Source: Chlorogloea sp. CCALA 695
GTDB lineage: Bacteria > Cyanobacteriota > Cyanobacteriia > Cyanobacteriales > Chroococcidiopsidaceae
DNA: 64,000 nt
Assembly: GCF_003003885.1 (NCBI RefSeq)
Contig: NZ_PVWN01000014.1
Span: forward strand, 1-64,000
Direction: 5' to 3'
The notes beneath the pieces were generated by a model. It saw only the letters and a list, made by a program, of their open reading frames with translations, did no database searches and had not been told where the DNA came from. The stretch's first letter is position 1; each line of letters opens with the position of its first letter. Of this stretch, positions 1-64,000 are shown in pieces. The position numbers and the translations under genes are program-made.

Positions 1-19
1 AGATGTGTATAAGAGACAG
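1..19 (+). other. Residual Nextera/Tn5 mosaic-end adapter
   Basis: Bases 1-19 read AGATGTGTATAAGAGACAG, identical to the Tn5 mosaic-end sequence of Nextera library adapters. It is not genomic. It lies at the extreme left edge and is read in frame into the first gene, where an apparent GTG start at 5 would add five adapter-coded residues (MYKRQ). The true upstream sequence is therefore missing from this assembly. Confidence 0.95.
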
Positions 20-1453
20 AAAGTAGAGCCTGTAAAACAAACTACGCTATTAGTAGGAATCAAAACCACCGGACAGATTGAAACTCTACCTAGCAAAAAG
101 GTAGAAGTTACTGCACCAATTCCGGGGACAGTTGTTGAATTGCTGGTAGAACCTGGGGCAGCCGTCAAAAAAGGTCAGCCCGTTGCGGTTTTATCCAGTC
201 CCGAATTAGTAGAATTGCGCGTACAATCCCAGGAAAAACAAGCCGAAGCCAAAGCCGATTTGCAGCAAGCGCAAGCCGATTTAAACCTAGCAAAGCAAAA
301 TCTCCAACGTCAGCGTCAAATAGCTATTGCAGAAATTGAACAAACTCGCACCGAACTTAAAGTAGCTCAAGAACAATACGATCGCGATCGCGATTTAGTT
401 AACGTAGGAGCGCTCCCCCGTCGGGAAATGCTCGAATCCCAAGCTCATTTAGCCGAAGGTAAGGCACAACTATCTAAAGCGAATAGCCGCCGGGAAGTAT
501 TAGAAGCTGAAGCCCAACTAAAACGCGCCCAATCGTCGGTAGAAGTTGCTAATTCTCGCATCAGTCTAAGTCATGCTGCCTACCAAATGCGGCTCAAGCA
601 GCTAGGAAACCGTGCGAACGAGAAAGGATTAGTTGTAGTATCTGCTGCCATATCTGGCATAGTTAGCGATCGCACAGTTAGCCTCGGACAGTCGTTTCAA
701 GATGCGGGGGGCAAGCTAATGACAGTTGTTAATGATAACCAGGTTTTTGCGACGGCGAATATCTATGAAAAAGATTTAAACCAAATTGCTCTAGGTCAAA
801 AGGTAAATGTAAAAGTTGATAGTTTACGCGATAGCGCAAGCGCGCCCGGTAACGGGCTTCGCACTTTTAGCGGACAAATTACCCGCATTGGCTCAGTTGT
901 AGAAAGTGAAACCAGAATTATCCCCGTCCAAGCGCAATTAGATAACTCTGATCGTCAGCTAAAGCCGGGAATGTTTGCCCAATTAGAAGTTTTAACAAAC
1001 CAAACGCCCACAGCTATTTTGGCAATTCCTAGCAATGCAGTAGTGGAAGCTAAGGGTAAACAACTTATCTACATTCAAAATGGCGATGCTTACCAAAGCG
1101 CCGAAGTTAGGTTAGGGCAAACTTCGGGAAACATGGTTGAAGTAAAAAGCGGTTTATTTGAGGGCGATCGCATTGTTACCCAGGGCGGCAATTTGCTTTA
1201 CTCCCAATCCTTACGCAGCGACAATAAAACCCCCACCGTTCATCCTGAAACTACCGTTAAAAAAGATGCAACGATTCCTTGGTGGTTGGTGATTCCGGCT
1301 AGTGGTGCGATCGCATCTGCTGCTTTTTGGGTAGGTCGTCGTACCTCACCCCAATTGATGCCAGTTATCGAAATTTCTGCCAATAAATCGCCCCTATGGA
1401 ATGACAATCATCGCGTTACAGAAGCTCATGAATCAACCAAAAATCAAAAGTAA
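20..1453 (+). CDS. RND efflux periplasmic adaptor subunit (HlyD/CusB-like), 5' truncated
   Basis: Membrane-fusion subunit that would link an inner-membrane RND pump to an outer-membrane channel. The open frame gives about 477 genomic residues and no native start, because the gene runs into adapter sequence. Visible in order: a lipoyl/barrel-sandwich half (PIPGTVVELLVEPGAAVKKG), a long Gln/Ala/Glu-rich coiled-coil hairpin, the second lipoyl half (VVSAAISGIVSDRTVSLGQ), a beta-barrel region, then a membrane-proximal domain. Unusually, the C-terminus carries a hydrophobic segment (PWWLVIPASGAIASAAFWVG, near residue 424 counted from base 5) followed by Arg-Arg, suggesting a C-terminal membrane anchor. 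A palindromic repeat (828-862) adds about 11 residues (near RDSASAPGNGLR). The pump gene follows after 2 bp. The substrate is not readable; metal is likely from context. Confidence 0.85.
   Translation, partial: KVEPVKQTTLLVGIKTTGQIETLPSKKVEVTAPIPGTVVELLVEPGAAVKKGQPVAVLSSPELVELRVQSQEKQAEAKADLQQAQADLNLAKQNLQRQRQIAIAEIEQTRTELKVAQEQYDRDRDLVNVGALPRREMLESQAHLAEGKAQLSKANSRREVLEAEAQLKRAQSSVEVANSRISLSHAAYQMRLKQLGNRANEKGLVVVSAAISGIVSDRTVSLGQSFQDAGGKLMTVVNDNQVFATANIYEKDLNQIALGQKVNVKVDSLRDSASAPGNGLRTFSGQITRIGSVVESETRIIPVQAQLDNSDRQLKPGMFAQLEVLTNQTPTAILAIPSNAVVEAKGKQLIYIQNGDAYQSAEVRLGQTSGNMVEVKSGLFEGDRIVTQGGNLLYSQSLRSDNKTPTVHPETTVKKDATIPWWLVIPASGAIASAAFWVGRRTSPQLMPVIEISANKSPLWNDNHRVTEAHESTKNQK
828..862. 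repeat. Dispersed 35-bp GC-rich palindromic element, copy 1 (inside adaptor gene)
   Basis: The element has the core CCCGGTAACGGG (stem CCCG/CGGG, loop GTAA) with a long arm (GCGATAGCGCAAGCGCG) on the left and a short arm (CTTCGC) on the right. The same arms occur in the opposite order at 5404-5437 and 7285-7319. Length and frame keep the adaptor gene open across the insertion. Confidence 0.85.
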
Positions 1454-1455
1454 TC

Positions 1456-4400
1456 ATGCTCAGTACCATCATCAAATGGTCAATTGCTCGACGTTGGTTA
1501 GTTATTATAGCTGCGGCTTTAATCACCGTTTGGATTGTGCGCGTCGCTTCGCAAATGCCTGTAGATGTTTTCCCTAACTTTGCACCTCCCCAAGTCGAAA
1601 TTCAAACAGAAGCGCCAGGACTTGCACCCGAAGAAGTTGAATCTCTGGTAACTTTGCCCATAGAAAGCGCGATTAATGGTACTCCTGGCGTTACAACGGT
1701 AAGGTCTTCTTCTGCTGTGAGTATTTCTGTAGTCAAGGTTATTTTTAATTGGGGAACAGATATTTATCAAGCCAGACAATTAGTAACGGAACGATTGCAA
1801 CTTGCTGTAAATAAGCTACCCCAAGGAGTTGAACCGCCCCAGATTTCCCCAATTAGTTCTCCCATTGGGACAGTAATTAAGTACGCTTTTACGGTGGATG
1901 GAGAAACGCCAAATAGTTTAATGGAAGTGCGCCGAATTGTAGATTGGCAAGTTACGAATCGCCTTTTAGCAGTACCAGGAGTTAGTCAAATAGTAGTATT
2001 TGGTGGAGATGTCCGCCAGTATCAAGTATTGATCGATCCGGCAAAACTTAGCGCCTTTGATATTTCTTGGCAACAAGTGACCGAAGCTGCACAATCGGCT
2101 AATATTAACGCTCCTGGAGGCTATTTAACTAACTCCGACACCGAATTATTAGTACGGGGTATAGGACGCATTAGCTCGATTGAAGACTTGAAGCAATCAG
2201 TAATTACTGCTCGTGATGGTATCCCCATTAAGTTAGAAGATATAGCAGATGTGCAAATAGGGGCGGCTACTAAGCGCGGCGATGCTAGTTTAAACGGGCA
2301 AAAAGCAATTATCATAATTGTGAATAAACAGCCCCTTGCAGACACGCCAACGGTAACTCGTGCGATTGAAGATGCGATCACCGAGCTTAAATTAGGTTTA
2401 CCCAAAAACATTAAAGTTACTGTTACTTTCCGTCAAGAAGACTTTATCGAAGCATCAATCGATAATGTCAGATCAGCGCTAATTGAAGGGAGCATTATTG
2501 TTGCTTTAATTCTTATCCCGTTTTTGATGGATTGGCGGACTTTAGTTGTAAGTCTTACCGCCCTTCCCCTATCGTTGTTATTGGGTTTACTAGCGCTGAA
2601 CTGGTTGGGACAAGGACTTAATACAATGACCCTGGGAGGACTTGCAGTAGCTATTGGTTCGGCGGTTGACGATGCGATTGTCGATGCTGAAAATGTCCAT
2701 CGTTCTTTGCGGGAAAACAAGTTTTCATCCCAAAAGCGATCGCCTTTACAAGTTGTCTTTACTGGCTGTCAGGAGGTGCGAGACTCTTTATTTGGCGCAA
2801 CTTTAATTACTGTTGTGGTCTTTTCGCCAATTTTTGCCTTAGCTGGTGTAGAAGGGCGCATTTTTACACCGATGGGAATTGCTTATTTAGTCGCCGTTTT
2901 AGCTTCTAGTTTGACAGCACTTACCGTTACTCCGGCTTTGTGTGCGATTTTACTACCTTCTGGTCGCTTGCTGGAAAGAGAACCTTTTGTAGCAAGATTT
3001 TTTAAAGGGTTTTATCGTCCGCTTTTAAATTTTTCGATGCGTAACTCTAAAGTAATTTTAGCGATCGCTTTAGGAAGTTTAGTAGCTGCGATCGCTATCG
3101 TCCCCTCCCTAGGACGAGTTTTTTTACCACCATTTCAAGAAAAATCGCTGATTAATTCTGTAAATCTCTATCCTGGCGTGTCTTTGGAAGCTACTAACCG
3201 CGCTGGTTTTGCCATTCAAGATGCGCTAAAAGGCGATCGCGCTTTTGAGCAAATCGCTTTACGTTCTGGACGCGCACCGGGAGATAGTGATGTTGGCGGT
3301 GTCAATTTTGGCGAATTAGATGTTGAATTGAGCAAATTAGGGATAAAAAACCGGGAAGCAAGTATCGAAAAATTGCGCGCAGAATTTGCAAAATTGCCAG
3401 GAGTTGCAGCCAATGTTGGCGGATTTATTTCTCACCGCTTAGATGAAGTGCTGTCAGGAGTTAGAAGTGCGATCGCTGTTAAAATTTACGGTACTGATTT
3501 AGAACAACTCCGAACTATTGGTAGCCAAGTTGAAGAAGTAATGAAAACTGTTACCGGGGTTGTAGATTTGCAACTTGAGCCGCAAGTCCCTATTAGACAA
3601 ATGCAAATTCAGTTTGACAGAGTGGCGGCGGCTCGTTATGGTTTAACAATTAAAGAACTAGCAGAAACTATCGAAACGGCTCTTAATGGGCGAGTAGTTT
3701 CAACAGTGTTAGAGCAGCAACAAACCTTTGATTTAGTAGTGTGGTTAAAAAAATCAGATCGCGGCAATTTGGAAGCGATTGGTAACTTGTTAATTAATAC
3801 TCCGACCGATCAACAAATTCCTTTAGCTCAAGTTGCCAAAATTAGTTACGGTACTGGCCCAAATACAATTAATCGGGAAAATGTTTCGCGGCTAATTATA
3901 GTATCCGCCAATGCTACCGGGCGAGATTTGCGCTCGATAGTTGATGAAATTAGCGTAAAAGTCAAGCAACAAGTACAGTTACCTGCGGGTTACTTTATTC
4001 AGTACGGCGGTCAATTTGAATCGGAACAACGAGCCACGCAGAATATATTAGCTTTTAGTGCGATCGCCTTTGTTTTAATTACTGTATTAATGTATCTAAC
4101 AGTAAAGTCTATTCCTTCAACTTTAATGATTATGATTAACTTACCTTTAGCATTAGTCGGAGGTGTAATTTCTGTCGCTTTAACGGGTGGGGTTATTTCT
4201 GTTGCTTCGCTAGTTGGGTTTATTACATTATTTGGCGTAGCAACTCGAAACGGCTTGTTGTTAGTTGATAATTACAATGCCAAATTTGTCGAGGGGATGG
4301 TTTTTAAAGAAGCAATAATTCAAGGCTCAATGGAGCGTCTAAATGCTATTTTGATGACAGCTTTCACCTCGGCTTTAGGTTTAGCCCCTTTAGTAGTCGG

Positions 4401-4587
4401 GAGTGGCGCAGGTAAAGAAATTCTCCAACCTTTAGCAGTTGTGGTGCTAGGAGGTTTATTTACTTCTACAGCTTTAACTTTATTAGTTTTACCAGCTTTG
4501 TACGCTCAATTTGGGAAAACATTAGTACCTCAAACAAAGCCAATTCAATCAGAAGATTTTACACTGCAAGATTTACCTATTCATTAA
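1456..4587 (+). CDS. Efflux RND transporter permease (CusA/CzcA-like heavy-metal family)
   Basis: Proton-driven inner-membrane pump of 1043 residues, full length for the RND superfamily. It opens with the typical TM1 (RRWLVIIAAALITVWIV) followed by the PVDVFPNFAPPQVEI segment of the CusA/CzcA group. The two halves each carry a large periplasmic loop and a six-helix bundle. The TM4 motif region reads GSAVDDAIVDAENVHRSLRE (residues near 404-420), where charged residues of the proton relay sit, and the second-half equivalent is GVATRNGLLLVDNYNAKF. The gene starts 2 bp after the adaptor stop, so the two are co-transcribed. Linkage to a two-component system resembles cyanobacterial Cop/Nrs metal-resistance loci. 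Substrate specificity (Cu, Ni, Co, Zn or another) is inference only. No outer-membrane TolC-like gene is in the window. Confidence 0.9.
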   Translation: MLSTIIKWSIARRWLVIIAAALITVWIVRVASQMPVDVFPNFAPPQVEIQTEAPGLAPEEVESLVTLPIESAINGTPGVTTVRSSSAVSISVVKVIFNWGTDIYQARQLVTERLQLAVNKLPQGVEPPQISPISSPIGTVIKYAFTVDGETPNSLMEVRRIVDWQVTNRLLAVPGVSQIVVFGGDVRQYQVLIDPAKLSAFDISWQQVTEAAQSANINAPGGYLTNSDTELLVRGIGRISSIEDLKQSVITARDGIPIKLEDIADVQIGAATKRGDASLNGQKAIIIIVNKQPLADTPTVTRAIEDAITELKLGLPKNIKVTVTFRQEDFIEASIDNVRSALIEGSIIVALILIPFLMDWRTLVVSLTALPLSLLLGLLALNWLGQGLNTMTLGGLAVAIGSAVDDAIVDAENVHRSLRENKFSSQKRSPLQVVFTGCQEVRDSLFGATLITVVVFSPIFALAGVEGRIFTPMGIAYLVAVLASSLTALTVTPALCAILLPSGRLLEREPFVARFFKGFYRPLLNFSMRNSKVILAIALGSLVAAIAIVPSLGRVFLPPFQEKSLINSVNLYPGVSLEATNRAGFAIQDALKGDRAFEQIALRSGRAPGDSDVGGVNFGELDVELSKLGIKNREASIEKLRAEFAKLPGVAANVGGFISHRLDEVLSGVRSAIAVKIYGTDLEQLRTIGSQVEEVMKTVTGVVDLQLEPQVPIRQMQIQFDRVAAARYGLTIKELAETIETALNGRVVSTVLEQQQTFDLVVWLKKSDRGNLEAIGNLLINTPTDQQIPLAQVAKISYGTGPNTINRENVSRLIIVSANATGRDLRSIVDEISVKVKQQVQLPAGYFIQYGGQFESEQRATQNILAFSAIAFVLITVLMYLTVKSIPSTLMIMINLPLALVGGVISVALTGGVISVASLVGFITLFGVATRNGLLLVDNYNAKFVEGMVFKEAIIQGSMERLNAILMTAFTSALGLAPLVVGSGAGKEILQPLAVVVLGGLFTSTALTLLVLPALYAQFGKTLVPQTKPIQSEDFTLQDLPIH

Positions 4588-4697
4588 AAAGCAGAGTGAG
4601 AATTTATATAGTTTATAAAAGGAAAAAATCTCACCAAATTGCAAGTTACAGACCGTTTGAAACATTCTTCAATCATCAAAAAAATAAAGAGAAGCAA

Positions 4698-5174
4698 ATG
4701 AACATTAAAACCAGATTAATTATTCTCAACAGTATCGGATTAATCTTTTTAGGATCTTGTAGCAAGAATATACCATCTACCTCTACAAGTAGCCCAAGTT
4801 CTTCCCCCGTAGAAGTTGTACAAAGTCCTTCTGTATCCCCGGAAACCAAACAATCCCAAGCATCTAAAGGAGGTCAAGTTGTAGAATCCAGTGGTTATCA
4901 TTTAGAGTTTGTATCTGAAGTAGAAAATAATGGCACTCACCTAGATTTCTATCTGCAAAAAAGCGACAATCACGAAGCAATTTCTAATGCTAAAGTAACA
5001 GCGCAAATTCAGTTACCTGATGGTACGCAAAAATCCCTTCATCTCCCTTATGATGCTGGAGGTAAACACTATGCAGCTTTGCTCCCGGAAAAAGCATCGG
5101 GAGAATATAATATAGCAATTCTTTCGGACATTAGCGGCGAAAAAGTGAACGGTCGCTTTACCTTTAAACGCTAA
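4698..5174 (+). CDS. Lipoprotein with YtkA/FixH-like domain, efflux-operon partner
   Basis: The 158-residue lipoprotein is read from the ATG at 4698, preceded by AAAGAGAAG; an upstream in-frame start at 4596 would place the lipobox too far from the N-terminus. The signal peptide ends in the lipobox LGSC, with the lipidated Cys at residue 21. A Ser/Thr/Pro-rich linker follows, then about 95 residues of predicted beta structure (GYHLEFVSEVENNGTHLDFY and a closing GEYNIAILSD strand) that resemble YtkA-like/FixH-like periplasmic domains. Position between the pump and its two-component system suggests a periplasmic metal-handling or sensing accessory, by analogy with small third genes of cyanobacterial copper operons. 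No His/Met-rich metal motif is obvious. Confidence 0.7.
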   Translation: MNIKTRLIILNSIGLIFLGSCSKNIPSTSTSSPSSSPVEVVQSPSVSPETKQSQASKGGQVVESSGYHLEFVSEVENNGTHLDFYLQKSDNHEAISNAKVTAQIQLPDGTQKSLHLPYDAGGKHYAALLPEKASGEYNIAILSDISGEKVNGRFTFKR

Positions 5175-5200
5175 ATACTACTTTCAATTTGCTAGTTTTT

Positions 5201-5953
5201 ATGAAAGTTCTTTTAGTCGAAGATGAGCCAGATTTGGGTGCAGCAATCAAACGTACCTTAAACCAAGAAAAGTATATCGTTGACTGGGTTTTAGATGGCA
5301 ATGAAGCTTGGTATTGTTTAGAAAATCAGTGGACTGAATATACCTTAGCGATCTTTGACTGGTTGCTACCGGGGTTATCAGGATTAGAACTTTGTAAAAA
5401 ACTGCGAAGCCCGGTAACGGGCGCGCTTGCGCTATCGTACAAACAAACTCTCCCGGTTTTGATGTTGACAGCTAAAGACAGAATGGAGGATAAAGTTGCA
5501 GGCTTAGACGCAGGTGCAGATGATTATTTAGTAAAACCTTTTGGGATGGTAGAATTGCTGGCGCGGTTACGAGCATTACAAAGACGATCGCCATCTTTTC
5601 AATCCCAACAACTACAAATCGGTAATTTAACTTTAGACTACGCTACTTATACTGTTTATATTCAAAATTCAACGGGCGATCGCCAATTTGTTACCTTAAC
5701 TAGCAAAGAATTTCAGCTACTAGAATACTTTATGAAGCACCCCAATCGAATTGTTACCCGCGATCAAATTCAAAATCAGCTTTGGGAAATGAGCAATGAA
5801 CCCCTAAGTAATGTTGTGGCGGCGCAAATGCGGTTACTAAGACGTAAACTCTCCCAAATAGAAAACGTTAGCTCTGATCGGGGGCTTGTACCCCATCGCC
5901 TAATTGAGACTATACACGGTATCGGCTATCGTCTCAATCATGAACCAAAATAG
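5201..5953 (+). CDS. OmpR-family response regulator (RppA/NrsR-like)
   Basis: 250-residue transcription factor. The ATG at 5201 starts the receiver domain directly (MKVLLVEDEP), so it is preferred over TTG at 5189. The acidic pocket is E7/D8, the phospho-acceptor is D53 (AIFDWLLPG), and the conserved Lys lies in LVKPF. A winged-helix DNA-binding domain follows (LTSKEFQLLEYFMKHPNRIV, RRKLSQI, IHGIGYRL). A 34-bp palindromic repeat at 5404-5437 is read through in frame as SPVTGALALSY between beta-3/alpha-3 and beta-4 of the receiver, lengthening a loop that is short in the family. The stop overlaps the kinase start by 14 bp. It probably controls the upstream efflux genes in response to metal or redox stress (inference from linkage). 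Confidence 0.9.
   Translation: MKVLLVEDEPDLGAAIKRTLNQEKYIVDWVLDGNEAWYCLENQWTEYTLAIFDWLLPGLSGLELCKKLRSPVTGALALSYKQTLPVLMLTAKDRMEDKVAGLDAGADDYLVKPFGMVELLARLRALQRRSPSFQSQQLQIGNLTLDYATYTVYIQNSTGDRQFVTLTSKEFQLLEYFMKHPNRIVTRDQIQNQLWEMSNEPLSNVVAAQMRLLRRKLSQIENVSSDRGLVPHRLIETIHGIGYRLNHEPK
5404..5437. repeat. Dispersed GC-rich palindromic element, copy 2 (inside response regulator)
   Basis: The short arm GCGAAG comes first, then the core CCCGGTAACGGG, then the long arm CGCGCTTGCGCTATCG. Relative to copy 1 the arms are inverted, but the core with its GTAA loop reads in the same direction. The translated insertion keeps the receiver-domain frame. Confidence 0.85.
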
Positions 5954-7298
5954 GCTTTTTCACCTCACTCGCTGGCGCTTGGCGGCTTGGTACGCCGTTG
6001 TTATGGGGTTTATCCTCGGATTGTGTGGTTTGGGGGTATATCAGGCTATAGTCCATGCTCATTGGCAAACTTTAGATCGAGAATTGGAGTCCGTCGCGGG
6101 AACTCTCCATGACAGTATTGAAAACACTTTGAAGCAACCGGGACGCTTAGAACCAACTACTCAGCAACTTTTACCAGAAGAAAGGGAAAAGCGCCATATT
6201 TTAGGAGCCATTCACCAAGGCGATTATTATGTAAGATTATTAGATAATTCAAATCAAATTGTTACGTTGGCAGGTTTTCAGCCTCAAGAATTGCGGTTAA
6301 TTTCAAAAAAAGGTACTTGGCAAACCCTAAAAGATGCCCAAGGAAGCCGCTATCATCAAATTTCTTTAAGTCTGCACACTCAAAACAATATCTCTTGGGG
6401 ATCTATGCAGATGGGACGAAGTCTCCAAGATATTGACAATTATTTAGCTAATGTCAAACTAATTTTGCTGTTAGGATTACCCATTGCGATGATTTTGGTA
6501 GGCGCTTCTAGCTGGTGGTTGTCAGGGTTAGCAATGCAACCAATTTATCAATCTTATCAACAAATTCAGCAATTTACTGCCGATGCTGCTCACGAATTGC
6601 GGACACCTTTAGCAGCTACCCAAGCAACGATAGAATCAGCTTTAAGACTTTACTCTTTTACATCCGAAACTCAAGATATATTCAGCGCCATAGAACGGCA
6701 AAATCGACGTTTAACTCAATTAGTTACAGATTTACTATTGCTGGCGCGGATGGAAAAGCAACCATTGTCAGTACAAAATCGATGTTGCTTAAACGATCTT
6801 GTCAGCGATTTAGTTGAAGAATTGGCAAGTTTAGCGATGCCTGCGGCGGGCTGCGCCTACGCCTCCCACATACAATTAACCTCTAAGTTCAAGCTAGACA
6901 AACCTTTGACTGTTTTAGGAAATGAATCGCAACTTTATCAAGTAGTTTCTAATTTAATTATTAATGCTATCCAATCTACTCCTAAAGGTGGTCGGGTGAC
7001 AGTAACCTTAGAACGCAACCATAACTATGCTGTAATTAATATTCAAGATACAGGTATAGGGATTGACGCATCGGAGCAAAAGCGGATTTTTGAGAGATTT
7101 TATCGTGTAAATAGTGATCGCTCTCGTAATACTGGTGGTTCTGGATTAGGACTTGCGATCGCATCAGTGATTGTTCAAGCTCACAAAGGTAGTTTACAAG
7201 TACAAAGTCAATTGGGTAAAGGTAGCACTTTTACGGTGCGTCTACCTCTAGCAACCAATATCTTTCACAAGGATGATAACAAAGGCGAAGCCCGGTAA
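5940..7298 (+). CDS. Two-component sensor histidine kinase (RppB/NrsS-like)
   Basis: 452 residues from the ATG at 5940, overlapping the regulator stop. The protein has TM1 (WYAVVMGFILGLCGLGVYQAI), a sensor segment of about 130 residues, and TM2 (LILLLGLPIAMILVGASSWW). The dimerisation/phosphotransfer box is AAHELRTPLAA with phospho-accepting H218, followed by the N box (NLIINAIQSTPKGG), G1 (DTGIGID) and G2 (GGSGLGLAIA). It is expected to phosphorylate the adjacent regulator. Two repeat insertions are visible. One (6834-6862) adds MPAAGCAYAS between the HisKA and ATPase domains. The other (7285-7319) supplies the last residues GEAR and the stop codon, so the native C-terminus may have been cut or replaced; all catalytic motifs lie upstream of it. 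Confidence 0.9.
   Translation: MNQNRLFHLTRWRLAAWYAVVMGFILGLCGLGVYQAIVHAHWQTLDRELESVAGTLHDSIENTLKQPGRLEPTTQQLLPEEREKRHILGAIHQGDYYVRLLDNSNQIVTLAGFQPQELRLISKKGTWQTLKDAQGSRYHQISLSLHTQNNISWGSMQMGRSLQDIDNYLANVKLILLLGLPIAMILVGASSWWLSGLAMQPIYQSYQQIQQFTADAAHELRTPLAATQATIESALRLYSFTSETQDIFSAIERQNRRLTQLVTDLLLLARMEKQPLSVQNRCCLNDLVSDLVEELASLAMPAAGCAYASHIQLTSKFKLDKPLTVLGNESQLYQVVSNLIINAIQSTPKGGRVTVTLERNHNYAVINIQDTGIGIDASEQKRIFERFYRVNSDRSRNTGGSGLGLAIASVIVQAHKGSLQVQSQLGKGSTFTVRLPLATNIFHKDDNKGEAR
6834..6862. repeat. GC-rich dispersed repeat of a second family, inside histidine kinase gene
   Basis: A 29-base GC-rich block begins GCGATGCCTGCGGCGGGCT and ends GCGCCTACGC. It resembles short interspersed palindromes frequent in filamentous and Chroococcidiopsis-type cyanobacteria (recalled, not searched). 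It is translated in frame as part of MPAAGCAYAS, in a linker where kinases of this type normally have no such Ala/Gly-rich stretch. Confidence 0.65.
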
Positions 7299-7319
7299 CG
7301 GGCGCGCTTGCGCTATCGC
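7285..7319. repeat. Dispersed GC-rich palindromic element, copy 3 (kinase 3' end)
   Basis: Same sequence and orientation as copy 2. The TAA of the GTAA loop (7296-7298) is the stop codon of the histidine kinase. The element then extends 21 bp into the intergenic gap. Confidence 0.85.
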
Positions 7320-7346
7320 TCGTTGCAGGATGAAAAGTAAGCAAAT

Positions 7347-7760
7347 ATGACAACTATAGACAATATTTTTTCTGACTATCAAGAACCATCCGCAGTTTTG
7401 ACGGCTTTATTGCTAGAAATAGGCGAAGCTTTGCAATGCGATCGCATTTTTCTGTAATTGCGTAATCCTCAAACAAAATTTGGTAAGGTTGTAAACTGCT
7501 GGCGACGCACTCTAGAAATTCCCGATGTCAATGACTACCAGTGGAAACAAGAACCCGAATCTTTACACCATAAAGATCCCTTATTTGCGGCGGCTTTGCA
7601 GACCAAACCATCAGTTTATGTTAACTATGTTAACACCGCAAGTATTAACATAGTTAACAAAGATGTTGAGCAAAAAATCTTTAAACACTGGGCATTAGTT
7701 CATGCTCACTTGTGCAAAGATGGTCAATTATAGGTAATTTTGCAACCTTTGTTAGTTTAA
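7347..7760 (+). pseudogene. GAF-domain protein, broken by two nonsense codons
   Basis: Starting at the ATG at 7347 the frame reads MTTIDNIFSDYQEP, then LEIGEALQCDRIFL before a stop at 7455-7457. The same frame continues without a shift (LRNPQTKFGKVVNCWRR, DPLFAAALQTKPSVYV, HAHLCKDGQL) to a second stop at 7731-7733, then VILQP before a third. Cyanobacterial GAF proteins of this type have FLYLRNP and DGQLWGILQP at these places, so Tyr-to-stop and Trp-to-stop changes fit. The remainder of a normal GAF protein is absent. It is a remnant of a phytochrome-like or signalling GAF domain with no function expected. Confidence 0.75.
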
Positions 7761-7765
7761 AAAGT

Positions 7766-8037
7766 AGCAATTTAAAAACACCAGAAGATTTAGTGGAAAA
7801 GAAGTAGGCTTACAACTAGGCTCAACTCAACAAACAGCAGCCAAAAAATTTAAAAATGTCAAACTCAAATCCTTAAATAAAACTTCAGAAATTATCCAAG
7901 AAGTGAAAGCAAAAAGGATAGATGGAGCAGTTATTGAAGATACGAGCGCTAAAGGTTTTATCAACAATAATCCAGACTTAGAATTTACGACTATTACCAA
8001 TGCTGGTAAAGATGAAATAAAGCGGCGAAATCGATAA
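7766..8037 (+). pseudogene. Remnant of polar amino-acid ABC transporter substrate-binding protein
   Basis: From 7795 the frame reads GKEVGLQLGSTQQTAAKKF, then KTSEIIQEVKAKRIDGAVIE and NNPDLEFTTI, ending at TAA 8035-8037. These match the second lobe of family-3 (HisJ/GlnH-like) binding proteins. Just upstream, TPED fits the same protein in another frame, so a one-base deletion near 7790 is likely. The N-terminal lobe and signal peptide are missing. Confidence 0.7.
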
Positions 8038-8081
8038 TTTAGTCAAATAATGGTAAACCTGTTGTTGCAACAGAAACTCTT

Positions 8082-8336
8082 AGCAATTCTGGCTTTAGTT
8101 TTGGCAAAATAGCTGCTAGTATTCCTTACATTATTGACGGTATCCGAGTAACACTGTTATTCACTCTACTAGCAGCGTTTCTAGGATTCCTTTGGGGGGG
8201 GGTAATACTGTCGTTATGCAAAATTTTGACCCTCAAGCCTTTACAGTGGTTTGTAAACGCTTACACATCGATTTTTAGAGGTACGCCGCTACTATTACAA
8301 ATTACCTTAGTCTATTATGCAACACCTCAATTAACT
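8082..8336 (+). pseudogene. Remnant of polar amino-acid ABC transporter permease (GlnP/HisM type)
   Basis: The frame reads SNSGFSFGKIAASIPYIIDG, then IRVTLLFTLLAAFLGFLWGG and YTSIFRGTPLLLQITLVYYA. The FRGTPLLLQ segment is diagnostic of the HisMQ/GlnP permease family. It contains a nine-G run at 8194-8202 without loss of frame. The sequence stops matching at PQLT, where it joins directly to the ATPase remnant, so the permease C-terminal half, including the EAA loop, has been deleted. Confidence 0.75.
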
Positions 8337-8698
8337 CGAAAAAGTAGGTTTGAGTGAAAAAGCTGATGTCTACCCCTCTAAGCTATCAGGAGGACAAAAA
8401 CAGCGCGACCGCCGTCGCCCGATCTTTGGCAATGACACCAGAAGTAATGTTATTTGACGAGCCAACTTCTGCCCTCGATCCTGAGATAGTAAAGGAAGTA
8501 TTGCAAGTAATGAAAGACTTAACGCAAAGGGGGATTATAATGGCGATCGTTACTCACGAAATGGGCTTTGCTAGAGAAGTAAGCGATCGCATATTATTTC
8601 TAGATCAAGAAAGATTAGCTAAAGATGCGACACCTAAAGAGTTTTTCCACAACCCCCAATGCGATCAGGCTAAACAGTTTCTCGAAAAGATGTTGTAA
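8335..8698 (+). pseudogene. Remnant of polar amino-acid ABC transporter ATP-binding protein (GlnQ type)
   Basis: Only the C-terminal half remains. LEKVGLSEKADVYPSKLSGG followed by QKQR ends in a +1 frameshift at about 8407. The frame then resumes as AVARSLAMTPEVMLFDEPTS through Walker B, the D-loop and the switch His (AIVTHEMGFAREVSDRI), and on to the normal C-terminus. Walker A and the whole N-terminal half are gone. The open frame starting at 8354 would make a 114-residue protein without an ATP-binding P-loop, so function is unlikely. It ends immediately against the stop of the convergent pentapeptide gene. Confidence 0.8.
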
Positions 8699-9691
8699 TC
8701 AATCACTTATCCTGCCATCCGGCATCGTAGCACCTTTTAAGTTGGCATTTGTTAAGGTAGCGCTGCTCAATTCTGCTCTAACTAAATTGGCATTACTCAA
8801 GTTAGCATTAGTAAAATTAGTTCTAGCTACAAAAGCATCAATTAAATAAGCATCGCTCAAATCGGCGTAACTTAAATTTGCTCTACTTAAGTCGATTCTA
8901 TTTAAACTAGCCTTACTTAAATTCGCTCCTGTCAAATTAGCCCGGTTCAATTTGCCATCAGGAATTGCCGCCCCACTAAGATTGACATCCGTTAAATTTG
9001 TATCGATCATTGATACTCTTTCGCATCGAGCATTACTTAAATTTGCTTCATAAAGTATTGCTCCGTCTAAATTGGCATCATTGAGCAAGGCATAACTTAG
9101 ATCAGCATTACTCAAGTCAGCGCAGCTAAGATCGGCTCCGCGCAAGTTAACTTCGTTAAAATTGGCATAGCGTAAATCAGCCCGTGATAAATTTGCCCCA
9201 GCTAAGTTTGCCCCGCGTACATCGGCTTTATAAAGTGTCGCTCCGCATAAATTAGCAACATAGTTATTTTTTTCTTGGCGGAGATTTGCCCCACGCAAAC
9301 ATACACCCGTCAAATTTGCCCCACTCAAATTGACATTACGCAAATCTGTATCAAGCATATTTGCATCTAACAAGTTTGCCAAACTCATATCAGCACTACG
9401 CAAATCTGCACCTTGTAAAACCGCGCCATGAAGATCAGCATCATGCAATTTAGCCGCCCGTAAGTCAGCTTGAGTGAGATTTGCACCGCTTAACTTTGCC
9501 CCAGTTAAATTAGCTTTGAATAGTTGCGCCCGATTGAGGAAAGCAAAAATCAAGTTTGCACCGTGTAAATCGGCTTGAATGAGGATAATACTAATTAAAT
9601 CAGCAGCAAATAAATTAGCACCTCTCAAATTAGTACCGCTAAAATCTATCTCTCCGGCAGCATAACGCTTAAGAAGCTCATCAACATTCAT
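8699..9691 (-). CDS. Pentapeptide-repeat protein
   Basis: 330 residues, almost all tandem A(D/N)LXX repeats (for example GANLFAADL, ADLRAAKLHDADLHGAVLQG, LSRANLSYADLSDAY). This predicts a single right-handed quadrilateral beta-helix. A short N-terminal cap (MNVDELLKRYAAGEIDFSGT) is typical of the cyanobacterial family. No signal peptide, enzyme or kinase domain is seen, so a cytoplasmic scaffold or binding role is the most that can be said. A central break (GANLRQEKNNYVANLCGATL) interrupts the regular register and may form a loop out of the solenoid. It stands alone in its orientation, tail to tail with the ABC-transporter remnant. Confidence 0.9.
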   Translation of the reverse strand: MNVDELLKRYAAGEIDFSGTNLRGANLFAADLISIILIQADLHGANLIFAFLNRAQLFKANLTGAKLSGANLTQADLRAAKLHDADLHGAVLQGADLRSADMSLANLLDANMLDTDLRNVNLSGANLTGVCLRGANLRQEKNNYVANLCGATLYKADVRGANLAGANLSRADLRYANFNEVNLRGADLSCADLSNADLSYALLNDANLDGAILYEANLSNARCERVSMIDTNLTDVNLSGAAIPDGKLNRANLTGANLSKASLNRIDLSRANLSYADLSDAYLIDAFVARTNFTNANLSNANLVRAELSSATLTNANLKGATMPDGRISD

Positions 9692-9772
9692 AGTCCTGCA
9701 CCTTTTGACGACCTACTTAGTATTCCCAAATTTGTTGAGAATGCAGGAAAAAATATTAAAAACTTTGACGTT

Positions 9773-9796
9773 GGTAATGGGTAATGGGTAATAATG
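9773..9796. repeat. GGTAATGGGTAAT-type short tandem repeat
   Basis: A GGTAATGG unit is repeated in tandem in the gap between the pentapeptide gene and the next gene. It is the reverse-complement type of the ATTACCCATTCCC repeat at 14116-14154. Such low-complexity units are common intergenic repeats in cyanobacteria. A 63-codon minus-strand frame covers it but looks spurious. Confidence 0.6.
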
Positions 9797-9908
9797 AGCG
9801 GTTCCCAATGAGGAGGAGATAAAAGAGTAGAGACAGGGAAAAATCATCACACTTTCAGTAACGCCAAAACTTTTACTTGCTAGGCAACCTTTACGTTTAG
9901 GCATAAAT

Positions 9909-10577
9909 TTATAGATAAAAAGGTTTCAAAGACTGGCTAATGACTTTAGCTACTTGAAGATTCTCATCAACTTCTTGCAAAATCCCCGCCGTAAGCTCTA
10001 GTTCATGCACAAGTTTGGTGAATGTTGGACAAAGATGTATTAAGCCAGAGATTAATTCATCAAGCTGCTGCGATTTGAGGCTTGCCCAGTCTTGGCTACT
10101 AAAAGTAAATTGCTCGTTTAGTGCAGAAAATAACAGAATTTTTGCTCTTAGTGGGTTGATGTTACTGATAATTTCTGCCCTGATTTTGTAGAGATCGTCA
10201 GGCTTAGTAGTTTCTTGTTGATTAAATTTTTGAGGTGCTGTCTCCTCTTGAAACTTAGCTAAACAAGCTTGGGTTTCATCTTCCTCAACAAAATATATTT
10301 TTTCTAGCTGACTAATAAGCACATCGGCTACTACCAAGTATTTCTTGGGCTTAGTAGTGGTTTCAGCCATGCCATAAATATACTTAGTTAGACTTGCAAA
10401 AGTTGGTTTTTTATTAAGTAATTCTTTGATCGAGCTTTGCCAGTCGACATCATCTATTTTACTTTGCTCGTTTTCCCAAACTTGCTGACAAAGGTAAAAT
10501 ATTAGTTTTTTCAGCCGTAGAGAATCTTCGTGTTGTTTTAAGTATTGAATAACTTGAGTTAATAAATCTAATTTCAT
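9909..10577 (-). CDS. Conserved-type hypothetical protein
   Basis: 222 residues from the ATG at 10577; a GTG lies one codon upstream. The protein is soluble and mostly helical. It begins MKLDLLTQVIQYLKQHEDSL, has a hydrophobic helix with KKLIFYLCQQVWENE, an acidic/Gln-rich linker near residues 105-135, and a helical C-terminal half (NPLRAKILLFSALNEQFTFS). I recognise no catalytic motif, membrane segment or signal peptide. The gene stands between hemA and the pentapeptide gene on the same strand, but 150 bp and a hairpin separate it from hemA, so it is probably transcribed on its own. No function is proposed. Confidence 0.6.
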   Translation of the reverse strand: MKLDLLTQVIQYLKQHEDSLRLKKLIFYLCQQVWENEQSKIDDVDWQSSIKELLNKKPTFASLTKYIYGMAETTTKPKKYLVVADVLISQLEKIYFVEEDETQACLAKFQEETAPQKFNQQETTKPDDLYKIRAEIISNINPLRAKILLFSALNEQFTFSSQDWASLKSQQLDELISGLIHLCPTFTKLVHELELTAGILQEVDENLQVAKVISQSLKPFYL

Positions 10578-10680
10578 CACACTAAAACATCGCCTGTCGC
10601 CTCGATTGTATCAGCGGCTACTTGATATTAGGTGTAGGAAGTATGAAGATTTGGGTGTTAAATGCGATCGCACCATAAAT

Positions 10681-10709
10681 AATCCGTGCTGCAAATAGCA
10701 ACACGGATT
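10681..10709 (-). terminator. Hairpin downstream of hemA
   Basis: AATCCGTG (10681-10688) pairs with CACGGATT (10702-10709), with an inner TGC/GCA extension. It lies 22 bp past the hemA stop. The minus-strand tail is AT-rich (ATTTATGG) but lacks a strong T run, so it is a weak terminator or an RNA-stabilising hairpin. Confidence 0.5.
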
Positions 10710-10730
10710 AAATTAATCTATTTTCAAGTG

Positions 10731-12014
10731 CTATGTAGCTTCGCGGACATCTAAGTTAAACAGCATTTGTAGCGATTGCATACACCGCCGTCTAGCTTCA
10801 ATATCTTGCTCCGCTCGTAATTGCACCATCGGATCATGAAGAATTTTATTGACAATTCCGCGTGTCAAAGCTTCTACTACTTCTTGGTGCTTCTCGGCAA
10901 ACTCCGAACCTAAACGAGACAAGGCTTTTTCTAACTCTTGTTCGCGAATAGCCTCCGCTTTGTCCCACAAGCATCGGATAGTTGAAACTGTTTCTAAACT
11001 ACGCCACCAACTATCAAAAATTAAGACTTCTTCATCTAACAGCTTCTCTGCTTCCATCGCCATCTTGCGACGGCTGGCGTGATTTTGGGCGACTACAGCC
11101 TTCAAATCGTCCACGTTGAACGCTTGGACGTTTTCTAACTCTTTCGCGTCTCCATGGACGTTGCGCGGTACAGAAATATCAAACAACATCAACAAACGAT
11201 TGGGTTCTAAAGCCGCCTCTAATTTGGCACGATCTAGCAGTGGCTCTGTTGCGGCGGTACTTGTAAATACTAAGTCTGACATCGCAACTTGCGCCATCAT
11301 TTCGGACATCGGTTGAATTTGTAAAGTAACTTGACTAAATTGCTTGGCTAATTCTTCCGCCCGTGCGCGCGATCGATTTAAAATTGTGATTTCTACCGCA
11401 CCTTTTGCCAACAAGTGCTGCACCAGTAGCCGCGACATTTTCCCTGCACCGATAATCGTTACTCGACAAGCTGCCAAGTTTTGAACTTTCATCTGGGCAA
11501 GTTCTACCGCCGCCGAACTGATAGATACCGCACCCGTGCCAATATTGGTTTCAGTACGAACGCGCTTACCCGCCGTAATTGCTTGTTTAAATAGCTTATT
11601 AAGAATAGATTTGATGCCGTTGTATTGCTGCCCTAGTTTGTGAGTTTGTTTGATTTGAGAAAGAATTTGCCCTTCTCCTAAAACCAAGCTATCCAAACCC
11701 GCCGAGACACGCATCAAGTGCATAACAGCATCTTCGTGGAGTAAGACAAATAAGTGTTGTCGCAACGCCAACAAGGGCAATTTGCTATGTTCTGACAAAA
11801 ATTGATTGACTTCTCTAATTCCTTGCTCGGTTTCGCGAGTAACGATATATATCTCTAAACGATTGCAAGTGCTAAGTATTGCTACTTCCTCAACATGAGG
11901 ATAACTACAGAGGTGAGCGATCGCGCTTTCCATCTGTGATTCAGGAATACTTAACTTTTCTCGAACTTCCACTGGAGCAGTCTTGTGACTAAGCCCCACG
12001 ACAGCAATATTCAT
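10731..12014 (-). CDS. hemA: Glutamyl-tRNA reductase
   Basis: Catalyses the first committed step of tetrapyrrole synthesis: glutamyl-tRNA(Glu) plus NADPH to glutamate-1-semialdehyde, feeding haem, chlorophyll and bilins. At 427 residues it has the usual length. It opens [20 protein letters not shown], with the nucleophile C50 in STCNRLEIY and the GEGQIL segment of the catalytic domain. The NADPH-binding Rossmann motif is [13 protein letters not shown], and a helical dimerisation domain ends with [14 protein letters not shown]. The ATG is preceded by a strong GGAGGA site. It lies 62 bp downstream of glpX on the same strand, with a long hairpin between them that could separate or balance their expression. 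Confidence 0.97.
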
Positions 12015-12030
12015 GTCTCCTCCAAGTATC

Positions 12031-12067
12031 GGCTAAGAGCAGATAGACAAACTATCTCCTCTTAGCC
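12031..12067. other. Long imperfect hairpin in the glpX-hemA gap
   Basis: GGCTAAGAG (12031-12039) pairs with CTCTTAGCC (12059-12067), and an inner stem AGATAG/CTATCT continues after a C-C mismatch, leaving a loop ACAAA. That is 15 base pairs with one mismatch in a 62-bp gap. It could terminate glpX or act as a processing/stability element between two co-oriented genes. There is no clear T run on the minus strand. Confidence 0.7.
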
Positions 12068-12076
12068 TTGTGCCTC

Positions 12077-13114
12077 TTACCGTAGTTGCAGCGACTTGAC
12101 GTTATCGAATAGATGAATCGTATCGACAAAGCGTGCTGTTTGGGATTGGTTGGAAATGACTAGGCTTTGAGTTCTAGCGCCGCCACCAAAGAAGCGAACG
12201 CCTTCCATCAAACTACCAGGAGTAATACCGCAAGCGGCGAACAATATAGTATTGCCCGACGCTAGTTCATCAGCGTTATATACTTTATCAGCGTCATGAA
12301 TATTCATTTCCTTTAAGCGATTTAGGTTGCCTTCCCTGCTTTCACCAATCAAACCAGTTTGGACTACTTCTGGATCGTAGATCAATTGACCCTGGAAGTG
12401 TCCACCCAAACAACGCATTGCTGCGGCGGAAATTACACCTTCAGGGGCGGCTCCAATACCCATAAGGGCATGAATATTAGTCCCAGAGAAGGCGCAGCAG
12501 ATAGCCGCAGAAACGTCACCGTCACTAATTAGCCTAACTCTAGCTCCAGCCTTGCGAATTTCTTGAATTAAATCTGTATGGCGGGGGCGATCCATCACTA
12601 CTACGACTAATTCCTCTATCGAACGGTTCAAACATTCGGAAAGAATTTTCAGGTTCTCAGTGGCGGATTTATTGATATCTACATGACCTTTAGCTGCTGG
12701 AGGTGCAGCCAATTTTCGCATATAAAAATCTGGCGCGGCAAATAAGCCACCTTTTTCGGCAATAGCCAAAACTGCCATGGAACCATTTTGACCGTAGGCA
12801 ACTAAGTTAGTTCCTTCGCAGGGGTCAACGGCAATGTCAATTTCAATCAATTCGTCTGGGTTGCAGAATGCTTTGGCATCTTCGCGGGTACAAATACCCA
12901 CTTCTTCGCCGATGTACAGCATGGGAGCATTATCGCGTTCGCCTTCACCGATGACAATGCGACCCCGCATATAGATTTTGTTCATCCGTTCGCGCATAGC
13001 CTCTACAGCCACTTGGTCGGCAATATCTTTTTCCCCTTTACCCATCCATCGAGCGCTAGCGATCGCTGCTTGCTCTACTACCTCGATAATCTCTAGCCCT
13101 AATGTATTTTCCAC
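12077..13114 (-). CDS. glpX: Class II fructose-1,6-/sedoheptulose-1,7-bisphosphatase (GlpX type)
   Basis: Bifunctional Calvin-cycle phosphatase that dephosphorylates FBP and SBP in the cytosol. At 345 residues it matches cyanobacterial F/SBPases (about 334-347). Metal and substrate motifs of the lithium-sensitive phosphatase fold are visible: [16 protein letters not shown] and the diagnostic DPCEGTN, then [10 protein letters not shown] and [14 protein letters not shown]. The extra C-terminal strand [20 protein letters not shown] is also typical of GlpX. The cyanobacterial enzyme is usually controlled by AMP and redox state, which cannot be read here. It is divergent from grxC across 200 bp and followed by hemA. 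Confidence 0.95.
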
Positions 13115-13314
13115 GAAGTCTGTCCTCTAAATTGCCGATGAAGTTTGGCGATTTCAGTTCTCAAGTCTACCAAAGCGCGGATACCACTTATAAAAAGTAT
13201 TAACTAATCCTGTGTTAAGTTTTACTGCTAACTTTATTTACATCGGGTAAAAGGCGATCGCGCTTCTACCTATTTAGAATTTAGATGTAGACATCTTGCA
13301 GCCCCTAAAACACA

Positions 13315-13626
13315 ATGTTAGATTTTCTTAACCCCGTCCTCAACCGCCACCCTGAGCGCATCAAAGCCAACGTAGAAATCTATACTTGGCAAACTTGCCC
13401 TTACTGCATCCGTGCCAAATTGCTGTTGTGGTGGAAAGGTGTAAATTTTACGGAGTACAAAATCGATGGCAATGAAGCGGCTAGAACCGCAATGGCGGCA
13501 CGATCTAACGGTAAACGCAGCGTTCCCCAGATATTCATCAATAACCAACATACCGGGGGCTGTGACGACCTCCATAAGCTAAATTCTCAAGGTCAGTTAG
13601 ATACATTACTTGCTCAAAGTGCCTAA
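13315..13626 (+). CDS. grxC: Dithiol glutaredoxin 3
   Basis: 103-residue thiol-disulfide oxidoreductase that uses glutathione. The active site is TCPYC with C28 and C31. The GSH-binding SVPQIFINNQHTGG segment (cis-Pro and GG) follows. The N-terminus has about 19 extra residues (MLDFLNPVLNRHPERIKANV) before the first strand EIYTW; no better start is visible. tadA follows 5 bp downstream, so the two genes are probably one transcript. It is divergent from the redox-linked phosphatase gene glpX. Confidence 0.93.
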   Translation: MLDFLNPVLNRHPERIKANVEIYTWQTCPYCIRAKLLLWWKGVNFTEYKIDGNEAARTAMAARSNGKRSVPQIFINNQHTGGCDDLHKLNSQGQLDTLLAQSA

Positions 13627-13631
13627 ACAAA

Positions 13632-14117
13632 GTGGATATTCAAATCGCCCCACCTTACAAGCAACATAGCTATTGGATGCAACAGGCGGTTTCTCTTGCC
13701 CAACTAGCAGGAGAAGCAGGAGAAGTACCTGTAGGGGCGATCGTGGTCGATGGTAATAACAATGCGATTTCCGCCGCCCAAAACTATCGAGAACGTCACC
13801 ACGACCCTACAGCCCACGCTGAAGTTATAGCTTTGCGTTTGGCTGGTCAATACTTGCATTCTTGGCATCTAAATAATTGCACGCTTTACGTTACTTTAGA
13901 GCCTTGCCCCATGTGTGCGGGTGCTATTATCCAAGCACGGATTAAATTGCTAGTTTATGGTGCAGACGACCCTAAAAGTGGCGCTGTGCGTACTGTTTGC
14001 AATATTCCTGATAGTGATTGCTCTTACCATCGCTTAGAGGTGCTAGGAGGCATCTTAGAATCTAATTGTCGCCAACAATTGCAATCATGGTTTGCTCAAA
14101 AAAGAAAGTGTAGGTAA
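13632..14117 (+). CDS. tadA: tRNA(adenosine34) deaminase
   Basis: Zinc hydrolase that converts A34 to inosine in the wobble position of tRNA(Arg)ACG. 161 residues from a GTG start five bases after grxC. The cytidine-deaminase fold shows TAHAEV, with the zinc ligand H62 and proton-shuttling E64, and PCPMCAGAI with ligands C92 and C95. The early EVPVGAIVVD strand and the SGAVRTVCNI segment match TadA rather than a nucleoside deaminase. The C-terminus ends in Gln/Lys/Arg-rich sequence that may contact tRNA. Confidence 0.93.
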   Translation: MDIQIAPPYKQHSYWMQQAVSLAQLAGEAGEVPVGAIVVDGNNNAISAAQNYRERHHDPTAHAEVIALRLAGQYLHSWHLNNCTLYVTLEPCPMCAGAIIQARIKLLVYGADDPKSGAVRTVCNIPDSDCSYHRLEVLGGILESNCRQQLQSWFAQKRKCR

Positions 14118-14154
14118 TTACCCATTCCCAATTCCCAATTACCCATTCCCAATT
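14116..14154. repeat. Two direct copies of AATTACCCATTCCC
   Basis: AATTACCCATTCCC occurs at 14116-14129 and 14137-14150, separated by AATTCCC and followed by AATT. The repeat begins two bases upstream of the last base of the tadA stop codon. It is the inverted relative of the GGTAATGG tandem at 9773-9796. Short intergenic repeats of this kind are common in cyanobacteria. Confidence 0.75.
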
Positions 14155-14235
14155 CTTAAAGTGTCCTCATCAATCGAGACAATTACGATTAGAAAATTTA
14201 GGTTTAAATTAATCTAGTTTAAGCCCGCAGCCATC

Positions 14236-14955
14236 ATGATGACGCAAATGGAACCCCAATCTCTAAACACTCCCAAAACTAGCCCCGATGAAGAAGTTGC
14301 CCTTTCTGCGCCGATTAGTTCTAGAGTTTCGCCTTGGTTAGCACCATTGGCGTATTTTTTCGGGTGTCGGGTTATTTTACCGTTGTATTTTGGCAAAGTT
14401 GCAATTTCTGGACAAGAAAATTTGCCGACTACAGGCCCGGTTATTTTGGCTCCTACTCATCGCTCTCGTTGGGATGCGGTAGTTGTACCGGGGGTAAGTG
14501 GTCGCCCAGTGACGGGTCGAGATTTAACTTTTATGGTGTCAGAAAACGAGGCTTCGGGGCTTCAAGGTTGGTTTGTCTGCCGTTTGGGTGGTTTTCCTGT
14601 CAATACTGACCGTCCATCAATTCGCACTTTGCGCTATGGCGTTGAGGTACTTTTGCAACAAGAAATGCTAGTAATTTTTCCTGAAGGTAATATTTTTCGT
14701 GATGGCTCTGTTCATCCCCTCAAGCCAGGACTTGCTCGTTTAGCAGTTAGCGCCGAAACTACTCATCCCGGCTTAGGGGTGCAAGTTGTACCTATGGGGA
14801 TTAAATACAGCCAAGAGTATCCTCAGTCGGGAAGTGATGTTTCTATTTGCATCGGCGCTCCCCTAAAAGTGGCAACTTACAATCAGGGTTCGGTAAAGCA
14901 AAGGGCTAAACAATTAACCACCGATTTAGAAAATGCCCTTAAAGCTTTGATTTGA
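14236..14955 (+). CDS. plsC: 1-acyl-sn-glycerol-3-phosphate acyltransferase
   Basis: Membrane-associated enzyme that makes phosphatidic acid from lysophosphatidic acid, a branch point for thylakoid glycolipids. 239 residues. The acyltransferase motif I is HRSRWD (H75 to D80). The substrate-binding FPEGNIFRDGSVHPLKPG and the later VVPMGIKYS segment are motifs III and IV. A hydrophobic N-terminal stretch (PWLAPLAYFFGCRVILPLYF) would anchor it. Two ATGs (14236 and 14239) are in tandem, and the first is used here. The upstream gap carries the short direct repeats. It is probably monocistronic. Confidence 0.9.
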   Translation: MMTQMEPQSLNTPKTSPDEEVALSAPISSRVSPWLAPLAYFFGCRVILPLYFGKVAISGQENLPTTGPVILAPTHRSRWDAVVVPGVSGRPVTGRDLTFMVSENEASGLQGWFVCRLGGFPVNTDRPSIRTLRYGVEVLLQQEMLVIFPEGNIFRDGSVHPLKPGLARLAVSAETTHPGLGVQVVPMGIKYSQEYPQSGSDVSICIGAPLKVATYNQGSVKQRAKQLTTDLENALKALI

Positions 14956-15106
14956 AATTTGGTTACAATAGGAACTAATAAAGTATTAATTAAGTCTTCT
15001 TTTGGGAAACTTTGACAGATAAAGCAGATTTGGTAAAAGCACCAATGAGAGTTAAGATACCCAAAGTTTTAATTGGTTCGATGTTCTCTCTGTACTTAGT
15101 TACGCT

Positions 15107-15751
15107 ATGATATCTGCTGGAACTGTTCGCTTTTCGCCCCGTTATGCCTGTTTAACTTTTTTATCGTCGGTATTAGTTTTAATTATGCTAGTACCAGCTA
15201 ATGCTCAAAGTGCGAAACCACAGCAACCGAAAAACTCTAATCAAACTCAACCAATCAATCCAACTAGCCCAAATGTACTTAGTCCCGATGCCCAAAATAA
15301 CAGCGCATTGAGCGTACAAGGCGGACAACGTTTGATGAGCGAAGCAAGTTCTGCGGTTTCTGCTCAAGACTATCCTTTGGCTACTAAAAAGCTTCAAGAT
15401 GCCCGTCAGGTCTTTAACCAAGTATCGAATTTTTATCAAGAATTAGCTACTAGCTTTTCAGGCATTGATAATCGCCTCGCGGATAGCCAGCGCAAAAAAG
15501 CCTTAGACACTGCTCAAATGCGCGATGATGCTACTTACCAACTAGCATTGGTACATCGGGCGCAAAATCAACCCGAACTTGCCGTACCTCTATTAGTTCA
15601 AATTATCCGCAGTCAAAACCCGACACGAGACTTGGGCAAAAAAGCTTATCAACAATTATTTGAGTTGGGATTTGTCGATGCTCCTTTTCCTGCTAGTAGT
15701 GGTGCTAGCAATCCAAGTAGCGATCGCCCAGCAAATCAACCCAATAAGTAG
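15107..15751 (+). CDS. Exported hypothetical protein with helical repeat-like core
   Basis: 214 residues. A Sec signal peptide (CLTFLSSVLVLIMLVPANA, cleavage near residue 33) precedes a Gln/Asn/Pro-rich linker. The core is about 120 residues of amphipathic helices (GQRLMSEASSAVSAQDYPLA, LQDARQVFNQVSNFYQELAT, QLALVHRAQNQPELAVPLLV), with spacing like degenerate tetratricopeptide helices. A Ser/Asn/Pro-rich tail closes it. A periplasmic or envelope location is likely. I do not recognise the family beyond this. It is 45 bp upstream of bolA on the same strand and may share its transcript. Confidence 0.7.
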   Translation: MISAGTVRFSPRYACLTFLSSVLVLIMLVPANAQSAKPQQPKNSNQTQPINPTSPNVLSPDAQNNSALSVQGGQRLMSEASSAVSAQDYPLATKKLQDARQVFNQVSNFYQELATSFSGIDNRLADSQRKKALDTAQMRDDATYQLALVHRAQNQPELAVPLLVQIIRSQNPTRDLGKKAYQQLFELGFVDAPFPASSGASNPSSDRPANQPNK

Positions 15752-15796
15752 TTAAATTAGAAAGTAATTGAGCCGCAATATATTATAGGAACTGTG

Positions 15797-16033
15797 ATGA
15801 TTAGCCCGCAGCAAGTTGAGGAAATGATTAAAATGCGTCTTCCCGATGCTCAAATACAAGTTCAAGACTTGAAAGGCAGTGGCGATCACTATCAAGTTAC
15901 AGTGGTTTCATCCCAATTTGTGGGGAAAGGACTTGTACAACAACACCAACTAATTTATCAGGCGTTGAATCAAGCCATGTCCTCAGAAGCTATCCATGCT
16001 TTGGCAATAAAAACTTCTATTCCTCAAGCTTAA
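15797..16033 (+). CDS. bolA: BolA family protein
   Basis: 78 residues from the ATG at 15797, with a GTG one codon upstream. The alpha/beta BolA fold is visible as [20 protein letters not shown], then [20 protein letters not shown] and the signature [10 protein letters not shown] ending in the AIHALAIKT strand. BolA proteins bind CGFS monothiol glutaredoxins through a shared [2Fe-2S] cluster. The next gene, 40 bp downstream, encodes exactly such a glutaredoxin, so a BolA-Grx complex for iron-sulfur handling or iron sensing is strongly suggested. Confidence 0.92.
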
Positions 16034-16073
16034 TTTCCTAGCACCAAGCCCTTTACAAAATAACAACAAAATT

Positions 16074-16397
16074 ATGACCCCCCAAGTGCAAACACAAATT
16101 GATAATTTGCTCAAAGACAACAAAATTGTTGTCTTTATGAAAGGTTCTAAATTGATGCCTCAATGTGGATTCTCCAATAATGTCGTTCAAATATTGAGTA
16201 CGCTCGGAGTACCCTTTGAAACCGTTGATATTTTGGCAGATAATGAAATACGTCAAGGAATAAAAGAGTATTCCAACTGGCCCACAATTCCCCAAGTTTA
16301 CGTCAATGGTGAATTTATCGGCGGTTCAGACATCTTAATTGAAATGTACCAAAAAGGCGATTTACAGCAAATGGTGGAAGTTGCTTTAGCTTCTTAA
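16074..16397 (+). CDS. grxD: Monothiol glutaredoxin, Grx4/CGFS type
   Basis: 107 residues, standard length. The active site is MPQCGFSN with C31, which ligates a bridging [2Fe-2S] cluster together with glutathione. [30 protein letters not shown] and the C-terminal helix are hallmarks of the class. It acts in Fe-S cluster trafficking and pairs with BolA, encoded just upstream. Two consecutive hairpin terminators follow before the convergent gene at 16596. Confidence 0.95.
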
Positions 16398-16446
16398 AAG
16401 ATGTTTTAGAAAATAGGATTCGTCGGGAAGCCCCCTAACTCACGTT

Positions 16447-16481
16447 AAAAAAGCGGGTATCGCTACTCTTCCCGCTTTTTT
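16447..16481. terminator. Bidirectional rho-independent terminator after grxD
   Basis: AAAAAAGCGGG (16447-16457) pairs with CCCGCTTTTTT (16471-16481), an 11-bp stem with flanking A and T tracts. It is placed between convergent genes. Confidence 0.9.
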
Positions 16482-16515
16482 ACTTCCCTCAAAAGACAAG
16501 TCTTTGCTGCCAATT

Positions 16516-16553
16516 AAAAATCCTCAAGATTATAAAAACCTTGAGGATTTTTT
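16516..16553. terminator. Second bidirectional terminator
   Basis: AAAAATCCTCAAG (16516-16528) pairs with CTTGAGGATTTTT (16540-16552). It is the likely terminator of the minus-strand gene that ends at 16596, and a back-up for grxD. Confidence 0.9.
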
Positions 16554-16595
16554 AGTGAGTTAAAAAGTTATCTTAAGTTTTGCTCAAAAACGCAT

Positions 16596-16850
16596 TTAAT
16601 AATAGTCCGCTTCAGTTTGCGTTTGAGGGAGTGGGGTTTCAAAGTTGAAGGGATCGTAAAGAAATCGCGTTGATTCTTCTTCTAGACGATGAATTAGATA
16701 AGCCTCAAGTACGTTAGTTTGGCGTAAAGCAGCTAAGTAACCATCTAGAAACAAGCGCAAGTCGTCAGAGCGATAACCTCGTTGCCATAACTCAACTAAA
16801 GCATCGGTTACTCTTTGATATAAACGGATAGTTTGAGTGTCTTGAAGCAT
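16596..16850 (-). CDS. Small conserved cyanobacterial protein (DUF6761-like)
   Basis: 84 residues, soluble. It begins MLQDTQTIRLYQRVTDALVE, then LWQRGYRSDDLRLFLDGYLA and LEAYLIHRLEEESTRFLYDP, giving three or four amphipathic helices and a short acidic tail. The pattern matches, from memory, a family of about 80 residues found across cyanobacteria (DUF6761), whose function is unknown. The start is the ATG at 16850. The 389-bp upstream gap holds a perfect 10-bp inverted repeat. The gene is apparently monocistronic. Confidence 0.75.
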   Translation of the reverse strand: MLQDTQTIRLYQRVTDALVELWQRGYRSDDLRLFLDGYLAALRQTNVLEAYLIHRLEEESTRFLYDPFNFETPLPQTQTEADYY

Positions 16851-17239
16851 AATTAAAAACTGAGTAGGAGAATATTAAATAGTGCATGGTGAAAATTTAA
16901 TCACTTTTTTAGTTGATTGTTTCACATTGGCGGCAATTAATAGAGGCAATTACCTCTATTAACAACCCTTCAAGCCTAGGAATATAGCTAACCCCAGTAG
17001 CTAAGTAGAGCGATCGCAAGCGGTATAAGTCTATTGTAGTCAAATACTTGTGGTTATAAAATGTATCTATCGGGTTAGTCTTAAAGACGACTTATCAAAA
17101 ATAGGTATAAAAACATTTAGCAGTAAATTTATATTGAAATTTCTGCCTAGCTGGGTACTTTCTAAGGGGAGATAAGGCAACAATTTTTTGAGTGTAAATT
17201 GGGAAATTTAACCCTCTAGAGCTACTAAAAAACTTGTTG
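16851..17239. other. Intergenic region without a gene (389 bp)
   Basis: AT-rich region between the 5' end of the DUF6761-like gene and the 3' end of cmpR, both on the minus strand. It contains a perfect inverted repeat (16937-16962), one HIP1 site (GCGATCGC near 17011-17018) and no open frame worth calling. The promoter of the small gene should lie in its left half. Confidence 0.7.
16937..16962. promoter_or_regulatory. Perfect 10-bp inverted repeat upstream of DUF6761-like gene
   Basis: TTAATAGAGG (16937-16946) and CCTCTATTAA (16953-16962) are exact reverse complements with a 6-bp spacer CAATTA. The repeat is centred about 100 bp upstream of the start at 16850. The 16-bp centre-to-centre distance would suit a dimeric regulator. 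It could also fold as an RNA hairpin in the leader. Confidence 0.55.
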
Positions 17240-18172
17240 TTAGCTCTGGGTAAGCTCTAAATCGATCTTTGCTATCATTTGCTTACCTTCGTTTAAAAGA
17301 TACTCAAGAAAAGTGCTGGCAACTACAGACAATTGTTTGGTGGATGGGTAAACGATATACCAATGGCGTTGAATAGGAAAACCCTCAACATCCAAAATAG
17401 TTAATGGCCCTTTTGTACCTTCAAGGGCTAAAACATGGCGAGACAATACCGAAATTCCTAAGCCGCCGACGATCGCGTGTTTGATTGCCTCATTACTGCC
17501 AATCTCCATTTCTACATTCATTTCTACTCGGTTTTCGGCGAAAAACTGCTCTACAGCCATTCGCGTCCCCGATCCTGCTTCCCGGATAATAAAAGGCTCT
17601 TGGGCAAGGCGCTGTAAGGGAATATTTTTCTCGCCAGCTAGGGGATGATCCGAGGGTGCGATCGCAACTAAAGCATTTTCCAAAATTGGTCGCAGATTAA
17701 TATCCAGTCCTTCAGGTGGTTGTCCGAGAATATAAAGATCGTCCACATTTTCACTCAAGCGATCTAGTACCTGTTTGCGGTTAGTGACTTGCAACGCGAT
17801 TTTGATGCCGGGATAACGATGGCGAAACTGTCCTAGCAAACGTGGCACAAAATATTTAGCAGTCGTAATTACAGCTAGGCGTAGATTTCCCTGTTTTAGT
17901 CCCTTCAAATCTGCCAAAGTCATTTCTAACTGAGACATTTTTTCTGAGATATCTTTACAGACGCTTAAAACCTCCTTACCTGCATCTGTAAGGTAAATGC
18001 GCTTGCCTATTTGCTCAAACAACGGTATTCCTACCGCTTTTGTTAATTGCTTAATTTGCTGCGAAACGGTAGGTTGACTCAAAAACATTTCCTCTGCTGC
18101 TTTTGTAAAACTACCGGATCTGGCGACTTCTTCAAATACCTTTAACTGATGCAACGTTGCGTGTTTTAACAT
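17240..18172 (-). CDS. cmpR: LysR-type regulator of the bicarbonate transporter (CmpR-like)
   Basis: 310 residues. The N-terminal winged HTH (HATLHQLKVFEEVARSGSFT, then KAAEEMFLSQPTVSQQIKQL) begins at residue 3. A linker helix and a two-lobed periplasmic-binding-protein-like effector domain follow (LRLAVITTAKYFVPRLLGQF, GGLGISVLSRHVLA). The sequence belongs to the CmpR/RbcR group of cyanobacterial LysR proteins. Divergent placement against cmpABCD is the classic arrangement for CmpR, which activates the transporter under low CO2 with 2-phosphoglycolate or RuBP as co-inducer (family knowledge). RbcR or NdhR identity cannot be wholly excluded without a tree. Confidence 0.85.
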   Translation of the reverse strand: MLKHATLHQLKVFEEVARSGSFTKAAEEMFLSQPTVSQQIKQLTKAVGIPLFEQIGKRIYLTDAGKEVLSVCKDISEKMSQLEMTLADLKGLKQGNLRLAVITTAKYFVPRLLGQFRHRYPGIKIALQVTNRKQVLDRLSENVDDLYILGQPPEGLDINLRPILENALVAIAPSDHPLAGEKNIPLQRLAQEPFIIREAGSGTRMAVEQFFAENRVEMNVEMEIGSNEAIKHAIVGGLGISVLSRHVLALEGTKGPLTILDVEGFPIQRHWYIVYPSTKQLSVVASTFLEYLLNEGKQMIAKIDLELTQS

Positions 18173-18319
18173 CCATTTTCCTGCCCATACTAAGTATTGA
18201 CAGATTCTATCATCAAATCTAAATATAAACTTTTATCTATTGATCTCTAAGCGATACATCTCCATTTTTACTGCTTTAACTTATTTTCTATCTATATCTA
18301 CGACTGATATAGCCACTAT

Positions 18320-18340
18320 TTAGTTGATAAAGACAACTTA
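18320..18340. promoter_or_regulatory. Candidate CmpR operator dyad
   Basis: TTAGTTG (18320-18326) and CAACTTA (18334-18340) form an inverted repeat with one mismatch and a 7-bp spacer. It includes TTA and TAA-like half sites of the kind reported for CmpR boxes. It lies 176 bp upstream of cmpA and 148 bp upstream of cmpR. Confidence 0.45.
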
Positions 18341-18424
18341 TTCTACATAGGGTTTATCTATGGCAACGATAAAAAAAACAGTTCATGCCTATGTACATTT
18401 CGGGATATTGTCTATTTAATCGCC

Positions 18425-18452
18425 AAAAAAAAAGCCTAAAAGTTGCTTTTAG
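18425..18452 (-). terminator. Minus-strand hairpin with T tract upstream of cmpA
   Basis: CTAAAAG (18436-18442) and CTTTTAG (18446-18452) pair around a 3-nt loop. On the minus strand the stem is followed by GGC and nine T (18433-18425). It would act as a terminator only for antisense transcription coming out of cmpA toward cmpR. On the plus strand it would be a hairpin in the cmpA leader. Confidence 0.5.
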
Positions 18453-18515
18453 CAAGAGTTAGGACTCGCTGCCGAAATACCAGCAGAGGCGATCGCATTT
18501 ACAGGAGGGGATTTT

Positions 18516-19880
18516 ATGAATGACTTAATAAATCAATTTTCTCGGCGCAAATTTCTTTTAACTGCTGGAGCCTCGGCGGTAGGGTCGGTATTGCTCAACG
18601 GCTGCTTGGGAAATCCCCCCGATTCATCTGGCAATACTCAAGCACAACAGGTTTCGGCAGTTAATATTAGCCCCGAACAAGCACCGGAAACTACCAAGGT
18701 AAAGTTGGGCTATATACCCATTGTGGAAGCGGCTCCCTTGATTATTGCCCAGGAAAAAGGCTTTTTTGCTAAGTACGGCATGACCGGAGTTGAGCTTGCT
18801 AAACAAGCCTCGTGGGGGGCAATGCGTGACAATACAGAGATAGGCTCAAGCGGCGGTGGCGTTGATGGCGGTCAATATCAAATGCCAATGCCTCATCTAA
18901 TAACTGAAGGAATTATTACTAAAGGCAATCAAAAAATTCCCATGTATCTCCTGGCGCAGTTAATTACGCATGGAAATGGAATTGCTGTTGCTAATAAGCA
19001 TAAGGGGCAAGGGATGGGTTTAGACCTAAGCAAGAGTGGTAAACCAGTTGTTGACCAACTTAAATCAACAAAAAATCCTTTTTCCGCCGCTTATACTTTT
19101 GCCCAGGTCAATCAAGATTTTTGGCTCCGCTACTGGTTAGCCGCCGGGGGCATTAATCCCGATACTGATGTCAAACTAATTCCCGTCCCCGCAGCCCAAA
19201 CTGTCGCCAATATGAAAACAGGGACGATGGACGCTTTTAGTACAGGAGATCCCTGGCCTTATCGGATTGTTAAGGACAAAATTGGGTTTATGGCAGTATT
19301 GACCGCCGAAATGTGGAAAAATCACCCCGAAGAATATTTTGCCATGCGCGCAGACTGGGCTGACAAAAATCCCAAGGCAACTAAAGCAATCTTGAAAGGC
19401 ATTATGGAAGCGCAGCAATGGTTAGATAATTTTGACAACCGCGCCGAAGCTGCGACCATCCTTAGCGGACGAAATTATTTTAATCTTCCGACCGAAATTT
19501 TGGCAGAGCCATTTCAAGGCAAGTATGACATGGGCGATGGTCGGGTAATTGATGATAAATCGATGGCGGCGTATTACTGGAAAGATGAAAGAGGTAGCGT
19601 TTCTTATCCTTACAAGAGTCACGATCTTTGGTTTTTGACGGAAAGCGTGCGCTGGGGCTTTTTGCCTCCAGATACTTTGACAAATGCTAAGGCGCTAATT
19701 GATAAAGTCAACCGCGAAGATATTTGGAAACAAGCAGCGACGGAAGCAGGTATTGCTGCGGCAGATATTCCTACAAGTACATCTCGTGGCATTGAAACGT
19801 TTTTTGATGGTGTCAAGTTCGACCCAGAAAATCCAACAGCATATTTGCAGAGTTTGAAGATTAAAAAAGTAGCTTTGTAG
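18516..19880 (+). CDS. cmpA: Bicarbonate-binding lipoprotein CmpA
   Basis: High-affinity bicarbonate receptor of the BCT1 ABC transporter, anchored to the periplasmic face of the plasma membrane. 454 residues. It has a twin-arginine-like start ([10 protein letters not shown]) and the lipobox LLNGC with C30. The core reads [40 protein letters not shown] and [18 protein letters not shown]. These stretches match CmpA rather than the nitrate receptor NrtA, which has GFIALTDAAPLIIAKEKG and ESFCVGEPWP in these places as I recall them. CmpA versus NrtA is therefore called by sequence and by the adjoining cmpR. The stop codon TAG lies inside a dispersed repeat (19877-19900). Confidence 0.9.
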
Positions 19881-19900
19881 AGACATTGCAATGCAACGCC
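19877..19900. repeat. GTAGAGAC-type cyanobacterial palindrome, copy 1 (cmpA-cmpB gap)
   Basis: The unit starts GTAGAGACATTGCAATGCAA and ends CGCC. It contains the palindromic centre TTGCAATGCAA and resembles the widespread cyanobacterial interspersed repeat that begins GTAGAGACGTT and ends AACGTCTCTAC. The first TAG is the cmpA stop codon. Confidence 0.65.
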
Positions 19901-19946
19901 TTGTTGCCAAAATTCATACTTATACAACTAGAGGAAAATACAGCCA

Positions 19947-20783
19947 ATGACCACACTTCAAAGCCGACGACCTGCCAGAAATACCAAAGGTTGGGGTTCC
20001 CGCCTGAGCAAGCAACTTCCCGACCTGATACCGCCAATTATTGCGATCGCTATTTTTCTCGCCCTATGGCAGTTATTTTCTTGGACTCCAGGGGCAACTT
20101 TACCAGGGCCTATACAAGTTGTTCAAGATACTTGGGTATTAATTTTCTGGCCTTTTTATGATCGCGGTGGTACAGATAAGGGCTTATTTTGGCAGATTCT
20201 CGCTAGTTTGCAAAGAGTAGCGATAAGTTACACCCTAGCGGCAATTGTGGGCATTGGCCTGGGCATATTGATCGGCACAAATAAAATGATGTCCAAAGCT
20301 TTAGATCCAATCTTCCAACTATTGCGAACTGTACCACCTTTAGCGTGGGTTCCGATTGCTTTAGCTGCCTTGCGTCAAAACGAACCCGCCGCTTTATTCG
20401 TAATTTTTATTACCGCAATTTGGCCCATCTTAATTAATACAGCAGTGGGAGTAAAGCAAATTCCCACTGATTATAACAACGTTGCTAAAGTTCTCCAGCT
20501 TAATCGCAAAGAGTATTTCTTTAATATTTTGATTCCGGCGGCGCTGCCCTACATTTTTACAGGCTTGAGAATTGCGATTGGATTAGCTTGGTTGGCAATT
20601 ATCGCCGCAGAGATTGTAATGTCGGGGATTGTGGGCATTGGCTTTTTTATCTGGGAAGCCTACCAAAATAACAACGTTAGTGAAGTGATATTAGCCTTAA
20701 TCTACATCGGCGTTGTTGGTTTCTTGCTAGACAAAGCTATGGGTTGGATCGAAAACCGGATTTTGCCCGCAGAACCAAAGTAG
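19947..20783 (+). CDS. cmpB: Bicarbonate ABC transporter permease CmpB
   Basis: 278-residue inner-membrane permease of the nitrate/sulfonate/bicarbonate (SsuC/NrtB) family. Six hydrophobic segments are visible, beginning PPIIAIAIFLALWQLFSW. The cytoplasmic EAA loop that docks the ATPases lies in LQLNRKEYFFNILIPAALPY, ending IFTGLRIAIG. It is the third-from-last gene of the operon, 66 bp after cmpA with a palindromic repeat in the gap, and 37 bp before cmpC. It forms the membrane pore with both ATP-binding subunits CmpC and CmpD. Confidence 0.92.
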   Translation: MTTLQSRRPARNTKGWGSRLSKQLPDLIPPIIAIAIFLALWQLFSWTPGATLPGPIQVVQDTWVLIFWPFYDRGGTDKGLFWQILASLQRVAISYTLAAIVGIGLGILIGTNKMMSKALDPIFQLLRTVPPLAWVPIALAALRQNEPAALFVIFITAIWPILINTAVGVKQIPTDYNNVAKVLQLNRKEYFFNILIPAALPYIFTGLRIAIGLAWLAIIAAEIVMSGIVGIGFFIWEAYQNNNVSEVILALIYIGVVGFLLDKAMGWIENRILPAEPK

Positions 20784-20820
20784 ATACAAAAGAAATTGTC
20801 CTCTAACTCCCTAATAACCT

Positions 20821-22830
20821 ATGTCTGTTTTCGTTGCTGTCGATCAAATTGATAAAGTTTTTCCATTAACTGGCGGTGGTAGCTACATTGCCCTCAAAGG
20901 AATCAATCTCCAAATTAAAAAAGGAGAATTTGTCTCGCTTATCGGTCACTCTGGTTGTGGCAAATCTACTCTGTTGAATATGGTAGCAGGTTTGGATTTG
21001 CCTAGTGAAGGCGTTGTAACCCTAGAAGGACAAAAAATTACGAAACCTGGCCCCGACCGGATGGTAGTATTCCAGAATTATTCCTTGTTACCTTGGCGGA
21101 CTGTCCGAGAAAATATTGCCTTAGCGGTGGACTCTGTAATGAGCGATTTGCCAGCAGGCGAGCGCAAAAGCATCATCGAGCAACATATAGATATGGTAGG
21201 TTTGCGTCAAGCCGCCGACAAGCAACCAGGACAGTTGTCGGGAGGAATGAAACAACGAGTTGCGATCGCGCGCGCCTTGGCTATTCGCCCTAAACTCCTG
21301 CTTCTAGACGAACCGTTTGGGGCTTTGGATGCCTTAACGCGGGGTAACTTGCAAGAGCAATTGATGAAAATTTGCGAAGAAAATCAAGTTACCGCCGTCA
21401 TGGTTACCCACGATGTTGATGAAGCAGTGCTGTTGTCGGACAGGATTGTGATGCTGACAAACGGGCCAGAATCAAAAATTGGTCAGATTTTAGAAGTAGA
21501 TATTCCCCGCCCTCGCAAGCGCATGGAAGTAGTAGAACATCCCAGCTATTACAGCTTGCGAAGTGAAATGATTTACTTTCTCAATCAGCAAAAGCGGATT
21601 AAAAAAATTCGGGCAAGAAAGACTGGTGCGATCGCCCGTCATGGTTTAGAAAAAGTTAATTTAGAACTTGGTTTTTTACCCTTAACCGCCTGTGCGCCCC
21701 TGGCTATAGCCAAAGAAAAAGGCTTTTTTGCCAAGCATGGCTTAGATGAAGTAACTTTAGTCCGCGAATCGAACTGGCGAGGAATTACCGACGGCATAGT
21801 TGGCGGTTATTTAGATGCAGCGCAAATGCCTTCCGGGATGCCCATGTGGTTGACTTTGGGCGGTCATGAAAACAAACCCGTCCCCATCGTTACGTCCTTA
21901 ACTATGACCCGTAACGGCAACGCCATCACCCTAGCAAAGCGCTTTTACGACCAAGGGGTATATAGCTTGTCAGACTTTAAGGAAATGCTGCATAAAACTC
22001 CTCAAGGTCAACATCGTATGGGTATGGTGCATCCTTCTTCAATGCACAATTTACTATTGCGTTACTGGCTGGCGGCGGGAGGCATTGATCCAGACCGAGA
22101 TGTAAAGCTATCAACCATTCCTCCGGCGCAGATGGTAGCTGACTTGCAAAATGGAAGTATCGACGGTTATTGTGTTGGGGAACCTTGGAACCTCCGCGCC
22201 GCCGATGAAAACATTGGCTTTACGATCGCAACAGATTTAGAAATTTGGCTAGGACATCCCGGCAAAGTTCTCGGTGTGCGCGAAGATTGGGCTGCGACTT
22301 ATCCTAATACCCATATTGCCTTAGTTAAAGCTCTTTTAGAAGCCTGTCATTACTGTTCTCAGCCAGAACACGGTCAAGAAATCCGCGAGATATTAGCCGG
22401 AAGAGAGTATGTAAGTACGGATATAGCTTATATCCAAATGGGAGAGACAAATACATCTACTACTTGTAGCTTGGATCATCCGATGCGAGATTATGCCCAC
22501 CATCAGTTTTATGGAGACTCAGGGGTCAATCGTCCCAGTCGTACAGAACAACTATGGATTATGACCCAACTCGCGCGTTGGGGTGATACTCCTTTCCCTA
22601 GAAACTGGGTAGAAATTCTTGAACGTATTTGTAAAGTAGGTGTATTTAGCACCGCCGCGCGCGAACTTGGTCTGGGCGATATTACTTACACTCGCAAAGC
22701 GATTCAATTGTTCGATGGTACGGTGTTTAACGCTGATGACCCGATCGCCTATCTCAACAGTCTAGCCATTAAACAAGATTTCTCCATCGCCGAAGTTGTC
22801 ATCGACTCCCGCCCTACGGTGGCTGCTTAA
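20821..22830 (+). CDS. cmpC: Bicarbonate ABC transporter ATPase fused to a CmpA-like domain, CmpC
   Basis: 669 residues in two parts. Residues 1 to about 260 form an ABC ATPase: Walker A GHSGCGKST (42-50), signature LSGGMKQR, Walker B LLLLDEPFGALD and switch His MVTHD. Residues from about 280 form a receptor-like domain resembling CmpA (LELGFLPLTACAPLAIAKEK, GGYLDAAQMPSGMPMWLTLG, DGYCVGEPWN). This fusion is diagnostic of NrtC/CmpC. The C-terminal domain is cytoplasmic and regulatory; in NrtC it mediates ammonium inhibition, and in CmpC its role is less clear. Full length, no defect seen. Confidence 0.93.
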   Translation: MSVFVAVDQIDKVFPLTGGGSYIALKGINLQIKKGEFVSLIGHSGCGKSTLLNMVAGLDLPSEGVVTLEGQKITKPGPDRMVVFQNYSLLPWRTVRENIALAVDSVMSDLPAGERKSIIEQHIDMVGLRQAADKQPGQLSGGMKQRVAIARALAIRPKLLLLDEPFGALDALTRGNLQEQLMKICEENQVTAVMVTHDVDEAVLLSDRIVMLTNGPESKIGQILEVDIPRPRKRMEVVEHPSYYSLRSEMIYFLNQQKRIKKIRARKTGAIARHGLEKVNLELGFLPLTACAPLAIAKEKGFFAKHGLDEVTLVRESNWRGITDGIVGGYLDAAQMPSGMPMWLTLGGHENKPVPIVTSLTMTRNGNAITLAKRFYDQGVYSLSDFKEMLHKTPQGQHRMGMVHPSSMHNLLLRYWLAAGGIDPDRDVKLSTIPPAQMVADLQNGSIDGYCVGEPWNLRAADENIGFTIATDLEIWLGHPGKVLGVREDWAATYPNTHIALVKALLEACHYCSQPEHGQEIREILAGREYVSTDIAYIQMGETNTSTTCSLDHPMRDYAHHQFYGDSGVNRPSRTEQLWIMTQLARWGDTPFPRNWVEILERICKVGVFSTAARELGLGDITYTRKAIQLFDGTVFNADDPIAYLNSLAIKQDFSIAEVVIDSRPTVAA

Positions 22831-22860
22831 TTACAAAGTACAATTTTAAAACTAATACAA

Positions 22861-22886
22861 AAGACGTTCCGGTGGAACGTCTCTAC
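22861..22886. repeat. GTAGAGAC-type palindrome, copy 2 (cmpC-cmpD gap)
   Basis: AGACGTTCC (22862-22870) and GGAACGTCT (22874-22882) are exact complements with the 3-nt loop GGT, then CTAC. It is related to copy 1 in the cmpA-cmpB gap and lies 8 bp before the cmpD start. It can form a very stable RNA hairpin between two co-transcribed genes. Confidence 0.75.
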
Positions 22887-22893
22887 TAAACCA

Positions 22894-23751
22894 ATGCACA
22901 ACCGTACTCTTGCTTATATCGATCCCAGCGCCAATACTTCCGCTCCAAAAACGACTCAAAACCAACCTTTTTTAGTAATTGAAGATGTCTCTAAGGTCTA
23001 TCCCACGCCCAAAGGTACTTATACGGTACTAGAAGGAGTCAATCTCACCGTCAATGAGGGCGAGTTTATCTGCGTTATCGGTCACTCTGGTTGTGGCAAA
23101 TCAACGCTGCTAAATATGGTTTCGGGCTTTACTACCCCTAGTAGCGGTAGGGTTGAACTTAATTCTGTAGCGATTACAAAACCAGGCCCCGATCGCATGG
23201 TAGTGTTTCAAAACTACGCTTTGCTACCTTGGAAGACTGCTTTTGAAAATGTCTACATTGCTGTTAATGCCGTGTACCCCAACAAACCAGAAGCAGAGAA
23301 AAGAGCGATCGTACGGGAACATTTGGCAATGGTAGGACTAACAGAATCCGCCGATAAAAAGCCGCCACAACTTTCTGGAGGAATGAAACAGCGCGTTTCT
23401 ATTGCCCGTGCTTTAGCGATTCGTCCTCAAGTTTTGATTTTAGATGAGCCTTTTGGGGCATTAGATGCGATTACTAAAGAAGAATTGCAAGAAGAATTAC
23501 TAAAAATTTGGAACGATCATCGCTGTACGGTGCTGATGATTACTCACGATATTGATGAAGCTTTGTTTCTTGCCGATCGCTTAGTAATGATGACCAATGG
23601 CCCGGCTGCTAGTATTGGGGAAGTAATGGATATTCCTTTTTCTCGTCCGCGCGATCGCACTCGGATTATGGAAGATCCCCAATACTACAAGTTGCGAAAC
23701 TACGCCTTAGACTTTCTGTATCATCGGTTTGCCCATGATGATACTGATTAG
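22894..23751 (+). CDS. cmpD: Bicarbonate ABC transporter ATP-binding protein CmpD
   Basis: 285-residue ABC ATPase without the receptor-like extension. Walker A GHSGCGKST (63-71), Q-loop VVFQNYALLPWKT, signature LSGGMKQR, Walker B VLILDEPFGALDA, switch MITHDIDEA. It pairs with CmpC to energise CmpB. The first about 25 residues are not conserved, and the start at 22894 lies immediately after the hairpin repeat, leaving no clear Shine-Dalgarno. A later start is possible but none is obvious before VIEDVSKVY. A 9-bp hairpin follows the stop. Confidence 0.92.
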   Translation: MHNRTLAYIDPSANTSAPKTTQNQPFLVIEDVSKVYPTPKGTYTVLEGVNLTVNEGEFICVIGHSGCGKSTLLNMVSGFTTPSSGRVELNSVAITKPGPDRMVVFQNYALLPWKTAFENVYIAVNAVYPNKPEAEKRAIVREHLAMVGLTESADKKPPQLSGGMKQRVSIARALAIRPQVLILDEPFGALDAITKEELQEELLKIWNDHRCTVLMITHDIDEALFLADRLVMMTNGPAASIGEVMDIPFSRPRDRTRIMEDPQYYKLRNYALDFLYHRFAHDDTD

Positions 23752-23775
23752 AAGTACTCTACTAAATAGCTGTTT

Positions 23776-23797
23776 GTGACGAGTTAAAACTCGTCAC
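23776..23797. terminator. Hairpin at the end of cmpABCD
   Basis: GTGACGAGT (23776-23784) and ACTCGTCAC (23789-23797) pair perfectly around TAAA, followed by TTTGAATAA. It lies between the convergent cmpD and rsmH. The T run is short on the plus strand. Confidence 0.65.
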
Positions 23798-23830
23798 TTT
23801 GAATAACTAATACAACGTATTGCTTTGGAA

Positions 23831-24724
23831 TTAATCAATCTGTAATGCCTCTGCTACTCTTAATTTAGCCGAACGCGATCGCACATTATTTTCTAATTCC
23901 TCAGCTTGGGCAGTAATGGGCTTTTTAGTAATTACCTTCACTATTGTTGATTCGCGTAAACTGTGCTTGACGATTCGGTCTTCTAAGCTATGAAAGCTAA
24001 TTACAACAATTCTCCCCCCCGGTACAAGAGAAATAGGAGCGCGAATTAGAAAATTCTCTATAGCTGTTAATTCTTCATTAATAACAATTCGCAGAGCCTG
24101 AAATACGCGGGTTGCGGGGTGAATCCTACCATAACGATACTGTTTTGGTACAGAATAGGTGATCGCCTCTGCGAGTTCTGTAGTAGTTGTAAAGGGGCGT
24201 TTTTCTACTATTCTTCTGGCGATGCGCCGCGATAGTCTTTCCTCGCCGTACTTAAAGAAAATATTTGCCAGATCGTTTTCATCCCAATCATTAATCACCT
24301 CTGCGGCGGTCAAATCTCGTCGTCTATCCATCCGCATATCTAAGGGTGCGGTATTGCGAAAACTAAAGCCTCGCTCTGCTGTATCAAGGTGGTAAGAGCT
24401 AACGCCCAAATCTGCAATTATTCCATCAAAAGAGGCGATTTTATATTCAAAGTCGGCAAAACTGCTTAAAACAAATTCAATGCGACTGCCATATTCCCCA
24501 AGACGTTGATTAGCTGCACTAATTGCCTGTTCGTCCCAATCTAAAGCTGTAACTTTAACATCGGGATAAGTCTGTAAAATTGCCTCACTATGACCGCCAC
24601 CGCCTACGGTAGCATCTAAATAATGCCCCCCAGGACGAATAGCTAAAGCAGAAATTACCTCTTGACTTAAAACAGGTATATGAAAAAATGCCTGTAACTC
24701 GTTTTCCTCAACACCAAGCTCCAT
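23831..24724 (-). CDS. rsmH: 16S rRNA (cytosine1402-N4)-methyltransferase
   Basis: Methylates C1402 in the ribosomal P site of 16S rRNA using SAM. 297 residues, usual for the family. It begins with FHIPVLSQEVISAL, the SAM-binding GHYLDATVGGGGHSEAIL, then GIIADLGVSSYHLDTAERGF and FSFRNTAPLDMRMDRR, which are RsmH/MraW signatures. The C-terminal ISFHSLEDRIVK catalytic motif and RSAKLRVAE end are intact. Unlike in many bacteria it is not in a division/cell-wall cluster; the neighbours are cmpD (convergent) and ndhH (divergent). Confidence 0.96.
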   Translation of the reverse strand: MELGVEENELQAFFHIPVLSQEVISALAIRPGGHYLDATVGGGGHSEAILQTYPDVKVTALDWDEQAISAANQRLGEYGSRIEFVLSSFADFEYKIASFDGIIADLGVSSYHLDTAERGFSFRNTAPLDMRMDRRRDLTAAEVINDWDENDLANIFFKYGEERLSRRIARRIVEKRPFTTTTELAEAITYSVPKQYRYGRIHPATRVFQALRIVINEELTAIENFLIRAPISLVPGGRIVVISFHSLEDRIVKHSLRESTIVKVITKKPITAQAEELENNVRSRSAKLRVAEALQID

Positions 24725-24863
24725 ATAATTAAATAAGCGCTTACAAAATTAAACATCAAGCACTTAATATCTATAGTGCCTACTTACTTCAACTTACCGC
24801 TAATTCATAAGTATTTTTGGCGGAATCATCTAAATAAGCACTCCAACAGTAAATTAACCACCT

Positions 24864-26048
24864 ATGGCAAGAATAGAAACTAGAACAGAACCCATGGTGC
24901 TAAACATGGGGCCTCACCACCCCTCAATGCACGGAGTGATGAGACTAATCGTCACTTTGGATGGGGAAGACGTAGTAGATTGTGAGCCTGTAATGGGCTA
25001 TCTGCATCGCGGGATGGAGAAAATAGCCGAAAACCGCACAAATATCATGTACGTCCCTTACGTAAGTCGCTGGGACTACGCAGCCGGGATGTTTAATGAA
25101 GCGGTGAGCGTCAACGCGCCAGAAAAATTAGCAAATATTCCCGTTCCCAAACGCGCCAGCTACATTCGCGTAATTATGCTGGAATTAAACCGGATTGCTA
25201 ATCATTTGCTATGGTTAGGGCCATTTATGGCGGATGTAGGCGCTCAAACTCCATTTTTCTACATTTTCCGCGAACGGGAGATGATTTACGATTTGTGGGA
25301 AGCTGCTACAGGCTACCGAATGGTAAATAACAATTACTTCCGTATTGGTGGAGTTGCGGTAGATTTACCTTACGGTTGGGTAGATAAATGCGTAGAATTT
25401 ATTGAGTATTTTTACCCCAAAGTTGATGAGTACGAGCGCTTAATTACTAACAATCCCATTTTTAGAAGACGGGTTGAAGGTATTGGGACAATTGGCCGCG
25501 AAGATGCGATTAATTGGGGGCTATCAGGCCCGATGTTACGTGCTTCGGGGGTGAAGTGGGACTTAAGGAAAGTTGACCACTACGAATGTTATGACGATTT
25601 TGATTGGGATGTACAGTGGGAAACGGCAGGAGATTGTTTTGCGCGGTATTTAGTGCGGATTCGAGAAATGCGCGAATCGGTCAAAATTCTCCGTCAAGCA
25701 ATTAAAGCGCTTCCCGGTGGCCCTTTTGAAAACCTAGAGGCTAAACGCCTAGCTGAAGGCGCAAAATCTGAATGGAATGGTTTTGACTACCAGTACATTA
25801 GTAAAAAAGTTGCGCCTACTTTTAAAATTCCCAAAGGCGAACATTACGCGCGCATTGAAAGCGGTAAAGGTGAGTTAGGAATTTACCTTGTTGGTGATGA
25901 TAATGTGTTTCCTTGGCGGTGGAAGATTCGCGCTGCGGATTTTAATAACTTGCAAATTTTTCCTCACATTGTCCGAGGTGTAAAAGTTGCGGATATTGTG
26001 ACAATTTTGGGTAGCATTGACATCATTATGGGATCTGTAGATCGTTAG
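24864..26048 (+). CDS. ndhH: NAD(P)H-quinone oxidoreductase subunit H
   Basis: 394-residue hydrophilic-arm subunit of the photosynthetic NDH-1 complex, homologous to NuoD/NDUFS2 and forming part of the plastoquinone site beside cluster N2. Signatures: [43 protein letters not shown]-like region here [17 protein letters not shown], and the C-terminal [18 protein letters not shown]. The His loop H18/H19 and H23 near the quinone site and R49 of YLHRGMEK are present. The next gene on the same strand is a MidA-type methyltransferase, whose mitochondrial homologue modifies an arginine of this same subunit. The protein acts in thylakoid cyclic electron flow and respiration. Confidence 0.97.
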
Positions 26049-26108
26049 AACCTTTGGGGCGTAATACTTGCGCCCCATTACAATTGTTTTTGTATTTCTG
26101 GTAGACCG

Positions 26109-27269
26109 TTGAGACTTGACTTAGAAAATAATTCTAATTTGTTGTTAACTGACATTATTGCTAATTGCATTAAGGTAAACGGCGGCGCTATTACCTTTGC
26201 CGAATTTATGGAGTTGGCGCTATACCATCCCCAGTATGGCTATTACACTACAAAAGCTGTAGATATTGGGGCGCAAGGTGATTTTTTTACGTCTCCACAT
26301 TTAGGAAAAGATTTTGGCGAACTCTTAGCGGTGCAATTTGCCCAGATGTGGGACATTATGGGACAACCCGCAACTTTTACCCTGGTAGAAATGGGCGCAG
26401 GACAAGGTATTTTGGCTGTTGATCTTTTTAAATATTTGTACAAGCATTACCGCGAGTTTTTTAACTGCTTACAGTACATTATTGTTGAAGTATCCCCAGG
26501 CTTAAAACAGCAACAACAGCAGCTATTACAAGGTGTAGCTGATAAAGTTAAATGGTGCAGCTTAGAAGAAATACCTACTGATTCAATTATTGGCTGTGCT
26601 TTTTCTAATGAACTTATCGATGCGATGCCTATTAATTTATTTTCGCTGCAAGATGGGCAATTAGGAGAAATATATGTAACGTCCGAAAACAATACTTTTA
26701 TAGAAGTAGTAAGCGCTCCCTCTACGCCAAAAATAGCTCAGTATTTCGACTTGGTAGGAATAAACTTAGGGCAATTAGCAAGTAACTACCGTAGTGAAAT
26801 TAATTTAGCGGCTTTGGAATGGCTGACTACAATAAGCCAGAAATTGCAGCAAGGGTATTTGTTAACTATCGATTATGGCTACACGGCGGCGCGTTATTAT
26901 AACCCCATGCGATCGCAGGGAACTTTGCAATGCTACTATCGCCACGGATACCATAACAACCCGTATATAAACATCGGCGAGCAAGATATCACGGCTCATG
27001 TAGATTTTACGGCTTTAGAGCGCTGGGGCGAACAGTGCGGCTTACAAAAGGTAGGATTTACTCAGCAAGGATTATTTTTGATGGCGTTGGGATTGGGAGA
27101 GCGAATTGCAGCAAATTCGACCGAAAACGCCAATAATTTAGAGCAACTACTTCAACGCCGCGAAACCTTGCATCAGTTAATAAATCCTCAAGGATTAGGT
27201 GGTTTTGGCGTTTTAGTCCAATCTAAAGGATTGTTGCCTAATATTCCTTTAAAAGGTATGATGGCTTAA
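26109..27269 (+). CDS. SAM-dependent methyltransferase of the MidA/NDUFAF7 family
   Basis: 386 residues with a TTG start at 26109, 60 bp after ndhH; no ATG lies nearer the conserved start of the domain. The family signature is clear: ITFAEFMELALYHPQYGYYT, DIGAQGDFFTSPHLGKDFGE, the SAM motif LVEMGAGQGILAVDLF, VEVSPGLKQQQQ, and the family hallmark SNELIDAMP. DYGYTAARYYNPMRSQGTLQ and the GEQDITAHVDFTAL block follow. In mitochondria NDUFAF7 symmetrically dimethylates an Arg of NDUFS2 during complex I assembly. Adjacency to ndhH (the NDUFS2 homologue) suggests the same job for NDH-1. A 6-bp GC stem (26056-26061/26071-26076) lies in the gap and may attenuate transcription. Confidence 0.9.
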   Translation: MRLDLENNSNLLLTDIIANCIKVNGGAITFAEFMELALYHPQYGYYTTKAVDIGAQGDFFTSPHLGKDFGELLAVQFAQMWDIMGQPATFTLVEMGAGQGILAVDLFKYLYKHYREFFNCLQYIIVEVSPGLKQQQQQLLQGVADKVKWCSLEEIPTDSIIGCAFSNELIDAMPINLFSLQDGQLGEIYVTSENNTFIEVVSAPSTPKIAQYFDLVGINLGQLASNYRSEINLAALEWLTTISQKLQQGYLLTIDYGYTAARYYNPMRSQGTLQCYYRHGYHNNPYINIGEQDITAHVDFTALERWGEQCGLQKVGFTQQGLFLMALGLGERIAANSTENANNLEQLLQRRETLHQLINPQGLGGFGVLVQSKGLLPNIPLKGMMA

Positions 27270-27355
27270 AAAATTCTATTATCGTCTCACTGTACGAGCT
27301 TTTTTTGCTTTAAAGTCATTAAATTAAAACTGATACCGTTACAAAAAAGCCAATT

Positions 27356-27451
27356 ATGACTCCCCACGATTTGTTTATGCTAGTGCTGCTGCTTTCTCCT
27401 GGACTCTTGCTCTCAGTGATAATTATGGTAGCTTTTGCAGCAGGTGGTTAA
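27356..27451 (+). CDS. Candidate 31-residue single-span membrane peptide
   Basis: ATG at 27356 to TAA at 27451 encodes 31 residues: MTPHDLFMLVLLL, then SPGLLLSVIIMV, then AFAAGG. The peptide is one hydrophobic helix with a short polar N-terminus, like the small subunits of thylakoid complexes (PSI, PSII, cytochrome b6f, NDH-1). I cannot match it to a named one such as PetN, PsaM, NdhP or NdhQ. No strong Shine-Dalgarno is present (ACAAAAAAGCCAATT). It sits 86 bp after the midA-like gene and 54 bp before the dehydrogenase, on the same strand. The absence of charge and the gene-like ending argue for a real small protein, but chance is possible. Confidence 0.5.
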   Translation: MTPHDLFMLVLLLSPGLLLSVIIMVAFAAGG

Positions 27452-27505
27452 TTTCAGTACAGATACTTTTATCTAAAATATCCAAAATAAGCTGGAGGTA
27501 TACAA

Positions 27506-28498
27506 GTGAAAGTTGCTGTCTTCAGCACCAAGTCTTATGATCGCACTTTTTTAGAAGCTGCTAATACGCAAAGTAAGCACGAGTTAGTTTTTTTTGAACC
27601 CCGCTTAACTTGCGAAACCAGCGTATTAGCTACAGGGTCGCAAGCAGTTTGTGCTTTTGTCAATGATGAACTAAATGCTCAAACTCTTACCAAATTGGCA
27701 AACTTGGGCATAAAATTAATTGCGTTGCGATCGGCGGGTTTCAACAATGTAGATTTAATAAAAGCTGAGGAGTTAGAACTAACTGTTGTCCGCGTACCCG
27801 CCTATTCTCCCTATGCTGTTGCTGAACATACTATTGGCTTAATTCTTGCTCTCAATCGGCGCATACCTCGCGCTTACAACCGCGTCCGCGAAGGTAATTT
27901 TTCTTTAGAAGGGCTTTTAGGTTTCGATCTTAATGGTAAAACGGCGGGGATCGTTGGTACAGGCAGAATTGGCACGATTACAGCCCAAATACTCCAAGGT
28001 TTTGGGTGCAACGTATTGGCTTACGACAATACGCCTCCAGATAATCAAAACCTCGAATATGTATCGTTTCCGCAACTTTTGGCGGCGGCGGATATTGTTA
28101 GTTTGCATTGTCCTTTAACTCCTGAAACTCATCACCTAATCAACGCTCAAACAGTAGCGCAAATGAAAACAGGTGCTATGCTAATCAACACGAGTCGCGG
28201 GGCTTTAATTGACACCAAAGCGGTAGTTACTGGCTTAAAATCCGGTAAAATCGGCTATCTTGGCTTAGATGTGTACGAAAAGGAGGGAAATTTATTTTTT
28301 GAAGACTTGTCAAGTGCAGTCATTCAAGACGATCTTTTTGAACGTCTGCTTACTTTTCCCAATGTCTTAATTACCGGACATCAATCTTTTTTCACTATTG
28401 AAGCTGTGAAAAGTATTGCCGAAACTACTTTGTCAAATATCTCTGACTTTGAACAGGGTAATTGCTCTAATCAAGTGAAGCCAAGTCAACACCACTGA
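27506..28498 (+). CDS. D-2-hydroxyacid dehydrogenase (D-lactate dehydrogenase type)
   Basis: 330 residues from a GTG start with a good GGAGGT site. NAD-dependent reduction of 2-oxoacids, most likely pyruvate to D-lactate, as in cyanobacterial Ddh. The substrate domain opens [29 protein letters not shown] supplies the catalytic Arg region, and the NAD motif is [50 protein letters not shown] and the proton-donor His in [13 protein letters not shown] complete the LdhA-type pattern. It could also accept other 2-oxoacids. Transcribed singly or with the small peptide upstream. Confidence 0.9.
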
Positions 28499-28709
28499 GG
28501 TATATACATCAACTATAGGAATAGAAACTAAAGTTTCAATTGCTAATGCTATCTACCTTGAAGTCGATGAATCATTTTTTGAGAGCTAGTAAGGTTAGAC
28601 AATAGTTAAAACCGTTTTCTCTCTTTCCGAGGCGGTGCTGATAACCAAGATATTGCCTAGCAAACGATCTGGGCGTTGTCATTTCCAAAAATCAACACAC
28701 TAAAAAATT

Positions 28710-29129
28710 ATGGAATCCCAACTGCAACAAGAATACACCGATACCCAAAATATTAAGGTATCAGCCCCAGGAACTATGGTTACTATAGAGCCAAGTACAG
28801 ATGATCAGTGGACGCGCGTAGGTTCTCAAGTTTCAGGGTTTTTAGCTCAATTACCCGAAATAATCGGCAATTTTTGGGAAAGTTACAAGCAGCCAATTAC
28901 TAGCCTGGGATTAATTTTTGCCGCAATTATCACAGTTAAAGTCGTATTTGCAGTAATTGCTGCTTTAAACGATATTCCACTTTTAGCACCAACTTTTGAA
29001 TTAGTTGGAATTGCTTACTCAGCTTGGTTTGTCAACCGCTACTTGCTTCAAGCCTCCCACCGTCAAGAATTGGCGCAAGAAATTGAAAAGTTGAAAGGAA
29101 AAGTAGTTGGTAGTCAACAACTGTCATAA
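28710..29129 (+). CDS. CAAD-domain (CURT1-like) membrane protein
   Basis: 139 residues. A polar N-terminal 45 residues is followed by an amphipathic helix (SGFLAQLPEIIGNFWESYKQ), TM1 (about 64-86, LGLIFAAIITVKVVFAVIAA) and TM2 (about 89-113, APTFELVGIAYSAWFVNRYL), and a charged C-terminal helix (RQELAQEIEKLKGKV). This is the CAAD domain found free or inserted in some cyanobacterial aminoacyl-tRNA synthetases. The stand-alone form is homologous to plant CURVATURE THYLAKOID1, which bends thylakoid margins. A thylakoid location and membrane-shaping role are inferred from the family. It has its own strong terminator. Confidence 0.88.
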   Translation: MESQLQQEYTDTQNIKVSAPGTMVTIEPSTDDQWTRVGSQVSGFLAQLPEIIGNFWESYKQPITSLGLIFAAIITVKVVFAVIAALNDIPLLAPTFELVGIAYSAWFVNRYLLQASHRQELAQEIEKLKGKVVGSQQLS

Positions 29130-29149
29130 CTACCATAATCTTTCAAAAT

Positions 29150-29190
29150 AAATAAGCGATCGCACTTATGGGATGTGCGATCGCTTATTT
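29150..29190. terminator. Strong bidirectional terminator containing HIP1 in both arms
   Basis: AAATAAGCGATCGCAC (29150-29165) pairs perfectly with GTGCGATCGCTTATTT (29175-29190), a 16-bp stem with a 9-nt loop, between the convergent CAAD and SLH genes. Each arm contains the HIP1 octamer GCGATCGC. Confidence 0.93.
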
Positions 29191-30135
29191 TTATTTAGTA
29201 TTACCTACATAGGGCGAATCTATTGGCTGTAATTTACCTTGTTGTACCATCGCCTGATAAACTATTGCCGCTACTTCAGCGCGGGTAGCATTGCGGTTAG
29301 GTGCTAGGATATTGCGATCGGGATAATTGGCTATAAGCCCTGCATTTGTTGCTGCGGCTACTTTATCTTTAGCATAGTTGGGAATTTCGTTAGCATCCCC
29401 GTAAGATTGCAAAACTGATTGAGTCGCAGAAGCCGGAAGTTTTAAGCCGCTAGCAATTGCCACCAAAACTTGCACTCTGGGAATTTCTTGAGTTGGGCGA
29501 AAAACATCGCCGGGATAGCCTTGTAAAAATCCGGTGGTTGTAGCACTGTTAATTGCCGGAATACCCCAAAAATTAGTCTCAATATCCTTATATTTTGTTG
29601 TTCCGTCTACAGATTGATTATCGAAAGCATCTTGCAACAATGCAGCAAATTCCGCACGAGTTATTGTTTGATTTGGTCGAAAATAGTCTCCAGCATAGCC
29701 ACTAACAACCCCACTTGCTGCTAAAGCATGAATATAGGGACGCGCCCAATAGTCCGGGGGAACATCAATAAAAGTAACTGGCGTTCCTGTTTTTGGTGTT
29801 GGGGAGGCTGCAACACTCCCATTAGGAACAACTACCACCGGAACTTGCGCTCGCCTTTGGGGGACTTCATCAGAGGCAATAGAAGGGCTAACGCTAGGGG
29901 CTAAGGTAGGTGCGGTTTCTACTTCTGCGGCTTGCGGGGAAGGAACCAGTAAAGGAGTAGAATTGCGATCGCTTGATAAAATGCGATCGAGGTTTATTGC
30001 TTGTGGATTGCGAGATAACGACCACCAAATAATCCCGCCAATAGCGCTAAAAGCAACCAAAATTCCGATAAAATCATCAAAACCTAAAGGTGTTTTGTCC
30101 GATGGCGAAGGATCGGGCGGTAAAGAATTTGTCAT
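29191..30135 (-). CDS. SLH-domain envelope protein
   Basis: 314 residues. An N-terminal hydrophobic segment (DFIGILVAFSAIGGIIWWSL) anchors it. A Pro/Ser/Val-rich linker of about 80 residues follows. Three S-layer-homology repeats fill residues from about 120 to the end: TFIDVPPDYWARPYIHALAA with GVVSGYAGDYFRPNQTITRA, KDIETNFWGIPAINSATTTG with FLQGYPGDVFRPTQEIPR, and a third ending NRNATRAEVAAIVYQAMVQQ. Such proteins tether the outer envelope to peptidoglycan or pyruvylated wall polymer; no porin barrel is present here. It is divergent from nothing: the upstream gene hom is on the same strand, 75 bp away. Confidence 0.88.
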   Translation of the reverse strand: MTNSLPPDPSPSDKTPLGFDDFIGILVAFSAIGGIIWWSLSRNPQAINLDRILSSDRNSTPLLVPSPQAAEVETAPTLAPSVSPSIASDEVPQRRAQVPVVVVPNGSVAASPTPKTGTPVTFIDVPPDYWARPYIHALAASGVVSGYAGDYFRPNQTITRAEFAALLQDAFDNQSVDGTTKYKDIETNFWGIPAINSATTTGFLQGYPGDVFRPTQEIPRVQVLVAIASGLKLPASATQSVLQSYGDANEIPNYAKDKVAAATNAGLIANYPDRNILAPNRNATRAEVAAIVYQAMVQQGKLQPIDSPYVGNTK

Positions 30136-30210
30136 ATTAGCAGCAAAAGAATATAGCCAAATTAAGCCACTAACTAGGGCTTTTGCGATACCTCTTTTGG
30201 GTAGGTTTTT

Positions 30211-31497
30211 TTACAGCACTCGTAACAAACTAGCAACGCTACTTATTGCAGGTAACGTGCGAATTTCTGCTAAAGAAGCATTAAAATCGCCTTCGCGGAC
30301 ATCATGAGTTACAACCACAATTTCCGCTAAATTATCGTGAATGCCTGTTTGTACCACCGATTCTAAGCTAACGCCACAGTTACCGAAACAAGTACCCAAT
30401 TTACCAATTACCCCCGGATGATCTTGCGTCAGAAAACGGGCGTAAAAGCGGGTTACAAGATCGTCCATTGGCGACTTTTCGCAATATTCTTGATGAGAAC
30501 AACTCATTAAAGGATGGGGTTTTGCTGTGCCAGTTTTTAGTACGGCTGCGATCGCCAATATATCCGCTACTACCGCACTAGCCGTTGCTCCCGCCCCCGC
30601 CCCCGGCCCAAAAAACATTACTTGTCCTATAGGGTCGCCTTCTACCAAAATTGCGTTGTACACCCCGTTAATGCTGGCTAAAGGGTGGGCTTGCGGGACT
30701 AAAGTCGGATGGACGCGTAAGGAGAGACTATTACTAGAGGGGGCTTTTTTGGCGATCGCTAAAAGTTTGATGACAAAACCGAGTTTTTCGGCGTAAGCTA
30801 TGTCTGCCTTGCTAACATTGCGGATACCTTCACAATAAACATCTTGTAACTTAATTCGTCCACCAAAAGCTAAAGAAGCCAGAATCGCAATTTTATCGGC
30901 TGCGTCTAATCCATCTATATCCGCAGTGGGATCGGCTTCCGCGTAACCTAGTTGTTGGGCTTCGGCTAAAACTTCCGCAAAATCACTCCCGCGATCGCGC
31001 ATTGCCGTCAAAATATAATTTGTTGTGCCGTTAACAATCCCTGTAACCGCCGTAATTCGATTTACACTCAAAGATTGCTTAAGTGGCGCAATAACCGGGA
31101 TACCGCCGCCTACAGCCGCCTCTAACATCACGTATACCCCGGCGGCATTGGCTGCTGTAAAAATTTCATCGCCATAACGGGCAATTACGGCTTTATTGGC
31201 TGTAACTACGTGCTTACCATTGTTGATTGCTTGTAAGATGAGACTTCGCGCAGGTTCTAAGCCTCCTAGCAACTCTACGACTATATCTATCGCTGGATCT
31301 TTGACAATTGATTCTAAATCTGTAGTAATTACTTCCGCAGGCAAAGTTACAGCGCGGGATTTAGCTAGAGATTTTACCCCAACTTTGTACACTTCTATTT
31401 CTTTTAGCAACGCCTGCCGACCAGTAGGATCTAATAGCAGTTGAACTGTACCTGTACCTACCGTCCCTAAGCCCAAGATTCCTACTTTAAAAGCCAC
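30211..31497 (-). CDS. hom: Homoserine dehydrogenase
   Basis: NAD(P)H-dependent reduction of aspartate-semialdehyde to homoserine on the way to Thr, Met and Ile. 428 residues with the regulatory C-terminus. Rossmann motif VGILGLGTVGTGTVQLL, VTANKAVIARYGDE, the central catalytic block VNGTTNYILTAM with GYAEADPTADIDGLDAADKI, and the GPGAGAGATASAVVADI segment. An ACT domain at the C-terminus (about residues 350-428, FLTQDHPGVIGKLGTCFGNC) would bind threonine for feedback control. The start ATG at 31497 precedes the GILGLGTVG strand by the normal four residues. petH lies upstream on the same strand with a 13-bp hairpin between. Confidence 0.96.
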   Translation of the reverse strand: MAFKVGILGLGTVGTGTVQLLLDPTGRQALLKEIEVYKVGVKSLAKSRAVTLPAEVITTDLESIVKDPAIDIVVELLGGLEPARSLILQAINNGKHVVTANKAVIARYGDEIFTAANAAGVYVMLEAAVGGGIPVIAPLKQSLSVNRITAVTGIVNGTTNYILTAMRDRGSDFAEVLAEAQQLGYAEADPTADIDGLDAADKIAILASLAFGGRIKLQDVYCEGIRNVSKADIAYAEKLGFVIKLLAIAKKAPSSNSLSLRVHPTLVPQAHPLASINGVYNAILVEGDPIGQVMFFGPGAGAGATASAVVADILAIAAVLKTGTAKPHPLMSCSHQEYCEKSPMDDLVTRFYARFLTQDHPGVIGKLGTCFGNCGVSLESVVQTGIHDNLAEIVVVTHDVREGDFNASLAEIRTLPAISSVASLLRVL

Positions 31498-31525
31498 AAT
31501 CTGTTACCAATATCACCAAAAACTA

Positions 31526-31558
31526 TTGTAGGGGTGTATTTACCATACACCCCTACAA
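31526..31558. repeat. GTAGGGGTGTA palindrome between petH and hom
   Basis: TTGTAGGGGTGTA (31526-31538) is the exact reverse complement of TACACCCCTACAA (31546-31558), with a 7-bp loop. It lies about 20 bp after the petH stop and is a plausible petH terminator or RNA-stabilising hairpin. The GTAGGGGTGTA unit recurs as a dispersed repeat in cyanobacterial genomes (recalled). Confidence 0.75.
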
Positions 31559-31577
31559 ATCGACTAATTATTAGTAT

Positions 31578-32876
<1,299 letters not shown>

Positions 32877-33055
32877 TTAAATCTCTCCGAACCGTACTTA
32901 ACTTAATAAAAATTTCGAGCCTTGCTACTTGACTCATAATACCGGATACCCGGCGCTTAGAGTGCTGGGGCGGAAAGTTACGGTTGACAGGTTCGAGCAA
33001 ATATCAAAATAAAAAGCGCTATTCTAAACTTTTTTTATAAAAGTGTGCAACAAAA

Positions 33056-33075
33056 CCTTAGCATAGGTACTAAGG
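33056..33075. promoter_or_regulatory. Perfect CCTTAG-N8-CTAAGG dyad
   Basis: CCTTAG (33056-33061) and CTAAGG (33070-33075) are exact reverse complements, 8 bp apart, in the petH-prk divergent region. Spacing suits a dimeric helix-turn-helix regulator. The regulator is not identified. Confidence 0.45.
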
Positions 33076-33144
33076 CAGACGATAAAGCTTGAGCTTTGGA
33101 GATTGTAAGAGAGATCCTATTTTGGTAAAATCTACAATAACAAT

Positions 33145-33157
33145 AGTATTAAATACT
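33145..33157. promoter_or_regulatory. 13-bp palindrome AGTATT-A-AATACT
   Basis: An exact palindrome around A33151, about 240 bp upstream of prk, in an AT-rich stretch. It may be an operator or only AT-rich coincidence. Confidence 0.3.
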
Positions 33158-33396
33158 TACCACAGCACAATTTGATTGTTTTTTATCAAAAAAGCAATTA
33201 GTACCGCATAAAAGTTCTAGTAGCTACTTGCGACTAGCGTTAACCAGGAATGGAGAACGAAAAACAGATAAAGCATAGCGGACTGCTTTATTGAGTCGCT
33301 ACTTAATTCTTAGCCGCCTAGGTAAAGAAAAATAGCTACGAGACGTACAGCAAAGAAAATTTATTGATTTCATCATTTTGCCAGTAGAGGAAAGCT

Positions 33397-34401
33397 ATGA
33401 CAAGTTCGCCGGATAGAGTGGTATTAATTGGAGTTGCAGGGGATTCAGGGTGTGGTAAATCAACCTTTTTGCGTCGGTTAGCCGACTTATTTGGCGAAGA
33501 ATTTTTGACAGTAATCTGCTTAGATGACTATCACAGTTTGGATCGCAAGCAGCGCAAAGAGACAAAAATAACCGCTTTAGATCCTAGAGCAAACAATTTC
33601 GATCTGATGTACGAGCAACTAAAAGCGCTCAAGCAAGGTCAATCAATCAATAAGCCCATATATAACCACGAAACCGGAGAAATAGATCCACCAGAAAATA
33701 TAGAGGCAAACCACATTATCGTAGTTGAAGGGTTGCATCCCTTGTACGATGAAAGAGTCAGAAGTCTGTTGGATTTCAGCGTGTATTTAGATATCAGCGA
33801 TGAAGTCAAAATTGCCTGGAAAATTCAGCGAGACATGGAAGAAAGAGGTCATCGCTACGAAGACGTACTAGCGGCGATCAATTCTCGTCGTCCAGACTTT
33901 ACAGCTTACATTGAACCACAGAAAAAATTTGCTGACGTAGTAATTCAAGTATTGCCTACCCAATTACTCAAAGAAGACAAAGAGCGCAAAGTATTGCGCG
34001 TCCGCATGATTCAGCGAGAAGGGATAGAAGGATTAGAGCCAGTTTACTTGTTTGATGAAGGTTCAACTATTCATTGGACACCTTGCGGACGTAAGCTTAC
34101 TTGTTCTTACCCAGGAATGCAAATGTATTATGGGCCAGATCCTTACAGTCAAGACAACGTATCTGTTTTAGAAGTAGACGGTCAATTTGACAACCTAGAC
34201 GAAGTAATTTATCTAGAGAATCATTTGAGCAAAACTTCGACCAAGTATCAAGGAGAAATGACCCATTTATTGCTGCAACACCGCGAATATCCAGGTTCAA
34301 ACAACGGAACGGGACTATTTCAAGTATTGACAGGCTTGAAAATGCGCGCAACTTACGAACGTTTGACAGCAAAAGAAGCCAAAATTGCCGCAAAAGTGTA
34401 A
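33397..34401 (+). CDS. prk: Phosphoribulokinase
   Basis: ATP-dependent phosphorylation of ribulose-5-phosphate to RuBP, the CO2 acceptor for Rubisco. 334 residues as in cyanobacteria. P-loop GVAGDSGCGKST (residues 12-23) carries C19, and C41 (TVICLDDYHSLDR) is its redox partner, so light/thioredoxin control and CP12 binding are expected. DPRANNFDLM, IVVEGLHPLYDERV (catalytic Asp/Arg region) and KIQRDMEERGHRYEDVLAAI complete the family pattern. It is divergent from petH, and a clear terminator lies 180 bp downstream. Confidence 0.97.
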   Translation: MTSSPDRVVLIGVAGDSGCGKSTFLRRLADLFGEEFLTVICLDDYHSLDRKQRKETKITALDPRANNFDLMYEQLKALKQGQSINKPIYNHETGEIDPPENIEANHIIVVEGLHPLYDERVRSLLDFSVYLDISDEVKIAWKIQRDMEERGHRYEDVLAAINSRRPDFTAYIEPQKKFADVVIQVLPTQLLKEDKERKVLRVRMIQREGIEGLEPVYLFDEGSTIHWTPCGRKLTCSYPGMQMYYGPDPYSQDNVSVLEVDGQFDNLDEVIYLENHLSKTSTKYQGEMTHLLLQHREYPGSNNGTGLFQVLTGLKMRATYERLTAKEAKIAAKV

Positions 34402-34438
34402 GTAGGTGCGATAAGGATGTTTTTTTAAATGCCACTTT

Positions 34439-34475
34439 AGGGAGATCCCCCCTAACCCCCCTTAAAAAGGGGGGA
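34439..34475. repeat. C-rich/G-rich palindromic repeat after prk
   Basis: CCCCCCTT (34456-34463) pairs with AAGGGGGG (34467-34474) around AAA, preceded by another C6 run at 34447-34452. A similar, shorter hairpin (TCCCCCTT/AAGGGGGA) occurs at 37891-37910. This CCCCCTTAAAAAGGGGG pattern is a familiar intergenic repeat in cyanobacteria. Confidence 0.7.
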
Positions 34476-34580
34476 AAACATACAATTAAAGTCTTCCTTT
34501 TTAAGGGTGATGAGCGTGGGGATATAAACGAATAGCTACTGGTCGAAAACCTGGCAAAACATTTTTTGAGAATTTTTGAG

Positions 34581-34605
34581 GGACGCTTACAAAGCGTCCT
34601 TTTTT
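34581..34605 (+). terminator. Rho-independent terminator of prk
   Basis: GGACGCTT (34581-34588), loop ACA, AAGCGTCC (34592-34599), then six T. No other gene lies between prk and this site. Confidence 0.9.
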
Positions 34606-34674
34606 ATGGCTATGGTGTGATCGGCGAATATGTCAAAATCTTAAATAACAGCTTTTTAACTTACTATTTCTGCC

Positions 34675-37404
34675 ATGACCGCAAGTATTAACAACTTACC
34701 CATCATCTACGACCCCAAAATCGCCGAATCTAAATGGCAAAAGTGTTGGGACGATAACCAAGTCTACAAAGCTGACCCCAATCATACTGGCGAACCCTAT
34801 TGTATTGTGATTCCGCCGCCGAATGTAACGGGAAGTTTGCACATGGGTCATGCGTTTGAAAGTACCTTGATTGATGTGTTGATTCGCTACCACCGAATGC
34901 AAGGGCGTAATACTTTATGGCTTCCTGGAATAGATCACGCTAGTATTGCTGTCCATACAATTTTAGAAAAACAGTTACGGGTTGAAGGTAAAACCCGCCA
35001 AGAGTTAGGACGGGAGAAGTTTTTAGAAAAAGCTTGGGCGTGGAAAGCAGAATCGGGAGGAACAATTGTTAATCAACTCAAGGGTTTGGGCGTTTCGGTG
35101 GATTGGTCGCGCGAACGTTTCACGATGGATGAAGGGTTATCTAAAGCGGTAGTAGAAGAATTTACGCGGTTGTTTGAAGAAGGGCTGATTTATCGCGGTA
35201 AGTATTTAGTAAATTGGTGTCCTGCTACTCAATCGGCGGTTTCTGATTTGGAGGTAGAAAAGCAAGAAGTTGATGGTCATTTATGGCACTTCCGCTATCC
35301 TTTGGTAGATAATTCGGGTTTTGTAGAAGTTGCGACAACTAGACCAGAAACGATGTTGGGCGATACGGCGGTAGCGGTGAATCCAACAGACGATCGCTAT
35401 AAACATTTAATTGGCAAAATGTTAAAGTTACCGATTGTGGGGCGCGAAATTCCCATCGTTGCTGATGAATTTGTCGATCGCACCTTTGGTACAGGCTGCG
35501 TGAAAGTGACTCCCGCTCACGATCCTAACGATTTTGCCATGGGTCAGCGTCACAAGTTGCCGCTAATCAATATTATGAATAAAGACGGGACAATGAATGA
35601 AAATGCGGGAGATTTTCAAGGACAAGATCGATTTGTAGCTAGAAAAAAAGTAGTAGAACGTTTAAAAATTGAGGGTTTTTTAGTCAAGATAGAAGATTAT
35701 AAGCATTCAGTCCCTTATAGCGATCGCGGTAAAGTCCCTATTGAACCATTACTATCTACTCAGTGGTTTGTCAAAATTCGCCCCTTAGCTGACAACACTC
35801 TAGAATTTTTGGATCAAAAATCTTCTCCTCAATTTATCCCCGAACGTTGGACTAAAGTTTACCGCGATTGGCTAGTAAAGCTAAACGATTGGTGCATTTC
35901 CCGTCAACTTTGGTGGGGTCATCAAATCCCAGCTTGGTACGCAGTTAGCGAAACTGGGGGCGAAATTGCCGATAATACCCCCTTTATCGTCGCCAAAACT
36001 GAAGCAGAAGCTCAAGAAAAAGCTATTTCTCAGTTTGGCAAGGGTGTCAAATTAGAGCAAGATCCAGACGTTTTAGATACTTGGTTTTCGTCTGGTTTAT
36101 GGCCTTTTTCAACGTTGGGTTGGCCTGAACAAACCCAAGACTTAGACACCTATTACCCTACAGCTACCTTAGTTACTGGCTTCGATATCATCTTTTTCTG
36201 GGTGGCGCGGATGACTATGTTAGGCGGTCATTTTACGGGTCAAATGCCGTTTAAAGATGTATACATTCACGGGCTAGTATTAGATGAAAATGGCAAAAAA
36301 ATGTCAAAGTCAGCTAATAATGGCATTGATCCATTATTGCTAATCGATAAGTACGGTACAGATGCTTTGCGCTATACCTTGGTAAAAGAAGTCGCCGGGG
36401 CGGGTCAAAATATCCGTTTAGAATATAACCGTAAAACTGACGAATCTCCCCCTGTAGAAGCGAGTCGCAACTTTACTAACAAGCTGTGGAATGCCTCTAG
36501 GTTTGTGATGTTGAATTTGGACGGTTTGACCCCGCAGCAGTTAGGACAGCCGGACACAGGCTTAGAAAGCGCCGATAAGTGGATATTGTCGCGTTTCCAT
36601 CAAGCAGTTATCGAAATAAGTAATCTCATTAGTAACTACGGTTTGGGAGAAGCAGCGAAAAGTTTGTACGAATTTATCCGGGGCGACTTTTGCGACTGGT
36701 ATATTGAACTTGTAAAATCACGCCTGCAACCTGAGTCAACCTCGCGCCAAGCCGTACAACAAGTTCTCGGTTACGTTTTAGAGGGGATTTTAAAACTGCT
36801 ACATCCTTTTATGCCCCATATTACCGAAGAAATATGGCATACTCTGACGCAAAGTAGCGATCGCCAAATTTTAGGATTACAGTTATATCCTCAACCCAAT
36901 CAATCCCTAATCGACTTGGAATTAGAAAGTAGTTTTGAACTAATTACTACTACTATTAGCAAAATTCGTAATCTCCGCGCCGATGGTGATATCAAGCCAG
37001 GGGCAAAAATTCGGGTAATTTTGCAAAGTGAAAATGCAACGGAACTTGATACCCTAACTCGCATCGGACAACTTCATATTTTGGACTTAGCCAAAGCTGA
37101 AAGCTTGGAAGTTCAACCGAAACAAGCTACTAACTCTTTAGGAAATGTTATTTCTGGAGTAGTGGGGACAGTAGAAATCTTGATTCCTCTAGCGGGTGTT
37201 GTAGATATTGAGGCATTACGAGGAAAATTGAGGAAAGCATTGAGTAAAGTAGAAACAGAGATACAATCCCTTTCTAATCGGCTGAATAATCCTAAATTTG
37301 TCGAGAAAGCCCCAGAAGAAGTAGTTAAAACTATCCGAGATAACTTACTTGAAGCTGAGAAACAAGCCGAAATTCTCCGCGATCGCCTTCAAAACTTAGA
37401 CTAA
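34675..37404 (+). CDS. valS: Valyl-tRNA synthetase
   Basis: Class I aminoacyl-tRNA synthetase charging tRNA(Val). 909 residues. The signature [15 protein letters not shown] holds the HIGH-type motif H56-M-G-H59. KMSKS is in [14 protein letters not shown] near residue 542. The editing domain ([48 protein letters not shown]), the anticodon-binding domain and a C-terminal coiled-coil arm ([30 protein letters not shown]) are all present. No CAAD insertion is seen in it, although such insertions occur in some cyanobacterial synthetases and a free CAAD protein is encoded at 28710. Confidence 0.97.
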
Positions 37405-37438
37405 ACCACTATGGGCGTACCTAGCGCCCCTAAAACCC

Positions 37439-37873
37439 ATGCTGTACCTAGCACAAGTCCAAAAACAAAAATTGTCAGGACAAGTAGAATTACGTCTACT
37501 CGCCCATCAACAAACTACCTATAAATGGGAAGTAGACGAACAAGAAAAACTAATTAGTGTCGCCGAGGCGATCGCCTTCCCTGAAGGAGTATTAGTTTTA
37601 ATCGAACTCTCACCTCAAGGAGAAATGCTTAGTCTTCAAGATGCTGCAAATTGGGTGTTAGATTTGGTCAAAACTTACCTAACTAGCGGCGTTACTCCAG
37701 AGTTTTTAAAAGCTGAAACTGAGCGATCAGAACAGTGGCGACAGTCTCTAACCTTGCAAAATCAAGACCTTTCAAGGCGATCTTTAGAAGTAGAAGCTAG
37801 GCGTGAACAAATCCAGGCTTTAGAAGAAAGTTTTAAACGTGATAAAGAAAATGACAACTCTCCTGAAGCTTAG
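37439..37873 (+). CDS. Conserved-type cyanobacterial hypothetical protein
   Basis: 144 residues, soluble. The N-terminal half is beta-rich (LAQVQKQKLSGQVELRLLAH, VLVLIELSPQGEML). The C-terminal half is helical and charged, ending in a coiled-coil-like stretch (LSRRSLEVEARREQIQALEE). No catalytic motif, signal peptide or membrane segment. It follows valS by 34 bp, on the same strand, and may be co-transcribed. I do not recognise a function. Confidence 0.65.
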   Translation: MLYLAQVQKQKLSGQVELRLLAHQQTTYKWEVDEQEKLISVAEAIAFPEGVLVLIELSPQGEMLSLQDAANWVLDLVKTYLTSGVTPEFLKAETERSEQWRQSLTLQNQDLSRRSLEVEARREQIQALEESFKRDKENDNSPEA

Positions 37874-37890
37874 ATTGCGATCGCATAGAT

Positions 37891-37910
37891 TCCCCCTTAG
37901 AAAAGGGGGA
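37891..37910. terminator. Hairpin between convergent genes
   Basis: TCCCCCTT (37891-37898) and AAGGGGGA (37903-37910) pair around a 4-nt loop. T runs are short on both sides, so terminator strength is uncertain. It is related to the repeat at 34439-34475. Confidence 0.5.
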
Positions 37911-37935
37911 AGATGAAATAGTAAAATCCTCTTTG

Positions 37936-39930
37936 TTAGGTTTTAATAATTACCGCAGTTTTAGCAACTCCGTTAGTTTCGCCTTTAACTAAAGTTTCTC
38001 GAATCAAACGCGCTACTACTTTACTTGTCAAACGCCCCGCAACTTGTCTTCCTATTTGTTGTACTCCTGGATTAGAAAGCAATTGCGGAATTTGAGAACT
38101 AACTTGTGTCGCGTCAAAACCGCGCGTTTCCTGCAAAATGCCCCAAATACGCTTAATATGCTCTAAAGTTTGTTCTTGTTCGGTACTAGCGGCGGGAACT
38201 GGCATAATTGCCATGGCTATAGGTTTAGCCCAAGGATTATTAAATAAGCGATCGCGTAAATTATTAGTAACGCTGTTCAAAGCATCTTTACTCAACGCAT
38301 CGATACTTTTTGCTAGTTCATCAATTAAGTTATTGCGAATTAAAGCCCCTCTTTCTGACGATAAAAATTCTAAAGTCTCATCAAGTACCTGATTTAAGTT
38401 GTATTCATCACTGCTACGAGCATTTTTCAGCAAGTTTTCCAAACGATTCCAACGGAAACGACCATCTTTAAACAGCAAGTCGCGCAACGATTCCCGCAAT
38501 TCTGGGGCTGGATCGGTTAGTAATCGCTTAGAAATATAAGGGTAGGCTTCACTAAGTACCTTGAAGTTGGGATCGATATAAATGGCGATTCCTTCTAAAG
38601 TGACTAGCGATCGAATAATTAAAGCGTAGTAAGCAGGTACGCGGAAAGGATACTCGTACATCAACGCCGATAACTGATCTGTAATGCTTTTAAAGTTTAA
38701 TTCCGCTACACTAGCGCCCAAAGCATTCCCAAAAATTTGTCCCAAAGCCGGAACAATTGGTACTAAGTCTGTATCGGGTGTCAAAAAGTCGAGCTTGACG
38801 TAATCGCGGGCTAATCCTTCAAAATCGCGGTTTACCATGTGTACTACCGCTTCAATCAAGCCGTAGCGTTGATAGGGCTTGATTTCGCTCATCATCCCAA
38901 AATCTAAATAAGCTAATTGTCCATCAGGAGTAGCTAATAAGTTTCCTGGATGCGGATCGGCGTGAAAAAAGCCATGTTCTAGCAACTGACGCAAAGAACA
39001 CTGAACCCCCACTTCAATAATGTACCTAGCATCAATTCCTTGAGCGCGGATAGCATCTACTTGAGTTAGCTTCGTACCTACTATCCATTCCATCGTTAGT
39101 ACGCGACGGTGGGTATATTGCCAATAAATTTTTGGCACATAAACGTCTTTCAAATGCCCGTAAAGCTTGGCAAATCGTTCGGCATTTTCGCCTTCATTGA
39201 TGTAATCCATCTCCTCAAAAATGCGTTCGCCAAACTCATCTAAAATTGCAACTAAATCGCTGCGTAAGCGCTTAATATTATTATTTGCCCAAGTTGCCAT
39301 CCGGCGTAAAATGTACAAGTCTACGGCAATTGTTGCTTGCAAGTCGGGACGCTGGACTTTGACAGCAACCGTTTCGCCAGTTTTTAGCTTACCTTTATAT
39401 ACTTGCCCTAAAGAAGCCGCCGCGATTGGTTCGGGGGATAATTCGGCGTAAATGTTTTCTGGGCGATCGCCTAATTCTTCCTCAATAAACTGGTAAGCAA
39501 TTTCGTTTGCAAAGGGCGGTATCTGGTCTTGTAGGCGCGTCAATTCCTCCAAGTACGCGGGGGACACCAAATCAGGGCGAGTAGACAGTGCTTGCCCAAT
39601 TTTGATATAAGCTGGGCCTAATTTTGTTAGTAATTCTTTTAGCTGTACCGCCCGTTTAGGCTCATTGCGATCGCTTACACCCCTTTTTTTATCCCACCAT
39701 ACCCCCAGCGCAAAGCTTACCGAGGGAAATATAACTTTAAAAATCCGTCCAAATACTTCTAACGGTTTTTTCTTGTAATGAGCGGCTATAGTTTCTGGGT
39801 TGTAGCGCAACAACTCTGGCTTAACAACTTGTCCGTTTAAATGCTCAACTTCTAATGGTTTAACTAAAACTATTTGTCCTGGCGCTGCATCAACTTGAAA
39901 TTCAACTAAATCGTTTGTCTTAACATTCAT
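37936..39930 (-). CDS. ABC1 (AarF/UbiB-type) atypical kinase family protein
   Basis: 664 residues. The protein-kinase-like domain shows the family's KxGQ motif (LGPAYIKIGQALSTRPDLVS), the ATP-binding Ala-rich loop (AAASLGQVYKG), ion-pair lysine VAVKVQRP, the catalytic loop FFHADPHPGNLLATPDGQ, and the metal-binding YLDFGMM. A C-terminal extension of about 200 residues with hydrophobic helices suggests membrane association. Cyanobacteria encode several such proteins; plant homologues sit in plastoglobules and act in prenyl-lipid (plastoquinone, tocopherol) metabolism. The precise substrate is unknown. It is divergent from mnmG across 216 bp. Confidence 0.92.
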   Translation of the reverse strand: MNVKTNDLVEFQVDAAPGQIVLVKPLEVEHLNGQVVKPELLRYNPETIAAHYKKKPLEVFGRIFKVIFPSVSFALGVWWDKKRGVSDRNEPKRAVQLKELLTKLGPAYIKIGQALSTRPDLVSPAYLEELTRLQDQIPPFANEIAYQFIEEELGDRPENIYAELSPEPIAAASLGQVYKGKLKTGETVAVKVQRPDLQATIAVDLYILRRMATWANNNIKRLRSDLVAILDEFGERIFEEMDYINEGENAERFAKLYGHLKDVYVPKIYWQYTHRRVLTMEWIVGTKLTQVDAIRAQGIDARYIIEVGVQCSLRQLLEHGFFHADPHPGNLLATPDGQLAYLDFGMMSEIKPYQRYGLIEAVVHMVNRDFEGLARDYVKLDFLTPDTDLVPIVPALGQIFGNALGASVAELNFKSITDQLSALMYEYPFRVPAYYALIIRSLVTLEGIAIYIDPNFKVLSEAYPYISKRLLTDPAPELRESLRDLLFKDGRFRWNRLENLLKNARSSDEYNLNQVLDETLEFLSSERGALIRNNLIDELAKSIDALSKDALNSVTNNLRDRLFNNPWAKPIAMAIMPVPAASTEQEQTLEHIKRIWGILQETRGFDATQVSSQIPQLLSNPGVQQIGRQVAGRLTSKVVARLIRETLVKGETNGVAKTAVIIKT

Positions 39931-40146
39931 GAATATATAACCGCACTACCGCGACCATTAAGTATTGTAACAAATTGCTGCTAGAAGTTAATTTTTAATC
40001 GCACCTATCTTAATGAATCTACCGCAAGTATGTTTGGGCTGTTGTTTATTTTCACTTGCTGACTTGGCAATTTAGTCTAGCTAGAGATTGATTAATCCCG
40101 GTAAGCCGTGCCTCGTTTAAAATAAAAGTAAGTCTCTCTTAGAACA

Positions 40147-42048
40147 ATGACGATCCCTGAATTTCAAGATACTTTTGATGTAATCGTAGTTGGCGGCGGT
40201 CATGCAGGGTGTGAAGCCGCCCTAGCCGCCGCTCGTTTGGGCTGTCGTACCTTATTACTTACCCTCAACTTAGATAAAATTGCTTGGCAACCATGCAACC
40301 CCGCCGTAGGTGGCCCTGCAAAATCGCAATTAACCCACGAAGTAGATGCTTTAGGTGGAGAAATTGGCAAAGTTAGCGATCGCACTTACCTACAAAAGCG
40401 CGTACTAAATGCGTCTCGCGGCCCGGCGGTGTGGGCATTACGGGCGCAGACAGATAAGCGCGAATACGCCCAAGTAATGAAAGGGATTGTCGAAAATCAA
40501 GAGAATCTCACTATCCGCGAAAGCATGGTGACAGACTTAGTAATCGGCGCTAACGATGAAGTTGTCGGCGTTGAAACCTATTTTGGCGTAGCCTTTCAAG
40601 CAAGTGCCGTAATTTTAACTACCGGGACATTTTTAGGTGGGCGAATTTGGGTAGGTAATAAATCAATGGCTGCGGGAAGGGCGGGAGAATTTGCCGCCCT
40701 TGGATTGACAGAAACCTTGAATAAACTAGGGTTTGAAACTGGACGGTTAAAAACTGGAACTCCCGCACGAGTAGATAAAAAGTCTGTCGATTACAGCAAG
40801 TTAGAACCCCAACCCGGCGATGAGGAAGTACGCTGGTTTAGTTTTGATCCTGATGTGTGGGTAGAACGCGAACAAATGCCCTGTTATCTCACTCGTACTA
40901 CTGCCAAAACTCATCAATTAATTCGGGATAACTTACATTTATCCCCGGTTTACGGCGGTTGGGTAGATGCCAAAGGGCCGCGATATTGTCCTAGTATCGA
41001 AGATAAAATTGTCCGTTTTGCCGATAAAGAAAGCCATCAAATATTTATTGAACCCGAAGGGCGCGACATTCCCGAACTTTATATACAGGGCTTTTCGACA
41101 GGTTTACCCGAACCTATCCAATTGCAAATGTTACAGACCTTGCCAGGATTAGAAAACTGCGTCATGCTGCGTCCAGCTTACGCGGTGGAATACGACTATT
41201 TACCCGCAACCCAGTGTTTCCCAACTTTGATGACAAAAAAAGTTCAGGGGTTATTTTGTGCAGGGCAAATTAACGGAACTACAGGCTACGAAGAAGCGGC
41301 GGCGCAAGGCATTGTGGCGGGAATTAATGCGGCGAAATATTCCCAAAATCAGGAAATGGTAATTTTCCCCCGCGAACAAAGTTATTTGGGTACATTAATA
41401 GACGACTTGTGTACCAAAGACTTAGGAGAACCCTACCGAATGCTAACCAGTCGCTCGGAGTATCGGTTATTATTGCGATCAGATAATGCCGACGAACGCA
41501 TGACACCTGTAGGTAGAAAAATCGGCTTAGTAAGCGATCGCATTTGGGATTTATTCACGCGCAAGCAAGCAAATATCACCGCCGAAAAAGAAAGGTTGCA
41601 CTCCACACGCCTCAAAGAACATAGCGATATAGCAAAACAAATTGCTACAGATATTCAACAAACAATCAAAAACTCCATCACTCTAGCTGAGTTGCTACGT
41701 CGTCCGGGTTTCCATTACGCAAATTTGGCAACTTACGGGCTAAGTAACCCCACCCTTACCACCGCCGAAAAAGCAGGCGCAGAAATTGACATTAAATATT
41801 CGGGCTATTTGCAACGCCAGCAACACCAAATAGATGCAATTTCCCGTCACGCCAATCGACCGTTAGCAAGGGATTTAGATTACTCGACCATTGAGACTCT
41901 TTCTAAAGAAGCAAGGGAAAAACTATCTAAGGTAAAACCTTTAACTATTGGTCAAGCGTCTAGAATTGGCGGAGTTAACCCCGCCGATGTTAATGCTTTG
42001 CTTGTTTACTTAGAATTTGGCGATCGCAAAGCTACTCAGTTAGTTTGA
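40147..42048 (+). CDS. mnmG: tRNA uridine-5-carboxymethylaminomethyl modification enzyme MnmG
   Basis: FAD-dependent partner of MnmE that installs cmnm5 on U34 of several tRNAs. 633 residues. The FAD Rossmann motif is [45 protein letters not shown], the catalytic-Cys region ([20 protein letters not shown]), [14 protein letters not shown] and the MnmE-interacting C-terminal helical domain ([20 protein letters not shown]) are intact. mnmE is not in the window. Older name gidA. The start ATG at 40147 precedes the Rossmann strand by about 11 residues, as usual. Confidence 0.97.
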
Positions 42049-42071
42049 CCTTAATCTAAGCATAAGAAGGA

Positions 42072-42545
42072 TTAGAAGCAAGTTTGCTGTCCCCAACGTA
42101 GTTGTTCAGGCCCAGGTTCTACACAGTTAGAGATAAAATTTTCTATTTTTCCACTGGAAAGCAAACCATAGGAATAGTGCCAGTCTGTTTGATATACAGC
42201 AAAAATCACCATGCTTACAGAACTACAGTTGTTAATAACTGATGCAGCTATTGATTTCATAAATTTGTCTGAATTCATAACTGATCCGGCGGCGCTTCCA
42301 TTTAAAGCAAAGGTATATCGATAAGGGCGATTAGCCGGATAGTTTGAGTAAAATTTAGGTAAATTATCAGCAACATCTAGCACAACGTCTACGTTTCGAC
42401 CTGTTTCAATCCGCTTTTGGGCAGAGGCAATTGTTGCCGTACAGCGATCGCTTGACTCTAATTTTTGAGCTTGCAGTGATGAAGGTAAAAATAAATTAGT
42501 TAAAGCAATCAATCCTATAGCAATAGGTCTACGCATACTTTTCAA
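42072..42545 (-). CDS. Small exported hypothetical protein
   Basis: 157 residues. The signal peptide (RRPIAIGLIALTNLFLPSSL, cleavage near residue 25-27) is followed by a compact domain with four Cys (C37-like DRCTA, NNCSS, SNCVEP, QQTCF at the very end), which could form two disulfides. VVLDVADNLPKFYSNYPANR and VSMVIFAVYQTDWHYSYGLL suggest beta structure. No function is recognised. It is convergent with mnmG, 23 bp apart, and divergent from the gene at 42707. Confidence 0.65.
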   Translation of the reverse strand: MKSMRRPIAIGLIALTNLFLPSSLQAQKLESSDRCTATIASAQKRIETGRNVDVVLDVADNLPKFYSNYPANRPYRYTFALNGSAAGSVMNSDKFMKSIAASVINNCSSVSMVIFAVYQTDWHYSYGLLSSGKIENFISNCVEPGPEQLRWGQQTCF

Positions 42546-42706
42546 CTTTTAGTCAGGTTGTTAATAAGACGCAATTTATTTATTTTGGCTCCCTCTATGG
42601 CAAAAATATTGACAGTTCTTATCACCTATTACTTAAGCATTACAATCAATTACAGCTAAATTGCTAGGATAAAATCTAAATTCTTTAAGTTGTGGGGTTG
42701 ATTGCA

Positions 42707-43279
42707 GTGGGATTATTTGATGATTTCAGCCGTTTTTTGGAAAGCCGTTTAGAAGAATTTTTAAAAAATAATCCCCATTTGGAGTTAGAAGCACTTTTAG
42801 AACAGTTGCGCGAACAGGAAGAAGACACTTTAAGACTAATTGGCGAATTGCAATTCCAAGAAAAGCGAAGTCAAGACGAAATCTTAGCCAAAGCCCAAGA
42901 AATTCAACGCTGGCATATTCGGATAGAAAAAGCAAAAACTGCTAATAGGCTAGATTTGGCGGAAGCTGCCCAACAAAGAGAAGCAACTTTACTTAGAGAG
43001 GGAAACCAACGCTGGGGACAAATGCAAGGTGTAAAAGAGCGTGTCACTCAAGCCAAAGAACTACTAAAGCGCATCCAACAGCGCCGCCAAGAGGTGCAAA
43101 CCAAAGTCACCGAGTCTCAAGTAACTCGCAATACTTACGGGGCTTCTCAGCGCTTAGAAACCGACGGATGGAATCAAACTCGCACTCCTTACGGCGCACC
43201 CGATGAATTAGATGATGCGTTTCTGCGTTGGGAAACTCAAGACGAATTAGAGCAGATGAAACGGAATATGGGACGCTAA
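42707..43279 (+). CDS. Coiled-coil conserved cyanobacterial protein (TIGR04376-like)
   Basis: 190 residues from the GTG at 42707, which gives the family-like start MGLFDDFSRFLESRLEEFL; a GTG at 42692 would add five residues. The bulk is a long charged helix with heptad character (LEQLREQEEDTLRLIGELQF, AQEIQRWHIRIEKAKTANRL, LLKRIQQRRQEVQTKVTES). The end is acidic (YGAPDELDDAFLRWETQDEL). It matches, from memory, a cyanobacterial family (TIGR04376) of unknown function and has some resemblance in architecture to IM30/PspA-like coiled coils. No membrane segment. Confidence 0.75.
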   Translation: MGLFDDFSRFLESRLEEFLKNNPHLELEALLEQLREQEEDTLRLIGELQFQEKRSQDEILAKAQEIQRWHIRIEKAKTANRLDLAEAAQQREATLLREGNQRWGQMQGVKERVTQAKELLKRIQQRRQEVQTKVTESQVTRNTYGASQRLETDGWNQTRTPYGAPDELDDAFLRWETQDELEQMKRNMGR

Positions 43280-43282
43280 TTA

Positions 43283-43504
43283 TTATTCTGGCTCTTTGGG
43301 ATTAGATTGTTTAATTTGCAAGAGCGCCAATACTTCATCTTTTAGCGGTAAAAAGAAGCCCAAGCGCTTATCAGTATTAGAAGCAACCGCCAAAACTGCC
43401 CCGCCGAAAATATAAAAAGGCAGTGGTATACTCAAGTGTTGCGCCCATTGGTAAAATTCGGCGATCGCAAATAACACAAAAAAACAAGATAACCAAACTT
43501 TCAT
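43283..43504 (-). CDS. Small hypothetical membrane protein
   Basis: 73 residues from the ATG at 43504; a start at 43516 would add four. Two hydrophobic segments (WLSCFFVLFAIAEFYQW and LPFYIFGGAVLAVASN) form a likely hairpin, followed by a polar C-terminus (LALLQIKQSNPKEPE). No family recognised. It is tail to tail with the coiled-coil gene with 3 bp between stops. Confidence 0.6.
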   Translation of the reverse strand: MKVWLSCFFVLFAIAEFYQWAQHLSIPLPFYIFGGAVLAVASNTDKRLGFFLPLKDEVLALLQIKQSNPKEPE

Positions 43505-43541
43505 AGTTTGTCCCAATTAGCTCAAATTAATATAACCTAGC

Positions 43542-43591
43542 TAATAGAAAATTGGGGTAGCACCTACAGATGCTACCCCAATTTTCTATTA
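43542..43591. terminator. 21-bp perfect-stem hairpin at the end of the GDPD gene
   Basis: AATAGAAAATTGGGGTAGCA (43543-43562) pairs exactly with 43571-43590, with one further T-A pair (43542/43591) and loop CCTACAGA. The stop codon of the GDPD gene (43589-43591) forms the base of the stem. It is an unusually long stem for a terminator and lacks a pure T tract. Confidence 0.8.
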
Positions 43592-44797
43592 CTTAGCTCG
43601 ACGACGCAACCATTGGAAAAATGGAATAACACCTACTCCTAGCATCGTACTTGGTTCAGGGACAGGTTCAGTTACGCGATCGCGCACACTAACAGCAATG
43701 TCTGGATTGTCGCTAAATACGCCATCAATACCCAAAGCAAAAAACTGTTCGTATTCTAGCTCCGCATTACCATCGTATTCAGGAGCTAAGAAAAAGTCTT
43801 CACTGCGGAAGGTGTAAGCATGGACTAGCAAGCCCGCAGCATGAGCATCGTCAATCAAGGTAGTAGGGTCTTGCAGCACTACATCTGCGGCACTAATTAC
43901 CCCATCACCATTAAGATCGTCGGCGATGCCGTCTTTGTTTGCATCTACTGTTTCAGCAGGAATTATTAACCGCTTAAAAGGGCCTATACCATCAGCATAT
44001 TGGGCAACTTCGGCTAATCCCTCAGTAGTTAATAAGTCGCCGTAAGTATCTGTACTTCCACTAGCAACAAAATCATAAGGTTGAACTATAGCCTCATCAT
44101 ACAACTGTACTAACGGTACTTCCGTTAAAGTCTCTAAGTATTGCAGATTGCCAACTTCAAAGGATTGAATAAATACTGCATCATTAGCATCGTTTAGATC
44201 GTTAGCAACGAGAGTAGCTACTAAAGGTTCCTCTAAAGATAATCCAATCGAATCAAAGTAAGTAGGGTGTTTGGTTTCTGGATAAATACCAATAGTCCGA
44301 CCAGTTTCTAAGCTTTTTTTTGCAGCTAAATCGATTACTTCTTGCAAAGTTGGGACTTGATATAATCCGTCGTAGGTAGCTGAATCAGGACGAATTGCCG
44401 GAATGCGCTCTTTAGCAGTTAATGTTTTTAGTTCAGCTAAAGTAAAATCTTCTGTAAACCAGCCTGTAACTTCAGATCCATCGATAGTTTTAGTAGTTTG
44501 GCGATCGCTAAATTCAGTACGAGTAGCTACATCAGTAGTTCCAGAAATTTCATTTTCATGACGCGCTACCAAAATGCCGTCTTTAGTAGAAACTAAATCA
44601 GGTTCAATGTAATCAGCGCCCATTTCAATAGCTAATTCGTAAGAAGCTAAAGTATGTTCTGGACGATAGCCACTAGCCCCCCGATGACCAATAACGATTG
44701 GTTCTGCCCCGTTCAAAGTTGCGGCGGTAACTTTATTTGCGCCCAAAACTGTCAAAAATGTTGATGTTAGTATTGCTAAGTGGGAAAGCCGAATCAT
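43589..44797 (-). CDS. Exported glycerophosphodiester phosphodiesterase with PEP-CTERM anchor
   Basis: 402 residues from the ATG at 44797, which has a strong GAGGAG site; the upstream in-frame start at 44854 would spoil the signal peptide. Signal peptide IRLSHLAILTSTFLTVLGA. The GDPD TIM barrel has catalytic H38 (VIGHRGASGYRPEHTLASYE), metal ligands E65 and D67 (YIEPDLV) and H80 (ARHENE). Hydrolyses glycerophosphodiesters to glycerol-3-phosphate and an alcohol, probably scavenging phosphate or lipid head groups outside the cytoplasm. An insert GDGVISAADV plus DANKDGIADDLNGDG looks like a dockerin/EF-hand-like calcium loop. The C-terminus VPEPSTMLGVGVIPF plus FQWLRRR is a PEP-CTERM sorting signal. 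Confidence 0.9.
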   Translation of the reverse strand: MIRLSHLAILTSTFLTVLGANKVTAATLNGAEPIVIGHRGASGYRPEHTLASYELAIEMGADYIEPDLVSTKDGILVARHENEISGTTDVATRTEFSDRQTTKTIDGSEVTGWFTEDFTLAELKTLTAKERIPAIRPDSATYDGLYQVPTLQEVIDLAAKKSLETGRTIGIYPETKHPTYFDSIGLSLEEPLVATLVANDLNDANDAVFIQSFEVGNLQYLETLTEVPLVQLYDEAIVQPYDFVASGSTDTYGDLLTTEGLAEVAQYADGIGPFKRLIIPAETVDANKDGIADDLNGDGVISAADVVLQDPTTLIDDAHAAGLLVHAYTFRSEDFFLAPEYDGNAELEYEQFFALGIDGVFSDNPDIAVSVRDRVTEPVPEPSTMLGVGVIPFFQWLRRRAK

Positions 44798-45143
44798 AAT
44801 TACACTCCTCAAAATTAATTTCTTGGTTAAGACAAACAAAAGCTTTGGAAGCAAGTTAGATAATTGCTACCCGCAGTTCTGGTAGAAATGCTTGTACACC
44901 GTAAATATACTGAGGGAGGATTAAGGCTAAATTAATCGTGGTTTAAAGTTAGTAAGTTGTTGCTTAAATATCGCTGATGAAAAGTCAATGGCTGTGATTG
45001 TTGCAATTAAATTCTAAATTTATATCTTGATAGTAAAAAACGCTGCTCAAAAATTAGTTAAAGTTCGAGCAGCACTAGATTCTATTTGATACCTTAATTA
45101 GAGGAAATTACTGTAGTGTAGATGCGACCGCTAAAATAACTAC
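44798..45143. other. Intergenic region without a gene (346 bp)
   Basis: Carries the GDPD promoter region and, near its right side, the terminator (45035-45073) of the next minus-strand gene. Otherwise AT-rich, with no open frame worth calling. Confidence 0.7.
45035..45073 (-). terminator. Rho-independent terminator of the 45144 gene
   Basis: On the minus strand GCTGCTC (complement of 45067-45073) pairs with GAGCAGC (complement of 45042-45048), then GTTTTTT (complement of 45035-45041). The loop is long (18 nt). Confidence 0.8.
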
Positions 45144-45668
45144 TTATTGAGCAAACTTAGGACAGTAAAATTTAATTGCCAAAGAATCGATGATGTCTGA
45201 TTCTGCTAGGGCAGTTTTTTGATTTCTGGGATCTTTAGTTTCGATAATTTTTTCATATTGCTCTGTCTTGATCTGCTCTAGGGGTACTTTGCTTTGGAGA
45301 GCGCTGCAAACACCCCGCGCTACTGCAATCGGATTTGGCGCTTCGTCAGTATCAGGTGATACTAAAGTTCGCTCATTTTGGTAAATTTCCAGTGAATTAT
45401 TGTAGCTATCGAGAAAATCTCGATCAAGCTTAGATAGTTGCGTTTTAGTTTGGCGATCGCTACATAGATTACTTAAATCTAAAGTTGAGCCATTTGATTC
45501 TTGAATATAACAAATTGGCTTACCAATATCTAAGCTTGAAACTATAGGATACTCAGACGATTTATTCACAGAAAGCCCAAAAGCTACTTCCGCAGTTCTG
45601 GTTGAATCTAAAGCCACACAAACTACTACTGCACTCAAGCAAAATAATTTTTTAATCCCAGTAACCAT
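45144..45668 (-). CDS. Exported hypothetical protein
   Basis: 174 residues. A signal-like hydrophobic start (KKLFCLSAVVVCVALDSTRT) is followed by a polar domain with four further Cys (GKPICYIQ, NLCSDRQ, RGVCSALQSKV, KFYCPKFAQ). The AVARGVCSALQSKVPLEQIK block with a late YCP resembles the arrangement of DUF732-type small secreted proteins, but this is only a visual likeness. The KLDRDFLDSYNNSLEIYQNE segment is helical. It has its own terminator, so it is probably monocistronic. Function unknown. Confidence 0.65.
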   Translation of the reverse strand: MVTGIKKLFCLSAVVVCVALDSTRTAEVAFGLSVNKSSEYPIVSSLDIGKPICYIQESNGSTLDLSNLCSDRQTKTQLSKLDRDFLDSYNNSLEIYQNERTLVSPDTDEAPNPIAVARGVCSALQSKVPLEQIKTEQYEKIIETKDPRNQKTALAESDIIDSLAIKFYCPKFAQ

Positions 45669-45811
45669 AACTGTTACACCTTTACACTTCTCCTAACGTT
45701 CTGTCTATCGGCTCAAAGAGCGTAAGCTATTTGCCTTCGAGATCGGCTGACCCTGGCAAACACGATAGCTTAACTTCTTGGCATTTCAATAATTTTTAAA
45801 TGAATAAGAAT

Positions 45812-45841
45812 AACGGGGAACAAATATTACTTATCCCCGTT
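45812..45841 (-). terminator. Hairpin after the 45871 gene
   Basis: AACGGGGA (45812-45819) pairs with TCCCCGTT (45834-45841), 30 bp past the minus-strand stop, followed on that strand by ATTCTTATTC. Confidence 0.7.
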
Positions 45842-45870
45842 CTCTTAAGTTACGCACTCTTAATTTGAGG

Positions 45871-46731
45871 TTAAGGTTGTGGTGCGGAGAGCTTGCCAGA
45901 AACTGAAAAGAGGTTTGTGTTGACAATCGTTCTAACTGGGGTTCCGGCGGAGTTGAGTTCTTCAATTTTGAAGAAGTTGTTGCCCGTTGGACTTCCCGTT
46001 ACTCTATGCTCGACGTTAGGGTCGCCGATATATCCTGCTGGCGCTTTAGGTGCAACGGCAGGATCCCATACTAGCCAAGGCTTACCGATTGGATTTAGCA
46101 CTCTGCCTCGATTGCCAGAAGGTGCAAAAACATCCTTAAAGTTGCACGATGTTATTAACGAGATTGGACAGCCAAAGTCTTCAGTAACATTAATTTCAGC
46201 AGGCTTTCTTAAATCTCTCTGAGTTGCGGTTAAGACCTTAACGCCATAAGGATAAGTTACCCTATACTTCACTCCGTTCCTCAAGCCCAATCCTTGAACT
46301 CGAATGCGGGTGCGGTTAAAGACTATTTGATCGCCATCAATTACCTCATCATTACTAAAGGCCGCCTCCGTTGCCAATACTAATAATGCTCTACCCGTAT
46401 TGTTTGTAACTTCAGCTTCCGCAGTCCACCAAAATGCTTCATCAGGAAAGTTGGATGCAGCAGGATCGAATGCGTCAACAGAGGGGGGCTTTGTCTGGTC
46501 TGGTGGTTCGGTCAAACAGTAGTTAGGTGGATTTGGACGGTCTATACTTGCAGCCAAACATAAGTCTAAACGTAAGCCAGTGGAGTCTTCGTACCACGCC
46601 GGGAAGTTACCAGTTTCTGGCTTCTCTATACCGATTTTAAATAACTCCGCCGAGGCGGGTGTGATATTTAAGCCTGTAGCAATAATTACCCCTGTAACAC
46701 CCAACCAGAGGAGTTTAGATTTTTTTTTCAT
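45871..46731 (-). CDS. Large exported hypothetical protein
   Basis: 286 residues. A clear Sec signal peptide (KKKSKLLWLGVTGVIIATGL, then NITPASA, cleavage near residue 28) is followed by about 258 residues of mostly beta and loop character. Features: DSTGLRLDLCLAASIDRPNP with paired Cys, EAFWWTAEAEVTNNTGRALL, RTRIRVQGLGLRNGVKYRVT and GYIGDPNVEHRVTGSPTGNN. No membrane anchor, enzyme motif or PEP-CTERM is visible. It reads like an adhesin-like or matrix protein, but I do not recognise a named family. The 902-bp AT-rich gap lies upstream of its start. Confidence 0.7.
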   Translation of the reverse strand: MKKKSKLLWLGVTGVIIATGLNITPASAELFKIGIEKPETGNFPAWYEDSTGLRLDLCLAASIDRPNPPNYCLTEPPDQTKPPSVDAFDPAASNFPDEAFWWTAEAEVTNNTGRALLVLATEAAFSNDEVIDGDQIVFNRTRIRVQGLGLRNGVKYRVTYPYGVKVLTATQRDLRKPAEINVTEDFGCPISLITSCNFKDVFAPSGNRGRVLNPIGKPWLVWDPAVAPKAPAGYIGDPNVEHRVTGSPTGNNFFKIEELNSAGTPVRTIVNTNLFSVSGKLSAPQP

Positions 46732-49655
<2,924 letters not shown>

Positions 49656-49660
49656 TCTTC

Positions 49661-50620
49661 GTGCGCCCAAGTTCGTTTATGCAACTTCATCAAAATTCTG
49701 GTAACTGGCGCTTAGGGTTAGCCTTATCTTTACTAACAGTTCTCCTCTGGGGAATACTGCCTATCGCCCTCTCTATCGCCCTCCAAGCCGTAGATGTATA
49801 CACTTTGACTTGGTTTCGATTTTTACTATCCTTTGCGCTATTAGTGATTTACTTAGGGGTACGCAACCAACTACCAAAAATTTCAACCCTGCGATCGCCT
49901 ACTTTCAAATTACTAGCGACTTCTACTATCTTTCTCGCCATCAACTACTTGCTCTTTGTCCAAGGATTAGCCCAAACTTCCGCCAACAATGCTGAAGTTT
50001 TAATTCAAATTGCCCCGGTAATATTTGGACTTGGCGCGATCGCGTTTTTCAAGGAAAAATATACTGTACAGCAATGGATCGGTTTTGCTGTACTAACTCT
50101 CGGTTTTAGCGTCTTTTTTCACGAACAGTTAAATAATCTCCTTACCGCCCCTAGAAAATACCTTGTTGGTAGCGGTTTATTAGTCATCGCCGCCGTTGCT
50201 TGGGCAATCTATGCTTTAGCTCAAAAGCAGTTGCTACAAAAACTATCTTCCTTCAGCATCATGCTATTTATTTATGGCGGCTGTAGCGTGTTATTTGCCC
50301 CCTTTGCCAAACCGCAACTCATTTTTTCTCTAAGTCTTTTCCACTTAGCTGCATTGGTGTTTTGCGGCTTAAATACGCTGATAGCCTACGGTGCATTTGC
50401 CGAAGCTTTAGAACATTGGCAAGCATCAAAAGTAAGTGCTGTTCTAGCTTTAGCGCCAATTGTAACTTTAATATCTGTTGATTTCGTTTCCGCGATCGCA
50501 CCGCAAGTAATTAAACCGGAAAATCTCACATTTTTAGGAATAATTGGGGCGATAATGGTCGTTTCTGGCTCAATGGCGATCGCTCTAGGCAAATCACCCC
50601 ACCCACCAAGAAGCAGTTAA
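49661..50620 (+). CDS. EamA/DMT-family transporter
   Basis: 319 residues from the GTG at 49661, with an ATG at 49679 as alternative. Ten hydrophobic helices in two EamA halves: WRLGLALSLLTVLLWGILPI opens the first, VGSGLLVIAAVAWAIYALAQ and the conserved LAPIVTLISVDFVS lie in the second. Likely an inner-membrane exporter of metabolites or amino acids; the substrate cannot be told. It starts 5 bp after the ligA stop and ends 2 bp before the hydrolase gene, so the three may be one transcript. Confidence 0.85.
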   Translation: MRPSSFMQLHQNSGNWRLGLALSLLTVLLWGILPIALSIALQAVDVYTLTWFRFLLSFALLVIYLGVRNQLPKISTLRSPTFKLLATSTIFLAINYLLFVQGLAQTSANNAEVLIQIAPVIFGLGAIAFFKEKYTVQQWIGFAVLTLGFSVFFHEQLNNLLTAPRKYLVGSGLLVIAAVAWAIYALAQKQLLQKLSSFSIMLFIYGGCSVLFAPFAKPQLIFSLSLFHLAALVFCGLNTLIAYGAFAEALEHWQASKVSAVLALAPIVTLISVDFVSAIAPQVIKPENLTFLGIIGAIMVVSGSMAIALGKSPHPPRSS

Positions 50621-50622
50621 TT

Positions 50623-52245
50623 ATGCTCAAAGCATTACAAACTATTGCGATCGTATCTTTACTTCTACCTATTGCTTTACCCCGTCCAACTTTTGCTGCT
50701 CAAAGAATTTATGCGTCTTACGCAGCGTTAGAGCGATCAATTTCCATTGATGCTTTAGAACTATACGCCAAAAAAGGCATAATTAATGACGATTTAGCCG
50801 CCTATGCTAAGTATGCCAAACCCCAAGTAATGCAACAGTTGCGGCGAGTTTTAATCACACGGGTAAATTTAGAACCTGTTGCCATTTCGCAATTTTTATA
50901 CACTCCTCAAGGGGAAGATTTACTGCAAAGAATTGGGCAAATTATTCAAACGGAGTCCCGACAAGCTGGCGTTTATGCCTTACGCTCCGCCTTAATTTTA
51001 GCCGCCGCCGATGATGAAGGATTGACATTATTAAATGTCTTGCGCCACTTTCCTAGCACCAGTATTCGGGTGGATTTAAGACGCAGCTTGCAATTTGCTG
51101 ATGAAGTAGAAATTATTATTAATCGTACCAATCAAGCGATCGCATCTATTGCCAAACAAGCCGAAACTGAAGCAAGTAGTGCAGTAACAGATTTTTCTCA
51201 ATTACCCGATCTTCGCACTAACGGGCGGTTTAAGTGGAATAAACAAACCCTAACCCTAAGCGATCGAAGGCGCGATCGCGTTTATATTGCCGATTTATAC
51301 ATTCCTGTAACTTCGCGCCCAGCACCAGTGATTGTCATCTCTCACGGTTTAGCTTCTGATCGCACTACCCTAGCGTATTTAGCCATCCACTTAGCCTCCT
51401 ATGGCTTTGCCGTTGCTGTTCCCGAACATCCTGGTAGCAATACCGAAAAATTGCGAAGTCTGTTTGCAGGACGTGCTAATACCGCCGATGAACCTAGCGA
51501 GTTTATTAATCGTCCCTACGATGTTAGTTATTTATTAGATCGTCTCCAGGCTTTAGACGCAGACGATCCTACCTACGAACTCAACTTAAACCAAGTAGGA
51601 GTTATTGGACAATCTTTTGGTGGTTATACAGCTTTAGCTTTAGCTGGCGCTCCGATTAACTTTCCTCAACTGCAAAAAGACTGTGAAGATCGCGTTAATG
51701 CTTGGAATATTTCGCTATTACTGCAATGTCGCGCTTTAGCATTGCCTGTAACTCAATACAATTTGCGCGATTCCAGAATCAAGGCTGCGATCGCTATTAA
51801 TCCTCTGAGTAGTAGCATTTTTGGTGAAGATAGCCTCAGCCAAATCAAAATTCCCCTAATGATTGTTAGTAGCAGTGATGATACGGTTGCACCCGCTTTA
51901 TCCGAGCAAATTATTCCTTTTAGCTGGCTAACTACCGACAAAAAATATCTAGTTTTGCTAGAAGGTGGAACCCACTTTTCCACCTTGTCAGAACCCGATC
52001 CTAATACCTCCCCTTTAGCCTTACCCTTTCCCATTTACGGCGCTTATCCTAATTTAGTTAAGCGCTATATGAGAGCTGTGAGCGTTGCTTTTGCTTTCTC
52101 TTACGTCGCTAGCGATGCCCAATACTTGCCTTACTTAAGTTCTAGTTATACAAGTGCGATCGCTCAAAAGGTTTCCCCAGTTCGACTGGTTCAAACTTTA
52201 CCCCCAGATTTGAACTTGCTCGTCGATACTAAGTTACCCAAATAA
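50623..52245 (+). CDS. Exported DUF1400 alpha/beta hydrolase
   Basis: 540 residues. Signal peptide (IAIVSLLLPIALPRPTFAA). The N-terminal DUF1400 domain (residues about 27-190; SYAALERSISIDALELYAKK, LLNVLRHFPSTSIRVDLRRS) is a cyanobacterial hallmark. An alpha/beta hydrolase follows: oxyanion region VIVISHGLASDRTT, nucleophile S331 in VIGQSFGGYTALAL, acid D419 or D420 (SSSDDTVAP) and H451 (EGGTHFSTLSEP). It resembles dienelactone hydrolase/PAF-acetylhydrolase-like esterases. A periplasmic or outer-membrane lipid or ester substrate is possible. The active-site triad is complete. Confidence 0.88.
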   Translation: MLKALQTIAIVSLLLPIALPRPTFAAQRIYASYAALERSISIDALELYAKKGIINDDLAAYAKYAKPQVMQQLRRVLITRVNLEPVAISQFLYTPQGEDLLQRIGQIIQTESRQAGVYALRSALILAAADDEGLTLLNVLRHFPSTSIRVDLRRSLQFADEVEIIINRTNQAIASIAKQAETEASSAVTDFSQLPDLRTNGRFKWNKQTLTLSDRRRDRVYIADLYIPVTSRPAPVIVISHGLASDRTTLAYLAIHLASYGFAVAVPEHPGSNTEKLRSLFAGRANTADEPSEFINRPYDVSYLLDRLQALDADDPTYELNLNQVGVIGQSFGGYTALALAGAPINFPQLQKDCEDRVNAWNISLLLQCRALALPVTQYNLRDSRIKAAIAINPLSSSIFGEDSLSQIKIPLMIVSSSDDTVAPALSEQIIPFSWLTTDKKYLVLLEGGTHFSTLSEPDPNTSPLALPFPIYGAYPNLVKRYMRAVSVAFAFSYVASDAQYLPYLSSSYTSAIAQKVSPVRLVQTLPPDLNLLVDTKLPK

Positions 52246-52252
52246 CTCACGC

Positions 52253-52720
52253 TTACACTGCTTGATAACTTGCTTCTAAGGTATCTTTTAACGGCATCCA
52301 GCGAAAAAAGCGATCGCCACCTCTTTCAATCGCTATTTTTACCCTTGACTCTAATTGCGGCAAACTAGCTAAATACTCTACTTCCTGATTTGAAAGCAAA
52401 TGCCCTTCCATCATCCACAATACTAGCCCCTTAGAGTTAGGCGGCAAATTTTCTAAATGGTAATTGACTATCGGTGGCAAGTAATAAACTCTAATGTCTT
52501 TTTTGCCCAAATGAGCGGGGCGTACTCCATGTACTCCCGTCAGATAAGCCGCCAAGTCTCCCAAACCACGAGCCGTCAATAGCAATGTTGTATAGCCCGC
52601 CGCCCGAATTCTCCGTTGGTAGCGTCCTTCATAACCGCCTTCTGGCGGCACGTACAAACCCAACGCCCCCGATTTTTCCAAGTCTCGAATCAGTTGCTTG
52701 CCAGTGGTAATTAGCGCCAT
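52253..52720 (-). CDS. ndhN: NAD(P)H-quinone oxidoreductase subunit N
   Basis: 155 residues from the ATG at 52720 (MALITTGKQLIRDLEKSGAL), which matches the family start; a TTG at 52735 would add five residues. Subunit of the cyanobacteria/chloroplast-specific part of NDH-1, lying on the stromal/cytoplasmic arm near the ferredoxin-binding region. Signatures: YVPPEGGYEGRYQRRIRAAG, ARGLGDLAAYLTGVHGVRPA, VYYLPPIV, NSKGLVLWMMEGHLLSNQEV and IERGGDRFFRWMPLKDTLEA. It is convergent with the hydrolase gene, 7 bp between stops, and divergent from the rplC operon across 551 bp. Confidence 0.95.
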   Translation of the reverse strand: MALITTGKQLIRDLEKSGALGLYVPPEGGYEGRYQRRIRAAGYTTLLLTARGLGDLAAYLTGVHGVRPAHLGKKDIRVYYLPPIVNYHLENLPPNSKGLVLWMMEGHLLSNQEVEYLASLPQLESRVKIAIERGGDRFFRWMPLKDTLEASYQAV

Positions 52721-53271
52721 TACTTTTGTTGTCAACTTACTTAATGTTTTTATTATCCCTACCTATGGAACTTTAAGTTACTGCTTAAAGATTTATTCTA
52801 TTTATAGAAACTGTCAGCCTTACTAATTTACAAATCTTTGTTGCCAATTTGCTTAGACTCATCTAAACTATTAGATTGTGGTCAATATTGCTTAGTTCAA
52901 CTGTAAAGTATGCCTTAGTTAGTCCGAAAAAAGCTCCTTTTATTCGCACTACATCAAACTAGGTACAACAACAGTCTAATTACACTCTAGCAGCCCAAAA
53001 GCCAGGAATAACAAGCCAAAGATTGATTTGTTATTAGCACAATAAGTGCGGGATACTAATCGAATTGATGCGTTTAAGTCCTCAAAAACAACTGGCAGTT
53101 GTAGAAGCGATTTCTTGCTAATGTTAGCAATTGCTGAACAATCATCAAAATAAGTGGATTTCGGGTGATTCTGAAATTCAATGTTGATCTGCGCGGCAAC
53201 TAAAACAATTGTTGAACTCGCGCTACCAATCAAAACAAACCCATGCGTGAAAAATGGAGAGATAGTTACCC
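52721..53271. other. ndhN-rplC divergent intergenic region (551 bp)
   Basis: Should contain the ndhN promoter at the left and the promoter and leader of the large ribosomal operon at the right. An 85-codon minus-strand frame (52976-53233) is considered spurious. I could not identify a known ribosomal-protein leader structure by eye. Confidence 0.65.
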
Positions 53272-53913
53272 GTGTCTGTAGGTATCCTCGGCACCAAGCT
53301 GGGCATGACTCAAATCTTTGACGAAATAGGACGGGCTATCCCTGTAACTATCGTTCAAGCCGGGCCATGCACTGTTACCCAAGTTAAAACAACTCAAACC
53401 GATGGTTATAGCGCCATCCAAGTTGGATTTAAAGAAGTAAAGCCAAAATCGTTAAATAGACCAGAATTGGGGCATTTAAGCAAATCTTCAGCGCCGCCTT
53501 TGCGTCACTTGCGTGAGTATCGCGCTGATAATTCCAGCGAATTTACTTTAGGTCAGCAACTTACAGCAGAAATGTTTGCCGCAGGGCAAGTTGTCGATGT
53601 CACAGGTACAAGTATCGGTCGGGGTTTTGCTGGTTTTCAAAAACGGCATAACTTTGGCAGAGGGCCCATGTCTCACGGTTCCAAAAACCACCGAGCGCCC
53701 GGATCTATCGGTGCGGGTACAACCCCTGGTCGTGTATATCCCGGCAAAAAGATGGCGGGACGATTAGGCGGTAAGCGCGTCACTATCGGCAAGCTGATCG
53801 TAGTTAGAGTAGATCCAGAACGCAACTTGTTATTAATCAAAGGGGCAATTCCTGGCAAACCTGGCGCATTACTAAGTATTTCGCCAGCTAAAAGGTTAAA
53901 ACGCTCCACTTAA
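53272..53913 (+). CDS. rplC: 50S ribosomal protein L3
   Basis: 213 residues, GTG start. Opens with [20 protein letters not shown]; the universally conserved core [20 protein letters not shown], then [20 protein letters not shown], is intact. Binds the 3' end of 23S rRNA near the peptidyl-transferase centre. First gene of the cluster: rpsJ, which precedes it in many bacteria, is absent, as is usual in cyanobacteria. Confidence 0.98.
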
Positions 53914-53974
53914 AAAGTAAAAGTCAAATTGACGGCTCAAGGCGCAAGCTTTAGCTGTTACGAGGAAAGCCAAT

Positions 53975-54613
53975 ATGGTTGATTGTGTAGTAAAAAATTG
54001 GCAAGGAGAGGAAGTCGGGCAAGCAACTTTAGAATTAAAAGTTGCTAAAGATCAAACCGCTTCTCACGTTGTCCACCGCGCCTTAGTGCGCCAACTAGCA
54101 AATGCTAGACAAGGTAATGCTTGTACAAAAACTCGCGCGGAAGTTCGCGGCGGTGGTCGTAAACCCTGGCGACAAAAAGGTACAGGTCGAGCTAGAGCAG
54201 GATCGATTCGTTCTCCCTTGTGGAGAGGCGGCGGCGTAATTTTTGGGCCGAAGCCAAGAGATTTTGAGACAAAAATGAACCGCAAAGAGCGCCGTTTAGC
54301 GCTGAGAACGGCATTTTTTAGTCGTACCGATGACATGGTTGTAGTTGAAGAATTTGCCGATCAATTCTCAAGACCAAAAACTAAAGAATTGACCAGTGCG
54401 ATCACTAGGTGGGGAATTGAAAGCAGCGCCAAAATTCTCTTAATCGTCACCGAACCAAACCAAAACATTTATTTATCAGCCCGTAACGTTGCTGGTTTAA
54501 AAATGTATCCGGCTCACCAGTTAAATATTTACGACGTGCTAAACGCCGACAAAATTATTACAACTGCTGCCGCTTTAGCAAAAATTCAGGAGGTTTATAG
54601 TGACGCAGTTTGA
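53975..54613 (+). CDS. rplD: 50S ribosomal protein L4
   Basis: 212 residues. The tentacle loop that lines the exit tunnel is seen in [20 protein letters not shown] and [20 protein letters not shown]. In E. coli L4 also autoregulates this operon; whether that holds here is unknown. Overlaps the rplW start by 14 bp, so the two are translationally coupled. Confidence 0.98.
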
Positions 54614-54914
54614 CGAGCGGAATCTACCGGACATAGTGCGCCGCCCGATTGTGACTGAAAAAGCTACCCTGCTGATGGAGCAAAACAAATATACATTTGC
54701 TGTAACTCCTAATGCTACCAAGCCCGCAATTAAAGCCGCAATTGAAAGTTTGTTTCAAGTCAAAATTACTAAAGTAAATACCTATATGCCCCCCCGCAAA
54801 CAAAAGCGAGTAGGCAAACATACTGGGTACAAACCGCAATATAAAAAAGCGATCGTTACTTTAGCTCCTGGAGACGAAGAAAAAATCAGACAAGCGCTGT
54901 TCCCCGAAGTGTAG
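54600..54914 (+). CDS. rplW: 50S ribosomal protein L23
   Basis: 104 residues from a GTG start preceded by AGGAGG that lies inside the rplD coding end. [20 protein letters not shown] and [20 protein letters not shown] are typical. Sits at the tunnel exit and docks trigger factor and SRP. Confidence 0.97.
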
Positions 54915-54958
54915 TCATGGCTGAACAACTCCAAACTTAAAACTCAAAACTACTAATT

Positions 54959-55822
54959 ATGGGTACTCGTTCTTATAAACCATACACTTCTAGCACTCGC
55001 CAATGTACTGTTTCCGACTTCTCGGAAATTACTAAAAGCGAACCAGAAAAAAGCCTAACTTACACCGTTCATCGTCCTAAAGGTCGCAACAATCGCGGTG
55101 TAATTACTAGCCGTCGTCGGGGTGGCGGACACAAGCAACTTTATCGCACCATTGATTTTAAGCGTGATAAACATAATATTCCGGCAAAAGTAGCAGCCAT
55201 TGAGTACGATCCCAATCGCAACGCTCGAATTGCTTTGCTGTTTTACCGAGATGGGGAAAAAAGATATATTATTCATCCCGCAGGTTTAGCCGTTGGGACA
55301 ATGATTATCTCTGGGCCCGATTCGCCTTACGAAGACGGAAATGCCTTACCTTTATCGAATATTCCTTTGGGTACAAGCGTCCACAACGTCGAATTAACTG
55401 CTGGTAAAGGCGGTCAAATCGTGCGTGCGGCGGGTGCAAGCGCTCAAGTAGTAGCAAAGGAAGGCGATTACGTCACCCTGAAGCTACCATCTGGAGAAGT
55501 GCGGCTAATTCGCCGCGAATGCTACGCAACTCTAGGACAAGTAGGCAACGCCGAAATGCGAAACCTCAGCGCTGGTAAAGCTGGGCGCAATCGCTGGAAA
55601 GGTCGCCGTCCCAAAGTTAGAGGTAGCGTCATGAACCCCGTAGACCACCCACATGGAGGTGGTGAAGGTAGAGCGCCTATTGGTAGACCGGGTCCGGTTA
55701 CTCCTTGGGGTAAACCAACCTTGGGTTACAAGACTCGGAAGAAGAAGAAAGCTAGTAGCGCTCTAATTATCCGTCGTCGGCGCAAATCCTCGAAACGTGG
55801 TAGAGGCGGTAGAGAGTCTTAA
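54959..55822 (+). CDS. rplB: 50S ribosomal protein L2
   Basis: 287 residues. [20 protein letters not shown] and the C-terminal [20 protein letters not shown], which contains the conserved His of the peptidyl-transferase region, are intact. The tail is strongly basic ([13 protein letters not shown]). Confidence 0.98.
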
Positions 55823-55879
55823 ATCAGTTTTGTTCATTTCAAAACTAACAACTAATTACTCACTTCAAAACATTAAATT

Positions 55880-56158
55880 ATGGGTCGCTCACTAAAAAAA
55901 GGGCCTTTTGTAGCCGATAGCTTACTCACCAAAGTAGAAAAGCTAAATGCCAAAGGTGAAAAACAAGTAATCAAAACTTGGTCGCGTGCTTCTACAATTT
56001 TGCCGCAAATGGTCGGTCATACGATCGCAGTCCATAACGGCAGACAGCACATACCAGTTTTTTTAAGCGAACAGATGGTTGGACACAAATTAGGCGAATT
56101 TGCCCCAACTCGGACGTTTCGCGGTCACTCCAAAAGTGACAAAAAAGCCGGGAGATAA
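55880..56158 (+). CDS. rpsS: 30S ribosomal protein S19
   Basis: 92 residues, standard length. [20 protein letters not shown] and [20 protein letters not shown] match S19, which forms a complex with S13 in the small-subunit head. Confidence 0.98.
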
Positions 56159-56192
56159 AGCTTTTAATCTCTAAAAGCTACAGGAGAAAATT

Positions 56193-56552
56193 ATGGCTAC
56201 AGATCAAAAAGAAATCAAAGCGATCGCCCGTTATATTCGGATGTCACCTTTTAAAGTGCGTCGAGTTCTCGATCAAATTCGTGGGCGATCGTACAGGGAA
56301 GCATTAATAATTCTTGAGTTTATGCCTTATCGCGCCTGCGATCCAGTGCTGAAAGTATTGCGGAGCGCCGTCGCCAACGCAGAGCATAACGCCGGACTCG
56401 ACCCCGCCGAACTAAAAATCTCTCAAGCCTTTGCTGACCAAGGGCCCGTACTTAAACGTTTTCAACCAAGAGCGCAAGGTCGGGCATACCAAATCCGCAA
56501 ACCAACGTGTCATATCACTGTGACCGTTGCTGTAGGCGAACCAACAAAATAA
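56193..56552 (+). CDS. rplV: 50S ribosomal protein L22
   Basis: 119 residues. [20 protein letters not shown] and the C-terminal tunnel loop [17 protein letters not shown] are present. Lines the nascent-peptide tunnel with L4. Good AGGAG site before the ATG. Confidence 0.98.
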
Positions 56553-56576
56553 TCATCACTCAAGGACTTATTATTT

Positions 56577-57329
56577 GTGGGACAAAAGATAAATCCAGTC
56601 GGTTTCCGCCTGGGTATCACTCAAGAGCATCGTTCGCAATGGTTCGCCGATCCTCAGCGCTACCCTAGCCTGCTCCAAGAAGACTACAAGTTGCGGCAGT
56701 ACATAGAAAAAAAACTCGGTCGGCTGGCAGCTAACAACGCTGGAATTGCCCAAGTTAAAATCTCTCGTAAAGCCGACCAAATCGAGCTAGAAGTTAGTAC
56801 GGCTCGTCCTGGAGTGGTCGTAGGTCGTGGCGGTACAGGTATTGAAGCCTTGCGTACCGGGCTTAACGAACTACTAGGGGGCAATCGCCAAATTCGGATC
56901 AACGTGGTAGAAGTGCCTCAAGTTGATGCCAATGCTTACTTGATCGCCGAGTACATCGCCGGACAACTAGAGCGCCGGGTTTCCTTCCGTCGCGTAGTGC
57001 GCCAATCGATCCAACGCGCTCAAAGGGCTGGGATTCAAGGGATCAGAATTCAAGTCGGCGGTCGTCTTAACGGCGCAGAAATTGCCCGGACAGAATGGAC
57101 TCGTGAAGGCAGAGTACCTTTGCATACTTTACGCGCCGATATAGATTACGCCTACTGTACCGCCAAAACTATTTACGGCATCTTGGGTGTAAAAGTGTGG
57201 GTCTTCAAGGGTGAAATTATCCCCGGACAAGAACAAACACCCACTCCTGACGACACTAACGGGCCGCGCCGTCGTACTCAACAACGCCGCCGCCCACAGT
57301 TTGAAGACCGCTCTAATGAAGGAAATTAG
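56577..57329 (+). CDS. rpsC: 30S ribosomal protein S3
   Basis: 250 residues with a GTG start ([20 protein letters not shown]). The KH domain [19 protein letters not shown] and the mRNA-entry segment [20 protein letters not shown] are intact. The C-terminal tail is basic and Gln-rich, as in other cyanobacteria. Confidence 0.98.
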
Positions 57330-57377
57330 TAAGCTATTTACTAATTTTCGCCCCCTGCCCACTTCCTGATTAATGTC

Positions 57378-57800
57378 ATGTTAAGTCCAAGAAGAACAAA
57401 ATTCCGCAAACAACAACGCGGACGAATGAGAGGACTAGCTACTAAAGGTAGCACCCTAAACTTTGGCGATTTTGGCTTGCAAGCTCAAGAACCCTCTTGG
57501 ATTACTTCAAGGCAAATTGAAGCAAGTCGTCGAGCTATGAACCGTTACTTGCGTCGTGGTGGCAAAATCTGGATTCGGATTTTCCCCGATAAGCCTGTAA
57601 CTATGCGCCCCGCCGAAACTCGGATGGGTTCGGGTAAAGGTTCTCCCGAATTTTGGGTAGCTGTAGTCAAGCCAGGACGAATTTTATTTGAAATTACTGG
57701 TGTTCCTGAAGCTACAGCCCGTGAAGCTATGCGTCTTGCTTCCCACAAATTGCCAATTCATACCAAGTTTATTATGCGCGAACAATTGGAGGAAGTATAA
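57378..57800 (+). CDS. rplP: 50S ribosomal protein L16
   Basis: 140 residues. [20 protein letters not shown] and [20 protein letters not shown] are diagnostic. Binds near the A-site tRNA elbow. rpmC follows 3 bp downstream. Confidence 0.98.
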
Positions 57801-57803
57801 ATA

Positions 57804-58028
57804 ATGGCACTTCCAAAAATTTCTGAAGCTCGAAGCTTAAACGACGAGGAATTGAACGAGGAAATTACTACCGTCAAAAAACAACTGTTTCAGTTGCGGC
57901 TACAAAAAGCCACCAGACAGCTAGAAAAACCTCACAAATTCCGCCACGCCAAACATCGGTTAGCGCAGTTACTAAGTGTAGAACACGAACGGAAACTCGC
58001 AACTACCGCAGCCGCAGTACCAGAGTAA
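57804..58028 (+). CDS. rpmC: 50S ribosomal protein L29
   Basis: 74 residues, two antiparallel helices: EARSLNDEELNEEITTVKKQ and LFQLRLQKATRQLEKPHKFR. Located at the tunnel exit near L23. Normal length for cyanobacteria. Confidence 0.96.
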   Translation: MALPKISEARSLNDEELNEEITTVKKQLFQLRLQKATRQLEKPHKFRHAKHRLAQLLSVEHERKLATTAAAVPE

Positions 58029-58034
58029 GTAATT

Positions 58035-58313
58035 ATGGCAGTCAAAGAAAGAGTTGGCTTAGTGGTGAGCGATAAAATGCAGAAAACGGTGGTAGTTGCC
58101 ATCGAAAACCGCTCTCCTCATCCTAAGTACGGCAAAATTGTAGTCCGCACCCAGCGTTACAAAGTTCACGACGAAGAAAATAAATGTGTAGTGGGCGATC
58201 GCGTCCGCATTCAAGAAACCAGACCTTTGAGCAAAACTAAGCGCTGGGTTGTACTAGATATCCTTAATCGGACGGTAGCTACTACTGCACCCACAGAGGA
58301 GGCGCAACCGTGA
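58035..58313 (+). CDS. rpsQ: 30S ribosomal protein S17
   Basis: 92 residues. [20 protein letters not shown] and the OB-fold strand [20 protein letters not shown] are typical. Overlaps rplN by 4 bp. Confidence 0.97.
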
Positions 58314-58684
58314 TTCAACCCCAAACTTATCTCACCGTCGCTGACAATAGCGGCGCGAGAAAATTGATGTGTATCCGCGTTTTGGGTGGTGGCGGTGGTA
58401 ATCGTCGTTACGGCAACGTAGGCGATGTAATTATTGCCGTTGTTAAAGATGCTAGTCCCAACATGGCTGTAAAAAAATCCGATGTCGTCCGCGCCGTCAT
58501 AGTGCGTACTCGTAAAGGCATGAACCGTGATAGCGGGATGTGTATACGTTTTGACGATAATGCCGCCGTGATTATTAACGCCGATGGCAATCCTAGAGGC
58601 ACTCGCGTCTTTGGACCTGTAGCGCGGGAACTAAGAGATAAAAACTTTACTAAAATTGTTTCTCTGGCTCCAGAGGTACTGTAA
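58310..58684 (+). CDS. rplN: 50S ribosomal protein L14
   Basis: 124 residues from a GTG start embedded in the rpsQ end. [20 protein letters not shown] and [20 protein letters not shown] are the L14 signatures. Forms an inter-subunit bridge with 16S rRNA. Overlaps rplX by one base. Confidence 0.98.
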
Positions 58685-59043
58685 TGGCAACAACTAAGCA
58701 ATCAAACAAGCTACCTCAACGGTACAAAATGCACGTCAAAACTGGCGATACTGTGCAAGTAATTGCTGGTAAAGATCGGGGCAAAGTCGGCGAAATTGTC
58801 CAGATTTTTCCGAAAACAAGCAAGGTGACAATTAAGGGCGTGAATATTAAAACAAAACACGTCAAACCCCAGCAAGAAGGCGAATCTGGTCAAATTGTCA
58901 CCTCTGAGTTTCCTATTCATAGCTCAAATGTGATGCTGTATTCGACCAAGCAAAACGTAGCTAGTCGGGTTTGCTATACCTTTAACGAACAAGGGCGCAA
59001 ACTACGGATGCTCAAAAAAACTGGTGAAATACTCGATAAGTAG
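58684..59043 (+). CDS. rplX: 50S ribosomal protein L24
   Basis: 119 residues, ATG shared with the rplN stop (TAATG). The KOW motif is [20 protein letters not shown]. Assembly-initiator protein of the large subunit. Confidence 0.97.
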
Positions 59044-59118
59044 TAGTCTCAGCTTTTGGCTAAGTCCACTCAAATCTATTATCAACCCTGACCAAGACCA
59101 GGGAAAAAGTGCAAAACT

Positions 59119-59664
59119 ATGGCAACTAGACTCAAAAGCTTATATCAGCAAACAATTGTTCCCAAATTAGTTGAGCAATTCCACTATCCAAATATTCAAG
59201 AAGTCCCCAAAGTGATTAAGGTCACGATCAACCGGGGTTTGGGAGAAGCAGCGCAAAACGCTAAATCTTTAGAAGCTTCTTTGAAGGAAGTAGCTGTAAT
59301 TACCGGACAAAAACCTGTGGTCACTCGCGCTAAAAAGGCGATCGCCGGGTTTAAAATTCGTCAAGGAATGCCTGTCGGTTTGATGGTGACATTGCGCGGC
59401 GATCGGATGTACGACTTTTTAGACCGCCTAATTGGTTTATCCCTACCTCGTATCCGCGACTTTCGCGGTATTAGCCCCAAAAGCTTTGACGGACGCGGTA
59501 ATTACACCTTGGGCGTAAGAGAACAAATAATATTTCCCGAAGTGGAGTATGACAGCATCGATCAAGTTCGTGGCTTAGATATTTCAATTATTACTACAGC
59601 CAAAACAGACGAAGAAGGTCGCGCTTTGCTTAAAGAAATTGGAATGCCTTTTCGAGATCAATAA
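59119..59664 (+). CDS. rplE: 50S ribosomal protein L5
   Basis: 181 residues. [40 protein letters not shown] and [19 protein letters not shown] are characteristic. Contacts 5S rRNA. The S14 gene, which follows L5 in many bacteria, is absent here, and rpsH comes next after 18 bp. Confidence 0.98.
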
Positions 59665-59682
59665 AATTGTAAAGAGGAAACG

Positions 59683-60084
59683 ATGGCGGCTAACGACACA
59701 ATTGCAGATATGCTGACGCGCATCCGCAACGCCAATATGGCACGGCATCAGGTAACGCTTGTGCCAGCAACAAAAGTAACTCGTAATATTGCTAAAGTGC
59801 TGCAAAGCGAAGGCTTTATTGCCGAAGTTGGCGAAGAAGGTGAAGGAATCAAATGCAACTTGACGATCGCTTTGAAATACAAAGGTAAAAATCGTCAACC
59901 ATTAATTAATGCTTTAAAGCGGATTAGCAAACCAGGTTTGCGTGTCTACGCCAACCATAAAGAGCTACCGCGCGTATTAGGTGGCATCGGCATTGCGATT
60001 ATTTCCACTTCAAGCGGCATCATGACCGACCGCGAAGCCCGCCGTCAAGGACTAGGGGGCGAAATTCTGTGCTACGTCTGGTAG
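59683..60084 (+). CDS. rpsH: 30S ribosomal protein S8
   Basis: 133 residues. [20 protein letters not shown] and the C-terminal [20 protein letters not shown] plus [11 protein letters not shown] are intact. In E. coli S8 represses the spc operon. Confidence 0.98.
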
Positions 60085-60130
60085 AACCATTAGCGGAACT
60101 ATTACCGCTAATAAATAGGAGTAAGTAGTT

Positions 60131-60670
60131 ATGTCTCGAATTGGTAAGCTTCCCATTACTGTACCCAGTAAAGTCACTGTCACGATTGACGGGCATTTCG
60201 TCGCGGTTAAAGGGCCAAAAGGCGAACTTTCCCGCATCCTTTCTAACGAAGTAACGGTAGAACAAGAAGGGGATACCCTACTTGTTAAGCGGCGCGACGA
60301 ATCCCGCCCCGCCCGACAAATGCACGGTTTATCGCGTACTTTAGTTGCCAACATGGTTGAAGGAGTCTCCCAAGGATTTCAGCGCCGTTTGGAAATTCAA
60401 GGCGTAGGCTACCGCGCTCAAGTTCAAGGTCGTACCCTAACTTTAAACGTAGGCTACAGCCATCCGGTAATTATTGAACCACCCGACGGCGTGACAATTG
60501 CTGTCGAAACAAACACCAACGTCATAGTTAGTGGTTTTAACAAAGAAGAAGTAGGCAATACCGCCGCCAAAATCCGCGCCGTGCGTCCTCCCGAACCTTA
60601 CAAAGGTAAAGGTATTCGTTATGCCGGAGAAGTGGTTAGACGTAAAGCTGGTAAGACAGGTAAGAAGTAA
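60131..60670 (+). CDS. rplF: 50S ribosomal protein L6
   Basis: 179 residues. [20 protein letters not shown] and the C-terminal [20 protein letters not shown] match L6 near the factor-binding site. Followed after 2 bp by rplR. Confidence 0.98.
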
Positions 60671-60672
60671 AA

Positions 60673-61032
60673 ATGAAACTCACTCGCCATCAATCAAAAG
60701 TCCGCCGACACCGCCGCGTTCGTGGCAAAGTTTTCGGCAGCCAAGAACGCCCTCGTTTGGCAGTTTTTCGCTCTAATCAACATATTTATGCTCAAGTCAT
60801 AGATGATACACAGCATCAGACTATGGCTGCCGCTTCTACTATTGAAACGGCAGTAAAGTCTTTAGAATTAGGTGCAAGTTGCGCCGCTTCTACTGAAGTC
60901 GGGAAACTCATCGCCGCTAGAGCCATAGAAAAAGGCATCTCCAAAGTTGTATTTGACCGGGGCGGAAACCTCTATCACGGTCGGATTAAAGCCCTAGCAG
61001 AAGCCGCACGGGAAGCTGGGTTAGATTTTTAA
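60673..61032 (+). CDS. rplR: 50S ribosomal protein L18
   Basis: 119 residues. [20 protein letters not shown] and [20 protein letters not shown] are typical. Binds 5S rRNA with L5. Confidence 0.98.
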
Positions 61033-61060
61033 AGCCAATATCTACTAAGGAATACAAATT

Positions 61061-61588
61061 ATGGCAACCGAACGGCGCAAAAATAAGCGCACTAAAGAAA
61101 AAGAAACTACTTTCCAAGAGCGGGTAATTCAAATTCGCCGCGTTAGTAAGGTAGTTAAAGGTGGTAAAAAACTTAGCTTCCGAGCCATTGTAGCGATCGG
61201 CAACGAACGCGGTCAAGTTGGCATTGGTGTCGGTAAAGCTGGAGATGTCATCGGCGCTGTTAAAAAAGGCGTAGCGGATGGCAAAAAACACCTAATTGAT
61301 GTGCCAATTACTAAAAGTAACTCTATTCCCCATCCTACAAATGGTGTCGGCGGTGGCGCAAAAGTTATGATGCGTCCGGCGGCTCCAGGAACAGGAGTAA
61401 TTGCTGGTGGAGCCGTCCGTACTGTATTGGAATTAGCTGGGGTTCGCAATATCTTAGCAAAACAACTTGGCTCAAATAATCCGCTCAATAATGCACGAGC
61501 GGCGGTTAATGCGCTTTCTACTCTCCGCACAATGTCTGAAGTAGCTAATGAGCGCGGCGTACCCATTGAAAATCTTTACACTACTTAA
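61061..61588 (+). CDS. rpsE: 30S ribosomal protein S5
   Basis: 175 residues. [40 protein letters not shown] and the [20 protein letters not shown] block are intact. The L30 gene (rpmD) that follows S5 in many bacteria is missing, as is usual in cyanobacteria. Confidence 0.98.
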
Positions 61589-61594
61589 CGTAAT

Positions 61595-62038
61595 ATGCGA
61601 TTAAACGATGCCAAGCCACAAAAAGGCTCAAGAAAACGCTCTAGCCGTCTAGGGCGAGGAATTGCTGCCGGACAGGGAGCTAGTGCGGGTAAGGGGATGC
61701 GCGGACAAAAAGCTCGTTCTGGTAGCGGTACTAGACCCGGCTTTGAAGGTGGACAGCAGCCTTTATATCGGCGCGTTCCTAAGTTGAAGGGCTTTCCGCT
61801 CATTAACCGGAAAGTTTACACTACAGTTAATGTCTCTAAACTTGCCGCTTTAGCTGCCAATACCGAAGTAAACGTTGCTTCTTTAAGAGCCGAAGGGATT
61901 CTGACGGCATTTAAAGGCTCGTTGAAAATATTGGGAGATGGCGAACTAAGTGTACCGCTTACAGTTCAAGCCGCCGCTTTTACAGCATCGGCAAGAAGCA
62001 AAATTGAAGCGGCTGGGGGCAGTTGTCAAGTAGTGTAA
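61595..62038 (+). CDS. rplO: 50S ribosomal protein L15
   Basis: 147 residues. The Gly/Arg-rich N-terminus ([20 protein letters not shown], then [10 protein letters not shown]) and [18 protein letters not shown] are typical. Precedes secY by 68 bp. Confidence 0.98.
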
Positions 62039-62106
62039 CCAGGCTAAGTTTTTAGCACGTTTTAGCCTTTAACAACGCAGTGCCAAAATAATTTAAAAGG
62101 TACTTT

Positions 62107-63420
62107 ATGATTAGTCGAGATAAAGCCCCAACTGCTCAAGAAACTTTTATGCAGATGGCACAAACCGCCGGACTTAGAGGACGGCTGTTTGTCACTATTG
62201 GGATATTAATATTGGCGCGTCTTGGTGTATTCATACCCATACCAGGAATTAACCGTGAACAATTTACCCAAGCTGTACAAAACAATAACGCGATTATTGG
62301 CTTTTTAGATATCTTTTCCGGTGGCGGACTTTCTACCTTGGGCATCTTTGCTTTAGGCATTTTGCCCTACATTAACGCCTCGATTATTATTCAATTGCTA
62401 ACGGCGGCAATCCCAGCTTTAGAAAATTTACAAAAAAATGAAGGGGAAGCTGGGAGACGGAAAATATCGCAAATTACCCGCTATGTTTCTTTTGGTTGGG
62501 CAGTTTTGCAGAGTAGTTTTATTGCTGCTATTTGGGTACGTCCTTTTGCGATCGTACCGGGGCCAGCTTTTGTGATTCAAACAGCGATCGCCCTAATTGC
62601 AGGTTCTATGTTCATTATGTGGGCATCAGAACTAATTACCGAGCGCGGTGTTGGTAATGGCGCATCTTTGCTGATTTTCGTCAACATTGTTGCAGCTTTA
62701 CCCAAATCCTTGGGCGATACTATTACTTTTGCTCAAACTGGTGGTAGAGCCGCCGTAGGTAGGGTTGTTGTCCTCCTATTGGTGTTTTTAGTTACTATTG
62801 TTGGCATTGTTTTTGTTCAAGAAGCCAGTCGCAAAATTCCCATCCTTTCCGCTCGTCGCCAAGTTGGGAGAAAAGTTCAAGAAGAACGGCGCAGTTACTT
62901 GCCTCTACAGTTAATTCAGGGGGGAGTAATGCCAATTATTTTTGCTTCTAGTATCTTGATTTTGCCAGCATTTTTAGCTAACGCAACCGGAAATGCAACT
63001 TTAAGCAACATTGCCACTAACTATCTTAGTCCTGGTGGTTCCGCTCCTTGGGCTTACGCTTTAGTTTATTTAGTTTCCATTGTTTTCTTTAGTTATTTCT
63101 ATGCGTCTTTGATTGTTAACCCTGTCGATATGTCGCAAAACTTGAAGAAAATGGGCGCTAGTATTCCAGGTATTCGTCCAGGAAAAGCAACCAGCGAATA
63201 TGTAGAAAGGGTTCTTAATCGCCTAACTTTACTCGGTGCGTTGTTTTTAGGAACAGTGGCAATTATCCCCACGGCGGTAGAAAGTGCGGTAGGTGTACCA
63301 ACTTTTAGAGGGTTGGGCGCAACTTCCTTGCTAATTCTCGTCGGTGTGGCAATTGATACGGCAAGGCAAGTTCGCACTTATGTGATCTCGCAGCGTTACG
63401 AAGGAATGGTAAAACAATAG
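62107..63420 (+). CDS. secY: Preprotein translocase subunit SecY
   Basis: 437 residues, ten predicted membrane helices. Channel of the Sec translocon in plasma and thylakoid membranes. Key segments: [20 protein letters not shown], the plug region [34 protein letters not shown], the [20 protein letters not shown] block and the cytoplasmic loop [20 protein letters not shown]. The 3' end overlaps adk by one base. Confidence 0.97.
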
Positions 63421-63974
63421 TGGCAAGATTGATTTTTCTGGGTCCACCTGGTGCTGGTAAAGGAACTCAGGCTTTAGCGTTGGCTGAAAAATTGCAGATT
63501 CCCCATATATCTACGGGCGATATTTTGCGTCAGGCGTTGACAGCGCGATCGCCTTTAGGCATTACTGCGCAAAGTTATATGGATCGTGGTGAACTTGTCC
63601 CAGACAATTTAGTTCAAGCAATGGTCGAAGAACGCCTCCAACAAAGCGATATTAATTCCGGTTGGATTTTAGATGGGTTTCCCCGCACTGTCAGCCAAGC
63701 AGAGTTTTTAGCCGAATTACTGCAAAAACTCGGTCATGGTAGCGTTCAAGTCATCAACTTAGATGTACCAGACGATATTTTGATTGAGCGGCTTTTAGGT
63801 CGCGGTCGTCCTGACGATACAGAAGATGTGATTCGCCGCCGTTTGGAAGTCTACCACGCTGATACTAAACCTTTGATTGGCTTTTATAGCGATCGCCAAC
63901 AACTTGTTTACGTCAACGGCAATCAAACCCTAGAAGCGGTTAACACCGATCTCCATCAAGTGATAACCGCTTGA
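63420..63974 (+). CDS. adk: Adenylate kinase (short type)
   Basis: 184 residues from a GTG that shares its first base with the secY stop. Interconverts ATP+AMP and 2 ADP. P-loop [18 protein letters not shown] (starting at residue 8), [14 protein letters not shown]-site [13 protein letters not shown], and a minimal lid ([20 protein letters not shown]), so it is the short form without the zinc-type LID insertion. The operon should continue to the right (infA, rpmJ, rpsM and so on), outside the window. Confidence 0.96.
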
Positions 63975-64000
63975 CAAATCCACTTTAATTTGATATCAAA

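Follow-up and report, generated by a model that had tools for sequence, protein, structure and literature searches.

REPINs and MITEs are dispersed, non-coding repeats with a short palindromic sequence. For the cyanobacterial repeat SDR5, the original 2008 report reportedly gives a repeat size of 21-27 nt. According to PMC4390886, SDR5 (Elhai et al. 2008) is found in Nostoc punctiforme and its relatives, where it splits HIP1 between its nucleotides 3 and 4, and directed cutting at HIP1 is named there as a partial explanation. Hairpin loops that turn over are described in two further sources, as loop inversion without other change for 4-nt loops, bacterial examples included (PMC8794818), and as loop flip-flop at plastid hairpins (PMC6824564). 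Here we describe a family of SDR5-like repeats, 27 nt long in the form first seen, that insert into HIP1. We propose, with a probability of about 0.6, that their loop has been turned by hairpin-loop inversion and that flipped copies have then multiplied.

The 64,000-nt stretch of Chlorogloea sp. CCALA 695 DNA that was analyzed (the window) contains three exact matches to the palindromic core CCCGGTAACGGG (CCCG-GTAA-CGGG) on the plus strand, at 845-856, 5410-5421, and 7291-7302. With one mismatch allowed, shuffling gave an expectation of 0.13 matches, and at least three were reached in 0 of 100 shuffles. The cores belong to a repeat whose 35-bp unit, including its ends, reads GCGAAGCCCG-TTAC-CGGGCGCGCTTGCGCTATCGC. 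Copy 1 (828-862, minus strand; 35 bp including the HIP1 halves) carries the loop TTAC in element orientation, while copy 2 (5404-5438, plus strand) and copy 3 (7285-7319, plus strand) carry the flipped loop GTAA. The three copies are real and, as a preliminary description had reported, copy 1 has its arms in the opposite orientation to those of copies 2 and 3, with GTAA on the plus strand in all three. That description took copy 1 to be the inverted one; this holds for its arms, but copy 1 has the common form of the family, and it is copies 2 and 3 that are flipped.

Copy 1 lies in frame (RDSASAPGNGLR) in a gene for a membrane-fusion (HlyD/CusB-type) adaptor (ORF at 5-1453, plus strand; Pfam HlyD_D23, E=3.4e-30) that begins at the contig end. 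Copy 2, whose final base is a T, giving the right half TATCGT, lies in frame (LRSPVTGALALS) in a response regulator gene (ORF at 5201-5953, plus strand; Pfam Response_reg and Trans_reg_C). The location of two copies inside coding sequence was borne out for copies 1 and 2. Copy 3 ends a histidine kinase gene instead of lying within it (ORF at 5940-7298, plus strand; Pfam HisKA and HATPase_c), the TAA of its loop being the stop codon at 7296-7298. An RND transporter gene is also among the window genes. Genes were called by our own ORF and codon scoring rather than by a published caller, and calls for copies near ORF ends are uncertain; the shared site L020/L260, for example, was classed as coding in one genome and intergenic in the other.

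Nine residues net were missing in 9/9 tblastn matches spanning copy 1 and in 6/6 spanning copy 2, with overlapping loci of one gene accounting for some of these matches. At the orthologous place of copy 1, genome G005 has GTGATCGC, which is 27 nt shorter and differs from HIP1 by one mismatch, and at that of copy 3, genome G004 has an intact HIP1. The palindromic element is thus inserted and frame-preserving, as had been suggested: it adds 27 nt, a length divisible by three, which keeps copies 1 and 2 in the reading frame.

Excising the 27 nt from the 35-bp unit restores GCGATCGC, the HIP1 palindrome, so that the insertion layout is GCG^AAGCCCGTTACCGGGCGCGCTTGCGCT^ATCGC. The cut position is ambiguous by one A, with GCG^ATCGC and GCGA^TCGC fitting equally. 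We compared orthologous sites in two censuses, using the flanks of 37 sites of the host genome against G001, G003, G004, and G005 (56 site-by-genome comparisons) and the flanks of 26 sites in these four relatives against the other genomes (42 comparisons). Sites giving no comparison, such as L010, L016, L023, L024, L204, and window copy 2, were dropped. The 98 comparisons comprised 62 unoccupied, 29 occupied, and 7 unclassed cases, with one occupied pair counted from both sides. Among the unoccupied places, 30 had an exact HIP1, 15 had one mismatch, and 17 had more. No target-site duplication was found: filled minus empty sites leave 27 nt, and beyond the one ambiguous A no flank is doubled. 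HIP1 occurs 67 times within the window, and the target context is broader than HIP1 itself, roughly AAA(A/G)T-GCGATCGC-ACTTT.

In the host genome (5.23 Mb, 168 contigs), the stem GCCCGNNNNCGGGC was present in 38 copies and the stem with the full right arm in 29. Both ends (GCGAAGCCC...TATCGC) occurred at 64 places, including those of a 32-bp sister form with the core TGCGTGC. The added element measures 27 nt in the window form and 24 nt in this sister form, and further variants are longer or shorter. Loops of the 29 exact-arm copies were TTAC in 20, TAAC in 5, GTAA in 3, and TTAT in 1. The full-arm hairpin form was present in 4/5 other genomes searched in the genus and in 0/94 further genomes of the family and order. 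The both-ends pattern occurred in 6/195 genomes drawn from the order, the host genome among the six; the hairpin core was absent from all 13 listed both-ends places outside the genus, and forms resembling the 32-bp sister were present in two other families. Among the full-arm matches listed were an uncultured Aliterella and Chroococcus sp. CMT-3BRIN-NPC107; most of the matches listed were chance-like ones in other phyla, and the listing was used to suggest the taxon, with none of its loci entering the counts. A literature search of titles and abstract openings found no description of this element or of its loop flips. Together, these data demonstrate the insertion site, the length of the insert, the absence of a target duplication, and the size of the family. 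The family is real and extends over a genus, and it consists of very small repeats dispersed through the genome of a cyanobacterium that is closely related to Aliterella.

We examined 87 copies in stretches fetched from five genomes, counting a copy when it matched any of 13 listed cores together with any of 6 listed starts; this set excludes degenerate forms such as L226, L227, and L228. In element orientation, 38 read GTTACC(G), 33 read GTAACC(G), 8 were other unflipped point variants, and 8 were flipped. The ratio of unflipped to flipped loops was therefore 79 to 8, and flipped loops made up 9% (95% interval 4-17%). The eight flipped cores were GGTAACG (four), GGTAACA (two), GGTTACG (one), and GGTTATG (one), and several different right arms accompanied them. 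The direction in which the loop reads is not tied to that of the arms. The uncoupling noted in the window is confirmed as a feature of the family, although an uncommon one.

TAAC forms a second loop class, with 33 GTAACCG copies, one GTAACTG copy, and two flipped copies. We considered whether TTAC could have become TAAC by a 5-nt inversion of GTTAC and rejected this, as the axis is unsupported by the stem and a T/A substitution is simpler, although the TTAC/TAAC difference recurs at two shared sites (L020/L033 and L025/L049).

The loop occurs in both orientations at constant length with a perfect stem beside it, with one exception (contig C336 of G001) that has no stem half. In the explanation that we favor, replication switched template from one strand to the other at the CCCG/CGGG hairpin and so turned the loop over, and the flipped elements then multiplied as other copies do. 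The flip itself is probably an ordinary hairpin mutation. The pattern in the window would then be a chance sum of one ordinary minus-strand copy and two flipped plus-strand copies. A flipped GGTAACAGG form is present at different sites, on contig C3 of the host genome and in G005; flipped copies have therefore multiplied. This same pair of sites would also be expected if one or a few ancient flips had founded flipped subfamilies, with all flipped copies related by descent and flipping not recurrent. That account also fits the full-arm GTAA copies that have a perfect stem, which were found only in the host genome, two of the three lying 1.9 kb apart. However, the variety of right arms among the flips would require either repeated origin or exchange between subfamilies, and we regard ancient flips as a quite unlikely explanation.

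Loop orientation could instead have been fixed at insertion, through an intermediate of folded single-stranded DNA or RNA, rather than in place. An RNA intermediate has reportedly been proposed for such repeats by the original describers of SDR5. The flipped copy on C116 of the host genome corresponds to an empty HIP1 in G005, judged from one flank, and that on C336 of G001 to an empty HIP1 in three relatives; these two flips may have arrived with the insertion. At C336 the core is flipped, yet the right half (GTTCCAGC) has no CGGG stem half, and the flip there was therefore not produced by the present stem. Against fixation at insertion, one older shared insertion has a flipped loop in G001 and unflipped loops in the host genome and G004 (a degraded copy), although the right arm of G001 differs too. 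Overall, we consider it unlikely that orientation was set at insertion. Among the compared genomes, no site held otherwise identical elements that differed in having the loop flipped or unflipped. The folded single strand that the preliminary description had invoked for insertion stands as a likely mechanism of loop inversion and at most a possible one of insertion.

The preliminary description had offered selection on the RNA hairpin as one of two readings. Under such selection, a stable GNRA-type mRNA hairpin would be kept, with the loop turned to sense-strand GTAA regardless of the arms. Inside genes, 10/11 coding copies of the TTAC class do have GTAA on the sense strand (11/12 with copy 3 included among them). 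Both flipped genic copies are sense-oriented, compared to 1/10 unflipped TTAC-class copies (p=0.045, or 0.055 without a shared site), although these two are neighbors in one cluster. Folding also favors the GTAA and GTTA hairpins by 1.5 kcal/mol over those with TTAC or TAAC, so there is room for a weak RNA effect. Between same-strand genes, in contrast, 15 unflipped copies are sense and 15 antisense. Of the flipped GTAA copies of determinable strand, wherever they lie, 3 are sense and 2 antisense (n=5), which is not different from the unflipped TTAC class (p=0.31). Both loops are thus used equally with respect to the sense strand between genes but not inside them. A genome-wide favoring of GTAA on the sense strand is not supported by these counts, despite the genic excess.

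The genic excess of sense-strand GTAA arises because the arms are biased antisense, a bias common to the TAAC class. Unflipped copies inside genes were antisense in 18/22 cases (p=0.004), or 15/19 with shared sites removed (p=0.019), and the genic and intergenic orientations differed with p=0.02, or p=0.07 once shared sites were dropped. The TAAC loop is a GNRA loop on neither strand, yet the antisense bias inside genes is seen in both loop classes; GNRA selection is therefore not the general cause of the bias. A simpler reading of the sequences is that the bias could come from tolerance of the inserted peptide. Antisense insertion yields DSASAPGNGLR or AIAQARPVTGFA, and sense insertion yields, in one frame read by eye, the arginine-rich EARYRARLRYR. 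We therefore find selection on the sense RNA unsupported genome-wide and consider it a very unlikely source of the flipped loops, whose most likely origin is hairpin-loop inversion.

Shared sites revealed a second kind of change. Two or more genomes carry a repeat at each of 21 orthologous HIP1 addresses, and there the orientation agreed in 29/29 comparisons. Judged by eye on the sequences, the middle block was a different variant, beyond point changes, in 18 of these 29 (11/16 in the census of host sites and 7/13 in that of the relatives), with accumulated changes or a deletion as the alternative for L018 compared to G001 and for L197 compared to the host genome. At the site on C205 of G001, for example, G001 and G004 have the 35-bp hairpin form and the host genome has the 32-bp TGCGTGC form in flanks 99% identical to those of G001, while in G005 and G003 the HIP1 is precise and empty. 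Since G001, G003, and G005 are fragmented, incomplete genomes, single cases need checking.

We considered whether independent insertions into the same favored HIP1 sites could produce this pattern. A leave-one-out flank model over 65 sites predicted orientation in 50/65 and separated occupied from empty HIP1 with an AUC of 0.72. Under this model, which ignores relatedness, two insertions made independently would share their orientation with a probability of ~0.72, and agreement at 21/21 sites then has p ~0.001. Independent insertion is disfavored on this basis. Exchange in place, or loss followed by re-insertion, would explain the same orientation with different blocks. More tentatively, and at less than even odds, the repeats may be replaceable cassettes at fixed HIP1 addresses, in which the middle block (loop, stem half, and right arm) is swapped, often for a variant recurring elsewhere in the same genome, through concerted evolution or through excision and re-insertion. 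The loop flip would be one product of this process. Variant swapping at fixed addresses seems unusual and less expected than the loop flip, and it seems the part most worth following.

The genus offers empty, filled, and differently filled HIP1 sites in close genomes, with flanks up to 99% identical, and insertion, loss, and exchange can therefore be counted. If exchange at fixed addresses is correct, HIP1 would serve as a docking site where turnover goes on, and this would bear on the purpose of HIP1. If the repeats are indeed swapped as cassettes, some of the smallest known mobile elements would undergo concerted evolution, or excision and re-insertion.

In comparison with described systems, the element most closely resembles SDR5. 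Both are very small, dispersed, and non-coding, and both insert precisely within HIP1 after its third nucleotide. They differ in that the hairpin form described here was seen in one genus only, its loop flips, and its variants differ at shared addresses. The 27- and 24-nt forms fall inside the 21-27 nt reportedly given for SDR5-like repeats. Judged by insertion mode and size, the element works like SDR5. With the small inversions of plastids (PMC6824564) and the loop inversions of rRNA (PMC8794818), the element shares a loop between inverted repeats that occurs in both orientations at the same length. Unlike in those systems, no in-place flip with everything else constant was seen among the compared genomes, and the hairpin belongs to a mobile repeat, so that flips can multiply. 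Like REPINs and MITEs, the element is short, palindromic, dispersed, and non-coding; it differs in targeting HIP1 without a target duplication and is far shorter than typical MITEs.

Unflipped elements, in which the four-nucleotide loop has its usual orientation relative to the element's arms, lay antisense in 18 of 22 cases when they were inside genes, while sense and antisense orientations were balanced for elements between same-strand genes, across loci from this genome and its relatives. Several unoccupied HIP1 sites (L334, L339, L389, and L268) read GCTATCGC instead of GCGATCGC, and the T in GCTATCGC agrees with the right end of the element. This T may be a trace of imprecise element loss. 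At one GCTATCGC site in the Chlorogloea sp. CCALA 695 genome, the counterpart was occupied in three relatives, G001, G003, and G004.

Two other copies were observed elsewhere in the same genome. On contig C57, the copy near positions 1495-1547 of L007 carries a tandem repeat of the right arm. On contig C139 (L241 and L246), we found the variant GTGATAGCGTAAGCGTTAGGGCTTCGC at a site where contig C462 of the relative G005 has a flipped copy; compared with the G005 site, about 1.6 kb of additional DNA follows GTGATAGCGTAAGCGTTAGGGCTTCGC before the flank continues.

The histidine kinase gene contains a further HIP1 insertion of 21 nt on the minus strand (GCG^TAGGCGCAGCCCGCCGCAGGC^ATCGC, window 6834-6862), which keeps the reading frame. 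This pattern was present in 7 of the 40 genomes searched, with a maximum of seven copies per genome. Between this gene and an ABC ATPase-like ORF identified by eye (8354-8698), no ORFs of at least 100 aa were found in 7346-8353, a stretch that possibly represents broken genes. Because the contig begins with AGATGTGTATAAGAGACAG (window 1-19), which we take to be the Illumina Nextera mosaic-end adapter, the codons that open the adaptor-protein ORF (MYKRQ) are probably an artefact.

A 32-bp sister form, GCGAAGCCCTGCGTGCGCGCTTGCGCTATCGC, corresponding to a 24-nt insertion (e.g., L365, L367, L379, and L350), is common in the genus, and variants resembling it, with CTTG replaced by CTAG, are also present in the order outside this family, in two further families.
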